A stretch of DNA of 64,000 nucleotides, taken from contig CAMCHR010000002.1 in the NCBI GenBank assembly GCA_945874755.1, forward strand, positions 1 to 64,000, given 5' to 3'. The position numbers and the translations under genes are program-made. Shown here in pieces: positions 1 through 64,000 of the stretch. The stretch is from Chitinophaga pinensis. GTDB lineage: Bacteria; Bacteroidota; Bacteroidia; Chitinophagales; Chitinophagaceae. The notes below the pieces were generated by a model, which made no database searches, had not been told where the DNA came from, and worked only from the letters and a program-made list of their open reading frames with translations. Each line of letters begins with the position of its first letter. The stretch's first letter is position 1.

Positions 1-63
1 GAGTGTGGAGACCATGATCACAATGAAGGTCTTAACACTATTTACGAATCTCAAAAAAACTAA
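1..63 (+). CDS. C-terminal end of an upstream gene (partial)
   Basis: Reading frame 1 is open from the first base to a TAA at 61-63 and encodes the last 20 residues of a protein, ending in ...TIYESQKN. The fragment holds a Cys-Gly-Asp-His-Asp-His stretch. The stop lies three bases before the next start, so the two genes are very probably one operon. The partner is an amidohydrolase-fold protein, and tandem amidohydrolase genes are common in this phylum, so the missing gene may be another amidohydrolase; that is inference, since the visible piece is too short to identify. Confidence 0.7.
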   Translation, partial: ECGDHDHNEGLNTIYESQKN

Positions 64-66
64 ACC

Positions 67-1374
67 ATGCAAAAGAAATATTTAAGCATTTTTGCTCTTG
101 CGTTGTTAGGTTTAACTGCAAGTGCACAAGACAATGTGTATCCAGCTGCTGCACAAAAAGGTGTTACCGTGATTACACATACTACAGTTCATATAGGAAA
201 CGGAACCACCTTGACAGACGCAACTGTTGCGTTTGAAAATGGAAAAATTATTGGCGTAGGCAATGTAGCTATACCGGCTGGTGCCACAGTCATTGACGGA
301 ACAGGTAAACAAGTTTATCCAGGCTTGATTTTACCAAGCTCTGATTTAGGACTAAGAGAAATTAGCTCTGGCGTACGTGGTAGCAATGATCATACAGAAA
401 TTGGTGAAAACAACGCAAACATCAGATCTATCGTGGCATACAATACGGATTCAAAGATTATTGGCGTATTGCGTGAGAACGGTATTTTATTAGCAGGCGT
501 TGCACCAGAAGGTGAGCTGATTGAGGGCCAAGCAAGTGTGGTACAATTGGATGCTTGGAATTATGAAGACGCTGCTTATAAAATGGATAATGGATTGTAT
601 ATCATTATGCCAAGCTTGATGCCACGTCGTGGCGGACGTATGGCTTTTATGCGTCCAGGTGGTCCTGGAGGCGATCCAGTGAAAGCGGCGATGGAAAAGA
701 TAGAAACCATCAAAACATTTTTTACGGATGCTAAAGCCTACTATCAAGAAAAAACACATGCTGCAAACAATTTAAAACTAGAAGCGGTACGTGGCTTGTT
801 TGAAGGCAAGCAAAAATTATTTGTTCGCGCAAATGAAGTAAAGCAAATGTTATTGGCGATGGACCTTGCAACATCTTTTGGATTTAAATTGGTGATTGTC
901 GGTGGCACAGAAGCTTATCAGATTGCAGACCTATTGGCCGAAAATAATGTACCAGTGATCTTAGATCGTCAGCACTCCTTGCCTTCTATGGAAGATGACG
1001 ATGTGGACCAACCTTACAAAACACCAGCCGCTTTACAAAAAGCGGGTGTATTGTTTTGCTTAAATGATACGCACGATCAAAGTCGTTTCCGTAACCTTGC
1101 TTTTAACGCTGGAACAGCTGCTACCTATGGTTTAACTAAAGAACAAGCACTTTCAGCGGTAACCTTAAATCCTGCTAAAATTTTGGGCATCGATGACAAG
1201 GCCGGCACCATTGAAGCGGGAAAAGACGCGAACCTTTTAATTGTGAATGGCGATTTATTAGACATGAAGTCTAGTGTGATTGCCCATGCTTTTATCCAAG
1301 GTCGTAAAGTATCATTAGATAATAAAGGCAAACAATTATACGAACGCTATAAGCATAAGTATCAATTGAAATAA
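67..1374 (+). CDS. Secreted amidohydrolase-family protein without the usual HxH metal motif
   Basis: A 435-residue protein with a signal peptide (about 1-20, cut near TASA-Q), so it acts in the periplasm or outside. The start of the fold resembles imidazolonepropionase-like amidohydrolases: an N-terminal beta domain (GNGTTLTDATVAFENGKI) and a C-terminal NPAKILGIDDKAGTIEAGKD segment that is a family hallmark. In active members the strand after PGF/L carries D-x-H-x-H; here PGLILPSSDLGL (85-96) has Leu89, Ser91 and Asp93 at those places. The metal-binding histidine pair is therefore missing. It may be a non-catalytic partner or use another metal arrangement. It follows an upstream gene by three bases, and a strong terminator lies downstream, so it ends an operon. 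Confidence 0.85.
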   Translation: MQKKYLSIFALALLGLTASAQDNVYPAAAQKGVTVITHTTVHIGNGTTLTDATVAFENGKIIGVGNVAIPAGATVIDGTGKQVYPGLILPSSDLGLREISSGVRGSNDHTEIGENNANIRSIVAYNTDSKIIGVLRENGILLAGVAPEGELIEGQASVVQLDAWNYEDAAYKMDNGLYIIMPSLMPRRGGRMAFMRPGGPGGDPVKAAMEKIETIKTFFTDAKAYYQEKTHAANNLKLEAVRGLFEGKQKLFVRANEVKQMLLAMDLATSFGFKLVIVGGTEAYQIADLLAENNVPVILDRQHSLPSMEDDDVDQPYKTPAALQKAGVLFCLNDTHDQSRFRNLAFNAGTAATYGLTKEQALSAVTLNPAKILGIDDKAGTIEAGKDANLLIVNGDLLDMKSSVIAHAFIQGRKVSLDNKGKQLYERYKHKYQLK

Positions 1375-1437
1375 CCTCAAATCCAATCGTTCATAATGCT
1401 CATTTAAATAGCATTGTAAACCTGGAAAAATAAGTTT

Positions 1438-1477
1438 CCTCCCAGCTCGGTAAATCTGAACTGGGAGGATTTTTTTT
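1438..1477 (+). terminator. Rho-independent terminator
   Basis: An 8-bp stem, CCTCCCAG (1438-1445) with CTGGGAGG (1461-1468), is followed by eight T (1470-1477). It ends the amidohydrolase transcript. Its T run stops only 15 bases before the polA start, so polA either starts transcription inside this stretch or depends on read-through. Confidence 0.9.
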
Positions 1478-1492
1478 GGCTAACTTAGCGTC

Positions 1493-4435
1493 ATGTCTAA
1501 AAAACTCTATCTACTAGATGCACTGGCCTTGATTTATAGGGCCTATTATGCACTCATCCGCACCCCAAGAATCACAAGCACCGGCATCAATACCAACGCT
1601 CAATTTGGTTTTACCAATACCTTATTAGAGATTATAAAAAAGGAAAATCCTTCTCATATTGCCGTATGCTTTGATACGCATGCACCCACCGAAAGACATA
1701 CTGACTTTACAGATTATAAAGCCAACAGAGAAGCCGCTCCCGAAGATTTATTAAGTTCATTACCTCATATTAAAGCCATCATTGAAGGGTTTAATATTCC
1801 TGTAGTAGAATGCGATGGGTATGAGGCAGACGACGTAATTGGAACATTGGCCTGGCAGGCTGCAGACTTGGGCTACGAAGTGTATATGGTAACACCCGAT
1901 AAAGACTACGGTCAGTTATTGGTGAAAGAGAATGTGTATATGTGGAAGCCGCCTGCATTTGGAAATGAAAGAGAAATATTAGACGCAGAAAAAATTAAAG
2001 CAAAATGGGATATTGCTCGTGTAGATCAAGTGATAGACATGTTGGGCTTAATGGGTGATGCAGCAGATAATATTCCAGGTATTCCAGGTGTGGGTGAAAA
2101 AACGGCTGCGAAATTATTAAAAGAATATGACACACTTGAAGGCGTGTTAGCGAATGCAGATAAGATTAAAGGCGCGATGGGTGAAAAAGTGAGAGCAGGA
2201 AAAGCATCTGCTATCATGAGTAAAAAATTAGCTACCATCATTACCAATGTGCCAGTTCAGTTTCACGAAGAAGACTATCAATTATCAGAAAAAAATATTC
2301 CTGCCTTAACAGAAATTTTTAATTTACTTGAATTCAAGACCCTTGGCAAACGCATACTGGGTGGTGATTTTGAGGAGAAGACGCGAACAGCGTCTGATGA
2401 AAAAAAGAAAATTGATAACGACGAAGTGCAAACAGATTTATTTGGCAACGAAGTTAAATCTAAAAAGACCATTGTAAAAACAAAAACAATTGTGCTTGAT
2501 TCAGAAGCCGGTACGCAGTCTGTGTTAGAACCTAATGACGAGCCTGGTAATCCGGGTTACGATGACGATGAAGAAGCTGCATCAGACTTGCCAAAATTAA
2601 TTGCCAATAAAAATATTGAGAATACGCCACATGTATACGAAACGATTGTGGGCGATAAAGCGATTGAGGCTTTCATAAAAAAGATTATTACTAAAAAGGA
2701 AATCTGTATCGATACTGAAACAACGGGTATTGACGCCAACAATGTACAGTTGGTTGGATTAAGTTTTTCAAACACGACACATACTGGATACTATTTACCT
2801 GTGGCAAACGATGGCGACGGCACTGATGGGGCAAAACATATTTTAAATCAACTCAAGCCCTTATTTGAAGACGAAACCATTACATGGATTGGACAAAATT
2901 TAAAATATGACTTCCTAGTCTTAAAATGGTATGGGGTACTATTAAAAGGAAAGACTTTTGATACCATGCTGGCGCACTATGTGATTGAGCCAGAAGGCAG
3001 ACGTAGTATGGATATCCTGAGCGAGCAGTTTTTAGGATATGCGCCCGTAGGTATTGAAACCCTAATAGGTAAAAAAGGAAAAAATCAAGGCACGATGCGT
3101 GATGTTCCTTTGGATCAAATCACAGAGTACGCTGCAGAAGATGCGGATATCACTTTTCAATTAAAAGAATGCTTTGAACCCTTATTGACAAAGCGCGAAG
3201 TAAAACGTGTTTTTGAAGAAGTTGAAAATCCTTTAATGCAGGTATTGGTAGATATGGAATTTGAGGGCATTAAAGTAGATGAACAATTTTTGAATGAGTA
3301 TAGCAAGGTATTAGAAGCGGATATTAAAATTAGCGAAGAGCGTGTTTTTGAACAAGCGGGTGTCCGTTTTAATCTTGCATCTCCAAAACAATTAGGGGAA
3401 GTGTTGTTTGATATTTTAAAAATTGATCCAAAAGCAAAGAAAACAAAAACTGGTCAATATGCTACAGGAGAAGATGTGCTAGCTAAGTTAGCAGCAAAAC
3501 ATAAAATTGTAGACGACATTTTAAACTTTAGAGAACTAAGCAAATTAAAATCTACTTATGTGGATGCCTTACCTGCCATCGTCAATTCTAAAACTGGAAG
3601 AATCCATACTAGCTATGCACAAGCAGTTGCTGTGACAGGAAGGTTAAGTAGCACGAATCCAAATTTGCAAAATATACCCATTCGTTCGGAGCGCGGAAGA
3701 GAAGTTCGAAAAGCATTTATTCCAAGAGACCCTGCTCGTATTTTAGTGAGTGCAGATTATTCTCAAATTGAATTAAGGGTGGTTGCTGCCATTAGCGGTG
3801 ATCCAAATATGTGCGACGCTTTTAAACAAGGGAAAGACATCCACACGGCAACAGCTGCAAAAGTTTATGGGATAGCAGAATCCGAAGTGACTAAAGAACA
3901 ACGCTATAAAGCAAAGAGTGTCAACTTTGGTATTATCTACGGACAGGGCGCATTTGGTTTAGCCGAAAACCTAGGTATTTCAAGAACAGAAGCAAAAGAG
4001 ATCATTGATAATTATAAAAAAGAATTTCCAAATATTCAATTGTACATGGACCAGCAAATCAATAAGGCGAAAGAACAAGGCTTTGTTGAAACCTTAATGG
4101 GACGAAAACGTTGGTTAAGAGATATCAATTCTTCTAATTTTACAGTGCGTGGATTTGCAGAGCGCAACGCCATCAACTCCCCTATTCAAGGTTCTGCGGC
4201 AGATATGATTAAGCTAGCCATGATCAAGATCCATCATGAAATGAAAAAGCAACACTGGGAATCTAAAATGATTTTACAAGTACACGACGAATTGGTATTT
4301 GATGCAGTGGAATCCGAATTACCTGCACTAAAAGAATTGATTTTAGCTTGTATGACGACCGCAATGGAATTACCAAACGGCGTTCCGGTAGAAGCCGAAA
4401 TTGGTCAAGGAAAAAATTGGTTAGAAGCGCATTAG
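1493..4435 (+). CDS. polA: DNA polymerase I
   Basis: A 980-residue polymerase for Okazaki fragment processing and repair, with all three domains. The 5'-3' exonuclease/FEN domain fills about 1-290 (YEADDVIGTLA, DNIPGIPGVGEKTA). An acidic, low-complexity linker follows (about 290-385). The 3'-5' exonuclease domain is apparently intact: motif I IDTETTGID near 405, and YAAEDADITFQL as motif III. The polymerase domain has motif A SADYSQIELR (about 753), motif B KSVNFGIIYGQG (about 807) and motif C VHDELVFD (about 929). The Phe in motif B is the usual residue that discriminates against dideoxynucleotides. The ATG is the first start after the preceding terminator. Convergent with rho, with terminators between. 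Confidence 0.98.
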   Translation: MSKKLYLLDALALIYRAYYALIRTPRITSTGINTNAQFGFTNTLLEIIKKENPSHIAVCFDTHAPTERHTDFTDYKANREAAPEDLLSSLPHIKAIIEGFNIPVVECDGYEADDVIGTLAWQAADLGYEVYMVTPDKDYGQLLVKENVYMWKPPAFGNEREILDAEKIKAKWDIARVDQVIDMLGLMGDAADNIPGIPGVGEKTAAKLLKEYDTLEGVLANADKIKGAMGEKVRAGKASAIMSKKLATIITNVPVQFHEEDYQLSEKNIPALTEIFNLLEFKTLGKRILGGDFEEKTRTASDEKKKIDNDEVQTDLFGNEVKSKKTIVKTKTIVLDSEAGTQSVLEPNDEPGNPGYDDDEEAASDLPKLIANKNIENTPHVYETIVGDKAIEAFIKKIITKKEICIDTETTGIDANNVQLVGLSFSNTTHTGYYLPVANDGDGTDGAKHILNQLKPLFEDETITWIGQNLKYDFLVLKWYGVLLKGKTFDTMLAHYVIEPEGRRSMDILSEQFLGYAPVGIETLIGKKGKNQGTMRDVPLDQITEYAAEDADITFQLKECFEPLLTKREVKRVFEEVENPLMQVLVDMEFEGIKVDEQFLNEYSKVLEADIKISEERVFEQAGVRFNLASPKQLGEVLFDILKIDPKAKKTKTGQYATGEDVLAKLAAKHKIVDDILNFRELSKLKSTYVDALPAIVNSKTGRIHTSYAQAVAVTGRLSSTNPNLQNIPIRSERGREVRKAFIPRDPARILVSADYSQIELRVVAAISGDPNMCDAFKQGKDIHTATAAKVYGIAESEVTKEQRYKAKSVNFGIIYGQGAFGLAENLGISRTEAKEIIDNYKKEFPNIQLYMDQQINKAKEQGFVETLMGRKRWLRDINSSNFTVRGFAERNAINSPIQGSAADMIKLAMIKIHHEMKKQHWESKMILQVHDELVFDAVESELPALKELILACMTTAMELPNGVPVEAEIGQGKNWLEAH

Positions 4436-4482
4436 GTAATCGCTTCTTTTCCATAGTAATATTTAGATGAAAAAGATTTCGT

Positions 4483-4515
4483 AAAAAAATCGGCAGCCTC
4501 GTTTATGGGCTGCCG
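4483..4515 (-). terminator. Terminator on the minus strand, downstream of rho
   Basis: CGGCAGCC (4491-4498) pairs with GGCTGCCG (4508-4515). On the minus strand the hairpin is followed by a run of seven T (complement of the A run 4483-4489). It backs up the nearer bidirectional hairpin behind rho. Confidence 0.8.
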
Positions 4516-4532
4516 AAAAATCATAAGAGTAT

Positions 4533-4570
4533 AAATAAAATAGCCCTTACATTTTATGAAGGGCTTTTTT
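4533..4570. terminator. Bidirectional terminator between polA and rho
   Basis: AGCCCTT (4542-4548) pairs with AAGGGCT (4559-4565), with a T run to 4570 on the plus strand and an A-rich flank on the other side that gives U-rich RNA on the minus strand. It lies directly downstream of the rho stop codon. Confidence 0.85.
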
Positions 4571-4577
4571 ATAAAAC

Positions 4578-6104
4578 CTAACGATTCATGCTGGCCAAAA
4601 ACTCTTCGTTGTCTAAGGTCCCGCGCATGCGTTTTAATAATTCGTTCATTGCTTCGTCGATGTTCATATCGTTCAAGAATAAGCGAAGGATATTCATTCT
4701 TTGTAATACATCTTTATCTAATAACAAATCATCACGACGCGTACTTGATCCTGTTAAATCAATCGCAGGGAAGATACGCTTGTTTGCCAAACGACGATCT
4801 AATACCAATTCCATATTACCAGTTCCTTTGAATTCTTCAAAGATCACTTCATCCATTTTAGAACCAGTATCTACAAGCGCAGTTGCAATGATGGTCAATG
4901 ATCCGCCGTTTTCAATTTTACGCGCAGCACCAAAAAATTGTTTTGGTTTTTGCATTGCGTTGGCTTCCACACCACCTGATAATACTTTACCAGAGCTTGG
5001 TGCTACTGTATTATGTGCACGTGCTAAACGTGTAATTGAATCTAATAATATGACTACATCATGTCCACATTCTACTAAACGCTTTGCTTTTTGTAAAGCC
5101 ATGGTAGAAACTTTAACGTGTTTTTCTGCAGGCTCATCAAATGTAGATGCAATCACTTCTGCTTTTACAGAACGCTCTACATCGGTTACTTCCTCTGGAC
5201 GCTCATCTACCAAGACCACCATCAAATAACATTCTGGGTGATTGGCTGCAATCGCATTGGCAATCTCTTTCAACAACATGGTCTTACCTACTTTTGGTTG
5301 TGCAACCAGTAATCCACGTTGACCCTTACCAATAGGTGTAAATAAATCCATGATACGCGTACTATAATTATTAGCCGTGGTATATAAATTTAATTTCTGG
5401 AACGGGAACAAAGGTGTTAAATAATCAAAAGGAATACGATCACGAATTTCATCTGGTTTTTTACCATTGACAAAATCCACTTTCGTTAATGCAAAATACT
5501 TCTCCCCTTCTTTTGGAGGACGCACTGTTCCTTGAACTGTGTCTCCTGTTTTTAAACCAAATAATTTTATTTGTGAAGGAGAAACATATACGTCATCAGG
5601 AGAAGACAAATAATTATAATCAGAACTTCTTAAAAAGCCATATCCATCTGGCATCATTTCTAAGACACCTTCTGAAGCAATGGCGCCGTCGAATTCAACA
5701 TTGAATACGGGTTCTTTTTTAGGTTGATGTCTATTTTGGTGTGGGTGTTGTCCTTGACCTGGGCCTCTTTGTCCACGGGGATCGCCACCTTGTGCAAATT
5801 GATTGGATTGACCAGCTTCTGTGTCTTGACCTGTTTGATCGCCCTGAGCGGCAGATGCTGCTTCAGGATTTTCTGCTGGTGCAGGCGCTTGGCTTGCAGC
5901 AGATTCGTCTCCAAATAAAGCAGCTGCAATTTTAGAAGCCTTATCGTCCTCGGTAGGGTCTTTCTCCACTTTTACCGGAGCGGCTGTTTTTTTTGCAATA
6001 GGTTTGCGTAGGGGTTTAGATGCGGATGCATCTGCTTTAGCTGTTGGAGTAGGCGCAGCGGCGGGCTTGCGTCGGCTCTTTGGTTTGTCGTCTTTTTCTT
6101 GCAC
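4578..6104 (-). CDS. rho: Transcription termination factor Rho
   Basis: A 508-residue RNA-dependent ATPase/helicase. The RNA-binding cold-shock-like domain begins near 135 ([16 protein letters not shown]) and the RecA-type motor near 230, with Walker A AQPKVGKT (about 264-271) and Walker [15 protein letters not shown]. The first 130 residues are disordered and rich in Ala, Pro, Lys and Gln, including a GQDQ/Q/G-rich part, and contain no helical Rho_N domain. The start is GTG (6102-6104): an in-frame TAA lies 18-20 bases upstream with no ATG between, so no longer N-terminus is possible in this frame. Disordered Rho insertions are known in Bacteroidota and have been linked to condensate formation. 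It is convergent with polA. Confidence 0.97.
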
Positions 6105-6282
6105 TGTAAATGAAGGGTTTATTTAAATCGAATCGAAATCGTGGGATGGTTGAAAAAATCTAGTTGAATTTGGTCAAGATTTGACCGGTAATGAAAGCAG
6201 CTCGAAAAAAGCATCTGAGCGTTTCGCTCGTTTCTACCACAAAGTAAAGCAGTTTTGCATAAAAAAACAATTTTTTATGGGT

Positions 6283-6290
6283 TATCTTTG
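6283..6290 (+). promoter_or_regulatory. asnS promoter, -7 element TATCTTTG
   Basis: TATCTTTG matches the Bacteroidota -7 consensus TAnnTTTG and lies 18 bases before the ATG at 6309. A TTTTG at 6253-6257 could be the -33 element, though the 25-base spacing is longer than usual. This argues against a TTG start at 6255. Confidence 0.75.
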
Positions 6291-6308
6291 AACCTCGAAA
6301 TAACTAAT

Positions 6309-7769
6309 ATGTTCAACCAAAGAGTCAAAATCAAGCAATTGTTAAGCGGAACCGATGCTAATTCAGCTGTCGGGGCCGAAGTAGTCGTTATGGGATGGGT
6401 GCGCACCTTCCGAAACAACCAGTTTATCGCATTGAACGACGGTAGTACCAATAACAATGTGCAGGTAGTGGCTAGTTTGGGAGCATTTGATGAAGCTTTA
6501 TTAAAACGCATCACCACGGGCGCTTCTTTAAAAGTAAAAGGTGTGGTAGTAGAAAGCCAAGGAAAAGGTCAAACAGTGGAGGTAAAAGCAACAACGATTG
6601 AAATACTAGGAGATAGTGATGCAGAAAAATATCCTTTACAACCCAAAAAACACTCATTAGAATTTTTAAGAGAAAAAGCACATTTACGTTTTAGAACCAA
6701 TACGTTCGGATCCGTATTTCGCATTCGTCATGCCTTGGCATTTGCGGTACACCAGTTTTTTAATGATCGCGGATTTTTATATTTAAACACCCCCATCATT
6801 ACTTCAAGTGATGCCGAAGGTGCTGGTGAAATGTTTCGTGTGACCACACTTCCAATGGAAGGTGCTCCAAAAAACGAAGCAGGCGAAATTGATTTTACCG
6901 AAGACTTTTTTGGTAAGAGCACAAACTTAACTGTGAGTGGTCAACTTGAAGGAGAACTAGGTGCCATGGCGTTTTCAGACATTTACACTTTCGGTCCAAC
7001 CTTCCGTGCTGAGAACTCTAACACGACAAGACATTTGGCAGAGTTTTGGATGATCGAACCAGAAGTGGCATTCAATGACCTCGAAGACAATATGAATTTA
7101 GCAGAAGATTTCATGAAGCATTTAATTGCTTATGTGATGGAACACAATGCAGATGATTTAGCATTTTTAGATACACGTTTAGCAGAAGAAGAAAAACAAT
7201 TGCCTACAGAAAAAAGATCTGGCTTGGGATTAATTGAAAAATTAAAATTAGTGGTAGAAAATAGTTTTGAAAGAATTACCTATACCGAGGCCATTGATAT
7301 TCTATTAAATAGCAATCACTATAAGAAAAAGAAATTTACCTACGATGTAAAATGGGGTATTGACTTACAAAGTGAGCACGAAAGGTTCTTGGTAGAGCAA
7401 CATTTTAAAAAGCCAGTGATTGTTACGGGATATCCAGCGGCAATCAAAGCATTTTATATGCGTATGAATGATGGATGCGAACCAGGCAAAGAGACAGTGG
7501 CAGCCATGGATATTTTAGCACCAGGTATTGGAGAGATTGTGGGTGGATCACAAAGAGAAGAGCGTTTGGAGAAACTAGAAGCCAGAATGAACGATATGCA
7601 TATTCCTTTAGCCGAGATGAGCTATTACTTAGATACAAGACGTTTTGGTACGGTGCCACACGCTGGATTTGGATTAGGATTTGAGCGTATGGTGCAGTTT
7701 GTTACAGGCATGACCAATATTAGAGATGTCATTCCTTTTGCAAGAACACCAAAAAACTGCGAATATTAA
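6309..7769 (+). CDS. asnS: Asparagine--tRNA ligase
   Basis: A 486-residue class IIb aminoacyl-tRNA synthetase that charges tRNA-Asn. The N-terminal OB-fold anticodon-binding domain covers about 5-120 ([20 protein letters not shown]). The catalytic domain carries class II motif 2 ([26 protein letters not shown] region) and motif 3 ([15 protein letters not shown]) near the C-terminus. The residues around motif 2 ([12 protein letters not shown]) and the asparagine-type C-terminus ([16 protein letters not shown]) favour AsnRS over AspRS. The ATG at 6309 ([12 protein letters not shown]) was chosen because the promoter lies just upstream. It is divergent from rho. Confidence 0.97.
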
Positions 7770-7778
7770 AAAATTTGG

Positions 7779-7802
7779 AAGAGCATTATCAAGCTCTTTT
7801 AT
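7779..7802 (+). terminator. Weak terminator after asnS
   Basis: AAGAGC (7779-7784) pairs with GCTCTT (7793-7798), followed by TTAT. The stem is short and the T run brief. Confidence 0.5.
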
Positions 7803-7848
7803 TAAATGCATCATTCAAAAGTGCAGGGGTTAAATTCAAAAAGTTTGT

Positions 7849-8733
7849 ATGGGAATTATTTATGTTTTAATTGGTGCGCTTTGTTTTGCAATTAGTAATG
7901 CGTATTGGAAAAAAGTAACAACGACGATTCCGTATCAAATTGGTATGTTTTATCGGGGTATTTTTGCTACTATTATTTTTTCTATTTTATATTTTGGATT
8001 TCGCCAAGCCGATTTTTTCAAATACTGGGTGGTGCGTGATATTGTATTAGACAAGGAATTTATTTTATCGATTGCACTGAGTGTATTTAATATTTTTGGA
8101 CTTGTATTTTTTTTACAAGGCATTCAAAAAGCGCCTGTAAGTGTTGTGGTGCCTGTGTCTTCACTTAAAGTATTTACAATTATTACAGCCGTATTTATCA
8201 TGGGTGAAGTCTGGTATAATAATTATTTGATTGCTTTTATATTAAGTACTGTTGGTTTATTTTTATTGTATTTTAAAAGAGCCGAAGTACAAGAAGCTAA
8301 TACATTTAAAAAAGGTATTTTATATGGGGTTGCTTCAAGTTTTTTCTGGGGCAGCTCTTTTGCGTTGTATAAATTTCCGATTGCATGGTGGGGTCCACTT
8401 GGTTTTAGTTTGATCATTGAATCCGTGGCCATGTTATTTGGCTTGGTCTTAGTGATTAAAGACGGACTACTCAATCGGTTAACTACTTATTTAAAACTGA
8501 TTCATATAAGGGCGTACTTGATTTTAGGCGCCTTGCTTGTCATTGGAGGATTGGCTATTAATATGAGCTATGGCTATCTGCCAGTGGTGGTAATCAATAT
8601 TTTAATTATTGGCAGTCAAATCATCTCTGTATTGATTGGTTATTTTATCTATAAAGAGCGTTTGAGCATCCAACAATGGATTGGTCTAGCTTTAATTATT
8701 GCAAGCTTTTTTGTAGTGGCAGTGGTTGCGTAG
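7849..8733 (+). CDS. EamA/DMT-family membrane transporter
   Basis: A 294-residue inner-membrane protein with about ten hydrophobic helices arranged as two repeats of five, the EamA (drug/metabolite transporter) layout. The first half ends near VVPVSSLKVFTIITAVFIMGE and the second has the matching IGSQIISVLIGYFIYKERLSIQQWIGLALI, the usual closing motif of each repeat. Members export metabolites or amino acids, or carry nucleotide sugars; the substrate cannot be read from sequence. It stands alone between asnS and tRNA-Phe. The ATG lies 79 bases after asnS. Confidence 0.88.
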   Translation: MGIIYVLIGALCFAISNAYWKKVTTTIPYQIGMFYRGIFATIIFSILYFGFRQADFFKYWVVRDIVLDKEFILSIALSVFNIFGLVFFLQGIQKAPVSVVVPVSSLKVFTIITAVFIMGEVWYNNYLIAFILSTVGLFLLYFKRAEVQEANTFKKGILYGVASSFFWGSSFALYKFPIAWWGPLGFSLIIESVAMLFGLVLVIKDGLLNRLTTYLKLIHIRAYLILGALLVIGGLAINMSYGYLPVVVINILIIGSQIISVLIGYFIYKERLSIQQWIGLALIIASFFVVAVVA

Positions 8734-8775
8734 CCTTCTCGTTTTCCATTGATTTTCAATAAACAAGGCTTATTT

Positions 8776-8807
8776 TTTGCTATTTAAACGTGGTCTGCTT
8801 ATATTTG
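8776..8807 (+). promoter_or_regulatory. Promoter of tRNA-Phe
   Basis: TTTG (8776-8779), 20 bases, then TATATTTG (8800-8807): a full match to the Bacteroidota -33/-7 consensus. Transcription would begin near 8814, about 37 bases before the mature tRNA. Confidence 0.85.
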
Positions 8808-8850
8808 CTCCCCGAACAAAGCAATTTGTTTGGATGGATGTAAATCCGAT

Positions 8851-8923
8851 GGCGCTGTAGCTCAGTTGGTAGAGCAAAGGACTGAAAATCCTTGTGTCCC
8901 CGGTTCGAGCCCGGGTGGTGCCA
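8851..8923 (+). tRNA. tRNA-Phe (anticodon GAA)
   Basis: A 73-base cloverleaf. Acceptor GGCGCTG pairs with TGGTGCC with some G-U pairs; the D arm is AGCTCAGTTGGTAGAGC. The anticodon stem AAGGA/TCCTT encloses the loop CTGAAAA with GAA at 34-36, and the T arm is CCCGGTTCGAGCCCGGG. The discriminator is A, and the following bases are CAA, so the CCA end is not encoded and must be added by the CCA-adding enzyme. Confidence 0.97.
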
Positions 8924-8935
8924 CAATTATACATC

Positions 8936-8964
8936 AGCCCTCAACGAAAGTTGGGGGCTTTTTT
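8936..8964 (+). terminator. Terminator of tRNA-Phe
   Basis: AGCCCTCAAC (8936-8945), a GAAA tetraloop, then GTTGGGGGCT (8950-8959), with six T from 8959. One T-G wobble in the stem. Confidence 0.92.
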
Positions 8965-9184
8965 ATTTGATTTGAATTTTTTTCCGCTGCACTGTATGTG
9001 CCGAAAAAAGACCTAATGCGCCACCAACAATATTAGAAGGAGGATTAGATGGGGTGGTTCCTCCACCTGGACCTGCACCCCTTATTTGACGCAGGGCATT
9101 GTAATATAAATAAGTTGAACTTGATATACATTGCATTTCCACTGAAACAATATCATCCAGGAATATAACTTTTAATTCCTCCAT
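8963..9184 (-). CDS. Possible small protein, unknown
   Basis: A 73-codon open frame on the minus strand with ATG at 9184. The product (MEELKVIFLDDIVSVEMQ at the start) has an acidic N-terminal half with two Ser-rich/Tyr-rich turns, then a Gly/Pro-rich part (GAGPGGGTTPSNPP) and a basic tail. It matches no family I know. No consensus promoter is visible, and it is separated from the next minus-strand gene by a bidirectional terminator. The shape, an acidic leader followed by a Gly-Gly and a short tail, loosely recalls exported peptide precursors, but no processing or transport gene is nearby. It may be non-coding. Confidence 0.35.
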   Translation of the reverse strand: MEELKVIFLDDIVSVEMQCISSSTYLYYNALRQIRGAGPGGGTTPSNPPSNIVGGALGLFSAHTVQRKKIQIK

Positions 9185-9227
9185 GGAATTGAAGGGTAGT
9201 TCTAATCATTTTGAATTTGTTACAAAC

Positions 9228-9261
9228 AAAAAAGCCCTCAATATTTATTGAGGGCTTTTTT
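9228..9261. terminator. Bidirectional terminator
   Basis: A perfect 11-bp stem, AGCCCTCAATA (9233-9243) with TATTGAGGGCT (9246-9256), flanked by an A run on the left and a T run on the right. On the minus strand it ends the small membrane-protein gene. Confidence 0.92.
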
Positions 9262-9275
9262 ATAATTAATTGTAA

Positions 9276-9509
9276 TTATTGCTTTGATCTTCTTCTAGCT
9301 TCTTCGGCATCTTTGTAGATTCTGATCCAAGTTAATGAGATATCAATGATGGCCAATAAAGGGCCTAGTATAATTACCATCACCACTTCTAAGCCTGGTG
9401 AATAACCAATCACACCATCTAGAGATATGTTTTTAGAGCGCTTAAAGAGCTTGTACACACAGTAAATGGCCGATACGACCCAGATACCAAAAAGAATATT
9501 TCTGTCCAT
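9276..9509 (-). CDS. Small two-helix membrane protein, unknown
   Basis: A 77-residue protein with two predicted membrane segments (about 5-19 and 42-62) and a charged C-terminus (KDAEEARRRSKQ). An ATG start and a strong terminator immediately downstream support it as real. I do not recognise the family. It is divergent from the secreted serine hydrolase, with about 60 very AT-rich bases between that may hold both promoters. Confidence 0.65.
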   Translation of the reverse strand: MDRNILFGIWVVSAIYCVYKLFKRSKNISLDGVIGYSPGLEVVMVIILGPLLAIIDISLTWIRIYKDAEEARRRSKQ

Positions 9510-9571
9510 AATTTTATTTTAGTGAATATAATATATTTTGTTTTATTTGCAATATATCAATGAGGTCTATC

Positions 9572-10864
9572 ATGAAAAAAAGTCTATTTTATTGCAGCTT
9601 ACTGCTTTTAGTAAAAGCCAATTCTATCCATGGGCAGTTGCCAGTCCCTTTCAATGCCATTTTACCAACCATTCAAGATAGCGTTGCTAAAAAAGTACTA
9701 GCAAGTCCCAATGCATTCAGACTTCAGATTGTTTATACACAAATTGATAGAGATCAAAATGGCATACCCCATTTTACAAACCATGCATTGTATGCGGATG
9801 CAGAAAATTATTTTAATCCAGCTTCGATGGTAAAAATGCCCCTTGCATTTTTGGCAATAGAAAAATTATATGAACTGAACCATCCTGGTGTTAACAAATA
9901 CACCAGGATGCAATTTGATAGCAATTATCAAAGACAAGTGGCCATGTATGCCGATTCAAGTGCACAAAACAAAAAACCATCTATTGCACATTTTATCAAG
10001 CGCGCATTTTTAATATCCGAGAACGATCCCTACAACCGATTGTATCAATTTGTGGGTCAGGGTCCAACCAATCAAAAACTAATTGCAAAAGGGTATACCA
10101 GTACAAAAATCACCAGACAGTTTATGGGTTATACAGAAGATCAAAATAGACATACCAATGGAATCAATTTTATGGATGAAAAAGGGTTGCCTATTTTAAA
10201 GCTTGACCCTCAATACAATAAAGACAGCTTTCAATTTGGAGCGCCTACTTTAATTGGTGATGCGCATTGGAATAGTAAGGACGAAGTAGTGAATGCGCCT
10301 TTTGATTTTACACGCCATAATAATATTTCATTAGTTGATATGCAAAAAATGTTGCAGGCAGTTTTGTTTCCAGCCTCGGTCCCAAAACAAAATAGATTCA
10401 ATATGAGCGAAGCGGACAGGTTATTTTTATTACAATACCTATCACAGTATCCATCGGAAACAGACTATCCAAAATATGACAGCACACATTTTTATGATAG
10501 CTATGTGAAATTCTTTTTTCAAGACAGCTCCCATTCCATGCCAAAGCATATCAGGGTTTTTAATAAAGTAGGATGGGCTTATGGATTCTTAACAGATGTG
10601 TCTTATGTGTTGGATACTAAAAACAATATTGACTATATGCTCTCCGCTACCATTTATGTGAATAGTGATGGTGTGGTAAACGATTCAAAATATGACGAGG
10701 AAACTGTAGGCTTCCCTTTTTTAAATCAAATTGGCACTGCTTTTTATGAATATGAATTGAAACGTCCAAGACAATATCAACCGAAATTGATCAATCAAGT
10801 GAAGCAATACGAAAAACGCAACCCAAAAGATACTAGGCCTAGCATTTTAAATGCCGACAACTAA
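9572..10864 (+). CDS. Secreted serine hydrolase, class A beta-lactamase-like
   Basis: About 430 residues with a signal peptide (MKKSLFYCSLLLL... cut near IHGQ). The Ser-x-x-Lys catalytic motif is in NPASMVKMP, the second motif appears as SEND (in place of SDN), and NKVGWAYG near the C-terminus fits the KTG-like strand. These are hallmarks of the class A beta-lactamase/transpeptidase-related fold. The unusual length and context give no sign of a true resistance enzyme; a peptidase or cell-wall role is equally possible. An ATG four codons earlier (9560) is in frame, but the MKK start gives a standard signal peptide. Confidence 0.8.
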   Translation: MKKSLFYCSLLLLVKANSIHGQLPVPFNAILPTIQDSVAKKVLASPNAFRLQIVYTQIDRDQNGIPHFTNHALYADAENYFNPASMVKMPLAFLAIEKLYELNHPGVNKYTRMQFDSNYQRQVAMYADSSAQNKKPSIAHFIKRAFLISENDPYNRLYQFVGQGPTNQKLIAKGYTSTKITRQFMGYTEDQNRHTNGINFMDEKGLPILKLDPQYNKDSFQFGAPTLIGDAHWNSKDEVVNAPFDFTRHNNISLVDMQKMLQAVLFPASVPKQNRFNMSEADRLFLLQYLSQYPSETDYPKYDSTHFYDSYVKFFFQDSSHSMPKHIRVFNKVGWAYGFLTDVSYVLDTKNNIDYMLSATIYVNSDGVVNDSKYDEETVGFPFLNQIGTAFYEYELKRPRQYQPKLINQVKQYEKRNPKDTRPSILNADN

Positions 10865-10905
10865 GCCTCTTGGATTGCGTCTTTATTATAAAGTTCCAAT
10901 AGGTT

Positions 10906-13900
10906 CTACCAAATAGCACCCATCCCTAAATCCCACAATTGCTTGTTGAATGCAGGAATAGCTTCATTTTTTAATTTTTTTCCTCTTGCTTTTAATTTAT
11001 CCCACTCAGCAGTATATTCTTTCAATAAATCTAAGTTCGGTTGATTCACTTGTGGAATATCGCTCTCTGTTTGATTCAGTAAGAACATATAGTTGGCTGT
11101 GAATTTATTAGGGAAGTTTTCTACATCATCATAAGAAGTTGATTTTCTTTGAATCATATCCTCGTCCCATGCTTTTAAATTTGCAATTAAGTCAGCTGCA
11201 TTTTGTTTCAAGCTAGCATATTGTGTACCGCTGTAATTGGCGTCAGACTTTAATTTTTTAACCAATGCTTCTAAATGACTACTATTGTCTTTTAGTTCGT
11301 TGACCATTTGATGCATTTCAGTGACTGTACCTTCCATTAAACGCATCAAATCATCATACGCTTGGTATTCACTTGCAGTCGTTCCAAAATTTGGATTGGC
11401 TTGTATCACACCTGTTGTAATGCCAATCAATTTGCCTCCCGCCATTAAACGAATGGTATAATTACCAGGAATCGCTTTGTGTCCATTAAAACTACTTTCA
11501 ATATATACATTTGGTATAGCCGTAGTTGTTGCGTGACGAAGATTCCAAACAAAACGATTCAATCCTTTTTCTTTGCTTAGTGTTGGATCTTTTCTTGGAG
11601 CGCCGTCGTAACGCTTATAATTTTCGTCCGCCTTTGAACTAAAGCGACGTACTAATTTTCCAGCTGCATCACTGATTTCCATACTCAACTCAACAGAGTC
11701 TGCCATACTAGGCAATTGATAATACAACACCAAGCCTGTTGCAGGATTAACCCCTGCTTTTGCCTTAGCGCCTGTAAAATCTGCATCGTTGTCATCCATT
11801 TCGCTGTTGCCAGTTACCAATACGGCGGCGTCTGGCGTATATATTTTTACATTCGTTGTGTCTGCTTTATATGCTCGAATTAAATTCAAATCATCCAATA
11901 TCCAAAAAGATCTACCAGAAGTTGCCGCAATTAAATTGTTTTGATGCACGCGTAAATCTGTGATAGGGGTAATGGGTAAATTTAATTGGAATGGACTCCA
12001 GCTTTTACCACCATTATTAGATATATACACGCCTAATTCTGTACCCGCATACAATACATCTTTTACGACATTGTCCTCGCGTACCACTCTTGTGAAAGCA
12101 TTGTTTGCAATACCTGTATTTATTTTAGTCCAAGTGGTTCCATAGTCTGTTGATTTATATAAACCAGGTGTATGGTCATTGAATTTATACCTAGTGGTTG
12201 CAATGTATACAGTTGCTTTATCATGTGGAGATACTTCAATCGCATTGATTAAACACTCAGCTAATCCTGCAGGTGTAATATTATTCCAACTAGCGCCACC
12301 ATCTTTTGTTAAGTACACATAACCATCATCGCTACCTGTATAAATCACCCCTTTTTCGTGCACCGACTCCATCACATAAGCTAGCGTACCATAATTTTCT
12401 GCACCCACTGCTTCGTTTGTATAGGGTACACCGGGTTTTCCTTGTTTAGATTTTTCGTTGCGCGTTAAATCTGGCGAAACTTCTTTCCATGTTTTTCCCA
12501 TGTCGGAAGTTTTCAATAAAAATTGTGATCCATGATAATAGGTATTTGGTTCATGCTTACTCCAAATAATTGGCGCGTTCCAGTTATACCTATACTTAAT
12601 ATCTTTTGCATCTCTGCCTAAGTATTGAATTGGTGCAGCCATGATATTGGTGCTCCCTTTTGTTTTTGTATCTAATACTTCTATCGTTCCTTGATAAGAT
12701 CCACCTAAAACATATCTTGGATTGTTTGGATCAAATGCCAAGAAGGCACTCTCGCCACCTGCAGATGCAGACCAATTTCTTTCGTCTATGCCACCAGCAC
12801 CAACGGCACGACTCGCAATTTTAACTGAACTATTGTCTTGTTGACCAGCATAAATATTATAAGGCACTTCGTTGTCTACATTGATTCTATAAAACTGTGC
12901 AGTGGGCATATTGTTTTGACTGCTCCAAGACTTACCGCCATCATGTGTTACAGCGGCACCACCATCATCTGCAATGACCATATTTTTTCCATTACTAGGA
13001 TGAATCCATAAATCATGGTAATCACCATGTGTGCGTGCAAAGTCTGTAAAAGTTTTACCACCATCAATTGATTTTAAAGAAGGGGCGCTCATCACATACA
13101 CCGTGTTTTCGTTGGTAGGATCTGGAAACAATTCGATATAATACCATGCACGCTGAATTAAGCGATGGCTCTTATTAATTTGTGACCAATTGGCACCTGC
13201 GTCATCAGACACATATAAACCACCTGCATCTTTACTAAAATCACTTTCAATTAATGCATATACTTTTTCTGAATTTGCTCTTGATACTGCGATAGACATT
13301 TTACCCATTTCTTTTGGTAATCCCTTTTCCATTTTCACCCAATTATTTCCTCCGTCAGTTGATTTATACAAACCACTTCCCGGTCCGCCACTAATTACCT
13401 GCCATGGCAAACGTCCATGTTCCCACATGGCAGCATACATAATAGATGGATTATGCATGTCCATTGATACTTCTGCACAACCTGTTTTATCATCTACATA
13501 CAATACTTTTTTCCAACTGGTACCACCATCAACAGATTTATAAATACCACGCTCTGTTGACTTGCTATACAATGCACCTTGAGCTGCCACAAAAACGATG
13601 TTTGGATTTTTTGGATCAATCGCAATTCTTGAAATATGTTGTGTCGCATCCAGTCCCATTTTTTTCCATGTCTTGCCAGCATCTGTACTTTTATACACCC
13701 CATCTCCATGATGTGTCATCACACCTCTTATGGCGTGCTCGCCCATGCCCACATAAACAATATTGGCATCACTTTCTGCAACTGCCACCGCACCCACAGA
13801 ACCTGTTTTAAAAAATCCGTCAGAAATATTATCCCAGTTCATCCCACTGTTTTCCGTTTTCCATAAACCACCACCAGTAGTGCCCATATAATATACATCT

Positions 13901-14058
13901 CTGTTATTTAACACGCCAGATGCCATATTGGACCTACCTCCTCTAAAGGGACCAATGCTTCTCCATTTTAGTGGAGATAGTTCTTTGTTTAGATCCTGCG
14001 CAATGCCCAACTCGGCACATACGATTAAGCTTAATAAAGCAATTATTTTTTTCATCAT
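10906..14058 (-). CDS. Secreted BNR-repeat / VPS10-type beta-propeller protein
   Basis: A 1050-residue exported protein (signal peptide 1-20, ending GIAQ). From about 30 to 700 there are many BNR/Asp-box-like repeats of the form (S/T)-x-D-x-G-x-T-W ([48 protein letters not shown]), the pattern of sortilin/sialidase-type propellers. Database entries for this common Bacteroidota family often say glycosyl hydrolase because of xyloglucanase-like propellers. The last 300 residues form a beta-sandwich-like part ([13 protein letters not shown]) followed by helices. No type IX tail is visible. The catalytic role, if any, is unknown; ligand binding on the propeller is the safest call. Confidence 0.85.
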
Positions 14059-14087
14059 AAAATAGTTTTAGATGCTTTAAATTTAAG

Positions 14088-14120
14088 CAAAAAAATAGAC
14101 CCATTGTGCAATGGGTCTAT
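14088..14120 (-). terminator. Terminator of the DUF6526 gene
   Basis: A perfect 12-bp stem, ATAGACCCATTG (14095-14106) with CAATGGGTCTAT (14109-14120); on the minus strand it is followed by seven T. The other side (ATATCTTTTTT) is also T-rich. Confidence 0.88.
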
Positions 14121-14143
14121 ATATCTTTTTTAGAGTTGGTGGA

Positions 14144-14572
14144 TTATACGCGGTAAAAATCTGCTTTCCAGTTTTGAATAGATTGCTTGATCTCTTTTCC
14201 TGATAAATTGCCTGTTGCAGCTTTTTCTACTAGTGCAGGAAATTCAGCATCTGGCGCAAAACGCAATGCAACTACTTGACCTACGCTTAAACTAGATGGC
14301 AGTAATTTACCTGTTAAAACAAAATGACGTAAATTTTCTTCTGCACGGATGGCTCTATCCTGTGCCTTTAATGCAAATGTTCTTGCAAAAGCAAAAAGCA
14401 TCACCAAAATAAAGCTGGTTAACACTAATAAAAATGCAAGGTATTTATTTTCTGGACTTGCTTTTAATGCATAGTTGATTGAGCCACCAAGAAGTGCAAG
14501 GATGGCAGGCGCAGTAATATAGTGATACCCTGTAACCATTTGCGCGTGATTACTAAAATTTTGTTCTTTCAT
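14144..14572 (-). CDS. DUF6526 family membrane protein
   Basis: A 142-residue protein with two membrane helices (about 20-37 and 43-66) and a cytoplasmic C-terminal domain. The conserved core DRAIRAEENLRHFVLTGKLL and the C-terminal NWKADFYRV match DUF6526, a Bacteroidota family of unknown role. The length is normal for the family. It has its own terminator and is divergent from the metallophosphoesterase. Confidence 0.85.
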   Translation of the reverse strand: MKEQNFSNHAQMVTGYHYITAPAILALLGGSINYALKASPENKYLAFLLVLTSFILVMLFAFARTFALKAQDRAIRAEENLRHFVLTGKLLPSSLSVGQVVALRFAPDAEFPALVEKAATGNLSGKEIKQSIQNWKADFYRV

Positions 14573-14622
14573 ATTTTGTATTTTGTGAGGACAAGATAAT
14601 TACTTTGTTTAGTTTTAGCTTC

Positions 14623-15390
14623 ATGAATTTTCAGTACGCATCCGATTTACACCTAGAATTTGCACAAAATAAAAAAGCAATTTTTAAAAAACCATTTTTG
14701 CCTGCTGCAGAAATTTTAATCTTAGCGGGGGATATCCTACCAATTTGCGATTTAGACCAGCATCAAGATTTTTTGAATTACCTATCCGATCACTTTAAAA
14801 TGACCTACTGGCTACCTGGCAACCATGAATTTTATGGGTCAGACTTGTCGACGATGCAAAATAGCTTTGAGAAGACAATTAGACCTAATGTCCTGCTGCT
14901 CAATAATATTGTAAAGGAAATACCAGATGCTGCTGGTCCTATTGAGCTTATTTTTTCGACTTTATGGTCGCATATTCCCGCTCATTTGACCGAAATAGCG
15001 GCAAAAAGAGTTCAAGACTTTAACCAGATTCAATGGAAGGGAAGCAACTTGACGCCCCAGGTATATAATCAGCTTCATCAAGAAGCCCTTGATTTTTTAG
15101 CACCTGCACTGGAATCAAACAACGCTCGAAAAATGGTCATTACCCACCATGTACCCAGCTTTTTGAATTATCCCAAAAAACACCAAAATGACCCAATAAA
15201 TGCCTGTTTTGCCTCAAATTTGGACGATTTTATGCAAAAAACGACCCAAAACGCCTGGATTTATGGGCATCATCATGTCAATATCCCCCCCTTTTTGATA
15301 GGTCAAACTAGTCTTTACACCAACCAATTGGGGTATGTAAAATTTAAGGAAGGAGCAGGTTTTGATCGCAGCGCAAGTATAATGGTTTGA
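14623..15390 (+). CDS. Metallophosphoesterase (calcineurin-like)
   Basis: A 255-residue cytoplasmic protein with the metal-site motifs of the calcineurin-like phosphoesterase fold: ASDLHLEF (D-x-H, about residues 6-13), AGDILP (GD), GNHEFYG (GNHE), ITHHVPS and GHHHV. Together these give the full dinuclear site. The substrate is unknown; relatives act on nucleotides, phosphoproteins or cell-wall precursors. The ATG at 14623 (MNFQYASDLHLEF) puts the first motif where it is normally found. The upstream TTACTTTG (14600-14607), 21 bases after a TTTG, resembles the -7 element with one mismatch and argues against a TTG start at 14605. Confidence 0.9.
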   Translation: MNFQYASDLHLEFAQNKKAIFKKPFLPAAEILILAGDILPICDLDQHQDFLNYLSDHFKMTYWLPGNHEFYGSDLSTMQNSFEKTIRPNVLLLNNIVKEIPDAAGPIELIFSTLWSHIPAHLTEIAAKRVQDFNQIQWKGSNLTPQVYNQLHQEALDFLAPALESNNARKMVITHHVPSFLNYPKKHQNDPINACFASNLDDFMQKTTQNAWIYGHHHVNIPPFLIGQTSLYTNQLGYVKFKEGAGFDRSASIMV

Positions 15391-15416
15391 TGCTTGCTAG
15401 TAAAAATGTATCTTTG
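15386..15416 (+). promoter_or_regulatory. Consensus promoter without an obvious coding target
   Basis: TTTG (15386-15389), 19 bases, TATCTTTG (15409-15416): an exact match to the Bacteroidota consensus. The -33 element overlaps the stop codon of the metallophosphoesterase. Transcription would begin near 15423, more than 230 bases before the next likely ATG (15657). Confidence 0.8.
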
Positions 15417-15422
15417 CCCATC

Positions 15423-15530
15423 ATCAAGAAGCCTTCAATGGCTGCCAACCGAGAGAGTCGAACTCCGCGGTGGTAAAATCGATGAGGACTTACCGTCAAA
15501 GCCAAAACGTAATCTCCTTTATCTTTTTTC
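15423..15530 (+). ncRNA. Candidate structured RNA or long 5' leader
   Basis: Right after a consensus promoter lies a GC-rich island (15441-15473, about two-thirds G+C against an AT-rich background). It can form a short hairpin GAG-TCGAA-CTC (15456-15466) and an 8-bp stem GGTGGTAA/TTACCGTC (about 15469-15476 with 15490-15497, two wobbles). Flanking GGCT and AGCC could close the whole. A T-rich stretch follows (15514-15530). GC-rich islands in AT-rich genomes often mark structured RNAs. A 12-codon ATG frame at 15438 and an ATG frame from 15408 also cross it, so a small protein cannot be excluded. It matches no RNA family I know. Confidence 0.35.
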
Positions 15531-15656
15531 TTGGTTTGATTTATTGAATTTAAAATCAATCATGCCATGTCTGTATCTAAGCAAAATGTAGAAAAATAAT
15601 TGAATAAGCCTAATAAAATCAATAGTAGCAAAGTCAAAAGCAGTACTTCTAATGAC

Positions 15657-16169
15657 ATGCAATTGTTTATTGACTCAATTACCCCATTGAAAACAAAAGG
15701 CAAATTGCAATTGACTTATTTAAATGAGCAGTTTGAAGGAAGCTTTATAGCAACTCCCAATTTAATCAAATTAAAAACCATTCAACCATTCAAGGGCATG
15801 GTAGCTGCAGTTGTATTAGAGACAGGTAGTTTAAGTCCATTTTTACAAAATAATGGTGGCTTGAGTAAAGTGGGTCAGCAGCAAATGTATTTTCTAGTAT
15901 TTGATATTTTCCATTTATATAATTTATTTCGCCTAAAGCCACAAGCATTGCTGGCATTGTATCAGGAAGCATTAGGAATTTTAAATACAAAAGATCAAGC
16001 AGTTGAATTCGGTAAAATAGATCCTAATTCAGACTTAGGTAACACCCTAGCAACCTGGTTACATACTCAAGTGAAGCAAAAATTTAAACACAGTTATTGT
16101 TCACCTAAGGGCCTGCTTTACAGCTTTCAAAATTTGTTGAGCTTGTTTCCAGAAGACTTCATCCTATAA
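15657..16169 (+). CDS. Hypothetical protein, unknown
   Basis: A 170-residue protein without signal peptide or membrane helix and not matching a family I recognise. It alternates beta-like stretches (KGKLQLTYLNEQFEGSF) with a helical middle (MYFLVFDIFHLYNLFRLKPQ) and ends in a Phe/Leu-rich tail. The ATG at 15657 is preferred; an in-frame TTG at 15600 would add a charged, Ser/Lys-rich, poorly structured 19 residues. It probably shares the promoter at 15386-15416, with a long leader between. Codon use looks like its neighbours. Confidence 0.7.
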   Translation: MQLFIDSITPLKTKGKLQLTYLNEQFEGSFIATPNLIKLKTIQPFKGMVAAVVLETGSLSPFLQNNGGLSKVGQQQMYFLVFDIFHLYNLFRLKPQALLALYQEALGILNTKDQAVEFGKIDPNSDLGNTLATWLHTQVKQKFKHSYCSPKGLLYSFQNLLSLFPEDFIL

Positions 16170-16262
16170 TTTACTAGACGTTCAGTTAGCGTAAAAATTA
16201 GCTTTAAAAATTAACTCAAATCGTAATCATATTTATTGCTTATTCGCTATTTTGTATGCGCT

Positions 16263-17360
16263 ATGAAAGGATTTCAATTTACCCCATTTAAGGAAGGCGA
16301 AAATAAAAAAAGCATGTTTGAGCAAATGCTTGACCTGTTTACAGAACTATTGAATTATACCAATGGAGATGCCACAGAAGCCTTAGATTGGCTCAATCAA
16401 TTAGATAATAAGCACAAATTCACTAATAACGATTACGGGATGGGTGATTTTATCGAAGATTTAAAGGAAAACGGCTACTTAAAGGAAAATGGACCAGACG
16501 GAACATTTAAAATTACCTCTAAAACGGAGCAAACCATTCGTAAAAAGAGCTTAGAGGACATTTTTGGGAAGCTTAAAAAAGGCAGTAAGGGCAACCACCA
16601 GACCAATAAAACTGGACCCAGTGCAGAACTTAGTCCGGACACCAGGGCCTATCAATTTGGTGACAATATAGACCAGGTTGATTTTACAGAGAGTATCCGC
16701 AATGCACAAATCAATCATGGAGTGGATAATTTCAGGATGGAAGAAAACGATTTGCTTATTCGCGAAAGTGATTTTAAAACACAGACTTCTACAGTGCTCA
16801 TGATTGATATTTCGCACTCTATGATATTATATGGCGAGGATCGTATCACCCCTGCAAAAAAAGTGGCGATGGCTTTGTGTGAATTAATCACCACTAAATA
16901 CCCTAAAGACACAATAGACATTGTTGTTTTTGGAAATGATGCATGGAGTATTGAAATTAAAGATCTTCCCTATTTACAAGTAGGACCTTATCATACCAAT
17001 ACGGTGGCAGGACTAGAATTGGCAATGGATTTATTGCGTCGTCGTAAAAATCCAAACAAACAGATTTTTATGATTACCGACGGCAAGCCAACTTGTTTAA
17101 AGATTGGTTCTAAATACTATAAGAATAGTTTTGGATTGGACAGAAAAGTAGTGAATCGTTGTTTAAATTTGGCGGCGCAGTGTAAGAAGTTAAAAATTCC
17201 AGTAACCACTTTTATGATTGCATCCGACCCTTATTTACAAAAATTTGTGGAAGAGTTTACCGAGATGAATCATGGTAAAGCGTTCTTTGCATCTTTAGAT
17301 AAACTAGGTAGTTTTATATTTAATGATTTTGAAAGTGGAAAGCGAAAAACAGTATACTAA
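16263..17360 (+). CDS. VWA-domain protein
   Basis: A 365-residue protein. The first 110 residues are helical and charged. A von Willebrand factor A domain occupies about 165-350, with the metal-ion-dependent adhesion motif D-x-S-x-S as DISHS (MIDISHSMILYG) and a second acidic site in MITDGKPT. No signal peptide is present, so it acts in the cytoplasm. It is followed after one base by a MoxR-type AAA+ ATPase; such pairs work as ATPase plus metal-dependent adaptor in assembling or inserting cofactors into target complexes, as in magnesium chelatase and MoxR/CbbQ systems. The ATG at 16263 is chosen over an in-frame TTG at 16236. Confidence 0.88.
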   Translation: MKGFQFTPFKEGENKKSMFEQMLDLFTELLNYTNGDATEALDWLNQLDNKHKFTNNDYGMGDFIEDLKENGYLKENGPDGTFKITSKTEQTIRKKSLEDIFGKLKKGSKGNHQTNKTGPSAELSPDTRAYQFGDNIDQVDFTESIRNAQINHGVDNFRMEENDLLIRESDFKTQTSTVLMIDISHSMILYGEDRITPAKKVAMALCELITTKYPKDTIDIVVFGNDAWSIEIKDLPYLQVGPYHTNTVAGLELAMDLLRRRKNPNKQIFMITDGKPTCLKIGSKYYKNSFGLDRKVVNRCLNLAAQCKKLKIPVTTFMIASDPYLQKFVEEFTEMNHGKAFFASLDKLGSFIFNDFESGKRKTVY

Positions 17361-17361
17361 A

Positions 17362-18942
17362 ATGAAAAAAGAAGTGGCGAATAAAACAGCAGAAAGCAAG
17401 AAAGTAGCAGGTATTGAAAAAATCAACACCCTTGGACAACTGGTTCAATCTGGTTATCAGTCCAAGTCCATTAAGGAAGAAGTGCGTGACAATCTAGTGA
17501 CCTGTTTACAGAATAAAGAAAATCCTTTCACAGGAATTTTAGGTTATGAAGACACAGTGATACCAGACACGGAGCGTGCGCTATTGAGTAGACATAATAT
17601 TTTGTTTTTAGGATTACGTGGACAAGCTAAAACAAGAATGGCACGTCAGATGACAGACTTACTAGATGAATACATTCCAGTCATTATGGGTAGCGAAGTC
17701 AATGACGATCCATTGAAACCATTAAGTAAGTTTGCAAAAGATTTAATTGCAGAACATGGTGATGAAACGCCAATACAATGGCTTCATCGTTCTGAGCGTT
17801 ATGGAGAAAAATTAGCTACACCCGATGTAAGTGTCGCAGATTTAATTGGGGACATTGATCCTATTAAAGCTGCGAATTTGAAATTGAGTTTTTCTGATGA
17901 AAAAGTGATTCACTACGGTATTATTCCAAGAAGTAATCGTTGCATATTTGTGATCAATGAATTACCAGATTTACAAGCAAGAATCCAGGTGTCTTTATTT
18001 AATATTTTACAAGAAGGCGATATTCAAATACGTGGCTTTAAATTACGTATGCCATTGGATATTTTATTTGTCTTTACTGCGAATCCAGAAGATTATACCA
18101 ACAGAGGCAGTATTGTTACGCCATTAAAAGACAGGATTGAGAGTCAAATTTTAACGCACTATCCAAAAACCTTAGAAACCTCTTTGGCCATTACGGAACA
18201 AGAGGCAGATATTTTAGAAGTACAAAAACAAAGAGTGGATATAAGTGATTTAATCAAGCGATTGATTGAACAAGTTTCTTTTGAAGCAAGATCCAATGAA
18301 TTTGTAGATAAGAAAAGTGGTGTGAGTGCACGTTTAACCATTGCAGCATTTGAAAATGCCATTAGTTCTGCCGAGCGTCGTGCGATTATCCACAACGAAA
18401 AACATACTTATGTTTGGATCAGTGATTTAATGGGGATCATTCCTTCTATTACTGGAAAAATTGAATTGGTTTATGAGGGCGAGCAAGAAGGTCCATATGA
18501 AGTTGCTTTAAATTTATTGAACAAGTCTATTCGTACTCAGTTTATTGAATACTTCCCTAATCCAGAATTGTTGAAGAAGAAAAAAATGGTCAATAAAAAG
18601 GGAGAGGAAAAGGCGCTAGACAATCCTTATAAGGCCATTACAAGCTGGTTTGACGGAGGAAACCATTTGAACCTACTTTTAGACATGAAGGATGCAGATA
18701 AAGTAATTGCTTTATATAAGGTGGATGGCTTATTTGGTTTAGTAAAAAAATACTATCCTCAAGCCAATGAAAAAGAAAGCGCTTTATTAATGGAATTTGT
18801 ATTGCATGGCCTTGCTGCTTTTTCATTGATCAATAAAAAAATGATTGATGGTAAAATTGAATTCAATGATTTAATGGGAAGCATGATGAACTTGGGCAGT
18901 TTTGGCGAAGAGGATGATTACACTGAATCTGATTACCAATAA
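17362..18942 (+). CDS. MoxR/ChlI-type AAA+ ATPase
   Basis: A 526-residue AAA+ ATPase that pairs with the VWA protein. Walker A is LGLRGQAKTR (about 80-90). The Walker B region reads CIFVINELPDL, with Asn-Glu instead of Asp-Glu; the catalytic Glu is kept. ILFVFTANPEDYTNRGSIVTPLKDRI includes sensor 1 and an Arg-finger region typical of the magnesium-chelatase/MoxR clade. The last 150 residues are helical. The ATG at 17362 lies one base after the VWA stop; an upstream in-frame ATG (17323) would overlap that gene. The pair is annotated in many Bacteroidota as a magnesium chelatase, but no bacteriochlorophyll genes are visible here, so a chaperone role is more likely. Confidence 0.88.
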   Translation: MKKEVANKTAESKKVAGIEKINTLGQLVQSGYQSKSIKEEVRDNLVTCLQNKENPFTGILGYEDTVIPDTERALLSRHNILFLGLRGQAKTRMARQMTDLLDEYIPVIMGSEVNDDPLKPLSKFAKDLIAEHGDETPIQWLHRSERYGEKLATPDVSVADLIGDIDPIKAANLKLSFSDEKVIHYGIIPRSNRCIFVINELPDLQARIQVSLFNILQEGDIQIRGFKLRMPLDILFVFTANPEDYTNRGSIVTPLKDRIESQILTHYPKTLETSLAITEQEADILEVQKQRVDISDLIKRLIEQVSFEARSNEFVDKKSGVSARLTIAAFENAISSAERRAIIHNEKHTYVWISDLMGIIPSITGKIELVYEGEQEGPYEVALNLLNKSIRTQFIEYFPNPELLKKKKMVNKKGEEKALDNPYKAITSWFDGGNHLNLLLDMKDADKVIALYKVDGLFGLVKKYYPQANEKESALLMEFVLHGLAAFSLINKKMIDGKIEFNDLMGSMMNLGSFGEEDDYTESDYQ

Positions 18943-18975
18943 ATAGCAGGCATTCGCTTAAAAGAGACAGTTCAA

Positions 18976-19896
18976 CTATTCAGATTTATCTAATTTAATT
19001 TTAGTAAACACCTGTAAGTGCGGTAGGGCAAGCACTGCAATGCCTATAAATAAAAGCGGCATGACTTCTTTGATACTCCATGCTTCTAATGAAAAATAAA
19101 TAAATATAATAATGCCAGTCCACGCTACAACTGCATAGGGTATGGCTTTGGTGAGTAATTTTTTCCATCCAAGGAAACTGTTTTCCATTTCAAATTCTTG
19201 CCTTATTTTATCAAAAGATAAAATAGAATGCCATAGTCCAAAATAAAAACTAAAACATAGCCAAAGTGGCAATAGCATATTTAAAATAGTTAAGCAGCCA
19301 ATTTGCATGACTGCAAAAAATAATTGCTTGGTGTCTGAAAAAAAATATTTATGGGCAAAGAACAAAATGATATGAATCCCTACAAGCGTAGCCTGAGAAA
19401 TGGGTAATGCGATATTTGCATAATGGATATACTCGTTTGCCTGCATTTTGGATTGTCCTAATAATACAAATACATCAATTGCTGTATGGATATTTTTACT
19501 GAGTAGAAACAAAATCCAGCTAAGCCCTAAAATACTATAGCATAATTTATGAATTCCGTTATAGCTCTTCCCCAACCAGTCTATTTCCCCAAAATGGAAT
19601 GCTGTTAATCCAATGAATATGAGGATGGCGATGGTTGGCAAAAAATACCAAACCAAACCATAGACCAACATATTCAAAAGGTATTTGAATAAAAAGAGAT
19701 AGCCGTGTTTTTTATCGGCTCCATTATAAAGTCTTTGATCTATATAAAAATCTAATGCCCCGTGGGGGATGCCCAATGTAAATAAGGTAACAAATAAAAC
19801 CCCTAATTGCTGGTTCGTTGATAATGGAAAATAGGCATGTAATAAGGCTAAACCGAATCCGATGACCAAAAGTATTTGTCTGAGCTTTATCTGCAT
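18976..19896 (-). CDS. blh: Brp/Blh-family beta-carotene 15,15'-dioxygenase
   Basis: A 306-residue, multi-helix membrane enzyme that cleaves beta-carotene to two molecules of retinal, the rhodopsin chromophore. The family histidines appear in LGIPHGALDFYID (about 42-54), AFHFGEIDWLG, LWHSILSFDKI and LALPHLQVF. It is encoded directly after the proteorhodopsin on the same strand. The ATG at 19896 (MQIKLRQILLVIGF) is chosen because a GTG start at 19929 would place coding sequence across a strong terminator hairpin. Expression must come from read-through of that hairpin or from an unseen local promoter. Convergent with the MoxR ATPase, 33 bases apart. Confidence 0.92.
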   Translation of the reverse strand: MQIKLRQILLVIGFGLALLHAYFPLSTNQQLGVLFVTLFTLGIPHGALDFYIDQRLYNGADKKHGYLFLFKYLLNMLVYGLVWYFLPTIAILIFIGLTAFHFGEIDWLGKSYNGIHKLCYSILGLSWILFLLSKNIHTAIDVFVLLGQSKMQANEYIHYANIALPISQATLVGIHIILFFAHKYFFSDTKQLFFAVMQIGCLTILNMLLPLWLCFSFYFGLWHSILSFDKIRQEFEMENSFLGWKKLLTKAIPYAVVAWTGIIIFIYFSLEAWSIKEVMPLLFIGIAVLALPHLQVFTKIKLDKSE

Positions 19897-19907
19897 ATAG
19901 TAGGCAT

Positions 19908-19938
19908 AAAAAAAGGGGCGAGTTTGCACTCGCCCCTT
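19908..19938 (-). terminator. Terminator/attenuator between rhodopsin and blh
   Basis: On the minus strand an 11-bp perfect stem, AAGGGGCGAGT with ACTCGCCCCTT (plus-strand 19913-19923 and 19928-19938, loop 19924-19927), is followed by seven T. It begins 15 bases after the rhodopsin stop codon and ends 12 bases before the blh ATG, so it lies inside the two-gene unit and should lower blh expression relative to rhodopsin. Confidence 0.92.
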
Positions 19939-19952
19939 AAAGATAGTATGAA

Positions 19953-20675
19953 TTAAGCAGCTTTTCTGCTCAATGCATATATAACAAGACCGAATCCAAT
20001 TTTATTTACAGCATCACCGATGTTGTAAATAATATCCATATTCAAGCCAATATTTGCAAATCCTGCATACCATTGTCCTTCAGCTGTTCCGATTAAATAT
20101 CCTAGAGGATAGATAGCCCAACCAACTAAAATGAACCAACCTAATGCTTTGTTTGCAGATGCAACAGCAGTACCAGCACTTGTAGCTAATTTCTTAACAT
20201 CGCCTAACCATACTTCATACACGATGTAGAAGTAAGCAAGCGCACTAATTGTACCAAACACTGTAGCACTTCCTAATCCAGCTTCACCTACGTAACCTGT
20301 TACCAGCATTACAACAGAAGCTAAAATCATTTTCCATAATAAACCTGTTGTACCACCAGCTTTTTTTGTGATCAAGTAGAACTCAACACACATCAAAGGC
20401 ACAGTTAACAACCAATCTACGTAACGGAAGAAGGTTGGAGAATCTTGCGTTTCTGCATAATAGCTACGCATGTAGTAGTAGTGAACTGCAGCAATAAAAG
20501 TGATCAACCCCGATACTAATACCGAAGTGCGCCACTCTTGACTTGTGTTGCTCAATTCAAAAAAGAAAAAAACCGAAGCGGCCATCATAGCCATTGTGCC
20601 TACAAAGAAAGTAAACGAAACGTAGTCCGTTTTTGCAATCACTGTAGCAGCATCTAGTAAAAATAAAGAATCCAT
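19953..20675 (-). CDS. Proteorhodopsin, light-driven proton pump
   Basis: A 240-residue, seven-helix retinal protein. Proton-pump residues are all present: counter-ion Asp87 in RYVDWLLTVPL, Thr91, proton-donor Glu98 (D-T-E motif), His65 paired with the counter-ion (AAVHYYYMR), Asp221 and Schiff-base Lys225 (GDAVNKIGFG). The colour-tuning site is Met95, which points to green absorption. On helix 5, Gly141 (VFGTISALAYFYIVYEVW) aligns by my reading with the glycine that opens a carotenoid window in xanthorhodopsin, where ordinary proteorhodopsins have a bulky residue. The retinal-making gene follows. No consensus promoter was found in the 255 AT-rich bases upstream. Confidence 0.96.
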   Translation of the reverse strand: MDSLFLLDAATVIAKTDYVSFTFFVGTMAMMAASVFFFFELSNTSQEWRTSVLVSGLITFIAAVHYYYMRSYYAETQDSPTFFRYVDWLLTVPLMCVEFYLITKKAGGTTGLLWKMILASVVMLVTGYVGEAGLGSATVFGTISALAYFYIVYEVWLGDVKKLATSAGTAVASANKALGWFILVGWAIYPLGYLIGTAEGQWYAGFANIGLNMDIIYNIGDAVNKIGFGLVIYALSRKAA

Positions 20676-20930
20676 ATTGTGGAGATTTGGTGAACGTGGT
20701 TATAACAATTGTTAGTGAATGTGAATTTATAATAAATGTTTGTTAAACTCAAAAAAATTTTGTTAAAATAGGCCTATCCTTGATCCATATTTTATCGATT
20801 GTTTTTCACAAAAACATTCATTTTCAATAAGTTAGGTATTTTTTATATATTTTTTCATGAAGTTTTTTAATGATTATTTATTTAATTGTTAAACAAGTAT
20901 TTAAATTATGTATTAACATTTTGCACTTTT
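20676..20930. other. AT-rich intergenic region upstream of rhodopsin
   Basis: It holds no open frame of note. It must contain the rhodopsin promoter (minus strand), but no TAnnTTTG is evident. Poly-T/poly-A tracts are frequent. The D-aminoacylase-like gene ends at its far side on the same strand. Confidence 0.5.
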
Positions 20931-22499
20931 TTACAGTGATTTTCTGATGGATTTACCCTTTTTTACTGGCACTTGAACAGCCTGGTCCATACTTAATTCG
21001 CCATTTACCCAGATGTATTTGAATCCTTTTGCATATTGATGCGCGTCTTCAAATGTAGCCATGTCTAAAACCTCGTCCGCATCAAATAAAACGATGTCTG
21101 CATAATAACCTTCTTGTAGGATGCCTCTTTTTTCGATATTGAATTTATTCGCAGGCAGAGAGGTCATTCTTCTAATCGCTTCTTCTAAACTCAATACGCC
21201 CATTGTTCTTACATATCTTCCTAATACGCGCGAATTCGTGCCGTAAGCTCTTGGATGCGGCTTGCCGTAACCCTTCATTGCGATGCCGGCATCACTTGCA
21301 AACATGTTAAAAGGATATTGCATAATTGCTTTGACATCGGATTCAGTCATACCATGGTAAATCATTTGTGCACCACCTTGTTCCATCATTTGTATAATTG
21401 TTTCTGCTTCATCTAATGCATTGTTTTTATTGCCTCTTAAAAGATTAATCGCTTCGATATCTTTTCCATTATAACTACTGTCTGCTTTGTAATTGGCGAC
21501 TACGGCGTAGGTGAAATGCTTGATCCCTCTCTTTTTTAAAATTCCAATTATTTCATTGGCTACTTTTTTTCGAATGGTTGGTTCTTTCAATCTTGCAAAG
21601 ATGGAGTCCTGCCCATCTGATAAAACCCAATCTGGTAATAGTACACTTAACTGTGTACTACTCGCTGTATAAGGATATTGGTCAATGGTCACATCAATGC
21701 CCTCTATTCTCGCATTAATTACCAAAGGGATAGTTTCATTACTTCGGCCCCAATTATTTTGTCCACTTATTTTAAAATGTGAAATCTCAACAGGAATCTT
21801 TGCGGCTCTTCCAATTTGGATCGCTTCGTTCACAGCATCCACTACTTGATTTTCTTCGTTTCGAATATGAGATGCATAGACCCCTCCTTTTGATGCAATC
21901 ACTTTTGCCAGTCTTACGATTTCTTCTGTAGGTGCATAAGTGCCAGGGATATAAATTAATCCAGTGGACATGCCCACAGCACCATCTTGCATGGCTTGTG
22001 CAGCAATTTTTTCCATTTGTTGCATTTCGGCTTCTGTAGCATGTCTGTTTGCAGTGCCCATCACCTGCTTACGAATGTTATTGTGTCCTATTAAGGATGC
22101 AATATTGATGGACATGCCTATGGAGTCCAGTTTATTAAAATAGGTATTTAAGTTATCAGCTGATCCGCCACAATTCCCTGTCACCACTGTTGTTACGCCA
22201 TCGTATAAAAAATTACTAGCCAATGGATTTCTTAATTCGCCACCCTCTAAATGTCCATGCACATCAATAAAACCTGGAGCAACAATCAATCCTTTAGCAT
22301 CAATTTCTCTAGTTGCTTTCCAATTTTTTAAATTCCCAATGGCAATAATTTGGTTGCCTTTGATAGCCACATCTTTATATTGCCATTGATTCCCAGTGCC
22401 ATCGATTAGTTTTCCGTTTCGGATAATATAATCAGCAGTTTGCGCTTTTGTTTGCAGCAATGTAAAAACGAAGCCAAGGAGTAGAAGGGTTTTTTTCAT
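20931..22499 (-). CDS. Secreted N-acyl-D-amino-acid deacylase-like amidohydrolase
   Basis: A 522-residue enzyme with a signal peptide (MKKTLLLLGFVFTLLQTKAQ). It shows the D-aminoacylase signature: PGFIDVHGHLE (metal site), GVTTVVTGNCGGS, GAVGMSTGLIYIPGTYA, EISHFKISG (metal histidine) and the ASDAG motif near 410. Such enzymes release D-amino acids from N-acyl forms, as found in peptidoglycan debris. The ATG at 22499 gives a standard signal peptide; an in-frame ATG at 22547 adds 16 residues with no signal character. It is divergent from the gamma-glutamyltransferase gene. Confidence 0.88.
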   Translation of the reverse strand: MKKTLLLLGFVFTLLQTKAQTADYIIRNGKLIDGTGNQWQYKDVAIKGNQIIAIGNLKNWKATREIDAKGLIVAPGFIDVHGHLEGGELRNPLASNFLYDGVTTVVTGNCGGSADNLNTYFNKLDSIGMSINIASLIGHNNIRKQVMGTANRHATEAEMQQMEKIAAQAMQDGAVGMSTGLIYIPGTYAPTEEIVRLAKVIASKGGVYASHIRNEENQVVDAVNEAIQIGRAAKIPVEISHFKISGQNNWGRSNETIPLVINARIEGIDVTIDQYPYTASSTQLSVLLPDWVLSDGQDSIFARLKEPTIRKKVANEIIGILKKRGIKHFTYAVVANYKADSSYNGKDIEAINLLRGNKNNALDEAETIIQMMEQGGAQMIYHGMTESDVKAIMQYPFNMFASDAGIAMKGYGKPHPRAYGTNSRVLGRYVRTMGVLSLEEAIRRMTSLPANKFNIEKRGILQEGYYADIVLFDADEVLDMATFEDAHQYAKGFKYIWVNGELSMDQAVQVPVKKGKSIRKSL

Positions 22500-22603
22500 A
22501 AAGCTATTTTGTGTACTCAATTTACTAAATCCTAATCCATTTGTCATTCATTTTTATTTATATAACCTAAAAAATGTATTTTCATTGGATCAATTATGAT
22601 TCT

Positions 22604-24526
22604 ATGAAAAAGTATATTCTACTCCTTGTTGTAACATTAGTTTGTTCGACAAATCTAAAAGCACAGCAAACTCAAAAACCGCCATTGCATGGCAAAGATT
22701 GGGTAGCGATCACGGGTAAACCTTTGGCTGCAACTGCAGGATCAATGGTGTTTCAAAAAGGCGGTAATGCCGTAGATGCTGCATGTGCTATGCTTGCTGC
22801 AACATGTACCATGTGGGACGTGTTAAGTTGGGGTGGCGAAACACAAGCCTTGATTTATAATCCCAATACAAAAAAAGTGATAGCCATTAGCGCCATGGGC
22901 TTTGCCCCAACTGGTGCTACACCAGAATTTTTTAAAGGGAAGGGGTTTAGTTACCCACCAGAATATGGACCCTTAGCGGCAACTACGCCTGGTACACCGG
23001 GAGGCATATGTTTGATGTTGGCGAATTATGGATCTATGAGTTTAAAAGAAGTATTAGCACCTGCTATGGACTTAGCTGCAGGTTATGCAATTGATGCACA
23101 AACTGCAAATGGTATTGAACGTGGTAAAGCCATGATTAAAACCTGGCCTTATAGCAAGAAAGTATTGTTACCACATTTAGGAGAAAAAAGAGAAGCGCCA
23201 GAAGCCGGTGAAATATTTGTTCAAAAAGATTTATTGAACACTTTACAAAAAATGGTAGATGCCGAGCAGGATGCATTGAAACAAGGCAAGACTCGTAAAG
23301 AAGCTATCTGGGCTGCATATGATCGTTTTTATAAAGGAGATATTGCAGATGAATTTGTAAGAGGCGTGCAAGAGCAAGGCGGATTAATTACCAAAGAAGA
23401 TTTAAAAAACTGGAGACCTACGGAAGAAGCGCCTTCGATGGTGAACTATAAAGGCATTGATGTCTATAAATTACAAGCATGGACGCAGGGACCATCTTTA
23501 TTACAAGCATTAAATATTGTTGAAAATTTTGACTTGAAAAAAATGGGCTATAATTCTGCGGATTATATGCACATCATTTATCAAGCAATGAATTTAAGTT
23601 TTGCAGATCGTGATTTTTATTATGGTGATCCTAAGTTTGCAACCAACCAACCAATGACTGGTTTGCTAAGTAAAGCTTATGCAAAACAAAGAGCAGGAGA
23701 AATTAATATGGCAAAGAACAATGCCAATGCAGGCCCTGGAGATCCTTATCCTTTTGAAGGAAAAATAAATCCTTTTATGGATTTAATAAAAGCAAAAGGT
23801 TTTCAACCTTCAACAGATACTGCAAAAAATAAAACAGGATTTGCCCCAGCGCACGATTTAAGAATAGTAGCGTCTTTGAATACGAATGAAAAATTGCCAG
23901 TTGATGCAGATTATATGGATCGTTTATGGAGGGGCACCACCACTGTTGAAGCAGCAGATAAAGAAGGATGGATTGTCTCTATCACGCCAAGTGGTGGATG
24001 GTTGCCTGCAACCATTGCGGGTAACACGGGCGTGGGTATGAGTCAACGCATGCAAAGCTTTGTATTGGATTCTGCACAAAGTCCTTTCAATGTGGTTGCA
24101 CCAGGTAAAAGACCAAGAGTCACTTTAACACCAAGTTTGGCAATCAAAGATGGTAAGCCTTATATGGCATTTGGTGTGCAGGGTGGTGATACACAGGATC
24201 AAAATTTATTACAATTCTTTTTAAATATGGTGGAGTTTGGCATGACTGTTCAAGAAGCAACTGAAGCTGCGAATATTAATTCAAATCAACTTTGGCTTTC
24301 TTTAGGAGGCACTAAAATTGCAGATAGAAAACCAAGACCAGGTAGCATATTGTTACATGATAATGTTTCTGAGTGGGTTCGAAAAGATTTAAGAGCTAGA
24401 GGGTATAATTTAACTTTCGATGATCGTACGAGCGGTCCTATCAATGCCATTTTATTTGATTGGAAACATGGATCCATGTGGGGTGGTAGTTCTAATCATG
24501 GTGAAGATTATGGCATTGCATGGTAA
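22604..24526 (+). CDS. Secreted gamma-glutamyltransferase family protein
   Basis: A 640-residue exported protein (signal peptide ending LKAQ). It has the Ntn-hydrolase layout of gamma-glutamyltranspeptidases: N-terminal GGNAVDAACAMLAA, PGTPGGICLML (AATAPGTPGG-like) and the self-cleavage site with the nucleophile Thr in RGTTTVEAADKEG (about 446). Downstream are GNTGVGMSQRMQSF and RVTLTPSLAIKDGKPYMAFGVQGGD. The spacing and size fit a full-length proenzyme. It acts on glutathione or other gamma-glutamyl compounds in the periplasm. The ATG at 22604 (MKKYILLLVV) is preferred to 22574. A peptidase gene follows after 57 bases. Confidence 0.9.
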   Translation: MKKYILLLVVTLVCSTNLKAQQTQKPPLHGKDWVAITGKPLAATAGSMVFQKGGNAVDAACAMLAATCTMWDVLSWGGETQALIYNPNTKKVIAISAMGFAPTGATPEFFKGKGFSYPPEYGPLAATTPGTPGGICLMLANYGSMSLKEVLAPAMDLAAGYAIDAQTANGIERGKAMIKTWPYSKKVLLPHLGEKREAPEAGEIFVQKDLLNTLQKMVDAEQDALKQGKTRKEAIWAAYDRFYKGDIADEFVRGVQEQGGLITKEDLKNWRPTEEAPSMVNYKGIDVYKLQAWTQGPSLLQALNIVENFDLKKMGYNSADYMHIIYQAMNLSFADRDFYYGDPKFATNQPMTGLLSKAYAKQRAGEINMAKNNANAGPGDPYPFEGKINPFMDLIKAKGFQPSTDTAKNKTGFAPAHDLRIVASLNTNEKLPVDADYMDRLWRGTTTVEAADKEGWIVSITPSGGWLPATIAGNTGVGMSQRMQSFVLDSAQSPFNVVAPGKRPRVTLTPSLAIKDGKPYMAFGVQGGDTQDQNLLQFFLNMVEFGMTVQEATEAANINSNQLWLSLGGTKIADRKPRPGSILLHDNVSEWVRKDLRARGYNLTFDDRTSGPINAILFDWKHGSMWGGSSNHGEDYGIAW

Positions 24527-24583
24527 GATGCAAAAAAGAGCATTAAAACAGGATTAAATTGACATCGAATAAATAAAAACAAA

Positions 24584-25873
24584 ATGGCACAGAATAGAAG
24601 AAATTTTTTAAGCACTGCATTGTTGACTGCAGGCACATTAGGATTAGGTGGTAAGGTTTTAGCAAGTAATTCGGTAAATCAATACGATATCAATTTGCCT
24701 AAATCAATTGAGGACTTAACGCCAATGAAAGAAGGTGTTGTGCCCATTACTGTTGAAGAGCGCAAACAAAGAATTGCGAAGGCACAGGCCATCATGGAGC
24801 AAGAAAAAATAGATGCTATTTTTTTAGAGGGCACGGCGTCTTGTTTTTATTTTACTGGCATGCGATGGGGACAAAGTGAAAGAACTTTTGGTGTCGTTAT
24901 CCCAGCAAAAGGGCCGATTGCCTATGTCTGTCCAAAGTTCGAAGAAGACAGGGCCATGGAATTATTGAATCCTGTTTTTGGTGATGAAGTAAGATGTTGG
25001 GAAGAACATGAAAGTCCGTATGCTTTGATTTTTAACATTATTAAAGACAGAGGAACAAAGTATAAAAAAATTGGGATGGAAGAGCGTGTTCGTTTTTTCA
25101 TTGCGGATGGTGTTAAAAAATTAGCAACAGGTTTTGAGATTGTAGATGCTACACCAGTTACAGCTGGTTGTAGAATGTATAAAACAAAATCAGAACTAGC
25201 TTTGATGCAGTATTCAAGCGATGTGACGATTAAAGCATACCAAGCAGCATTTGCAACCATACGTCCAGATATGTCTCAGTCTGAATTTAGCGGCAATATC
25301 AGTGCGGCTTTTAGAAAGCTAGGCTATAGTGGTGGCGCTTCGGTTCAAGTGGGTAAATATTCCGCATTGCCTCATGGAAGTATCACACCTCAAGTAATTC
25401 GCGAAGGTGATATTGTGATGGTAGATGGTGGCACAAGTGTAGAAGGTTATGCTTCTGATATCACAAGAACAATTGTAGTGGGTAAACCAAGCCAAAGACA
25501 AATAGAGGTTTGGAATATAGAATTGGAAGCACAGAACGCAGCCTTTGCAGCAATTAAAATTGGTGCACCATGTGAAGTGGTAGACGCAGCTGCAAGAGCA
25601 GTGATTGAAAAAGCAGGATTTAAAACTAATTATAAATTACCAGGGCTACCGCACAGAACTGGACACGGTATTGGCTTAGAAGGGCACGAGTGGACCAACT
25701 TTGTAAAAGGTAATAAAACTCCTCTAGCAGTTGGGATGTGCTTTAGCAATGAACCAACTATTTCTATTCCGGGTGAATTTGGTATTCGATTAGAAGATTG
25801 TTTATACATCGCTGAAGATGGACCACATTATTTTTCTAAGCAAAGTATTTCTATCGAAAAACCATTCGGGTAA
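24584..25873 (+). CDS. M24 family (Xaa-Pro) metallopeptidase with Tat-like signal
   Basis: A 429-residue protein with an N-terminal RRNFLS twin-arginine-like motif and hydrophobic stretch (about 5-26), suggesting Tat export. The creatinase/prolidase fold has the five metal ligands: two Asp in VMVDGGTSVEGYASDITRT, His in HRTGHGIGLEGHE, Glu in SNEPTIS and Glu in RLEDCLYI. It probably removes N-terminal residues before proline. It lies in line with the gamma-glutamyltransferase gene, and a bidirectional terminator ends the unit. Confidence 0.92.
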   Translation: MAQNRRNFLSTALLTAGTLGLGGKVLASNSVNQYDINLPKSIEDLTPMKEGVVPITVEERKQRIAKAQAIMEQEKIDAIFLEGTASCFYFTGMRWGQSERTFGVVIPAKGPIAYVCPKFEEDRAMELLNPVFGDEVRCWEEHESPYALIFNIIKDRGTKYKKIGMEERVRFFIADGVKKLATGFEIVDATPVTAGCRMYKTKSELALMQYSSDVTIKAYQAAFATIRPDMSQSEFSGNISAAFRKLGYSGGASVQVGKYSALPHGSITPQVIREGDIVMVDGGTSVEGYASDITRTIVVGKPSQRQIEVWNIELEAQNAAFAAIKIGAPCEVVDAAARAVIEKAGFKTNYKLPGLPHRTGHGIGLEGHEWTNFVKGNKTPLAVGMCFSNEPTISIPGEFGIRLEDCLYIAEDGPHYFSKQSISIEKPFG

Positions 25874-25931
25874 TTGATCACTGGCAATTATTTGATACAC
25901 ATTAAAGAATCAAATAACTAAGTGGATAAAA

Positions 25932-25967
25932 TAAAAAAAGGAGCTACAATTTGTAGCTCCTTTTTTT
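25932..25967. terminator. Bidirectional terminator
   Basis: GGAGCTAC (25940-25947) pairs with GTAGCTCC (25953-25960), with an A run before and seven T after. It separates the M24 gene (plus) from the M14 gene (minus). Confidence 0.92.
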
Positions 25968-26003
25968 ATACCTCTTCACAAGGGACTTGTTTTGTATAAT
26001 CAA

Positions 26004-28688
26004 CTATTGATACAACTGATTGAACAACATTTTATAAGTGGAATGTGTTTGCCCTCTAAATGTAATTTCAGGTCCATACACATATACTTTTCCTTTTCCC
26101 AATTTTGCTTCAAAAGCAGCAACACCATCTTGCAAGTAAGCTTGTCCAAATGCCCAGCCGCTTCTCAAAGTTTTGTCTGATGCAAACCATGCAAGTGGTG
26201 TGATGGTGCCATTTGCGATGGCATCTGGCTGCACTTTAAATACAGGGCTATTGTTAAAGTACACATCTGCATTATTTTTCATGCCCCAGTTGGCTTTTAG
26301 TGCAGGCGCAACAGCAACTTGTAAGATACTTCCTGGAATATAAAATTTCTCCCCTGGAAGCGTGCGCTCTTTTCCGTTATTCATTTCGGTAATAGCATTT
26401 TTAACAGGTAGTTTTAAATGGTATGCAAGGTTTGCACTTGATCCTATTGTAATCACGGTTCCTCCTGCTTCTATAAAAGTCTTTAGTGCAGGAATAGATT
26501 TTTCGGCAGTAATTTTTCCAATCATCGCATGAAATTCTGCAGGGATTTCGTCTAAGTTGGGTTCTTTCTCCTCATAAGGAGAAGCTGGTCCTTCAACCAT
26601 TGCAGGGATGGCGCCGTCAACAAAAACAATGGCATCAAACTTATCTTTTAAATTACCTGCATTGATTTCCTTAGGGTACAATAATTTAAAATCAAAATGA
26701 TGTTGCTCCAAAATCCATCTTACCCAACCAGAAGGCATAGACCCACCATAACGATCCCATAAGCCAATTTTTAATGTAGTAATTTTAATGGCATCTGCAG
26801 GAAGACTTTCTACTGCAATGAAATTTAAACCTGCTTTTGCAATGGTCTCTTTATCTTTTGATTCATCTGCCATTTCGAAATAAAATCCTTGTTGATTTTT
26901 ATACACTGATTTACCCGCTTTTAATAAATCATTGATTTTTACAAAACTATTGTTGTCATTAGACTGGATCGCATAATATTTATTGACACTATTAGCTGTG
27001 TTAAATACAGTCGTTTTTGCATATTGTAATTGACCATAAGGAATCGCTTCAAATGGGCCATTAAAATCATCTAAGATTCTGTCAAACTCCACACCCATCG
27101 TATATGCCGGTGTCCATCCTGCTGCATCATAAGGTCTTACAGGAGGACCTCCTGGGTATAAAAAATCATTAGGATGATCCTGTGGATCAAACATATCCAA
27201 TACATGCGCTCTAAATGCTTGGTTCGTTCTTACCACATAAGACCCAGCAGCATAATTTTTTCCATTCACAACAAAATCGTTTGTTGCGTGATGCACTTTG
27301 ATACCACTTTGAATTAAAATATTCACAAAGGCAACTGCGCTACTTGTTTGAACTGCAGGAATGATATACCCTCTAGGATCTCTTAATGCAGGCGCCTTAT
27401 ACACTTTTGCGAAATTTTGTATTGCAACACTATCTACACGCGTATCTCTTTTCTCTGTTTTTAATTGCTCAGTCAAGAGCTCCACTTTATTTGGAGAAAG
27501 GGTCCAGTTGTCTCTGTTACCAGATTCAATCGCTGCTTTACCCATTCGATACATATTCATTAACACTTCATCTTTATGTCTTGCTGCATAGTTGAGTACG
27601 GCATAATTTAATGAAATAGAATAGTCGATTGAGTTTTTGAAATACCATTTTTGTGGGGCAATTGGAAAAGGCAAGCCGCTATTTGGAATCAATCTTTGAG
27701 GTACTAAAGGAATATTCATTGGTGTTGGACTTCCAATGATCTCTGTTAAAATACCAACAATATTATGATAGTATGCTGTGGTTCTTAATCCACCATTCCA
27801 CCAGGTAGAATACACCGAGCCACCCTTCATCGTGTAACCAGGTTTTTGCTCTGCATTTAAACGGCTACTCATAGCGGCACCCATCGCATCCAAACTTGTA
27901 ATCAATAATGGACTATACACATAATTAAACGGATCTCTGTAAGGAGGGCCCGCAACAACAGTTCCAGCTGGGCCTGTTTGATGGTGGTTGTACAAAATTT
28001 GAGGCATCCACTCGATATATTGTTGACGACTCATATTTTTTGACTCACTCATGTTCGTCATAAAAAAATCACGATTGTTATCGTGTCCAATATATTTTTG
28101 ATACAAGCGTGGCAATGCAGCAGTCGATCTTTTTAAAGTATCTGTATTACGCATATACCAATTTGAAACCAATTCTTGTCCATCAGGATTGGCGTGTACA
28201 AATAAGATGATGGTATTTTTTAAAATATTTTTTGTTTCATCGTCTTGTCTCGTGATAATTTGATACATGGATTCAATCCACTGATGAATTCCCACCACTT
28301 CGGTTGCGTGTAAGCCACCATCTATCCATACCACGGCTTTTCCATCATTGGCCAATTGCTTCGCATCTTCCTCTGATAATGCTTCCGCTCTTGCTAGCTT
28401 TTGAGAAATCGATTTGTATTTTTGTATTAGCTTGATATTTTCGGGACTCGACACAATCATCATATAATGATTACGACCTTCCTCTGTTTTACCAATTGTT
28501 ACTAATTTAACTTTGTTAGAACCCGCTTCTACTTTTTTTAAATAAGCTTCTGTAGCAGTAAATGTGGTTAACTTATAGTTATCACCAATATTAAATCCAA
28601 AATGACTTTTTGGACTAGGAACAGATTGCGCAATAAGTTGAACACTTAATAATAGCACAATACTGAGCAGAGATACAATTCGACGCAT
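26004..28688 (-). CDS. Secreted M14 family zinc carboxypeptidase
   Basis: An 894-residue exported protein (signal peptide to about 20). The peptidase domain (about 25-340) has the H-x-x-E zinc motif in GGLHATEVVG (His127, Glu130), the third ligand in VHANPDGQ, and catalytic Glu in ILTEIIGS. The C-terminal half (about 560-890) looks like a class I glutamine-amidotransferase-like domain of the kind often fused to M14 enzymes in Bacteroidota; it lacks the usual catalytic Cys as far as I can see. It probably trims peptides outside the inner membrane. Convergent with the M24 gene across a terminator. Confidence 0.9.
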   Translation of the reverse strand: MRRIVSLLSIVLLLSVQLIAQSVPSPKSHFGFNIGDNYKLTTFTATEAYLKKVEAGSNKVKLVTIGKTEEGRNHYMMIVSSPENIKLIQKYKSISQKLARAEALSEEDAKQLANDGKAVVWIDGGLHATEVVGIHQWIESMYQIITRQDDETKNILKNTIILFVHANPDGQELVSNWYMRNTDTLKRSTAALPRLYQKYIGHDNNRDFFMTNMSESKNMSRQQYIEWMPQILYNHHQTGPAGTVVAGPPYRDPFNYVYSPLLITSLDAMGAAMSSRLNAEQKPGYTMKGGSVYSTWWNGGLRTTAYYHNIVGILTEIIGSPTPMNIPLVPQRLIPNSGLPFPIAPQKWYFKNSIDYSISLNYAVLNYAARHKDEVLMNMYRMGKAAIESGNRDNWTLSPNKVELLTEQLKTEKRDTRVDSVAIQNFAKVYKAPALRDPRGYIIPAVQTSSAVAFVNILIQSGIKVHHATNDFVVNGKNYAAGSYVVRTNQAFRAHVLDMFDPQDHPNDFLYPGGPPVRPYDAAGWTPAYTMGVEFDRILDDFNGPFEAIPYGQLQYAKTTVFNTANSVNKYYAIQSNDNNSFVKINDLLKAGKSVYKNQQGFYFEMADESKDKETIAKAGLNFIAVESLPADAIKITTLKIGLWDRYGGSMPSGWVRWILEQHHFDFKLLYPKEINAGNLKDKFDAIVFVDGAIPAMVEGPASPYEEKEPNLDEIPAEFHAMIGKITAEKSIPALKTFIEAGGTVITIGSSANLAYHLKLPVKNAITEMNNGKERTLPGEKFYIPGSILQVAVAPALKANWGMKNNADVYFNNSPVFKVQPDAIANGTITPLAWFASDKTLRSGWAFGQAYLQDGVAAFEAKLGKGKVYVYGPEITFRGQTHSTYKMLFNQLYQ

Positions 28689-28769
28689 AATGTAGTTTTT
28701 TGTTCAAACTAAAGTTAACTAGGTAGATTTAAATTTTAAAACAAATTTTACGAATGGATGAAGGTCACC

Positions 28770-29921
28770 TTATTGTATTCTGAAAAGCATGATTTGAGCA
28801 CTTGGGGTGGCGGGTCTAGAAGGATTTATTAAAGTACTTGTTTTAAATATTTGTGTTTGATTGTGTTTAACACTAAAAAACAATTCTAGATAATCATCCT
28901 CGCCAAAGACCACCATAGATTGTCCCGAAAAAATATTTTTGATGCCTACGGCGCCAGTGAAAAATTGCCTTAGACTATTAGGGTATGCAGATCCATTGCG
29001 TCTCATCCATACACTAATTTCGTCATTGGCTATTTGCGTATTGCCAACTTGAAGACTATACTGAACCATGTAAGTACCCGCTTTCACAACAAGCAACCGG
29101 GTTGGATCTAGGCTGGAGTTAAGCCCGATAGCAACCTGATTTTGACCAATGGTATCCCTCCACTTTACCGCGGTGGCTGTATTCGCTATGGCCACTTGCC
29201 TTGCAGTATCTGTAAATGCGCCAAAATGAGTTTCAAAAGGTATATAGCCTAAGCTCAAAGCTATTTCTGAAGCATTGATTTCCCCCTTATTTATTTTTAG
29301 GTTTATTCTATTGCTTAAGCTCACTGTATCTTTTTTATCTAATTTTAAAGCCAATGCTTGGATGGATGCCTTACTTAAAATTTTAAGACTATCAGGGACA
29401 TTATTGACTTTGTCCATTTGTAATGTCAATTTAAACGCAGGAATATTATTTACGCCAGTGCCACCCTGCGGTATACTTAAAGTACCTTCTACATTTTCTG
29501 CTAAGACATGGTCTGCCGAAAAAGCGTAAGCGGCATATTGAATTTGTTGTTGTCCAATCCGAATAAATTGTAAATGATTGTCCACATCAATTTCTACTCG
29601 CATAAAATAAGTAGCAGCCGTCCAATTTATTTTTTCAAATGCGCCAATGGTAATTATTTTAGCAGGCTCGGTTGCGCCAATTAAAATGGTAAACAATCCC
29701 AATGGACTAGTGGTAACGGATTTTAATTCTTGATAAAGTAACTCCTCGGCCAATGTATCTTTTAAAATACTAATTCGAATTTGTATTTGTTTATTGGGCA
29801 TAATCACGCCATAGCTTGTTCTAGCGACTGCCTGAAAAGCAATTCCCTTTTGGCTTTGACTCAAACCCATTTGACAATAAAATAGCAATACAATGATTAT
29901 AATTAGGGTAATAGACCTCAT
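28770..29921 (-). CDS. Secreted tail-fibre-like surface protein
   Basis: A 383-residue exported protein (signal peptide MRSITLIIIIVLLFYCQMGLSQ). Its first 130 residues match a common Bacteroidota N-terminal domain of the form KGIAFQAVAR...YQELKS...GLFTILIG...QYAAYAFSAD, seen in tail-fibre-like and adhesin-like surface proteins. A linker with IPQGGTGVNN, as in phage tail-fibre proteins, follows. The C-terminal 130 residues look like a C1q/TNF-like beta-sandwich (GTYMVQYSLQV, EDDYLELFFSVKHN). The ATG overlaps the stop of the preceding gene (ATGA), which sets the start and suggests translational coupling. Role: surface attachment or matrix, by inference. Confidence 0.75.
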   Translation of the reverse strand: MRSITLIIIIVLLFYCQMGLSQSQKGIAFQAVARTSYGVIMPNKQIQIRISILKDTLAEELLYQELKSVTTSPLGLFTILIGATEPAKIITIGAFEKINWTAATYFMRVEIDVDNHLQFIRIGQQQIQYAAYAFSADHVLAENVEGTLSIPQGGTGVNNIPAFKLTLQMDKVNNVPDSLKILSKASIQALALKLDKKDTVSLSNRINLKINKGEINASEIALSLGYIPFETHFGAFTDTARQVAIANTATAVKWRDTIGQNQVAIGLNSSLDPTRLLVVKAGTYMVQYSLQVGNTQIANDEISVWMRRNGSAYPNSLRQFFTGAVGIKNIFSGQSMVVFGEDDYLELFFSVKHNQTQIFKTSTLINPSRPATPSAQIMLFRIQ

Positions 29922-30475
29922 GGTTTTATAAATTTTAAATACTTGACCCAATAATTTTTTTTGACATCCATTGTCATATACTCAGGTAAATACAATACCT
30001 GCATCATGTATACGCCGCCAGGCATTGCGCTGATATCAATGGATTTTCCTACATAACCGCTCCTATATGTTGTTTGATCACTTGCAATGACTTGCCCATG
30101 TATATTCATAATCTTGTATCCAAATAAAATCAGATCTGGCTCTTTTGAAAACAGTACAATAGCATCTCCAGAAAATGTATTTTTTAGTTCTATACTAGGA
30201 TTGTACTTTCCCCAAATCCCATCATTGGCAAAACGATTCATAGTTGGTTGTAAAAAACCTGCAGTAAAATGATAGCTATTGGATTGATCGAGCAACATAT
30301 TGGTCAGTCCAAGATCAAGCCGCCAATCCATCTGCAAGCCATCCACATTAGAAGACATAAAACTATAACCAGCAAGACTAAATGTCTTTAAAGGTAGTTG
30401 CTGTCCATACAATTGAGTAACAAGTAATTGTAATAGGATGAGGAAGTAAAATAAGATTGATTTAAGATGACCCAT
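29918..30475 (-). CDS. Small secreted protein with a sorting-tail-like C-terminus
   Basis: A 185-residue exported protein (signal peptide about 1-24, ending QLYGQ). The C-terminal 70 residues (FGYKIMNIHGQVI...IDISAMPGGVYMMQVL) have the strand pattern of type IX secretion C-terminal domains (short Asn/His-Gly turn, then xPxGVYxxxV), though weaker than the standard form. The N-terminal part (GYSFMSSNVDGLQMDWRLDLG) resembles no family I know. It is the first gene of a two-gene unit with the tail-fibre-like protein, overlapping it by four bases. Confidence 0.65.
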   Translation of the reverse strand: MGHLKSILFYFLILLQLLVTQLYGQQLPLKTFSLAGYSFMSSNVDGLQMDWRLDLGLTNMLLDQSNSYHFTAGFLQPTMNRFANDGIWGKYNPSIELKNTFSGDAIVLFSKEPDLILFGYKIMNIHGQVIASDQTTYRSGYVGKSIDISAMPGGVYMMQVLYLPEYMTMDVKKNYWVKYLKFIKP

Positions 30476-30571
30476 TGGTTAAACCTAGTCATTCTTGATA
30501 CTTATTTTTAGCGTATTTATACTTTCAATAAATGGCATCAAAATAATCCGGCCATTTATAAAAATATTGGT

Positions 30572-30604
30572 CCCTTATCTTTTTAGATAGGAGATTTTTT
30601 TTGT
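30572..30604 (+). terminator. Possible leader hairpin with T run upstream of the M20 gene
   Basis: CCTTATCT and AGATAGG (30573-30591, one bulged T) form a hairpin ahead of a run of eight T. No plus-strand gene precedes it, so it could act as an attenuator in the leader of the M20 gene. The stem is AT-rich and weak. Confidence 0.35.
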
Positions 30605-30650
30605 ATCTTATGTCTTCAAATTTATTGTATCATCATTATAAAAATTTACT

Positions 30651-32267
30651 ATGCCAATTCATTTTATAAGACGCATTGTAGTATGTGTTTGTTTATTAAG
30701 TTTTTCTTTGCCCATTTTTGCGCAAAAAAAATACACCGAAAAAGATTTAGCTGCATTAAAGCAAACCCTTATGCAGACTGTTGCGGGGAAGTCCAAAGAA
30801 GTACAAGTGATGGTAGATCAAATATTTAGTTTTGCTGAATTAGGATTTCAAGAAGTTGAAACCTCTAAATATATTACATCTATTTTGATAAAAAATGGGT
30901 TTACGGTAGAAAATGGTATTGCGAATGTGCCTACTGCGTGGATGGCTAAGTGGGGAACTGGTTCACCAGTGATTGCATTGGGAAGTGATGTGGATTGTAT
31001 TCCTAAAGCCTCCCAAAAACCAGGCGTAGCTTACAAAGCACCAATTGTGGAAGGCGCACCCGGTCATGGCGAGGGCCATAATTCTGGACAAGCTGTGATC
31101 ATTTATGCAGCGATTGCAATGAAAGAATTAATGGAGCGAGAAAAATTACCAGGTACTATTTTAATTTGGCCTGGTATTGCCGAAGAATTAGTTGGAACAA
31201 AAGCATGGTATGTGCGTGATGGTTATTTTAAAGATGTGGATGCTTGTATTTTCACGCATGTGAGTGGTGATTTTACTTCTAGCTATGGTGATAATGGTGG
31301 CAATGGTTTAGTGAGTGTGCGTTTTGATTTTGAAGGAGAAGCCGCTCATGCTGCAGGTCAACCATGGAGAGCAAAAAGCGCCTTGGACGCGGTAGAATTA
31401 ATGAATGTGGGATGGAATTTTAAAAGAGAACATCTTAAGCCAACCAATAGATCGCACTATGTTATTGTAGACGGAGGTGACCAGCCGAATGTGGTACCAA
31501 GTAAAGCAAGTGTATGGTATTATTTTAGAGAGCGTACCTATGAGGATATTAAAATGAATTATGAATCAGGTATCAAAATTGCAGAAGGTGCAGCGATGAT
31601 GACGAATACAAAAATGACACATCAAATGCTAGGCACTGCATGGCCTGGTCATTTTAATAAACCACTTGCAGAAGCGATGTATGCGAATATAAAAAAAGTA
31701 GGTATGCCTACTTGGGATGAAAAAGACATTGCATTGGCGAAGGGCGTACAAGCCTTGGTAGAAGCGCCAAAGAAAGACCAACAAGGCAATCCCATTGATG
31801 GATTAAAAACGAGTATTGATACTTTGAAAGGTTCGGTTGCTTTTTCATGGGGTGGAGGATCTGATGATATTGCAGATATCTCTTGGAACCTGCCAACCAT
31901 TGTTTTAAGGTATCCAGCGAATATTCCAGGCACAAAAGGACACCATTGGGCAGATGCGATTGCCATGGCAACACCTATTGCGCACAAGGGCTCCTTGGTG
32001 GGTGCAGAAGCTACAGCCATGACTTTATTGGATTTGTTTACCAAGCCTAGTCTAGTGGCAGATGCTAAAAAATATTTTAAAGAAGTACAAACTAAAGAGG
32101 TGCAGTATATTCCTTTCATTACTAAAGACGACCCTCCTGCAATTCATTTGAATAAAGAAATTCAAGGCACTTATAGAAGCCAACTTGAAAAATTCTATTA
32201 CGATCCAAGTAAGTTTGGAACTTATTTAGAACAATTGGGTATTGTTTATCCTACTTTGAAGCAATAA
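30651..32267 (+). CDS. Secreted M20-family amidohydrolase (AbgB-like)
   Basis: A 538-residue exported protein (signal peptide to about 24, ending IFAQ). It belongs to the M20 metallopeptidase fold, nearest to p-aminobenzoyl-glutamate hydrolase subunit B-type amidohydrolases: HGEGHNSGQAVIIYAAIAMKE, WPGIAEELVGTKAWYVRDG and the dimerisation-domain RFDFEGEAAHAAGQPW are visible. The metal residues are the His in GHNSGQ, the Glu pair in AEELVG and the His near CIFTHVSGDF. In Escherichia coli AbgB works with AbgA; here it stands alone with a signal peptide, so the substrate is probably an acylated amino acid or peptide. A terminator follows. Confidence 0.87.
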   Translation: MPIHFIRRIVVCVCLLSFSLPIFAQKKYTEKDLAALKQTLMQTVAGKSKEVQVMVDQIFSFAELGFQEVETSKYITSILIKNGFTVENGIANVPTAWMAKWGTGSPVIALGSDVDCIPKASQKPGVAYKAPIVEGAPGHGEGHNSGQAVIIYAAIAMKELMEREKLPGTILIWPGIAEELVGTKAWYVRDGYFKDVDACIFTHVSGDFTSSYGDNGGNGLVSVRFDFEGEAAHAAGQPWRAKSALDAVELMNVGWNFKREHLKPTNRSHYVIVDGGDQPNVVPSKASVWYYFRERTYEDIKMNYESGIKIAEGAAMMTNTKMTHQMLGTAWPGHFNKPLAEAMYANIKKVGMPTWDEKDIALAKGVQALVEAPKKDQQGNPIDGLKTSIDTLKGSVAFSWGGGSDDIADISWNLPTIVLRYPANIPGTKGHHWADAIAMATPIAHKGSLVGAEATAMTLLDLFTKPSLVADAKKYFKEVQTKEVQYIPFITKDDPPAIHLNKEIQGTYRSQLEKFYYDPSKFGTYLEQLGIVYPTLKQ

Positions 32268-32277
32268 ATTGACTTTA

Positions 32278-32310
32278 AAAGGCGGTATTTCTATACCGCC
32301 TTTCTTTTTC
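32278..32310 (+). terminator. Terminator of the M20 gene
   Basis: GGCGGTAT (32281-32288), loop TTCT, ATACCGCC (32293-32300), flanked by AAA and TTT that extend the stem, then a T-rich tail. Confidence 0.92.
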
Positions 32311-32373
32311 TTGCTATCTGCAAGGATTTATTTAGTAAATTAGACTCTTACTAAAATTTAAATTTTGCCAGCT

Positions 32374-34332
32374 ATGAAAAAGCAAATCTTATTCCCACTA
32401 ATTTTCGGTTTTATTTCCACTTTGGCAATCGCACAAGTGCCAACTGATGTCTATAAAATGGAAGCAGTTTCAAGACCTAAAATTTCTCCAGAAGGAAGTT
32501 GGATTTTGTATAGCCAATCAAAAATTGATGCTGCAAAAGATAGATCAGTGTCAAAATTATACATGATGTCGTCTGATGGAAAAGAGACCATCACATTAAC
32601 TGAACAAACCAAGGGCGTTGGCAATTACCAATGGAGCCCTGACGGAAAATACATTTCTTATTTAACGAAGGGAAAAGAGGAGGACTATGGTTCACAAGTA
32701 TTTCTAATGGATCGTCGTGGCGGAGAAGGCGTTCAGCTAACTAATATTAAAGGAGAGATTAATGATTATGTTTGGTTTAATAACGGTAAAAAAATGATTG
32801 TAGTCGTGAAAGATTTTAACTACGCGGATACTGCAAAGTCTAAAATTAGAACACCATATGAAATGACTAGGTACAAATTCAAACAAGACAACGAGGGTTA
32901 TTTAGATAATCGTAAAACACATATCTATTTATTTGATATGGCAACAAAAAAATTAGATACATTAACAAGCGGTAATTACAATGAGTCGAGTGTTGCTATT
33001 AGTGCAGACGATTCTATGATTGCTTACGTGAGCAATGTTTCAGAAAATCCTGACAAGAATTCTAATACGGATTTGTTTTTATTAAAACTTACAAAAGGCG
33101 CTACACCATTGCAGTTAACGAATTATAAAGGCGCTAACACTAGTCCAGTATTTAGCCCAGATAATTCTAAAATTGCATTTATACAATCTAGTTCAGAAAG
33201 AAATTTTGATATGTATGACATTACACAATTAGGTATTTATGATCTTAAATCGAAAACTATATCAATTGTTTCAAAAAATTATGATCGTTCATTCTCTTCT
33301 ATTGCTTGGTCCATAGATGGTCAGTCCATTTTGTCTTTAATTGAAGATGACAGAAAACAAAATTTGGTACAATTTAATATTCAAACACAACAGCCAACTT
33401 TATTAACTAATGAAATGGGGGTGTATAGTTCGATGGATATGAATGACAAGGGCGATATGGTTTTGCTATTTGCTAATTTAGAAACACCGAATGAAATTTA
33501 TAGCTATCAAAATAAAACGACTAAAAGGTTAACCCACTTGCAAGATGCTTTTGTAGCAAGTTTAAAAAAAGGATACCATAAAGGATTTCAATCTACTTCA
33601 TCTGATGGAACAGTCGTATCAAGTATTTTACATTTACCAGATAGCGGAGCAAAAAATTTACCATTGATTTTGTTTATCCATGGAGGTCCTGTGGCACAAG
33701 ATGATTATGCATTTGATATGACATCTAGAATCTACGCTGCTGCAGGTTATGCTGTAGCAACAGTTAATTACAGAGGAAGTAGCGGAAGAGGTGTGGCATT
33801 TACAAGTGCTATTTATGCAGATTGGGGCAATAAGGAAGTGAAAGACATTGTTGGTGCAGCAGATTATTTAATTAAAGAAGGTATTGTGGATCCAAATAGA
33901 CTTGGAATTGCAGGTTGGAGCTATGGTGGCATCTTGACTAATTATACTATTGCTACAGATAAGCGTTTTAAAGCTGGCGTAAGTGGTGCAGGAAGTTCAC
34001 TCATGATGTCTGTGTATGGATCTGATCAATACATTTCTCAATATGAAGATGAATTAGGTAAGCCTTGGGAGAATCCTAAAAAATATGAGGCGTTGTCCTA
34101 TCCATTCTATAAAGTAAAGGAGATTAAAGCACCTGTTTTATTCATGGCAAGTCAAGCAGATTTTAATGTGCCCGTAATTGGTGCAGAACAAATGTATCAA
34201 GCATTTAAATCAGAAGGGATTCCTACTGAATTGATCATCTATCCAAATCAAAACCACGGCATACGCGTGCCAAGTTATATTGTACATCGTCATAATGCAC
34301 ATATCAATTGGTTTAACAAGTATTTAAAATGA
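32374..34332 (+). CDS. Secreted S9 family prolyl oligopeptidase-type peptidase
   Basis: A 652-residue exported protein (signal peptide ending LAIAQ). The N-terminal beta-propeller (about 25-390) has repeats such as SPDGKYISYLTKG and SPDNSKIAFIQSS. The C-terminal alpha/beta hydrolase carries the oxyanion region FIHGGPVAQDD, nucleophile Ser in GWSYGGILT (about 534), acid Asp in ASQADFNVPV and His in NQNHGI. Size and layout fit S9C acylaminoacyl-peptidase types. The ATG at 32374 gives the signal peptide directly; a TTG nine bases earlier was rejected. It overlaps the next gene by four bases (ATGA). Confidence 0.92.
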   Translation: MKKQILFPLIFGFISTLAIAQVPTDVYKMEAVSRPKISPEGSWILYSQSKIDAAKDRSVSKLYMMSSDGKETITLTEQTKGVGNYQWSPDGKYISYLTKGKEEDYGSQVFLMDRRGGEGVQLTNIKGEINDYVWFNNGKKMIVVVKDFNYADTAKSKIRTPYEMTRYKFKQDNEGYLDNRKTHIYLFDMATKKLDTLTSGNYNESSVAISADDSMIAYVSNVSENPDKNSNTDLFLLKLTKGATPLQLTNYKGANTSPVFSPDNSKIAFIQSSSERNFDMYDITQLGIYDLKSKTISIVSKNYDRSFSSIAWSIDGQSILSLIEDDRKQNLVQFNIQTQQPTLLTNEMGVYSSMDMNDKGDMVLLFANLETPNEIYSYQNKTTKRLTHLQDAFVASLKKGYHKGFQSTSSDGTVVSSILHLPDSGAKNLPLILFIHGGPVAQDDYAFDMTSRIYAAAGYAVATVNYRGSSGRGVAFTSAIYADWGNKEVKDIVGAADYLIKEGIVDPNRLGIAGWSYGGILTNYTIATDKRFKAGVSGAGSSLMMSVYGSDQYISQYEDELGKPWENPKKYEALSYPFYKVKEIKAPVLFMASQADFNVPVIGAEQMYQAFKSEGIPTELIIYPNQNHGIRVPSYIVHRHNAHINWFNKYLK

Positions 34333-35099
34333 AAATAATTGTCACCTGGCTTCTTTTTGCTGGTGTGATTGCAGTGAATGCACTGGCCAATATTCTACCC
34401 ATCAATGGATATAATACTGGCCAGATTTCTGCATTTTATCCCAATGCGTTTGTGCCAGCCGGATTTACCTTTTCTATTTGGGGTATCATTTATTTATTGT
34501 TATTATCTTATACTATTGGCTATACTTACTATACGTTTAAGCGCCGACAATATCCGAAAGCGTATTTATTTATTGAGCGCATCAATACTTATTTTTTATT
34601 GACTTGCTTATTCAATATGGCGTGGATTGTTGCTTGGCATTATTTACAAATTGAATTATCTGTGCTGATTATGTTGTTATTTTTAAGCACGCTCATTCAA
34701 TTATTTTTGAAAAGTAAAACAATGGCGCATGATTTAACTACAACTCAAAAATTTATTTTACAAACACCTTTTATTGTATACTTAGGTTGGATCTCTGTTG
34801 CCACCATCGCTAATATCACGGCTTTATTGGTTGCTTATAAATGGACTGCATTGAATATTGCGCCCGTTTATTGGAGTGCAGTCATGATTTTAATTGCAAT
34901 TGTACTTGCAGCAGTGATGTTAATAAAATTTCAAGTAGTATCTTTTACTTTAGTAGTTGCATGGGCTTTATGGGGTATTTATAACGCACAAGGCCCTGCA
35001 GCACCAATACTTGCTAGAATAACTGCAATTGGAATTGGCGTATTAATTTCTGCTGTATTGTTTACTTTTTTTAAAAGTAAAATTCAATTGGTTAATTAG
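34329..35099 (+). CDS. TspO/MBR-like (tryptophan-rich sensory) membrane protein
   Basis: A 256-residue protein with about seven hydrophobic helices. The segment NAFVPAGFTFSIWGIIYLLL matches the hallmark of tryptophan-rich sensory/TspO-like proteins (PxxFxxxWxxxY type), and a second IAWHYLQ-type helix follows. TspO proteins bind porphyrins or lipids; this longer branch is uncharacterised. Translation is probably coupled to the S9 peptidase gene by the ATGA overlap. The stop overlaps that of the TauE gene by four bases, with no terminator visible between these convergent genes. Confidence 0.7.
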   Translation: MKIIVTWLLFAGVIAVNALANILPINGYNTGQISAFYPNAFVPAGFTFSIWGIIYLLLLSYTIGYTYYTFKRRQYPKAYLFIERINTYFLLTCLFNMAWIVAWHYLQIELSVLIMLLFLSTLIQLFLKSKTMAHDLTTTQKFILQTPFIVYLGWISVATIANITALLVAYKWTALNIAPVYWSAVMILIAIVLAAVMLIKFQVVSFTLVVAWALWGIYNAQGPAAPILARITAIGIGVLISAVLFTFFKSKIQLVN

Positions 35100-35908
35100 T
35101 GAATGCCCGCTATTGGGAAAAGCAACTGTTGAATTATGATGTACAGACCCATCAATAAAACAAACCAGCCAAATCCTCTTTTTAGTTGATCACCGTCTAT
35201 GCGCTTACTTAATTTGTCGCCAATAAAAATGCCTGCAATAGCAAGTGCAGTAACACTTAATAATAAGGTCCAATTGATTGTGCTATTGCCAAGATCACCA
35301 GTAAACCCAATCAAAGATTTAGCAGCAATGATAAGCAAAGATGTGCCCACTGCTTGTTTCATTGGGAGTTTACTCAACATCACTAGTGCTGGGATAATTA
35401 AAAATCCTCCGCCTGCACCCACTAAACCAGTTAGCAAGCCCACTAAAGCACCTTCTATTAAGATCAAAGGGTAATTAAATTTTTGTTCACCTTCTGTAAA
35501 AGTCTCTTTGCTTGATTTAGAGTTAATCATAGAGAAGGATGCTGCGATCATTAAAATAGCAAACAGTAACATCAACATTAATGATTTTGTGACTATCAGA
35601 CCTCCATATTCACCCAAGTTAGTTGGTATTGCAGGCACTAAAATTTTTCTAGTGGTATAGACAGAAATTATAGAAGGAATCCCAAAGATGACGGCTGTTT
35701 TTAGATGTACAAATCCTTGCTTGTACTTGGGCCAAGCACCAACAAGGCTACTTGATCCAACTATGAATAAAGAATAAGCAGTTGCTTGTACCGGGTCAAC
35801 ATGAAAAAGATACACTAAAACAGGAACAGTTAAAATACTACCGCCTCCGCCAATTAAGCCAAGAAAGATACCAATAAAAATTGAAGCTAAATAGCCAATT
35901 ATTTCCAT
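35096..35908 (-). CDS. tauE: TauE/SafE-family sulfite exporter
   Basis: A 270-residue membrane protein with about eight helices, made of two repeats. The repeats start with the TauE motif GLIGGGGSILTVPVLVYL (about 20-37) and GLVGAGGGFLIIPALVML (about 164-181). Family members export sulfite or related organosulfur anions. It is divergent from a persulfide dioxygenase-rhodanese fusion, whose product is sulfite, which supports sulfite as substrate. An inverted repeat of Crp/Fnr type (35953-35970) lies about 45 bases upstream of the start. Confidence 0.9.
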   Translation of the reverse strand: MEIIGYLASIFIGIFLGLIGGGGSILTVPVLVYLFHVDPVQATAYSLFIVGSSSLVGAWPKYKQGFVHLKTAVIFGIPSIISVYTTRKILVPAIPTNLGEYGGLIVTKSLMLMLLFAILMIAASFSMINSKSSKETFTEGEQKFNYPLILIEGALVGLLTGLVGAGGGFLIIPALVMLSKLPMKQAVGTSLLIIAAKSLIGFTGDLGNSTINWTLLLSVTALAIAGIFIGDKLSKRIDGDQLKRGFGWFVLLMGLYIIIQQLLFPIAGIH

Positions 35909-35952
35909 GTTGTATTATTTAACACAAATATGCTTGTATAAAAATAAAAGAT

Positions 35953-35970
35953 AGGTGATAAATCTCACCT
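35953..35970. promoter_or_regulatory. Inverted repeat, Crp/Fnr-type half-sites, tauE side
   Basis: AGGTGA, six bases, TCACCT. The GGTGA-N6-TCACC arrangement has the same spacing as the TGTGA-N6-TCACA site near the other gene. It lies 45-62 bases upstream of the tauE ATG. Confidence 0.55.
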
Positions 35971-36215
35971 GCCCAATTTTTTAGCAAAAATATGGGTAGA
36001 ATTAAATGATCATAAAAGTAAAGAATCTATTATGGTCCAAGAACTATCTTATAAATGTTGTAAATTGAGTGGATACTATTCATCAAAAAATGATTGAACT
36101 ACCATGAGAAATCTTTATCTAATTACATTGTGTTTTTTATTAAGCTCCAGGTAGCAATCATGACAAAGCTTGGGATTTTTTAAAAACAGGATTTTAGATA
36201 AATAGGATTGTTTAA

Positions 36216-36237
36216 ATTTGTGATATATATCACAAAT
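36216..36237. promoter_or_regulatory. Perfect palindrome, Crp/Fnr-type operator
   Basis: A 22-bp perfect palindrome with TGTGA (36219-36223), TATATA, TCACA (36230-36234). It is identical to the Crp-family consensus core. Its centre (36226.5) lies about 43 bases before the start point predicted from CATCTTTG (36256-36263), the position used by class II activators. Confidence 0.8.
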
Positions 36238-36255
36238 AATAGTATTAATAATGCG

Positions 36256-36263
36256 CATCTTTG
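36256..36263 (+). promoter_or_regulatory. Probable -7 element of the CstB-like gene
   Basis: CATCTTTG differs by one base from TAnnTTTG and lies 22 bases before the ATG. No good -33 element is present, as expected for an activator-dependent promoter; the palindrome sits in that place. Confidence 0.55.
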
Positions 36264-36285
36264 TGGTCAATAAAAAATTACCAAT

Positions 36286-37677
36286 ATGTTTTTTCAACAC
36301 GTATACGACAAAACCTTAGCTCAAGCTAGTTATTTTATTGGCTGTCAAAAAGCAGGCGTAGCAGCAGTCATCGATCCCAAGCGTGATATTGATACCTATA
36401 TAGAAATTGCGAAACAAAATAATATGCAAATCACGCATATTTTTGAAACGCATATCCATGCCGATTTTTTAACAGGTTCTCGTGAACTTGCTGCTGTAAC
36501 AGGGGCTAAAATGTACTTATCAGATGAAGGTGGAATGGGATGGGAATACGAATTTGCGCATGAAGGGTTAAAGCATGGCACAGAAGTCATGATTGGAAAT
36601 TTAAAAATCGATGTGCTGCATACACCTGGACATACGCCAGAGAGTATTAGTTTTTTATTAACGGATACACCTGCTAGTAAAGAGCCAGTGATGTTATTTA
36701 CAGGTGACTTTGTATTTGTAGGAGACATCGGTCGTCCAGATTTATTAGAAAAAGCAGCAGGATTAATAGGTACACAAGAGATTGGAGCAGAACAAATGTA
36801 TAATTCAATTCATTTGTTTACAGACCTACCAGACTTTATACAAGTATGGCCTGGCCATGGTGCGGGATCTGCTTGTGGCAAGGCTTTGGGCGCAGTACCA
36901 AGCACTACAATTGGATATGAGAAAAAAAGAAACTGGGCATTTCAGTATGGTGCAGACAAAGCAGGTTTTATACAATTTTTATTGTCTGACCAACCTGAAC
37001 CGCCTAAGTACTTTGCTAAAATGAAGGAATTGAATAAAGTCAATCGTCCTTTATTAACCGAAGTGCCAACCATTAAAGAGTTATTGAATGCGGATTTAAA
37101 ATCTGCTATGGATAAGGGTATCAAAGTGATTGATACAAGAAATAAATTAGAGTTTCAAAATGGCTTCATTCCAGGAAGCATCAATATTCAAGGTAATAAT
37201 GCATTTGCTACTTGGATGGGTTGGTTTATATCTTATGAAGAACAATTTATTTTAGTGGCAGAGCCAAATCAAATGGACGATCTAACTAGAAAATTAATGC
37301 GTATTGGCCTAGATAATATTTTTGGATTTGTAGATGCTTCAAAAATTAGCCAAGTGTATTCTGGAGCTCTAGCAAAATCTAATATGGTTTCGATTGATAC
37401 AGTAAAAACGAATAATGATGCTGAAATCATTGATATTAGAGGTGTTGCTGAATTCAATAGCGGACATATTGCAGGCGCAAAAAATGTATTTGTTGGAACC
37501 TTATTGCAAAATTTAGATCAAGTGCCAAAAGACAAGCCAGTGATTATGCATTGTCAAGGTGGCGATAGGGCTGCCATAGGCTATTCTTTATTGGTTAAAG
37601 AAGGATACACCAATATTGTAAATTATAGCGGAGGCATCAATGAATGGGTAAAAGAACAGCAGCCGATTGTGAGCTAG
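36286..37677 (+). CDS. CstB-like persulfide dioxygenase fused to two rhodanese domains
   Basis: A 463-residue cytoplasmic protein. The N-terminal metallo-beta-lactamase domain (1-240) has THIHADF (His56, His58, Asp60), LHTPGHTPES (His116) and FTGDFVF (Asp141). The ETHE1 iron ligands (first His, His116, Asp141) are kept, while the last His of HxHxDH is Phe, as in CstB. The first rhodanese-like domain (about 265-345) has no catalytic Cys (LVAEPNQ in its loop); the second (about 350-455) has it, Cys423 in IMHCQGGDR. This is the domain order of Staphylococcus aureus CstB, which turns persulfides into sulfite and thiosulfate. A TauE exporter gene is divergent. Confidence 0.9.
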   Translation: MFFQHVYDKTLAQASYFIGCQKAGVAAVIDPKRDIDTYIEIAKQNNMQITHIFETHIHADFLTGSRELAAVTGAKMYLSDEGGMGWEYEFAHEGLKHGTEVMIGNLKIDVLHTPGHTPESISFLLTDTPASKEPVMLFTGDFVFVGDIGRPDLLEKAAGLIGTQEIGAEQMYNSIHLFTDLPDFIQVWPGHGAGSACGKALGAVPSTTIGYEKKRNWAFQYGADKAGFIQFLLSDQPEPPKYFAKMKELNKVNRPLLTEVPTIKELLNADLKSAMDKGIKVIDTRNKLEFQNGFIPGSINIQGNNAFATWMGWFISYEEQFILVAEPNQMDDLTRKLMRIGLDNIFGFVDASKISQVYSGALAKSNMVSIDTVKTNNDAEIIDIRGVAEFNSGHIAGAKNVFVGTLLQNLDQVPKDKPVIMHCQGGDRAAIGYSLLVKEGYTNIVNYSGGINEWVKEQQPIVS

Positions 37678-37734
37678 GAGATTAATAATTAGCATCAATC
37701 TTCAACAATTTATAAGGGGAATTGTTATCATTAT

Positions 37735-37881
37735 ATGAAAGGTGTAAAAAAAGAAAATTTACCAGAAAAAATTTGCAAAGCCTGTGGACGCCCATTTAGT
37801 TGGCGTAAAAAATGGGAAAGGTGTTGGGACGAAGTGCAGTATTGTAGTGAGGGGTGTAAGAAAATAAAATCTAAAAAATAA
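37735..37881 (+). CDS. DUF2256 domain protein
   Basis: A 48-residue basic protein. It carries the DUF2256 signature with four cysteines, [18 protein letters not shown] then YCSEGCKK, which could bind zinc. Members are found next to cryptochrome/photolyase genes, as here, where TIGR03643 and photolyase-like genes follow on the other strand. Role unknown. It starts with ATG 57 bases after the CstB-like gene and is followed by a bidirectional terminator. Confidence 0.92.
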
Positions 37882-37897
37882 GGATTGAAAACTTAAT

Positions 37898-37935
37898 AAA
37901 AAAGATAGCGCGATGATTCATCGCGCTATCTTTTT
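37898..37935. terminator. Bidirectional terminator
   Basis: GATAGCGCGA (37904-37913) pairs with TCGCGCTATC (37921-37930), extendable by TGA/TCA, with A run before and T run after. It ends both the DUF2256 gene (plus) and the TIGR03643 gene (minus, whose last codons it overlaps). Confidence 0.92.
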
Positions 37936-38246
37936 GAAATTTTATTTCCACTCGTTTTTTGACGACTACATTTAAATCTTATCACATCCGTATTTCTTAA
38001 TACAGCATGTTTGGTTTTTCTGGAAGCCATGCGTTTTCGCCACATTCTAAAACTAGAAGGCTTTGAGTTGGCGCGCATAAACTCAATCACTTCTTTTTCA
38101 CTCAATCCAAATTGAAATTGAATCGCTTCAAAAGGTGTACGGTCCTCCCAGGCCATTTCAATAATGCGGTCTCTATCTTTTTCGACCCATTCAGATCTTA
38201 AAATAGGCTCTGCTGGTCTTGTATGGATTAAATCTGTTTTTTCCAT
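37926..38246 (-). CDS. TIGR03643 family protein
   Basis: A 106-residue protein. The core DRIIEMAWEDRTPFEAIQFQFGLSE, then EVIEFMRANSKPSSFRMWRKR, is the TIGR03643 signature and looks like a helix-turn-helix fold with a basic face. The C-terminal tail is basic. Members co-occur with cryptochrome/photolyase genes; the function is unknown, DNA binding being a reasonable inference. It lies 13 bases downstream of the photolyase-like gene and is probably cotranscribed with it. Confidence 0.9.
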   Translation of the reverse strand: MEKTDLIHTRPAEPILRSEWVEKDRDRIIEMAWEDRTPFEAIQFQFGLSEKEVIEFMRANSKPSSFRMWRKRMASRKTKHAVLRNTDVIRFKCSRQKTSGNKISKR

Positions 38247-38259
38247 TGCGCTATTTCTT

Positions 38260-39756
38260 TTACTTTAATGTTTTTAAAAACTTTTCTGCGTTGTTTAAAT
38301 GTGTCGCTCTTTTTTCTTCTGGCATTTTATCCCAAGTGCTTAATAACATTGCCCACCTTGGATTTTTTGAAAATACAACACGCTGCTTGGATAAAAAGCG
38401 CCAAAATAAGCCATCCCAAGTTGCTTGCCATGCCCCTTTAGGAAAATCACCCATCTTCATTAAATAATTAGACCCACAAATATAGGGCTTGGTGGTGATC
38501 ATGCCACCATCTGCAAACTGAGACATACCATAGACATTGGGTACCATCACCCAGTCATAAGCATCAATATACATTTCCATAAACCATTGGTATACATCGT
38601 CTGGTGCAATTTCACAGAGCAACATAAAATTCCCTAAAACCATCAATCTTTCTATATGATGATTATAACCTGATTCAAGTAATTTTTTGATGCTGATATC
38701 TATCGGATCAATTCCGGTTGTGCCATCGTAAAAAGAGGAGGGCATTTTTTTAGTAAAGCCCCAGAAATTTTTTGTTCTTTGTTGACTACCAATTTTACGA
38801 TAGGTTAATTGTACAAATTCTCTCCATCCAATGATTTGTCGCACAATGCCTTCGATACTATTGATAGGGGCTTTTGCTTTTCGATAAGCTTCTAATAAAG
38901 CATGTAAAAATTCAGCAGGCTGAATCAATCCCACATTGATTAAAGGACTTAGCACACTATGAAATAAGGTCTTTTCTGTCACAACCATGGCATCTTCATA
39001 TATGCCAAAATGCTCAATTTTTTCTGTAATGAATAAATCCATTGCTTTTTTTGCATCAGCATGTGTCACTGGATAATACAAGTCCTTTTTTGAAGTATTA
39101 AATGGCGCTTCAGACTTTCCTGGATTATTTTTAAAATTTGCTTTTACATAGACTGTTGCTTCTTCTATGAATTGATTGGACTCAAAAAAATGAATCGCTG
39201 GTATCGCTGTATTCTTTGGAATTTTTTTTCTGTTCTCGACATCAAAACTCCATTGTCCGCCAACAGGGCTTCCATCTTTTTCAATTAAAATATTTCTTTG
39301 TTTACGCTGCTCTGTATAAAAACTTGTTTGAAAATAGGTTTTCTTATTCCCAAGCAACTCAATGCTTGCTGGTAGATTATTTAAAAAATTGGGACTAGGT
39401 AAGTAGATTAATTCAATACCACAATGCGAAGCAGCTTTTTTTAATTGTTGATCTAACAAGTAATCACAAGGCTCATATAATTTAATTTTTTGAACACCCT
39501 TAGATTTAAGCATCTTTACCAATTCAGCAATCTTTGAATTTTGGTCTTTGGCTTCTATATAATGACAATCGTATCCTTTTTGAGCAAGTTGTGCTGCATA
39601 ATATTTCATAGTTGCCCTATGAAATAAAATTTTCTGTTGATGAAATTGATATTGTAAAAAAAACAGATCAGATTCAATGAGGTAAATAGCGCCACCATCA
39701 GGTCCTAATTCAGACTGATCAAAAAGTTGATGTGGAAATACGAGCTGTACCTGCAT
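38260..39756 (-). CDS. Prokaryotic (6-4) photolyase-like protein lacking the Fe-S cysteines
   Basis: A 498-residue flavoprotein of the COG3046 group (FeS-BCP: PhrB, CryB). An N-terminal alpha/beta domain (1-130) is followed by a helical FAD-binding domain with the group's landmarks: GWREFVQLTYR, GYNHHIERLMVLGNF, YIDAYDWVMVPNVYGMSQFADGG and KPYICGSNYLMKMGDF. By comparison with PhrB-type proteins as I remember them, the four cysteines that hold the 4Fe-4S cluster are absent: Pro351, Pro439 and Ala442 fill three places, and the loop with the fourth is shortened (443-451). It probably still binds FAD. Divergent from a second photolyase gene with 59 bases between. Confidence 0.88.
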   Translation of the reverse strand: MQVQLVFPHQLFDQSELGPDGGAIYLIESDLFFLQYQFHQQKILFHRATMKYYAAQLAQKGYDCHYIEAKDQNSKIAELVKMLKSKGVQKIKLYEPCDYLLDQQLKKAASHCGIELIYLPSPNFLNNLPASIELLGNKKTYFQTSFYTEQRKQRNILIEKDGSPVGGQWSFDVENRKKIPKNTAIPAIHFFESNQFIEEATVYVKANFKNNPGKSEAPFNTSKKDLYYPVTHADAKKAMDLFITEKIEHFGIYEDAMVVTEKTLFHSVLSPLINVGLIQPAEFLHALLEAYRKAKAPINSIEGIVRQIIGWREFVQLTYRKIGSQQRTKNFWGFTKKMPSSFYDGTTGIDPIDISIKKLLESGYNHHIERLMVLGNFMLLCEIAPDDVYQWFMEMYIDAYDWVMVPNVYGMSQFADGGMITTKPYICGSNYLMKMGDFPKGAWQATWDGLFWRFLSKQRVVFSKNPRWAMLLSTWDKMPEEKRATHLNNAEKFLKTLK

Positions 39757-39815
39757 ATATTTTAAACATTTTACAGCTAAAATTGTTCATTGTTTAGTAC
39801 AATTAATGCCTATCA

Positions 39816-41024
39816 ATGAATATCAGTTACACTGCGCTTTTACAGCAGGTCAAAGCTTATCAACCCGGTAAATACCATGCCACAAGGAATTATATCAATG
39901 GTGCAGTGACTAGCTGGTCGCCCTATATCTCTAGGGGGTTCCTGAGTCCGGTATTGGTGATGGCGCAGCTTAAAGAGCAGCACAGTTATCAAGAATGGAT
40001 TGGCTTTATGCAACAAATGGCATGGCGTGAGTACTTTCAAAGAGTTTGGCAGCATCAAGGGGATTTGATTTTACAAGACCTAAAGTCAGCTCAAACAGAC
40101 GTTATTTTAGAACAATTGCCGGCACCTATGCACAATGCAAATACGGGCATCCATGCGCTTGATCATGCAATTACTCAATTGTATGATACAGGTTATTTGC
40201 ACAATCATCTAAGAATGTATCTTTCCATGTTGCATTCAAATATTTTTAAAGCAGCTTGGCTGCCTGGTGCAAAGTGGATGTATGCCCATTTATTAGACCA
40301 TGATCCTGCTGCGAATTTTTTAAGTTGGCAATGGGTAGCAGGTACATTCAGTAGTAAAAAATACATCGCCAATCAAGACAATATCAATAAGTACACCAAT
40401 ACAAAACAGGAGGGTAGTTTTTTAGATACTGAATATGAAAATTTAACAGAAGCTATTTATAACGTAGATGGTCAAATTAAACCAAATCATGCTGCAAAAT
40501 GGTCAGATCCGTTAGCGCAAAATTTTGATATCGACACCAATACTATTTTAAAAAACATTCAAGAGATAAACCTACCTCAAATATTTGATATCAATCAAGT
40601 ATTGCTCAGTCAGCCTTTTTGCATTTATAATAGTTTTAATCTAGATCCGCTCTGGCATGCAGAGGTTTCAGTGAATCGAATTTTATTACTTGAACCCAAT
40701 CATTTTAATCAATTTCCTATTACAGAAAAAGTGTTACAATTTGTAATTGATTTAGCGAAGACCAATATTTCGGGCATACAAATTTTCATCGGAAACTTTG
40801 AAGATCTAAATCAAGTATTACAAACAAATTCAATGTGTACAAATGCATCAGTTGAAGATACACAATCCGAAAAAAGCAAACCTATTATATATTTTAAAGA
40901 ACACCCTACAACCAAGCATTATCAAGGCATACGCGAAGAACGTGATTGGTTGTTTCCTCAAGTCAATGGCTATTATCCTAGCTTTTTTGGCTATTGGAAA
41001 AAATGTGAAAAATTATTGAAATAA
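39816..41024 (+). CDS. FAD-binding photolyase-fold protein with rearranged domains
   Basis: A 402-residue protein. Photolyase FAD-site motifs begin almost at the N-terminus: TSWSPYISRGFLSP (32-45), WREYFQR (70-76), GIHALDHAITQLYDTGYLHNHLRM (111-134) and FLSWQWVAGTFSSKKYIANQDNINKY (168-193). The N-terminal alpha/beta (antenna) domain of ordinary photolyases is missing. Instead the part after 285 (RILLLEPNHFNQFPITEKVL...IQIFIGNFEDL) has an alpha/beta pattern, so that domain may sit at the C-terminus. The family is known in Bacteroidota but uncharacterised, as far as I know. Repair of cyclobutane dimers is a fair inference. Confidence 0.85.
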   Translation: MNISYTALLQQVKAYQPGKYHATRNYINGAVTSWSPYISRGFLSPVLVMAQLKEQHSYQEWIGFMQQMAWREYFQRVWQHQGDLILQDLKSAQTDVILEQLPAPMHNANTGIHALDHAITQLYDTGYLHNHLRMYLSMLHSNIFKAAWLPGAKWMYAHLLDHDPAANFLSWQWVAGTFSSKKYIANQDNINKYTNTKQEGSFLDTEYENLTEAIYNVDGQIKPNHAAKWSDPLAQNFDIDTNTILKNIQEINLPQIFDINQVLLSQPFCIYNSFNLDPLWHAEVSVNRILLLEPNHFNQFPITEKVLQFVIDLAKTNISGIQIFIGNFEDLNQVLQTNSMCTNASVEDTQSEKSKPIIYFKEHPTTKHYQGIREERDWLFPQVNGYYPSFFGYWKKCEKLLK

Positions 41025-41054
41025 AAAAACGCCCCGAATTCGGGGCGTTTTTTT
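41023..41054. terminator. Bidirectional terminator
   Basis: AACGCCCCG and CGGGGCGTT form a perfect palindrome centred on AATT (41037-41040), with an A run before and seven T after. It ends the photolyase gene, and on the minus strand also reads as a terminator behind the DPP4 gene. Confidence 0.92.
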
Positions 41055-41111
41055 ATCGCTAATCTGTTTTATGAAACTATCAATTTAATTGGATAGTTAT
41101 AATTAAGCTTT

Positions 41112-43577
41112 TTATTTCTTGCGCTCTACATCTCTATTTAATTCGTCAATATCTACAGAACGCTCTGTGTTATCTCCTAATAAATATTTAGAGAAATAGT
41201 CGGCAGTTCTCCAGAACCAGTATTCATTCATGTCTCCAAATCCGTGTCTTTGCGTTGGTAAAATCAACATATCAAAGCGCTTATTGGCCTTAATCAAAGC
41301 ATTCACCACTCTTAAGGTATTGGCTGGGTGTACATTGTTATCAATCTCACCATGAATTAATAATAATTTTCCTTTTAAGTTTTTAGCTAAGTCTTGATTT
41401 TTATCAATCATATAACTAAAACTGGTATCGCTTTTCTCAGAGATATTTTCTTTCACGCCATGATGCTTTTCACTCCACCATCTATTGTACACACTATTGT
41501 CATGGTTACCTGCATTACTAACCGCTACTTTAAAGACATCTGGATAAACCAACATAGCTGCAGTGCTCATAAATCCACCTCCGCTATGACCATGAATACC
41601 CGCTTTGTTTCTATCGATGAAGCTAAATCGATCCGCTAATTGTTCGATAGTCGCTTTTTTATCGGCAAGTCCATAATCTCTTAAATTACCGTAGCCATAA
41701 TTATGGTACCATTTGCTTCTTGCAGGATGGCCACCTCTGTTACCCATTGTTACCACTACAAATCCTAGTTGAGCCAATCTATCAATACGATCCATGCCTT
41801 TGCTGAAAGACTTGTTTACAGACTCTGTTTGAGGACCAGGATATACATACTCAATAATTGGATACTTTTTAGTGCTATCAAAATCATAAGGCTTATACAT
41901 TACACCATATAAATCGGTGATACCATCGTCTGCTTTAATCTTAAATGTTTCAGGAAATTTATAACCTGTAGCCATTAGATTTCTTAAATCTGCAGTTTCC
42001 AAATCCATTAATTTCTTTCCGTCAGCGCTATGTAAGCTAGATACTGGAGTGGTATTCACTCTAGAAGCGGTATTGACGAAATAGGTATTGTTATCATTCA
42101 CACTAAAACTATGATCAAAATTTCCTGCATTTAATAATTGCAGGCCAGAGCCATCCAAATTGATCTTATACAAATGCATATAGTAAGGGTCTTCTTTACC
42201 ACCACCAGTCATTGATTCTTTTCCATTTGCAGAAAAATAAACCACTCTTTTAGCTTCATCTACACCAATCACCGCCTCTACATGCCATGCACCTTGTGTA
42301 ATTTGATTTTTTAAATTTCCTTGACCATCATATAAATACAAATGTGCCCATCCATCACGCTCACTCCATTCAATTAGTTCAGCGCCATTTTTAATTAATT
42401 CTGGCTTCTTAATTTCTATAGAAGTATTCAATGATTCAGCTACCACTACTTTTACTTCTCCAGTGGTTGTATTCACCACACATTGGTCAATCTTTTTTAA
42501 ATCACGACTTGTTCTAGCAAGGTATAATTGCTCATTGGTTCCTAACCAAATCATTGGCCTGAATTCATCATCTCTAGCATTTGTAGCAGCTGACTTATTC
42601 CACATATCAATCTCTTGATCTTTATAAAGCGATACATTGATTTCTTTATTGGTATAGTTCACCATGTCTACCAACATTAAATGATCTACCGGTGCTTCTT
42701 TCTCACCTGGCATCCAGTACTTATAGGTTTCAAGCGTTGGTCTTGGATCTGCAATGCTATTGATTACCCATAAATCTTTTACTTTTCTGTTGTCTACTTT
42801 TACAATTGCAAACTGCTTGCTATTTTCACTCCAATAACCACCAACAGGCTTTCTTTTGTTTTTGTTTTTCTCTGCATCTACATTTGTTTCGCCACCTTCG
42901 CTATGCCATCCAAAATTTTGTATACCGTCTTTTGTAATAGCGGTTTCAACAATGGTACTATCCTCTTCGTTGAGCAAAGCTTTTTCATAATTTGCTTTGT
43001 CCATCATATAAAGATTATAGTTACGTCCAAAAACAACTTTAGATTGATCAGGTGCCATATTGGCCCAGCTTGGTTTTCTCTTTGGCTTAGCAAATCCAAC
43101 TAATTCGTTTAATTGTGCCGTATTCAGGTTGTATTCAAAGTAAAATACTTTTTTAACTTTTTCTGCCTTCGCATCTTTTTTAGCACCTGGCTTATCTATT
43201 TCAAGGCTACTTTTTACTTCAAACTGAATCCAGTTCTCATCCTTAATAAACTTTAAAGAGTCAATAGGAAGATGTTGTGCATCAAATGGATCTTTGATAA
43301 TTTTTGTTAATGCAGCAGCAATTTGATCTTTATCAAACATAGACTTCTTTTCATTTTTTACTGGGTCTACAATCATCCATTGTTTTCCTTCACTTGTTTC
43401 GTAGGTATACCAAAATTTATTAGATTGTTTTAACCAATGAGGATCAACAGATAAGGAGAAAATCATCTTGTCCAATTTCTTTGGAGAAAATCTTGCGGCT
43501 AGATCATAATTTGCTTTTTGTTGACCAAAAATCAAAAGAGGCAAGGCTAGTAATGCTAAAAAAAGTTGTTTGCGCAT
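41112..43577 (-). CDS. Secreted S9 dipeptidyl peptidase IV-type enzyme
   Basis: An 821-residue exported protein (signal peptide ending IFGQ). The N-terminal part (about 30-560) is a DPP4-type propeller (KKVFYFEYNLNTAQLNEL, YFVNTASRVNTTPVSSLHS). The C-terminal hydrolase has nucleophile Ser in GHSGGGFMS (about 671), Asp in HGEIDNNVHP and His in QRHGFGD. It probably removes dipeptides with proline or alanine at position two from peptides in the periplasm. It is divergent from the next serine hydrolase gene with 73 bases between. Confidence 0.92.
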   Translation of the reverse strand: MRKQLFLALLALPLLIFGQQKANYDLAARFSPKKLDKMIFSLSVDPHWLKQSNKFWYTYETSEGKQWMIVDPVKNEKKSMFDKDQIAAALTKIIKDPFDAQHLPIDSLKFIKDENWIQFEVKSSLEIDKPGAKKDAKAEKVKKVFYFEYNLNTAQLNELVGFAKPKRKPSWANMAPDQSKVVFGRNYNLYMMDKANYEKALLNEEDSTIVETAITKDGIQNFGWHSEGGETNVDAEKNKNKRKPVGGYWSENSKQFAIVKVDNRKVKDLWVINSIADPRPTLETYKYWMPGEKEAPVDHLMLVDMVNYTNKEINVSLYKDQEIDMWNKSAATNARDDEFRPMIWLGTNEQLYLARTSRDLKKIDQCVVNTTTGEVKVVVAESLNTSIEIKKPELIKNGAELIEWSERDGWAHLYLYDGQGNLKNQITQGAWHVEAVIGVDEAKRVVYFSANGKESMTGGGKEDPYYMHLYKINLDGSGLQLLNAGNFDHSFSVNDNNTYFVNTASRVNTTPVSSLHSADGKKLMDLETADLRNLMATGYKFPETFKIKADDGITDLYGVMYKPYDFDSTKKYPIIEYVYPGPQTESVNKSFSKGMDRIDRLAQLGFVVVTMGNRGGHPARSKWYHNYGYGNLRDYGLADKKATIEQLADRFSFIDRNKAGIHGHSGGGFMSTAAMLVYPDVFKVAVSNAGNHDNSVYNRWWSEKHHGVKENISEKSDTSFSYMIDKNQDLAKNLKGKLLLIHGEIDNNVHPANTLRVVNALIKANKRFDMLILPTQRHGFGDMNEYWFWRTADYFSKYLLGDNTERSVDIDELNRDVERKK

Positions 43578-43650
43578 AATGTATATATTGAGTGTAGAAA
43601 ATTAATATATTTTTTTGAATTTTAACCTAATTTGTGATGAATACATGATT

Positions 43651-45183
43651 ATGAAAACAGCCCTATTTACAACTTTATTGTTTGCTCCATTGATGTTCAT
43701 CAATGGATATGCTCAAACCACCAATCAGTTTAAACCTGCTGTATTTGCAGATGAAAATAGAAAGGCAAAACTAGAAGCCGCGATGCCAATAGTGGCTGAT
43801 TTATATCAAGCTTATGCCCTTAAGCACCATTTCCCGGCGTATGCTTTTGCCATTGTGTTAGATGGAGAATTGTTATTTAAAAAAGCAGATGGATGGGCGA
43901 ATATTGAAGATAAAATTCCTGCAAATGACCAGACCATGTTCCGGATTGCATCTATGTCCAAGAGCTTTACCACTATGGCAATCCTGCAATTAAGAGATGC
44001 TGGAAAATTAAAGTTGGATGATCCCATTGAACAATATATTCCTGCTATGAAGGGTCAGGTATTGACTAAGGATGGTGCACCTATTACTATTCGTCATTTA
44101 ATGTCACATCAGGCTGGCTTCCCCGAAGACAATCCATGGGGAGATAGACAATTAGATGATTCAGAAGCAGATCTGATTGCTTTGATTGCAAAAGGGCTTT
44201 CATTTTCAAATACAACAGGGACCTATTATGAATATAGTAATCTTGGTTTTGCGATGCTGGGTTATATCATACATCAGGTATCAGGTTTAACTTACGATGC
44301 CTACATTAAGCAATCTATTTTGGATCCTTTAGGCATGAAGCATACCACGTACGAATACAGGACCATCTCCAAAGAAAATTTAGCCAAAGGCTATCGTACC
44401 ATCAAAGGCAATTGGGTGAATGTGCCTTTATTAAAAGACGGTATTTATGGCGCCATGGGCGGAATGATTACTTCTATAGATGATTTTGCAAAATATGTTG
44501 CACTGCATCAAGCTGCATGGCCAGAGCGTAACGAAACAGAAAACAAAGTGATTAAGAGAAGCACCGTGAGAGAAATGCATCAGCCTTATACTTTCATTGA
44601 TCTAAATCCAAATTATCAATTTCCATCTGGAAAAAAACTCGCAACTACATCTAGTTATAGTTATGGATTAAATTGGATGCATGATGCAGAAGCAAAAACA
44701 AGTATTGGGCATAGTGGAGGCCTTCCAGGTTTTGGCAGCAATTGGCGTTTTTTACCAGAATATGGATTGGGTGTGATCTTTTTTGCCAACCATACCTATG
44801 CACCAACTTCCAAAATGAACTTGATTGTTTTAGATACCTTAGTTAAAATCGCAAAGCTTCGACCAAGAATGGTTTCAGTTTCTCCAATACTTGAACAACG
44901 CCAAAAAGAGTTGCTACAAATTATCCCTAGCTGGGAAAATATACCAGCTATTTTTGCAGAAAACTTTTTTGACGACTATTTATTGGATGAGTTAAAAGCG
45001 GAAGCCAAACAATTATTTGAACGTGCAGGAACCATCAAATCATTTGGAAAAATGATTGCAGAGAATCAATTAAGAGGCTATTGTATTTTGGAAGGCGTTA
45101 GACAAAGTTTAAAATTAAGTTTTACTTTAAGTCCGGAAAATCCTGCATTGATTCAAGAATACCATCTAGAACTTGTAAAATAA
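43651..45183 (+). CDS. Secreted class C beta-lactamase-fold serine hydrolase
   Basis: A 510-residue exported protein (signal peptide ending NGYAQ). The three class C/EstB/D-aminopeptidase motifs are present: Ser-x-x-Lys in SMSKSFTTMA, Tyr-x-Asn in EYSNLGFAM, and His-x-Gly in GHSGGLPGFG. A C-terminal domain of about 120 residues follows the hydrolase fold. Such proteins act as esterases or D-amino-acid peptidases; none of the context suggests antibiotic resistance. The start at 43651 (MKTALFTTLLFAPL) gives the signal peptide; ATG 43645 is two codons earlier. Confidence 0.88.
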   Translation: MKTALFTTLLFAPLMFINGYAQTTNQFKPAVFADENRKAKLEAAMPIVADLYQAYALKHHFPAYAFAIVLDGELLFKKADGWANIEDKIPANDQTMFRIASMSKSFTTMAILQLRDAGKLKLDDPIEQYIPAMKGQVLTKDGAPITIRHLMSHQAGFPEDNPWGDRQLDDSEADLIALIAKGLSFSNTTGTYYEYSNLGFAMLGYIIHQVSGLTYDAYIKQSILDPLGMKHTTYEYRTISKENLAKGYRTIKGNWVNVPLLKDGIYGAMGGMITSIDDFAKYVALHQAAWPERNETENKVIKRSTVREMHQPYTFIDLNPNYQFPSGKKLATTSSYSYGLNWMHDAEAKTSIGHSGGLPGFGSNWRFLPEYGLGVIFFANHTYAPTSKMNLIVLDTLVKIAKLRPRMVSVSPILEQRQKELLQIIPSWENIPAIFAENFFDDYLLDELKAEAKQLFERAGTIKSFGKMIAENQLRGYCILEGVRQSLKLSFTLSPENPALIQEYHLELVK

Positions 45184-45213
45184 AAAAGAGCACCAGCCCC
45201 CCGGCTAGTGCTC
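45182..45213 (-). terminator. Terminator of the Spy-like gene (minus strand)
   Basis: GAGCAC-C-AGCC (45188-45198) and GGCT-A-GTGCTC (45203-45213) form an 11-bp stem. The internal pair is C-A on the plus strand but a G-U wobble on the minus strand, where six T follow. It therefore serves the minus-strand operon of sigma factor, anti-sigma and Spy-like protein. Confidence 0.85.
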
Positions 45214-45238
45214 TCAAATCCAAACAAAAATAAACTAA

Positions 45239-45700
45239 TTACATTGGTCTTTTTCTGCGCATCATTTCGTTGCGCATTTTATTTAAAAGCTCTCTGTCTA
45301 CTTTTAAAGCCAGGTTCACTCTTTCTTCTGTTTTTAAAATTGGCATTAAGTCTTTTTTAAACTTCTTTCTTATTGTAAGCATTGCTTCTTGAAATGCGAT
45401 CTCGTCTTCTTTTGCTGTTTGCATCAAACTTTGGCTCGCATCTTTTTGTTCATTGTACAGCGGCCAAAATTTTTCTGCTTCTGCAGGAGTCAGGTCCAAT
45501 TTTTTTGTGACGAATTGAATTTTAAATAATTCTAATTTTTCTCTTTGTTGTTTTGTCATTGGTCTTTGAGGTGGTGGTGGCATCTCCATACCTTGTCTAT
45601 CACGCATAGGTGGTCTGTTTTGACCATTCATTGGTCGACCTTGTGCTTGTGCAACAAAAACAGTTACAATAAAACTAAAGAGGCATAATATTTTTTTCAT
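45239..45700 (-). CDS. Spy/CpxP-like periplasmic protein
   Basis: A 153-residue exported protein (signal peptide ending AQAQ). After a Pro/Met/Arg-rich linker (GRPMNGQNRPPMRDRQ and MPPPPQRPM), a helical domain (about 50-150) carries LDLTPAEAEKFWPLYNE, the LTxxQ-like pattern of Spy/CpxP chaperones and metal-stress sensors. It is the last gene of a unit with an ECF sigma factor and a membrane-bound protein of anti-sigma type, and so may be the target or sensor of that system. Confidence 0.8.
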   Translation of the reverse strand: MKKILCLFSFIVTVFVAQAQGRPMNGQNRPPMRDRQGMEMPPPPQRPMTKQQREKLELFKIQFVTKKLDLTPAEAEKFWPLYNEQKDASQSLMQTAKEDEIAFQEAMLTIRKKFKKDLMPILKTEERVNLALKVDRELLNKMRNEMMRRKRPM

Positions 45701-45777
45701 AAAATGGTTATTTGAAATTTAGACGAATTTATTTTGGAATAGTTTAAAATAATTTGGTAATTATTTTTTAAATTTTT

Positions 45778-46215
45778 TTAATTATTGATTGATATCAAAT
45801 TAGTTCCAGTAGCTTCAATGGCGCTATTCCATTCTACTTCAGCTACAAGTTCATTGTTGTTAACGTAAGCTTCGATCAATTCATCAGGTAGAGTTTCAAT
45901 GTTAATTATTTCCACTTTAGCTATTGGAGTTGTTGTATTTTCTGCTTTATTAAAAAATAAGTATCCAGTTGCAATGGCAAAAACTAAACTTGCAGCAACC
46001 AAATACTTTTTTTGATTTGAAAATAAAGAAATAATACGCGCTTTTTGTGGCGCTTGTCCTTCTGCTTTAATTTTTTGCATTAAGTCCAGTTCAAATTGAT
46101 CAAAATACCCCGCAGGCACCTGCATGGTTCTTGATTCAAAGCTTTTAAGGGCTTCTTTTAAATTTTTTGAAATTGATTCGTTTTCCATATCGTTCATATC
46201 GTTAATTAGACCCAT
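45778..46215 (-). CDS. Probable anti-sigma factor, single membrane helix
   Basis: A 145-residue protein: cytoplasmic N-terminal part (about 1-70, including VPAGYFDQFELDLMQKI, common in Bacteroidota anti-sigma-like proteins), one membrane helix (YLVAASLVFAIATGYLFF, about 71-88) and an acidic C-terminal part outside. It lies 15 bases after the ECF sigma factor gene. The topology and neighbour support an anti-sigma role, but no zinc-binding HxxxCxxC motif is present. In-frame ATGs at codons 7 and 10 could be the true start. Confidence 0.72.
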   Translation of the reverse strand: MGLINDMNDMENESISKNLKEALKSFESRTMQVPAGYFDQFELDLMQKIKAEGQAPQKARIISLFSNQKKYLVAASLVFAIATGYLFFNKAENTTTPIAKVEIINIETLPDELIEAYVNNNELVAEVEWNSAIEATGTNLISINN

Positions 46216-46230
46216 TGTTTGGTCAAAGGT

Positions 46231-46770
46231 TTAAGCCTGTTGGAGCAATTCGGTCATTTTTTTTACAGCTTGGTGATAATTAGCCTTAGCTCCACCGACG
46301 GTTGTACCAGTAATAGAGGCTATTTTTTCGTAGTCAAAGGCCTCATAATACCTTAACATAAATACAAATCGCTGTTTTTCAGGCAATTCTGCAATAGCAC
46401 GTTCTAATTTAATCTGGATGGCAGTTTCTTTTAAGGCATTTTGGGTAGATGGGTGTTCTAAACTATGGTCCATCTCATTTTGTGTACTGTTCGTTTTCAA
46501 ACGTTTTTTCTGGGCTATAAAATTTAAGGTCTCATTATAGGCTACCCTAAAAAGCCATGTGCTAAAGGCACTTTCTTGCTTAAATCCATCCAGCTTGTTC
46601 CAAACTTTAATCCAAACAGCTTGTGCAATATCATCTGCATCTGCATGCTCGAGCACCATTTTCTTAATTTGAAAAAATACAGTTTCGCGATGCCTCTTTA
46701 ATAGTTGCGTAAATGCGGGCTCTTTTGCATCGCCGTTTTGAAATTGTATGATGAGTGCTTGGTCTGTCAT
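46231..46770 (-). CDS. ECF-family RNA polymerase sigma factor
   Basis: A 179-residue sigma-70 family factor of the extracytoplasmic-function type. Region 2 is at about 20-90 (HADADDIAQAVWIKVWNKL, TWLFRVAYNETLNFIAQKK). Region 4 at about 125-175 has the helix-turn-helix in YEKIASITGTTVGGAKANYHQAVKKM. It lacks regions 1 and 3. It is the first gene of a three-gene unit with a membrane anti-sigma-like protein and a Spy-like exported protein, a common stress-sensing arrangement. It is probably autoregulated, although no promoter could be identified. Confidence 0.95.
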   Translation of the reverse strand: MTDQALIIQFQNGDAKEPAFTQLLKRHRETVFFQIKKMVLEHADADDIAQAVWIKVWNKLDGFKQESAFSTWLFRVAYNETLNFIAQKKRLKTNSTQNEMDHSLEHPSTQNALKETAIQIKLERAIAELPEKQRFVFMLRYYEAFDYEKIASITGTTVGGAKANYHQAVKKMTELLQQA

Positions 46771-46828
46771 GCGTGTTGAAGTTAGACCAAAAAGAATTCA
46801 TAAAGTTTAAAACAATTCGACTTTCACT

Positions 46829-48397
46829 TTATAGCTTAATGATGGTCTTAACATATTGATGTATTCCATTTTGAATTCTAATGTAATACACACCTGACTT
46901 TAAATCGCTACCAATCAATGTGACGCTATTTATGCCAGCATAGCTATATGTTGCATCTACCAGTAATTTAATGACCGTGCCAGAAGTATCAAGTAATTGA
47001 ACTAAAGTGTGTCCTCCCTCCGTTTTAAATTCTATTCTTGATTGATTTGAAAACGGATTTGGATAAGCAATAATCATTGTGTTTTTTTCAAATACAGGAC
47101 TTTTTATTTCTGCTGCACAACTTGCATTGATTAAGTTTAAAGTTCCAAAAGGCTTGAGCATGATTTCTTGATTGTCCGCTTCTTTAACACAAAACCAGTT
47201 TTTTAAAATGGAGTTATAAATGGTTCTAAAATCATATTGATAAGGTACATTATCACCCACTGTTACATTTGCAGGTATCGTTGGATTTTCACCAAAAACA
47301 CCACCTCTTACATTTTTACCAAATAAGAATAATGGGGCTGCGGCACCATGATCTGTTCCACCACTCGCATTTGATTTAATCCTTCTTCCAAATTCTGAAT
47401 AGGTCATGCCTATGACTCTATCTTCAATCTCTTGATTTTTAATATCATTCTGAAAAGCACCGATGGCCTCAGATACTGCACCTAATAAATTCGCATGTGA
47501 ACCAGTGGTTGTATCTGTTGTCACAGCTTGACCAGCGTGCGTATCAAATCCACCATAATTCACTAAATAAATTTTTGTTTTCAATCCTCCTTTAATGAGT
47601 CTTGATACAATTTTTAATTGATTGGCAAGACTTGAGTTGGGATAAGTGACTTGTTGCTTCACAGCGTCAGATGCTGCTTTAATGCGTGTAGCATATTTAT
47701 TAGTCTGCTTTGAAATTCTTCTGATAAAACTTAATTCATACCCCGCATTGGTATTGGGAACGGCTTGATCACTCGCATCAAATAAATTATAAAATGCGCT
47801 TGGATCAGAAATACTCATACCCATATTGACGATTGGGCCCTGACAAGTGAGTGAAGTAATTGAACCAATTTGAATGGCTAAAGGATCTGTATCTACTTCA
47901 TTTGGGTAATTGTCTGGGAAGCCAGGATAATTGTTATCTAAAAAACGCCCAACCCATCCAGTATTTAAATATTGGGTGCTATCAGAGCCACTCATCCAAA
48001 TATCGGTTGCTCTAAAATGTGAAAAATTTGGCTGAGGATAGCCTACTGCTTGAACAACATCAAGCTGTCCGTCATTGAATAATCTTTGCATGGCAGTCAT
48101 GGATGGATGTAATCCGGTTCCATCAAATCCATTTAAACCCAGTATCTTTTTTTCGGGGATGGCAATATTAGTCCTTGCATTATAGTAGGCTCCATATTGA
48201 TTGATTGGTAATACGGTATTTAGTCCATCATTCCCTCCATTCAATTGAATAATCACTAGCACCCTATCATTGTTTACATTCGCTAATACTTCTGGTTCAA
48301 CCATGCTGTGGTTGTTTAACACATGTATTGGATTACCACTAATGACTGTAGGCGTTAATACTGCAAGACTATTGCGTAAAAAAGTGCTTCTTTTCAT
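46829..48397 (-). CDS. DUF1501 family protein with type IX sorting tail
   Basis: A 522-residue exported protein with a short N-terminal hydrophobic segment (FLRNSLAVLTPTVISG). The DUF1501 core (about 40-430, alkaline-phosphatase-like fold) shows VLVIIQLNGGNDGLNTVLP, GLHPSMTAMQRLF, HFRATDIWMSGSD, GGFDTHAGQ and EFGRRIKSNASGGTDHGAAAP. A type A sorting domain closes the protein (YPNPFSNQSRIEF ... LKSGVYYIRI), predicting type IX secretion and surface attachment. It starts immediately after the DUF1800 gene stop, the usual gene pair. Substrate unknown. Confidence 0.9.
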   Translation of the reverse strand: MKRSTFLRNSLAVLTPTVISGNPIHVLNNHSMVEPEVLANVNNDRVLVIIQLNGGNDGLNTVLPINQYGAYYNARTNIAIPEKKILGLNGFDGTGLHPSMTAMQRLFNDGQLDVVQAVGYPQPNFSHFRATDIWMSGSDSTQYLNTGWVGRFLDNNYPGFPDNYPNEVDTDPLAIQIGSITSLTCQGPIVNMGMSISDPSAFYNLFDASDQAVPNTNAGYELSFIRRISKQTNKYATRIKAASDAVKQQVTYPNSSLANQLKIVSRLIKGGLKTKIYLVNYGGFDTHAGQAVTTDTTTGSHANLLGAVSEAIGAFQNDIKNQEIEDRVIGMTYSEFGRRIKSNASGGTDHGAAAPLFLFGKNVRGGVFGENPTIPANVTVGDNVPYQYDFRTIYNSILKNWFCVKEADNQEIMLKPFGTLNLINASCAAEIKSPVFEKNTMIIAYPNPFSNQSRIEFKTEGGHTLVQLLDTSGTVIKLLVDATYSYAGINSVTLIGSDLKSGVYYIRIQNGIHQYVKTIIKL

Positions 48398-50002
48398 TTA
48401 ACTTAATTGATAGTCTGGCAGGTTCATAATATATTTTACAAGTGCTTTTAATCGGGTATTTACCAAATTAAAGTTAACTGTGCTTTGATTAGACTGATAG
48501 CTATTCCAAGCTTCTGTCCAGTAGTAATCAGAAGTTTGCCCGCTTAATAAAATTTGTTTTTTTAAATTGTCTTTGATCGTTTGATCTATTTCGGTTGAAA
48601 TTAAAAGATCAAATAAATCTTGAATCAATTGATTGGGATTAGATGGACTGCTGGAAACAGCTTTTGCAAAAGGGATTAAATCTATGATGACCTTTTTACC
48701 GTTCCTGGTATAGCCTGTCTCAATCATCAAGTCGGTAAATTTATTTCGCTTTGGAAGTGTATCAGCATTGATCCATAATTCACCAAATTCAGGTGATTGA
48801 TAATAGGCTGGCCATCCAGCCACATTAGGCGGGTCTACAAGGTTTTGTCCAAAACTGGTTAATTGACCAACCATATTATTAAAGTGCAAGTAGGCGTCTG
48901 CATAATCTGTAACTGCATTTGGAAAAACGACATTGGTTTTACGCAAAGTGCCAATGACATGGTCAATCGGACTTTTGATTTGACATCCAATGTACAAGGG
49001 GTCATAAAAATGCGCACTATTAAAAAGCGCAGTCAATACTGGCTTAATTTCAAAATTGTTATTTTTAAAAATAGTAGCTAAAGGCGTAATGATATTTTTT
49101 TCTACTGTGGCATCAATATAATAAAATACGAACCATCTGTAAATTCTTCTGCAGATATATTTTGCCATGTCTTCTTTTGCAAACAACATGTCTATCAATT
49201 CGTCAGTTTCGCCAGCCCCTGCAGCACCTGACTTTCCTGTAATTACTTTATTATTATAGTAGCTAGAAAATTGCTTACTGCCTGTATCATGTCTTGTTGA
49301 ATCAAAATAAGTATTGAAGCTAGCATTGATACGCCATCCAGTTAATACTCTTGCAGCTGCTTTCACGTCTGATTCAGTAAATTGAACTGCATTGTCCTTT
49401 CCAACAGTATACAGTTCTTGTAATTCTCTGCCATAGTTTTCGTCTGGTGCATTTGCAGAATTAAGAAAACCATTCAAGTACCTCAACATACCAGGATCAA
49501 TGGTCACTGCTTTCACCATTGTTTTGTAATTCCCAAGTGCATTTTTTCTTAAAATATCATGATGTTGATATACATAATTGCCAAATGAAATGGTATCCGC
49601 TTCTGTTCCAAAATGATTACCCCAAAACAAGGTCATTTTTTCTCTAACACTTATGTCTTGATGAATCATCACCCCAGTAAGCCATTTTTTTAAGCTAGAC
49701 CTTCTATAGCTGTTGATGGTGCCGTCATTGGTTGGTTGGTTGACCCAAGTAGTTCCTGGAGGAACAGTTGGATCAATGACAGTGGCTGTATTGTATTCAT
49801 TGAGGGGAGGACTAGGAAGAGGATCTGTTGGGTTGAGTAAAGCTGTTACGGAAGCATTCAGTCCCTTTGCTAAAAATTGTTGTATTTCCGCATGCTTAGC
49901 GCCAAAAAGCACTCTATTTAATAAATGAGTCGTCGTTTGCTTAGTCCAAGGACCTTTGTAGACTTCAAGTCCTAAACTGCTAGAAATTGGGCTTAGCGGC
50001 AT
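48398..50002 (-). CDS. DUF1800 family protein
   Basis: A 534-residue protein. It has the DUF1800 core with TTHLLNRVLFGAKHAEIQQF near the N-terminus, KMTLFWGNHFGTEAD, YGRELQELYTVG, DVKAAARVLTGWRI and DPPNVAGWPAY. No signal peptide is evident. DUF1800 proteins occur next to DUF1501 proteins in Bacteroidota and other phyla; they are probably secreted or membrane-associated partners of unknown function. The gene precedes DUF1501 without a gap. Confidence 0.9.
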   Translation of the reverse strand: MPLSPISSSLGLEVYKGPWTKQTTTHLLNRVLFGAKHAEIQQFLAKGLNASVTALLNPTDPLPSPPLNEYNTATVIDPTVPPGTTWVNQPTNDGTINSYRRSSLKKWLTGVMIHQDISVREKMTLFWGNHFGTEADTISFGNYVYQHHDILRKNALGNYKTMVKAVTIDPGMLRYLNGFLNSANAPDENYGRELQELYTVGKDNAVQFTESDVKAAARVLTGWRINASFNTYFDSTRHDTGSKQFSSYYNNKVITGKSGAAGAGETDELIDMLFAKEDMAKYICRRIYRWFVFYYIDATVEKNIITPLATIFKNNNFEIKPVLTALFNSAHFYDPLYIGCQIKSPIDHVIGTLRKTNVVFPNAVTDYADAYLHFNNMVGQLTSFGQNLVDPPNVAGWPAYYQSPEFGELWINADTLPKRNKFTDLMIETGYTRNGKKVIIDLIPFAKAVSSSPSNPNQLIQDLFDLLISTEIDQTIKDNLKKQILLSGQTSDYYWTEAWNSYQSNQSTVNFNLVNTRLKALVKYIMNLPDYQLS

Positions 50003-50136
50003 GCAAATTATTTGTTAGCAATTTAGACAATTATCAAATTCAAAAGTTTAAAAGGTTTACTTTTTTCTCTGTCCACATTTTTTTTATTTGCATTGAAAAT
50101 GAAATTATCTTTAAAGCAATTCTAATAATATACAAT

Positions 50137-51426
50137 ATGAAAATGATTAAATTAATATGTATCACATTGATAATCCCATGTTTAGGAATAAGTCAATCTA
50201 TTGATAAAGTAATCACCAAGTCAGAAACAGAAAGGATAGAGCGTGTTTTAGCTTCGGACGAAATGGAAGGTCGAAGAACTTTTAGTCCAAGCATTGATAA
50301 AGCTGCTGCGTTTATAGCCAAAGAGTTTGAAGCCTCAGGACTAAAGTCTTTAAAAGGAGATAATAATTTCTTACAATCATTTTCTATCAATAGACCAAAA
50401 TTCATCAGCTTGTCTGCAAGTATCAATGGCGCCAATATTGATACCAAGCAAGTGATTGTAGTTACTATAGAACCAGAAATCAACATTACGGAAGCTTCTG
50501 GATATGCTGTATCAAAAATAGCAGCAGGAGAAAATTTAAATCAGGCAGCAGCAAAAATGATTGGCGCAAACCAAAAAACGATTGTACTAGTAGACGAGTC
50601 ACACACACAAAACTTTGCAAGATTAGTCCGCTTTAAAAATAATTTAGCTTCCAATCAAGCTTCCATCATTTTTATTTTGACCAATACAATCCCAGTGAAA
50701 TATGAGCTACAAGCGAGTCATCAAATTGAGTCTATGAAATTAGCAAATGTGGTGGCCATGATTCCAGGAAAAACTTTGCCAAATAAATATGTAATATTCT
50801 CTGGTCATTATGATCATATAGGTGTTAATTCAAAAAATATGATTAATGGAGATTCTATTTACAATGGTGCCAACGACGATGCTGCAGGAACAACTGCCAT
50901 GATTATGTTATCAAAATATTATAAAGCACTTAACAACAATGCACGCACTATTTTATTCGCAGCTTTTACAGCAGAGGAAGTAGGCGGATATGGTGCACAA
51001 TATTTTTCAAAGCAATTGGATCCAGCTAATGTGGTTGCGATGTTCAACATTGAAATGATTGGCACAGAAAGTAAGTGGGGCAAGAATAGTGCCTATATCA
51101 CTGGGTTTGACAAGACCAATATGGGGGCTATTTTACAAAAAAACTTAGAGGGGTCCAGCTTTAAATTTTATCCAGATCCTTATACAGAACAAAATTTATT
51201 TTACCGTTCAGACAATGCAACACTTGCTAGATTGGGTGTAGCGGCGCATACCATCTCTACTTCAAAAATGGATTCAGAACCAAATTACCACAAAGCATCC
51301 GATCAAATAGAGACTTTAGACTTAGACAATATGAATGAAATTATCAAAGCAATTGCTTTAAGTGCTGGTTCCATTGTTGCAGGAAAAGACACCCCAACTA
51401 GAGTGGATACCTCGCAACTAAAATAA
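50137..51426 (+). CDS. Secreted M28 family aminopeptidase
   Basis: A 429-residue exported protein (signal peptide about 1-20, ending CLGIS). The M28 dizinc site is visible: HYDHIG (His, Asp), GANDDAAGT (Asp), FTAEEVGGYG (Glu pair), IEMIGTES and HTISTSKM near the C-terminus. An inserted PA-like segment precedes the catalytic domain. It is likely to remove N-terminal residues from peptides. The ATG at 50137 (MKMIKLICIT) gives the signal peptide; the longer frame from 49987 would run into the divergent DUF1800 gene. A second hydrolase follows after 19 bases. Confidence 0.9.
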   Translation: MKMIKLICITLIIPCLGISQSIDKVITKSETERIERVLASDEMEGRRTFSPSIDKAAAFIAKEFEASGLKSLKGDNNFLQSFSINRPKFISLSASINGANIDTKQVIVVTIEPEINITEASGYAVSKIAAGENLNQAAAKMIGANQKTIVLVDESHTQNFARLVRFKNNLASNQASIIFILTNTIPVKYELQASHQIESMKLANVVAMIPGKTLPNKYVIFSGHYDHIGVNSKNMINGDSIYNGANDDAAGTTAMIMLSKYYKALNNNARTILFAAFTAEEVGGYGAQYFSKQLDPANVVAMFNIEMIGTESKWGKNSAYITGFDKTNMGAILQKNLEGSSFKFYPDPYTEQNLFYRSDNATLARLGVAAHTISTSKMDSEPNYHKASDQIETLDLDNMNEIIKAIALSAGSIVAGKDTPTRVDTSQLK

Positions 51427-51445
51427 TTAAAAGACTTCTGATTAT

Positions 51446-52654
51446 ATGAAAAAGCAATTTGTACTTTTTTTACTTTGTATTGGTGTCACTGCAAGTGCAC
51501 AAATACAAACTTATTTTCCTCCTGCAGACAATTGGGAAAGAAAAACACTCACTAGTTTACGCATAGATAGTAATTTGATCCATCAAGCGATTCAATATGC
51601 ATTAACGCATGAAACAAAATTTCCAAAAAATTTAATGCTTTCACAAGCCATGCAATTTGGGAAAGAACCTTTTTCAGATCCTATTGGGCCAATGGCAAGC
51701 CGTGGTCCTGCTGCGGGTATCATTGTGTACAAAGGATATATTATTGCAGAATGGGGTGATCTACATGCGGTGGAGATGGTGAACAGTGTTACTAAAAGCA
51801 TGTTGTCTACTGTGGTTGGTTTAGCTGTAGAAAAAGGGTTGATTCGTTCAATCGAAGATAAAGTAGCCACTTATATGCCACCCATTGAATTGACAAATGT
51901 GACTACTACGATAGATCAAAATCCCATCACTCAAACTTCATTTATATACCCATTTGATACCGAACACAACAGAAAAATAAATTGGAATCATTTATTAAGA
52001 CAAACAAGCGATTGGGAAGGTGTTTTATGGGGCAAGCCAGATTGGGCAGATAGACCTTCTGATAAACCAGACGAGTGGACTACAAGAAAACGTTTTGAAC
52101 CAGGCACGGTGTATAAATACAATGACACTAGGGTCAACGCTTTGGCATTAGCTGCTACCACAGTTTGGAGAAAGCCTTTGCCAGAAGTACTCAGAGAACA
52201 AATAATGCAACCTATTGGTGCATCCAATACATGGGCATGGACTGGCTATAAAAATGCATGGATTGTATTAGATGGCAAAATGATTCAGTCAGTGAGTGGT
52301 GGTGGGCATTTTGGTGGTGGTTTGTTTATCAATGCGTATGATATGGCTAGATTTGGATTGCTTACTTTGAGAAAAGGCAATTGGAATGGCAAACAAATTA
52401 TCGCAGAGGATTGGATCAAAAAATCACAGACACCAACTACAGCAAATACGGGCTATGGCTTTATGAATTATTTTTTAAACACGGATAAAAAAATGTATCC
52501 CTCTGCGCCAGCAACTGCCTTTGCGCATATTGGTAATGGCACCAATGCAATTTATGTTGATAAGGAGAACGATATTGTTGCAGTCATCAAATGGATGGAT
52601 GACAAATCAATTGACGGATTCTTAAAATTAGTATTGACGGCTTTGCCGAAATAA
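51446..52654 (+). CDS. Secreted class C beta-lactamase-fold serine hydrolase
   Basis: A 402-residue exported protein (signal peptide ending ASAQ). The family motifs are SVTKSMLSTVVG (Ser-x-x-Lys), KYNDTRVNAL (Tyr-x-Asn) and AHIGNGTNAIYV (His-x-Gly). Unlike the paralogue at 43651 it lacks a C-terminal extra domain. It follows the M28 gene after 19 bases and precedes a SnoaL-like gene, probably one operon for the breakdown of an esterified or amidated compound. Substrate unknown. Confidence 0.88.
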   Translation: MKKQFVLFLLCIGVTASAQIQTYFPPADNWERKTLTSLRIDSNLIHQAIQYALTHETKFPKNLMLSQAMQFGKEPFSDPIGPMASRGPAAGIIVYKGYIIAEWGDLHAVEMVNSVTKSMLSTVVGLAVEKGLIRSIEDKVATYMPPIELTNVTTTIDQNPITQTSFIYPFDTEHNRKINWNHLLRQTSDWEGVLWGKPDWADRPSDKPDEWTTRKRFEPGTVYKYNDTRVNALALAATTVWRKPLPEVLREQIMQPIGASNTWAWTGYKNAWIVLDGKMIQSVSGGGHFGGGLFINAYDMARFGLLTLRKGNWNGKQIIAEDWIKKSQTPTTANTGYGFMNYFLNTDKKMYPSAPATAFAHIGNGTNAIYVDKENDIVAVIKWMDDKSIDGFLKLVLTALPK

Positions 52655-52683
52655 CATGCACTTAACTTTCAAAAACTTTAAAT

Positions 52684-53151
52684 ATGAAAAAATCAATCCT
52701 ATATATTATTTGTATACTGTTTACAACGCAAACTACTTTAATTGCACAAACTACAAATGCAACTGGATCTGATGCTTCTGAAAAGGAAGTCAAAAAAGTG
52801 ATTCAAAATATGTTTCATGCCATGCTACAAGCAGATACAAGTTTTTTAAAAACTTGTTTTTCAGATAAAGTTATTTTTCAAACAATTGTTAATAAACCAG
52901 AAGGTGCAACCATTAAAACGGAGTCTATCAATGATTTTATTCAAAGTGTTGGTAAACAAACACCCAATGCATTAGATGAAAGAATTGAATTTGGCGCAAT
53001 ACAAATTGACCCCTTAATGGCTACAGTATGGACGCCTTATACCTTTTATTATAAGGGGCAATATTCACACAAGGGCGTCAATAGTTTTCAGCTAGTTAAA
53101 TTAAAAGAAGGCTGGAAGATCCAATACCTGATTGATACGAGGTATAAATAA
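52684..53151 (+). CDS. SnoaL-like/NTF2-fold exported protein
   Basis: A 155-residue exported protein (signal peptide ending LIAQ). The helix-and-sheet pattern VKKVIQNMFHAMLQADTSFLKTCFSDKVIFQT ... GWKIQYLIDTRYK fits the NTF2/SnoaL-like (DUF4440-type) fold, whose members range from enzymes to ligand carriers. No catalytic residues can be assigned. It lies 29 bases after the serine hydrolase gene on the same strand. Confidence 0.75.
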   Translation: MKKSILYIICILFTTQTTLIAQTTNATGSDASEKEVKKVIQNMFHAMLQADTSFLKTCFSDKVIFQTIVNKPEGATIKTESINDFIQSVGKQTPNALDERIEFGAIQIDPLMATVWTPYTFYYKGQYSHKGVNSFQLVKLKEGWKIQYLIDTRYK

Positions 53152-53173
53152 TCCAATTTTGCTTTTAATTTAT

Positions 53174-53947
53174 TTATTGCTTGACTACCTTTAATTGTTT
53201 TTGAAATTGTTGAGGTTGATTGGTTGTAATCCATTCTACACCTTGTTCTTGTAAGATAGCTAAATCGGATAATTCATTCACAGTCCAGCTACCAATTTTC
53301 AATCCTGCATTTTTAGCAGTTGCACTTAACTGACTATTCATTTTAAACGAGGTATAATGTAGATTAATACCATCAAATTTATTTTGTACTACAGCATCAA
53401 TGGTCATGTCAGACTCCAGGTACAATACTGTAGCTTTTGGCTGTTTTTCTTTTATCCATAAAAGAATGTCTTTGCTAAAACTAATATAGACAATGCGCTT
53501 TTCGATGTTTAATTTTTTTGCTAAGGCTAAGGTTTCAATAGTTGCTAAATAGTCTTGTTCTTTATCTTTAATTGCTGCTTTGATTTCACAAATCATTAAG
53601 GTTTTGTGCTTGTCTTGCGTGCCCTTTAAAAAATAATCTTCTAATGTGGGCAAGGACTCTCCATTCGACAACTTGTTTCTATTTAAAAAAGCGTAAGTAT
53701 TGGTTTGAATGGTATCACCATAGTAAACAGGGTCATGGTTCACAACTAGCACGCCATCTGCTGTTCTTCTCACATCAAATTCTGCACCATCACATTTAAG
53801 TGCAATCGCTTTTTCTAAAGAAGCAATTGAATTTTCTGGTAAGTTAAACTCTTGCCATGCACCACGATGTGCAATAATTTTTGTTTCTTGTGCGTTGGAT
53901 ATGTTCATGAGCAGGATGAATAAAAGGCTAGATATTATTTTAAACAT
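53174..53947 (-). CDS. Glycerophosphodiester phosphodiesterase
   Basis: A 257-residue exported enzyme (signal peptide about 1-18, MNISNAQ). The GDPD motifs are present: IAHRGAWQEFNLPENS (catalytic His and Glu), FDVRRTADGVLVVNHDP (Asp, His) and CEIKAA. It hydrolyses glycerophosphodiesters from lipid breakdown to glycerol 3-phosphate and an alcohol. It is convergent with the SnoaL-like gene, with 22 bases between. Confidence 0.93.
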   Translation of the reverse strand: MFKIISSLLFILLMNISNAQETKIIAHRGAWQEFNLPENSIASLEKAIALKCDGAEFDVRRTADGVLVVNHDPVYYGDTIQTNTYAFLNRNKLSNGESLPTLEDYFLKGTQDKHKTLMICEIKAAIKDKEQDYLATIETLALAKKLNIEKRIVYISFSKDILLWIKEKQPKATVLYLESDMTIDAVVQNKFDGINLHYTSFKMNSQLSATAKNAGLKIGSWTVNELSDLAILQEQGVEWITTNQPQQFQKQLKVVKQ

Positions 53948-54062
53948 ACAATTTATTTTACAGGATTTGACTTAATAAAAGATACGCTCATTGGATGGTA
54001 GCATACCCTTTTTGTTATTAGTTTAAGTATTAAGGTACTAAAATAATATTGGTTAAACAGCA

Positions 54063-54093
54063 TTTGCTATATTTTCATATTTACTTAACTTTG
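54063..54093 (+). promoter_or_regulatory. Promoter of the DUF3050 gene
   Basis: TTTG (54063-54066), 19 bases, TAACTTTG (54086-54093): an exact match to the Bacteroidota consensus, 18 bases before the ATG at 54112. This overrules a TTG start at 54049, which would lie before the promoter. Confidence 0.85.
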
Positions 54094-54111
54094 CGCTCTT
54101 CAAAACCCTGT

Positions 54112-54870
54112 ATGAATCAACATATCCAGCAATTAAAAATAGCCATAGAGCCAAGTAGAGCAAAGTTATTACAACATCCTGTCTACCATCAGATACAAAC
54201 ATTGGCTCAATTGCAAAAATTTGCAGAAGTACATGTGTTTGCAGTATGGGATTTTATGAGTTTACTAAAATCCTTACAACAAAAATTAACCTGCGTGCAA
54301 ACGCCTTGGGTGCCGTTTGGATCTGCGAATACAAGGTATTTAATCAATGAAATCGTGTTGGGAGAAGAATCCGATGTAGATGCTTTTGATAATCGTATCA
54401 GTCATTTTGAATTATATCAACAAGCGATGCGTCAAATGGGGGCGTCTACAAGTGGCATAGAAAGCTTGATGCTTGCGCTTCAGTCAGGTAAGACTATAGA
54501 AGCGGCCATTCAACAATTGAATTGCGCCGATTCTGTAAAAGAATTTTTGAATTTTACATTTAAAATAGTGAATCATGCACCAGCGCATGTGCAAGCGGCT
54601 GTGTTTACTTTTGGGAGAGAGGATTTAATTCCAGATATGTTTACACGCTTACTAGAAAAGTTAGTAGCTGAAGCACCAGATAAAGTATCCATTTTTAAAT
54701 ATTATATCGAGCGACATATAGAAGTGGATGGCGGTCATCATAGCCATCTTGCATTAGAGATGGTTTCAGAGCTTTGCGGAGACGACGCTGTAAAGTGGAA
54801 GGAAGCAGAACTAGCATCTATTGAAGCCTTACAAATACGCGCTAAACTTTGGGACGCAGTCACTGCATAA
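54112..54870 (+). CDS. DUF3050 family protein
   Basis: A 252-residue cytoplasmic protein. The core VHVFAVWDFMSLLKSLQ, then TRYLINEIVLGEESDVDAF, FGREDLIPDMF and YYIERHIEVDGGHH, is the DUF3050 signature; the conserved His and Glu residues recall heme-oxygenase-like/TenA-fold diiron or ligand-binding helical bundles. Substrate unknown. Convergent with the asparaginase-like gene. Confidence 0.88.
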   Translation: MNQHIQQLKIAIEPSRAKLLQHPVYHQIQTLAQLQKFAEVHVFAVWDFMSLLKSLQQKLTCVQTPWVPFGSANTRYLINEIVLGEESDVDAFDNRISHFELYQQAMRQMGASTSGIESLMLALQSGKTIEAAIQQLNCADSVKEFLNFTFKIVNHAPAHVQAAVFTFGREDLIPDMFTRLLEKLVAEAPDKVSIFKYYIERHIEVDGGHHSHLALEMVSELCGDDAVKWKEAELASIEALQIRAKLWDAVTA

Positions 54871-54904
54871 ACAAACTATCTTTAGGAGAATAACTAAGCA
54901 ATTT

Positions 54905-55396
54905 TTATATTGCTTCAAACTCACCCTTCTCTGTATTTTTTTTGACTTTAGCTGCTTCAAAATATTTGCCATTCATGGCAATATAAACCCCTGTTTGAAG
55001 TACTTGCGTGAAGGCAAGTGCGCTACCCAAATTAAATAATCCATCAGAACTTCCAAATTTATAAGGAATCATTGCACCTGTAAGCACAATTGTTTTGTTT
55101 GGGCAATGTTTTTGTAAATAAAGCGCGGTAATAGTCATTGTATCTGTACCGTGCGTAATCAAAATTCTTTCTGTATTTGTCGCATTACATGCCGATGCGA
55201 TGATTGCGCGATCTGCTTCTGTAAAGTCTAGACTATCTTTCATCATCAAAGTTGAAATCGATAAATCTAAATTGCTTCTGCCTAAATGAAGCATTTCATG
55301 TAAATGGGTTTCTTTGAAATAAAGATTACCGTTTAATTCATTGTAGGCTTTATCAAAAGTGCCGCCAGTTACAAAAACTTGTATATTTAATTTCAT
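54905..55396 (-). CDS. Single-domain asparaginase-like protein
   Basis: A 163-residue protein equal to the N-terminal domain of type I/II L-asparaginases. Catalytic threonines are both present: VTGGTFDKAYNE (Thr about 14) and THGTDTMTITA (Thr about 92), and GAMIPYKFGSSDG also matches. The C-terminal domain (about 130-150 residues) that completes the active site and dimer in normal asparaginases is absent, and the stop is followed by non-coding DNA with no sign of a frameshifted remainder. Short forms are known in Bacteroidota and Proteobacteria. It lies seven bases after the S41 protease gene. Confidence 0.82.
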   Translation of the reverse strand: MKLNIQVFVTGGTFDKAYNELNGNLYFKETHLHEMLHLGRSNLDLSISTLMMKDSLDFTEADRAIIASACNATNTERILITHGTDTMTITALYLQKHCPNKTIVLTGAMIPYKFGSSDGLFNLGSALAFTQVLQTGVYIAMNGKYFEAAKVKKNTEKGEFEAI

Positions 55397-55403
55397 GCAT
55401 TCA

Positions 55404-56810
55404 TTATTTTGGATCTATCCACATGTCCTTTCTGTCTAACCATTTGTTATCAGAAAAAGATTCCTTACTCGCCAAAGTTCGTGTATATTTTGGACTACGC
55501 TCGGTAGAATTTGGTTGATATCCAACATAACCCATAATGCTTAAGGCCTTGCTTAAATAGGTTTCACCTGGATTACCTAAAGTTTTATAAGGTAGCACAT
55601 TGTCTTCTAAAATATAATTTGGCGTAAATCCACTTACTGTGCCATAATTGGATTCTCCAATTGCATTGGCTGTAAGAAACGTGATTGGCTGCAGTCCATA
55701 GTCCCATCTTTTATTAGGGTCGGTGATGGTAAAAGAGCCTACATTTTTTCCGTAGGTATTCTCTCCAATTAAAATCACTTCCATAAATGGCTTTAGATTA
55801 TTAATGACCAATTCACTTGCAGAAGCAGTATTTCCAGCAGTTAACACAAAGACACGATTGAGTGTACCGAGGTTATTGGCTTCTGTTTTGAATAAGGTTT
55901 CAAAAGCACTCGAAGTAGAATTTTTTTCCAAATAAGCAGTATAAGTTGCATTGTATACTTTTTTATTCATCAACTTGCCCACCTTTGCTGCTGCATCTTT
56001 CACCGTTAAGTTGGTAATCAAATCCGAAGAGACCACATATCCACCACCATTGTATCTAAAGTCTAAAACTAATTCATTTACCCCTGCAGTTTTAAAGCGA
56101 CCAAAGATCGCTCTCAAGCTATCATCAAAGCTTGTTAAAAATTGACTATAAGCAAGGTAGCCCACTTTTTTACCAGACCATGCAATAATCGTATCTGCTA
56201 AAATTGGATTCGTTTGTAATTCAACTTTCGTGACGGTAACAGATTTTCCATTAGAGACAAATGCACCATTGATGAAATTGCCAAGACTAAGTTTTAAAGT
56301 TTGATTGGATAAAATATTATTATAGTTTGCATTTGTAATAGTTTGATCATCTACTTTTAAAATGATATCACCTCTTTTTAATCCAGCTTTTTCTGCAGGG
56401 CTTCCTTTTAGTACATAAGCAAGTACAAATGCAAGGCTAGTATTTGTATTGTCTGTATAAAATGCATTGTTTTTAACACCTAATACAGTACTCACACCAT
56501 TTAGTTGATTTTGTAAATTGGTAACACTTTCGTCGATCCAAGAAAAGCGATCTGTTTTTTTATAATCATGTAAAAGCGTATAAAAATAATCAGTTGGTTT
56601 AGCGGAAGTATTTGTGCTCGTTAGGCTTGGCATTTTATCATTCCATAAATAATAATAACTCATCACTTCGTGAATCCACTTATTTGCTGCAATATTTGGA
56701 TCAGTGGTTGTTGTTGGAGGGTTAGTAGTGGTAACTTTTGACGCTTCTGTTTCTTTTTTACAAGCAAAGAAAAAAGCAGAAATACACAGAATAAATAGTA
56801 TTTTTTTCAT
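55404..56810 (-). CDS. S41 family C-terminal processing protease, lipoprotein
   Basis: A 468-residue protein with a lipoprotein signal (FFFAC, Cys17). Then come a spacer, a PDZ domain (about 105-190, GSPAEKAGLKRGDIILKVDDQ) and the S41 protease core (about 215-410). The core has the Ser-Lys dyad: Ser in TAGNTASASELVINNL and Lys in GENTYGKNVGSF. It is placed in the outer or inner membrane facing the periplasm and degrades or processes proteins. It precedes the asparaginase-like gene on the same strand. Confidence 0.92.
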   Translation of the reverse strand: MKKILFILCISAFFFACKKETEASKVTTTNPPTTTTDPNIAANKWIHEVMSYYYLWNDKMPSLTSTNTSAKPTDYFYTLLHDYKKTDRFSWIDESVTNLQNQLNGVSTVLGVKNNAFYTDNTNTSLAFVLAYVLKGSPAEKAGLKRGDIILKVDDQTITNANYNNILSNQTLKLSLGNFINGAFVSNGKSVTVTKVELQTNPILADTIIAWSGKKVGYLAYSQFLTSFDDSLRAIFGRFKTAGVNELVLDFRYNGGGYVVSSDLITNLTVKDAAAKVGKLMNKKVYNATYTAYLEKNSTSSAFETLFKTEANNLGTLNRVFVLTAGNTASASELVINNLKPFMEVILIGENTYGKNVGSFTITDPNKRWDYGLQPITFLTANAIGESNYGTVSGFTPNYILEDNVLPYKTLGNPGETYLSKALSIMGYVGYQPNSTERSPKYTRTLASKESFSDNKWLDRKDMWIDPK

Positions 56811-56902
56811 AGGATTAAAATGTTTCAGTATAAATTTAATAAAACTATTGTTAATACAAAGAAAAAGAGTCTCTACAAATTAGATAGCCAGATATAATTG
56901 TC

Positions 56903-56910
56903 TAATTTTG
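56903..56910 (+). promoter_or_regulatory. Probable -7 element for the DUF1684 gene
   Basis: TAATTTTG fits TAnnTTTG and lies 69 bases before the ATG. No clear -33 element is seen, so the call is tentative. Confidence 0.5.
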
Positions 56911-56979
56911 CCTACTTATACTAGCTATAAAAGCCAATAAATTTACCCCAGTGCTTAGTAACCAAATAATCCACCTAAA

Positions 56980-57876
56980 ATGAGAAAATTCTCTATTATA
57001 ACTATTTTAACATTGCTTTCCTTCACCAATTTTGCACAAACCAATACTTATTTTGGAGAAGTGGAAGCGTGGAATGACGAAAGAATAGCTGCATTAAAGC
57101 AAGCGGATGGCTGGCTGAATTTAGAAGGATTATTTTGGTTAAAAAAAGGGGTGAACAGTTTTGGTTCGGCCTCAACAAATGATTTGGTATATGACAATGC
57201 TGCTTTCCCAAAACATCTAGGAGATTTTATCTATGAAAATGGAAAAGTGTATTGGAAGGATGCTAGTAAAGAAAAAATTACAATTAAAGACAATGCTGGT
57301 CTAGTGCTTGCAAATTCCGGAACACTTAATTTATTAACTCAAACAGAAGGCAGCTATAATAGTCGGTGGAAAGATTTTGTTTGGGTAGTGATTCAGAGAG
57401 AAGATAAAGTGGGCGTGAGATTTAGAAATTTAAAAGCAAAAACCTTACTGGAATTTAAAGGGATTGAAAGATTTCCTGTAGACGTAAAATGGCGTATTAA
57501 AGCAAAAGTGATTCCTCAGGACCAAAATCCTTTGATGATTATGAATGTGCTAGGACAAAATACTGCCCAGAAACATGGGGGCCAATTGGTATTTGATATA
57601 GAGGGTACAACCTATCGACTAGATGCCATAGACGAGGGAGGAATTAGGTTATTCGTAACTTTTGCTGACGCAACTTCTGGAAAAACAACTTATGGATCGG
57701 GTAGATTTATAGAACTAGAAAGACCGGATGCAAATGGATTTACTTATATCGACTTTAACAAGGCCTATAATCCTCCCTGTGCATTTACTGAATTTGCGAC
57801 CTGTCCGCTTCCACCTCCACAAAACAGATTAACTATTGCCATTCCTGCTGGCGAAAAAAAATATGGACAGCATTAA
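56980..57876 (+). CDS. DUF1684 family exported protein
   Basis: A 298-residue exported protein (signal peptide ending NFAQ). The DUF1684 landmarks are GWLNLEGLFWLKKGVNSFGS, FPVDVKWRIKAKV, GRFIELERPDANGFTYIDFNKAYNPPCAF and CPLPPPQNRLTIAIPAGEKKY. The fold is a beta-sandwich; function unknown. It stands alone between the S41 unit and the nucleotide-sugar dehydrogenase gene. Confidence 0.92.
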   Translation: MRKFSIITILTLLSFTNFAQTNTYFGEVEAWNDERIAALKQADGWLNLEGLFWLKKGVNSFGSASTNDLVYDNAAFPKHLGDFIYENGKVYWKDASKEKITIKDNAGLVLANSGTLNLLTQTEGSYNSRWKDFVWVVIQREDKVGVRFRNLKAKTLLEFKGIERFPVDVKWRIKAKVIPQDQNPLMIMNVLGQNTAQKHGGQLVFDIEGTTYRLDAIDEGGIRLFVTFADATSGKTTYGSGRFIELERPDANGFTYIDFNKAYNPPCAFTEFATCPLPPPQNRLTIAIPAGEKKYGQH

Positions 57877-57885
57877 GCGCTCCAT

Positions 57886-57893
57886 TAACTTTG
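57886..57893 (+). promoter_or_regulatory. Probable -7 element directly before the nucleotide-sugar dehydrogenase ATG
   Basis: TAACTTTG ends seven bases before the ATG at 57901, so transcription would start at or next to the ATG and the mRNA would have almost no leader. No strong -33 element was seen. Confidence 0.5.
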
Positions 57894-57900
57894 GTGGCAA

Positions 57901-59175
57901 ATGCAACAGTTGACACCATCCAATCCTCCTGTGATTGCCGTTATCGGTTTAGGTTACGTGGGTTTCCCCTTGGCTTTGGCATTTTCTAAGCAATATCAAG
58001 TCATTGGATATGACTTGGACAATGCAAGGGTGGATGCGCTTAAAAGAGGTGAGGATAACACATTAGAAACTGCAGTTGAGGACCTTCATGCGGCTAATAA
58101 TTTAATTCTAACCAATGATCTTGCATTGATTGCCAATGCGACGATATTTATTGTTACAGTGCCTACCCCGGTGCATGCAGATAAAAGTCCTGACCTATCC
58201 TTCTTATTATTTGCCACATCTCAAATTGCCACTGTATTAAAGCGAGGCGATATCGTGATTTATGAAAGTACCGTGTATCCAGGATGTACCGAAGAAGATT
58301 GTGTTCCGGTGCTTGAAAAAATAGCGGGCTTACAATTTAATGTAGATTTTTACTGTGGTTATTCTCCCGAAAGAATTAATCCAGGAGATAAGGTGAATAC
58401 ATTAACTAAGATTCAAAAGATTACTTCAGGTTCTACACCCGAAATTGCAAAGTTGATAGATCAACTCTATGCAAGTATTATTACAGCAGGCACTTATGCT
58501 GCACCCTCTATAAAAGTTGCAGAAGCAGCTAAATCTATTGAAAATGCACAAAGGGATATTAATATTTCTTTTGTCAATGAACTAGCATTGATTTTTGATC
58601 GGATGGGCATTGACACGCATGAAGTGTTAGCGGCTGCAAGTACTAAATGGAATTTTTTACCATTTAAGCCAGGCTTAGTTGGAGGACATTGCATTGGCGT
58701 AGATCCTTATTATTTAGCACATAAAGCAAAAGCGGTTGGCTATGATCCAAGAGTGATTTTGTCTGGGCGTGATGTCAATGATCAGATGAGTGCTTTTGTA
58801 TGTAATAAACTGATACAATTGTTGGCGCAAATAGGTAAAAAAATGCAGGACGTAAAAGTCCTAGTGCTTGGTGTCACCTTCAAAGAAAATTGTCCTGATT
58901 TCAGAAACTCAAAAGTGTTTGAAATCATCCATCAACTTAAAGCAGAAGGCGCAGATGTATCGGCTTTTGATCCTTATGCCAATGCGATAGAAGTATTTCA
59001 AAAACAGCAAGTACAATTGATTACGACACTCGAAAAATATGATGTTATTTTATTAGCAGTAGCGCATGATTTTTTTAAAGCATTGGATTATACTTCTTTG
59101 AAAACAAGCCCGAATGCTATTGTATATGATACCAAGGCGTTCTTAGATCGATCCATCGTCACAGCAAGATTATAA
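57901..59175 (+). CDS. Nucleotide sugar dehydrogenase (TviB/WbpO type)
   Basis: A 424-residue NAD-dependent enzyme of the UDP-glucose/UDP-N-acetylhexosamine 6-dehydrogenase family, making uronic-acid sugars for polysaccharide or lipopolysaccharide. NAD-binding VIGLGYVGFPLA (about 15-26), VPTPVH, ESTVYPGCTEE, catalytic Cys in GGHCIGVDPYYLAH (about 264) and a C-terminal NADP/sugar domain (VLGVTFKENCPDFRNSK). Sequence is nearest the Vi-antigen TviB/WbpO branch (UDP-GlcNAc or UDP-GalNAc). It is followed by a small HAD-like gene, but no wider glycan cluster is in the window. Confidence 0.93.
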   Translation: MQQLTPSNPPVIAVIGLGYVGFPLALAFSKQYQVIGYDLDNARVDALKRGEDNTLETAVEDLHAANNLILTNDLALIANATIFIVTVPTPVHADKSPDLSFLLFATSQIATVLKRGDIVIYESTVYPGCTEEDCVPVLEKIAGLQFNVDFYCGYSPERINPGDKVNTLTKIQKITSGSTPEIAKLIDQLYASIITAGTYAAPSIKVAEAAKSIENAQRDINISFVNELALIFDRMGIDTHEVLAAASTKWNFLPFKPGLVGGHCIGVDPYYLAHKAKAVGYDPRVILSGRDVNDQMSAFVCNKLIQLLAQIGKKMQDVKVLVLGVTFKENCPDFRNSKVFEIIHQLKAEGADVSAFDPYANAIEVFQKQQVQLITTLEKYDVILLAVAHDFFKALDYTSLKTSPNAIVYDTKAFLDRSIVTARL

Positions 59176-59193
59176 AAAATAAAAAAAATTTAT

Positions 59194-59535
59194 ATGATAG
59201 AGTCAAAAAGATTCGGTTCTAAAAAAGCATTAATTGATATCGATGAAACCATTTGTTTTTATTCCGATAAACGAGTGTACGAATTAGCAGAACCTAATTT
59301 CGAAAATATTGCAAAAATCAATCAACTTTATGATGAAGGTTGGCATATAACCTATTGGACAGGAAGAGGAGAAACTTCAAAAAGAGATTTAAGACCATTG
59401 ACCTTAGCGCAATTGACAAAATGGGGCTGTAAGTTCAATGATTTGATTACAGGATTCTGTCCGAATGGCGGCGCAGTCAAACCAAATTTTGATTTGGTAA
59501 TAGATGATAAAGCAAAAAGGATAGAAGAATTATAA
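59194..59535 (+). CDS. Small HAD-superfamily phosphatase-like protein
   Basis: A 113-residue protein with the HAD nucleophile motif in ALIDIDETICFY (Asp about 14, second Asp two residues on), a TYWTGRGETSKR motif typical of short capsule or sugar-phosphatase HAD proteins, and FDLVIDDKA (motif IV acids). No cap domain. It lies 18 bases after the nucleotide-sugar dehydrogenase gene and may act in the same sugar pathway. Confidence 0.82.
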   Translation: MIESKRFGSKKALIDIDETICFYSDKRVYELAEPNFENIAKINQLYDEGWHITYWTGRGETSKRDLRPLTLAQLTKWGCKFNDLITGFCPNGGAVKPNFDLVIDDKAKRIEEL

Positions 59536-59578
59536 AAGCATTTTTATAAATGAACTAAATAGCTTTTTATCATTCATA

Positions 59579-60289
59579 TTAAGAAAGGGCTGAGTTTGCT
59601 ATTTTTCTTTTTCTTGCAAAGGGCAAATAGAATAACCAAAAATGTGCGATAGCTGCAATTTCAAAACAAATGAGGTAAAATGGCCATGCCCCAATGATGA
59701 ATGGATTATTGGCAGAAGGAGGCTCCCTTAAAAACATATAATTGGTTCCAATGGCATAGTTGAGGATGCCTACAGAAAGTACCACTATTTGAGAGTAGCC
59801 AAAAATAACCAACCAAGATTTTGGTCGAGGTATGAATCCATTGTGTATAATGATATAGAGCACTACCAATAATAATCCAGCATGCTCAATAAAATAACTG
59901 TAAAAATTATAGCCCTTAATACCATTGTTAAATTCTGGTGTTAGTAGCGCATGAATGCCACCTAATAATCCCCAGTAGTAAACAAATTCTCCTAATAATT
60001 GATTCTTATTGAATAAGTAGATGATGCATAAAAAAGTGCTAATACTGCATAAATGCGCAGGTATATTTTGTTGAATATTCCAATAGCCATTATAGAAATT
60101 GTAGAATTGCTCAATACAAAGATTCGCTATTAATAAAATTGCGATAAAAAAATCATATTGTTTGATCTTGATACTTTTAAGGTATTTAGGCACCTGAATC
60201 AATAAGAAGATGCTTCCTCCAATCCATAAAATACTCTCCCACCATAGCGGGGAGAAAGTGGCAAGTGTAATAGATTTTTCAAATTGCAT
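59579..60289 (-). CDS. TIGR02206 family (YwaF-like) membrane protein
   Basis: A 236-residue protein with about six membrane helices. The segments NIPAHLCSISTFLCIIYLF, YYWGLLGGIHALLTPEF and NYMFLREPPSANNPFIIG match TIGR02206/YwaF. Function unknown. It is convergent with the HAD gene, and divergent from the LuxR-type regulator gene. Confidence 0.88.
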   Translation of the reverse strand: MQFEKSITLATFSPLWWESILWIGGSIFLLIQVPKYLKSIKIKQYDFFIAILLIANLCIEQFYNFYNGYWNIQQNIPAHLCSISTFLCIIYLFNKNQLLGEFVYYWGLLGGIHALLTPEFNNGIKGYNFYSYFIEHAGLLLVVLYIIIHNGFIPRPKSWLVIFGYSQIVVLSVGILNYAIGTNYMFLREPPSANNPFIIGAWPFYLICFEIAAIAHFWLFYLPFARKRKIANSALS

Positions 60290-60449
60290 GCTGCAATTTA
60301 CGCCAATCTGAGTAGATTCTATCGACTATGGTATTAAACTATATTGTTAGATTATTTTTGAATGGGTTGAATGCCTTTAAAAAATGGACCACTAATATAA
60401 ATTCAATTCAATTCAAACTGCTTGTGCTTGATCTTTTGTTTTTTTATAG

Positions 60450-61184
60450 ATGGAAAAAAAATATTCAAACCAACCAGAGCAAAGACAGGTTTTCATATGT
60501 GACCAACAAGCAATTTATGCAATGGGCTGTGGCCAATTAGCAAAAGCACATCCAATGTGTAATGGCTATAGAATGTTGACCTCACTAGACGAAATCAATA
60601 ATTTTAATATTGGCTTATCTGATGGATTGTTGATCATTGATTGTGCCATATTTGATTTTGATTCTTCAGCGGTAGTCAATAAAATCAATACACTACAACA
60701 GCTATTTCCACTCATTATTTTGCTGAATAAGGATACACCAGATTTTGTATTATATCAATTAATAGGGCTTGAAGTAGATGTGATTGTTTCTAGAAACATG
60801 TCCAGTATGGAGTGGAATAAAGCGATTGAAATGGCTTGTCAGCGAAAGGTTTATTTTTGTCAACATACCGCCGAACGCGTTTTACAACTCACCCAGGTTA
60901 TGGAAAAAATCAATTTAATAGAGCGTGTAAATGCGTTAAGCCTCTATGATAAATATATTTTAATTCGCATTTGCGAAGAAGCGTCTAGTAAACAAATTGC
61001 TGCAGAAATGAAGCATAGCAAGCGAACCATCGAAGGTCATAGAACTAGGCTTATGCAAACACTTGGCGTAAAAAATCTAGCAGGGCTAGTTAAAATTGCC
61101 TTAATCACTAAACTTTATGAACACTATCTTTCCAATCCAGGATGGTATGCTAGTTTTTTGTTGGCTAAAACATCTTCTTTATAG
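60450..61184 (+). CDS. LuxR-type DNA-binding regulator with receiver-like domain
   Basis: A 244-residue protein. The N-terminal half (about 10-140) follows a receiver-like pattern (DGLLIIDCAIFDFDSSAV, LFPLIILLNKDT, VDVIVSRNMSSMEW), but the phospho-accepting Asp is not in a clear DxxxPxxxG context. The C-terminal helix-turn-helix of LuxR/NarL type is at about 165-235 (DKYILIRICEEASSKQIAAEMKHSKRTIEGHRTRLMQTLGVKNLAGLV). No histidine kinase gene is adjacent. The last 61 bases overlap, on the opposite strand, the end of the penicillin acylase gene. The start at 60450 is preferred over any in the antisense-rich upstream stretch. Confidence 0.9.
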   Translation: MEKKYSNQPEQRQVFICDQQAIYAMGCGQLAKAHPMCNGYRMLTSLDEINNFNIGLSDGLLIIDCAIFDFDSSAVVNKINTLQQLFPLIILLNKDTPDFVLYQLIGLEVDVIVSRNMSSMEWNKAIEMACQRKVYFCQHTAERVLQLTQVMEKINLIERVNALSLYDKYILIRICEEASSKQIAAEMKHSKRTIEGHRTRLMQTLGVKNLAGLVKIALITKLYEHYLSNPGWYASFLLAKTSSL

Positions 61185-63355
61185 TAATGAATAGTTTTAA
61201 ACTGTCCATTGATAAATCCAGACGCTTGGTCTGTAAAATTTTTGCTTTCAGCAAACCTGCTTTGCCCACCAGTAATAATGGTTTTTGCATTCAGTCTTTT
61301 TCCAAATTCTACTGCTGCAACAAAACTATTACCAGAGTATCCGTATCGCTTGTTGGTGTTTGGATAGCGTCTACTTTCAAAAGAAGGAAGTGAACCCCAT
61401 TTAGAAGATGCTTGATTAACACCTAAGCTTGGTTGGTTGTCGTCAAAATTGGCACCTGGTGCAACTCTTTGAAAACGATTCATTGCGCCCCATGTAATTT
61501 CCCAACCACCGTACCATTTTTCAAATTGGTCTAAGGTGGTTTCTAATAATTTGATTTTAGTTTCAAAAGCAACATCTTGGTCCATACGGTTGTATTTTAA
61601 AACGATTGCTGTTGCAGCTTCTTCTGTGTTTGCAGGTGGAATGGCATTACTCCATTTTGTAGCCCATTCAATAGCGATACTTGTTGCAATTGAATTACTA
61701 TCTGCTATATGATCCCAATTGGCTAAATGGTCAATTGCTTTTTTCGTTCTTGGTGCAAGCGCTGCTGTTTTAGCGGATTGTAAAAAACCAGGTAATAAAA
61801 TATCAAATGCGCTTAATTTTTTATTATATCCTAAAGCGATGAGTTCGTCCAAATTGATTTTATCTATTTTTGATAATAGTGCAACTGCAGTGAGACCTCT
61901 TCCATTTTCACCATCTGGTGCCATATAGCTAGGGTAATTTTGGGCTTTAGGACTACTGTTACCAGCTACTGTAAATGGCGTAGCATTGCAATTTTGTAAC
62001 CATCCATTTGCAGGATTGATACTTTGTACAATTTCATTTAAAGGATGCGCGCCCTGCCAGTCAGTTGCTTTAGTGGAACCATCTACGTACATGGTGTAAT
62101 CAAAACTTGGATTGCGTTTTGGCATAAAATTACCATGCCAGTAAGCAATGTTGCCTGCAGCATCCGCATAGACGGTGTTATTGCTATTATTGGATACTAG
62201 TTCCATTGCTTTTGTATAGTCTGCTAAGTTTTTTGATTTTGTTCTTGTCCAACATTCTATCAAAGCGTCTAAAGAACGATTGTTTTCTTGCAAGCTCAAC
62301 CATTTACCTTTCTCCATACCCATGATCGGACCATGGTGTGTAAAATAGGTATCAAATGATTTTGTTTTTAAAATATCGTTGTCAACGTAATGAATATTGA
62401 TATTGCGTTGTCCAACTTTCTTTTTTTCTTTTTCGTAGGTATAAAATAATTCGTTCTTAATTTTTTCAGTCTGTTCTTCATACACATCTGCTACATCTGC
62501 ATAACCACTTGTATGCATCCATCCGCATTGTTCGTTAAATCCTTGATAAATAAAGAACTGTCCCCAGGTTACTGCACCATATGCGTTTAAACCTTCTTCG
62601 CTTACCATATGCATTTCGGATCTAAAATAAAAAGGCACATGCGGATTGATATACAACATGGCATTCCCTGTTTTGCTATGCTTTGGAGCAATCGCAAATC
62701 CATTGGATCCTTTTAAGGTTTTATCCTCCATGTCAAAGTTGGGTTGTTCAAAAATGGTTTGCTGAGTTGGCAGATACTTATAAAAACTTACTGCATTTTG
62801 ATTTGAATAGAGCTGTTGACCATAAAAAGCCTCGACATGTCTTTCGGTGATGCCTGCAGACCTTGTTGGAGAGACGCTTCCGTCAGTCCACATTAAATGA
62901 TACCATGGCTTAAACTTTTTCAGCACCGCCGGTTTTACCTCTGGGTGTTTTGATAAGTAGTAGTTGATGCCATCTGCATGTGCAATTAACAATTGCTTAA
63001 ACCAAATTGGACTTCTTTCAAAATCTTTCATTGCTTCTGCACTATCTTGAATGAGTTGCATCATTAAATCTTCGTAAATCAACTTTGGCCCTTCCATTTC
63101 GGCACGACGCCCAAGCATTTCTAAAAAATTCTTTTCTATCTGTGGGAAATTTTCTTCGCATTGTGCATACATCAATCCAAACACTGCATCGGCATCCGTC
63201 TTTCCATAAATATGTGGAATATCCCACTCGTCACGTATGATGGTGGTTTGTTTAGCGTGTTGATTCCATCTTGCAAGTTCTGCACTCGTTGGTTTTTGAG
63301 CAACTGCAACAATAGCTATCCATACCAAGCAACTTAGTAATAATATTTTTTTCAT
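61124..63355 (-). CDS. Secreted penicillin acylase family protein
   Basis: A 743-residue exported Ntn-hydrolase (signal peptide about 1-19). The alpha part (20-216) includes IIRDEWDIPHIYGKTDADAVFGLMYAQ; self-cleavage should release Ser217 in KGSNGFAIAP as the new N-terminal nucleophile, with Asn218 following as in this family. The beta part shows INPHVPFYFRSEMHMV, FTHHGPIM and AYWHGNFMPKRNPSF. Such enzymes hydrolyse N-acyl amino acids, acyl-homoserine lactones or penicillins; the substrate is not predictable. It is downstream of the epimerase gene by 15 bases, so the two are probably cotranscribed. The C-terminus overlaps the convergent LuxR gene by 61 bases. Confidence 0.92.
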   Translation of the reverse strand: MKKILLLSCLVWIAIVAVAQKPTSAELARWNQHAKQTTIIRDEWDIPHIYGKTDADAVFGLMYAQCEENFPQIEKNFLEMLGRRAEMEGPKLIYEDLMMQLIQDSAEAMKDFERSPIWFKQLLIAHADGINYYLSKHPEVKPAVLKKFKPWYHLMWTDGSVSPTRSAGITERHVEAFYGQQLYSNQNAVSFYKYLPTQQTIFEQPNFDMEDKTLKGSNGFAIAPKHSKTGNAMLYINPHVPFYFRSEMHMVSEEGLNAYGAVTWGQFFIYQGFNEQCGWMHTSGYADVADVYEEQTEKIKNELFYTYEKEKKKVGQRNINIHYVDNDILKTKSFDTYFTHHGPIMGMEKGKWLSLQENNRSLDALIECWTRTKSKNLADYTKAMELVSNNSNNTVYADAAGNIAYWHGNFMPKRNPSFDYTMYVDGSTKATDWQGAHPLNEIVQSINPANGWLQNCNATPFTVAGNSSPKAQNYPSYMAPDGENGRGLTAVALLSKIDKINLDELIALGYNKKLSAFDILLPGFLQSAKTAALAPRTKKAIDHLANWDHIADSNSIATSIAIEWATKWSNAIPPANTEEAATAIVLKYNRMDQDVAFETKIKLLETTLDQFEKWYGGWEITWGAMNRFQRVAPGANFDDNQPSLGVNQASSKWGSLPSFESRRYPNTNKRYGYSGNSFVAAVEFGKRLNAKTIITGGQSRFAESKNFTDQASGFINGQFKTIHYYKEDVLANKKLAYHPGLER

Positions 63356-63370
63356 ACAACGAATTTTAAA

Positions 63371-64000
63371 TTATACCAATCCCCATGTTTTAATTCTTTC
63401 TAAATTTATTCTTGCACATTCAAGTGGCGCAATGCCTTGATAAGATTCTTGTTCTATGATAAAATGCTTTGTACCACCTATCGCCTTAGCTAGTAAACAC
63501 ACCGCTTTTGGGTCTACCAATCCATTGCCAAGAATGGTACTATCATGCTGGTCATTCATTTCACCTATCGGCACTTTAATTTCATCTTTCACATGCACTG
63601 AAACAAAACGTCCTGGATATTTTTTGATCCAATCCATCCCTCTTGCGCCAATGCCAAACATATTGCCAAAATCCAATTGATGGATCACTAGCTCTGGATC
63701 GGTTTCTTTTAAGATAATATCATAGATCAATTGACCATTCACTTTTGTTATAAATTCAAAATTGTGGTTATGGTATCCAAATTGCATGCCTGATTCCAAA
63801 CACAATTCACCAGATAAATTAAATAGCTCTAACTGATGCATTAGGGCATCATAAGAAGTTCTAACTTTTTCATCTATCCAAGCACTAATGACATAGTCTT
63901 GTCCAAGTGTCACTGCATCGTCGATGGTGTATTTCCAAGCATCTGTAAATTCCTTTTTGGTAGCATCCCAATGATTTGCAGTCAATGAAGTATGACCACT
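63371..64000 (-). CDS. Sugar phosphate isomerase/epimerase, N-terminus cut off by the window edge
   Basis: The open frame runs from the stop at 63371 through the window end, encoding the last 209 residues of a xylose-isomerase-like TIM barrel. Metal-site residues are visible: Glu in LCLESGMQFGYHNHNFEF with the family NHxxEF motif, VIHQLDFGNMF, VSVHVKDEIK and FIIEQESYQG. The residues before Met at 63985 (GHTSLTANHW...) continue the barrel, so the ATG at 63985 is internal. The true start lies beyond 64000. Commonly annotated as sugar phosphate isomerase/epimerase. Confidence 0.88.
   Translation of the reverse strand, partial: SGHTSLTANHWDATKKEFTDAWKYTIDDAVTLGQDYVISAWIDEKVRTSYDALMHQLELFNLSGELCLESGMQFGYHNHNFEFITKVNGQLIYDIILKETDPELVIHQLDFGNMFGIGARGMDWIKKYPGRFVSVHVKDEIKVPIGEMNDQHDSTILGNGLVDPKAVCLLAKAIGGTKHFIIEQESYQGIAPLECARINLERIKTWGLV

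Follow-up and report, generated by a model that had tools for sequence, protein, structure and literature searches.

The unexplained stretch with which the region begins is, as judged from its match to a known RNA family and from its relatives, a SAM-I/IV riboswitch, an RNA class already described. It forms the 5' leader of an orphan gene, whose translation it most likely shuts off when SAM is abundant. SAM binding and the direction of control are predicted from the class and the architecture, and the translational level is likewise a prediction. The window (the whole 64,000-nucleotide stretch of DNA that was analysed) comes from a MAG that falls in the Sediminibacterium group of the Chitinophagaceae. 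The finding identifies a leader that had no explanation as a sensor of known class, and connects to SAM a protein family that is otherwise without features.

Promoter and aptamer

The first-pass annotation had offered three readings of this region, a riboswitch-like leader, a very small protein and a free small RNA, to be checked by an Rfam search and by covariation in relatives. Searching the whole window against Rfam returned just a tRNA at 8851 and the SAM-I/IV family RF01725 at 15416-15514 on the forward strand. The latter covers model positions 1-99 and scores 46.4 bits, above the gathering score of 41.1; its E-value is 2.2e-4 when the whole window is searched and 1.4e-6 in the local stretch. 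It is present in a single copy in the window's assembly, which is 83% complete. The elements are the following:

15386-15416, forward strand: Bacteroidota-type promoter, with TTTG at 15386-15389, a 19-nt spacer and TATCTTTG at 15409-15416 (from the sequence and related loci)
15416-15514, forward strand: SAM-I/IV riboswitch aptamer, RF01725 (from Rfam and covariation on 56 copies)
15421-15425 with 15481-15485, forward strand: aptamer P1
15430-15433 with 15440-15443, forward strand: aptamer P2
15444-15446 with 15472-15474 and 15449-15451 with 15468-15470, forward strand: aptamer P3
15487-15489 with 15495-15497, forward strand: aptamer P5-like hairpin

The promoter TTTG-N19-TATCTTTG is exactly as first described, and the GC-rich, hairpin-capable island followed by a T-rich tract is also there. 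Hairpin potential is nevertheless weak evidence, because the folding energy of the island is near that of shuffled sequence (z = -0.97, with 42 of 200 shuffles equally or more stable). In 56 of 60 related loci P1 is immediately preceded by a TAnnTTTG-like box (shuffled sequences give 6.8 ± 2.4), so that transcription probably starts at the foot of the aptamer, with the 5' end of the transcript near the foot of P1.

To score the aptamer pairs, 56 distinct RF01725 copies were aligned. In this alignment 95.8% of the cells were paired and two-sided, compensatory changes occurred in 15 of the 21 pairs; none of 500 shuffles was as high on any measure, and pairing reached at most 52% when the partners were slid. 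The four-stem architecture is conserved across these copies, and their core motifs vary little or not at all. The riboswitch-like leader thus stands, now with a known class, and the other two readings fall. An ATG and a 12-codon frame do exist at 15438-15476, but the codons of this supposed micro-protein, MAANRESRTPRW, are the base-paired P2 and P3 stems, and its ATG, which falls within the variable loop of P2, is not shared by close relatives (G299 and G326 have TTTAGTGG); we rejected it. Nor does the window support a free-standing small RNA, since no terminator-like site was found in the leader and what comes next is a protein gene under purifying selection. With covarying stems explaining the sequence, the chance that either product is encoded here is negligible.

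Of 299 family genomes 18 carried RF01725, as did 37 of the 101 genus genomes. In other genera metK follows several of the copies, the context expected for a SAM sensor. These copies also bear on the ligand. An RNA that keeps the SAM-I/IV fold and senses a related molecule (S-adenosylhomocysteine), or none, would suit a target that is not a methionine gene, and sequence cannot give the identity of a ligand with certainty; we nonetheless hold this to be improbable, because the core motifs are common to the copies preceding metK. The metK gene of Sediminibacterium itself was ruled out as a riboswitch target, no riboswitch match being found around it in three genomes.

Some further arrangements were recorded around metK-like genes. 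The window's assembly holds a second, partial metK (G000:C3:52936-53805, locus L169) whose upstream sequence looks unlike the rest of the genome; its contig is possibly a contaminant. At L037 (G296:C50) a frame of 176 aa, carrying a degenerate MetK-like motif, FDSVSNGHANKI, lies between the SAM-I/IV element and a full metK, and is perhaps a decayed metK duplicate. At L026 and L041 the element precedes a four-gene cluster which, naming the genes from sequence inspection, comprises a MoxR-like AAA ATPase, a small protein, a VWA/metallopeptidase-like protein and a divergent MetK-like protein (KRYSEAVLNGHPDK). Finally, G208 has a tandem pair of SAM-I/IV aptamers separated by about 40 nt (L024, 6371-6610, reverse strand).

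The orphan gene

Two features describe the gene behind the aptamer:

15567-15599, forward strand: probable original start of the orphan gene, MSVSKQNVEK, ending at the in-frame TAA 15597-15599 (from comparison with relatives)
15600-16169, forward strand: frame of the orphan protein, 189 codons from TTG, with the next in-frame ATG at 15657 (from dN/dS and a structure model)

The gene had been thought to start at 15657. In relatives it starts at an ATG matching window position 15567 (MSVSKQNIEKE... in G388), and the comparison makes ATG 15567, about 150 nt past the promoter, most likely the true start. Codon 11 is TAA in the window and GAA in G388; the frame is consequently intact only from 15600, where the in-frame ATG at 15657 was all that could be seen at first. 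Disorder is predicted for the N-terminal part of what is left of the frame, and the relative in G319 has no N-terminal tail, starting directly at MQLFID. The early stop may therefore be a real nonsense change that is tolerated or that re-initiation gets around, or it may stem from an error in the assembly. With dN/dS values of 0.07-0.11 against close relatives, the frame shows strong purifying selection.

Among the 299 family genomes 2, both Sediminibacterium, were found to carry the protein, and among the 101 genus genomes 25; by comparison of coordinates, RF01725 lies directly upstream on the same strand in all 25. A scan of one genome per species (84,980 species) recovered 22 orphan-gene loci, all in Bacteroidota MAGs, the titled records being Sediminibacterium and other Chitinophagaceae/Bacteroidetes MAGs. 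The riboswitch is also present in three more records (L140, L153 and L156), and a fourth (L145) begins inside the gene. We regard the family as fast-evolving and restricted to Sediminibacterium, known only from one freshwater bacterial group. Its model shows a five-stranded sheet followed by helices (mean pLDDT of 85). Sequence searches of Pfam, NCBIfam and the PDB gave no match for the protein, and its model gave no convincing PDB or viral fold match. For such a family, constant association with a SAM riboswitch is a strong hint at function, and a role in the response to SAM or methionine shortage would be expected.

The VWA and AAA genes at 16263 and 17362 were considered as operon targets of the riboswitch and rejected. 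They belong to the genus core (the VWA gene is present in 92 of 101 genus genomes) and G266 has them on the other side of the riboswitch. As their position relative to the riboswitch varies, the latter belongs with the orphan gene. Elsewhere in the window, on the reverse strand at 18976-20675, Pfam identifies a bacterial rhodopsin gene (19953-20675) beside a beta-carotene 15,15'-dioxygenase gene (18976-19929), a pair that makes up a retinal-based light system.

Proposed expression platform

Between the aptamer and the start codon, two further helices recur, which exclude each other:

15423-15430, forward strand: 5' strand of P1 with the adjoining J1/2, AUCAAGAA, alternative partner of anti-P1
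15528-15535, forward strand: anti-P1 element UUCUUGGU, pairing with 15423-15430 through 8 pairs, one of them G-U (permutation test)
15532-15567, forward strand: start-codon hairpin, 15532-15535 with 15564-15567 and 15537-15545 with 15554-15562 (permutation test)

Over 30 non-redundant loci the anti-P1 pairing had a native mean of -9.36 kcal/mol, against -7.79 ± 0.36 for permuted partners, and over 17 non-redundant loci the arms of the start-codon hairpin gave -7.69 against -4.55 ± 0.49; in neither case was any of 20000 permutations as good, shared ancestry being not fully removed from either test. Divergent loci keep the anti-P1 pairing with letters changed on both sides. Taken in the window alone this pairing is not significant, 10% of shuffles being as good. 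The window's hairpin pairs UGGU at 15532-15535 with GCCA at 15564-15567, and so includes the A of the AUG at 15567. The anti-P1 helix and the hairpin share 15532-15535. Sharing bases in this way, the two helices are mutually exclusive, and together with P1 they would make a switch.

In the mechanism that we propose, bound SAM would stabilise P1 and thereby free UUCUUGGU, which would enter the hairpin ending at AUG 15567 and block the ribosome. Without SAM, the 5' strand of P1 would pair with UUCUUGGU, the hairpin could not close and the orphan gene would be translated. The mutually exclusive helices offer a testable model of start-codon blocking in bacteria that rarely use Shine-Dalgarno sequences.

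Many riboswitches control transcription termination, and the same aptamer might act here through Rho-dependent or intrinsic termination in the leader instead of at the start codon. The leader does contain U- and pyrimidine-rich tracts. However, it has no terminator-like site, and the conserved hairpin, rich in A and U, lies directly against the start codon, so that we consider transcriptional control unlikely.

Control at the start codon need not take the same form everywhere. About nine genomes with a divergent orphan gene (G266, G305, G386, G334, G344, G322, G312, G329 and G300) have their AUG right after the 3' part of the aptamer, without a leader. In most of them GUUU(A) of the P3 loop can pair with (U)AAAC beside the AUG, which suggests direct occlusion of the start codon by P3-loop pairing. 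Such genomes, together with G021 where the loop complement covers the AUG, lend some credit to the idea that the anti-P1 pairing is incidental and that SAM acts only by a pseudoknot, or by folding of the aptamer, beside the start codon. Yet the window's AUG lies some 50 nt downstream of the aptamer, the anti-P1 pairing persists with compensatory letters, and the test of the P3-loop pseudoknot with downstream sequence was weak, 1770 of 20000 permutations doing as well as the native partners; we find an incidental pairing very improbable and retain the switch between P1, anti-P1 and the hairpin for the window. Many aligned loci also combine UUAC in the P5 loop with a downstream GUAA, both highly conserved.

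Related aptamers and known SAM riboswitches

Outside the window, relatives carry a second tRNA-Cys(GCA)-like gene with a terminator-like hairpin and a T-run behind it. About 24-100 nt before this gene, in the same orientation, lies a SAM-I/IV aptamer with its own promoter. A custom-built model was used to search 32 such tRNA-Cys-like loci; the aptamer lay directly upstream in 12 (L200, L204, L206, L210, L211, L214, L215, L216, L222, L223, L225 and L228) and about 420 nt upstream in one, L201. The copies examined have A33 and an apparent G73 (read from the acceptor stem), where the genome's standard tRNA-Cys has U33 and U73. Their 5' acceptor strand, UGUCAU, recurs at the 5' strand of the aptamer's P1. 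At L202, L203, L207, L213 and L218 the gene is preceded only by the conserved promoter (the inverted repeat GTCTATAAAAATAGTAGAC and TAnnTTTG) and by what seems to be a decayed aptamer remnant. A riboswitch before a tRNA-like RNA would be unusual. The literature searched offered no precedent, and the arrangement merits a separate study.

Taken together, these arrangements raise a broader idea, which we put forward tentatively and at somewhat less than even chances: that in Sediminibacterium the SAM-I/IV sensor left the methionine genes for a SAM-shortage response of its own, in which two or more expression platforms govern genus-restricted orphan proteins and sister species transcribe an aberrant tRNA-Cys-like RNA behind that aptamer. 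The literature searched links no riboswitch to Sediminibacterium, and in those parts of it available to us the orphan gene target, its restriction to the genus and the expression platform appear to be unreported.

Among known systems, SAM-I and SAM-IV riboswitches have an internal loop in P2, the lack of which is a trait of the SAM-I-IV-variant (Weinberg et al. 2010, PMC2864571). The window's P2, a short continuous stem capped by a 6-nt loop, lacks it, unlike that of SAM-I (S box, RF00162), with which the element has the clan and core motifs in common. None of eight genomes (the window's and seven relatives) matched RF00162. SAM-I riboswitches likewise act by alternative pairing of the P1 strand. 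SAM-IV has a related core, and in some relatives the P3 loop could pair with downstream sequence, a pseudoknot with weak support; a local Rfam scan with E-values up to 1, keeping only the best match of the clan, returned RF01725 alone. The closest likeness is to SAM-I/IV (RF01725) itself, with a full-length match above the gathering score, the short P2 and relatives before metK. The element differs from it in its target, an orphan gene instead of a SAM or methionine gene (a typical, not a defining, context), and in the proposed platform of anti-P1 and start-codon hairpin, of which we found no description in the portions of the literature covered. As an RNA class the element is ordinary; its interest lies in the target gene and in its relatives.
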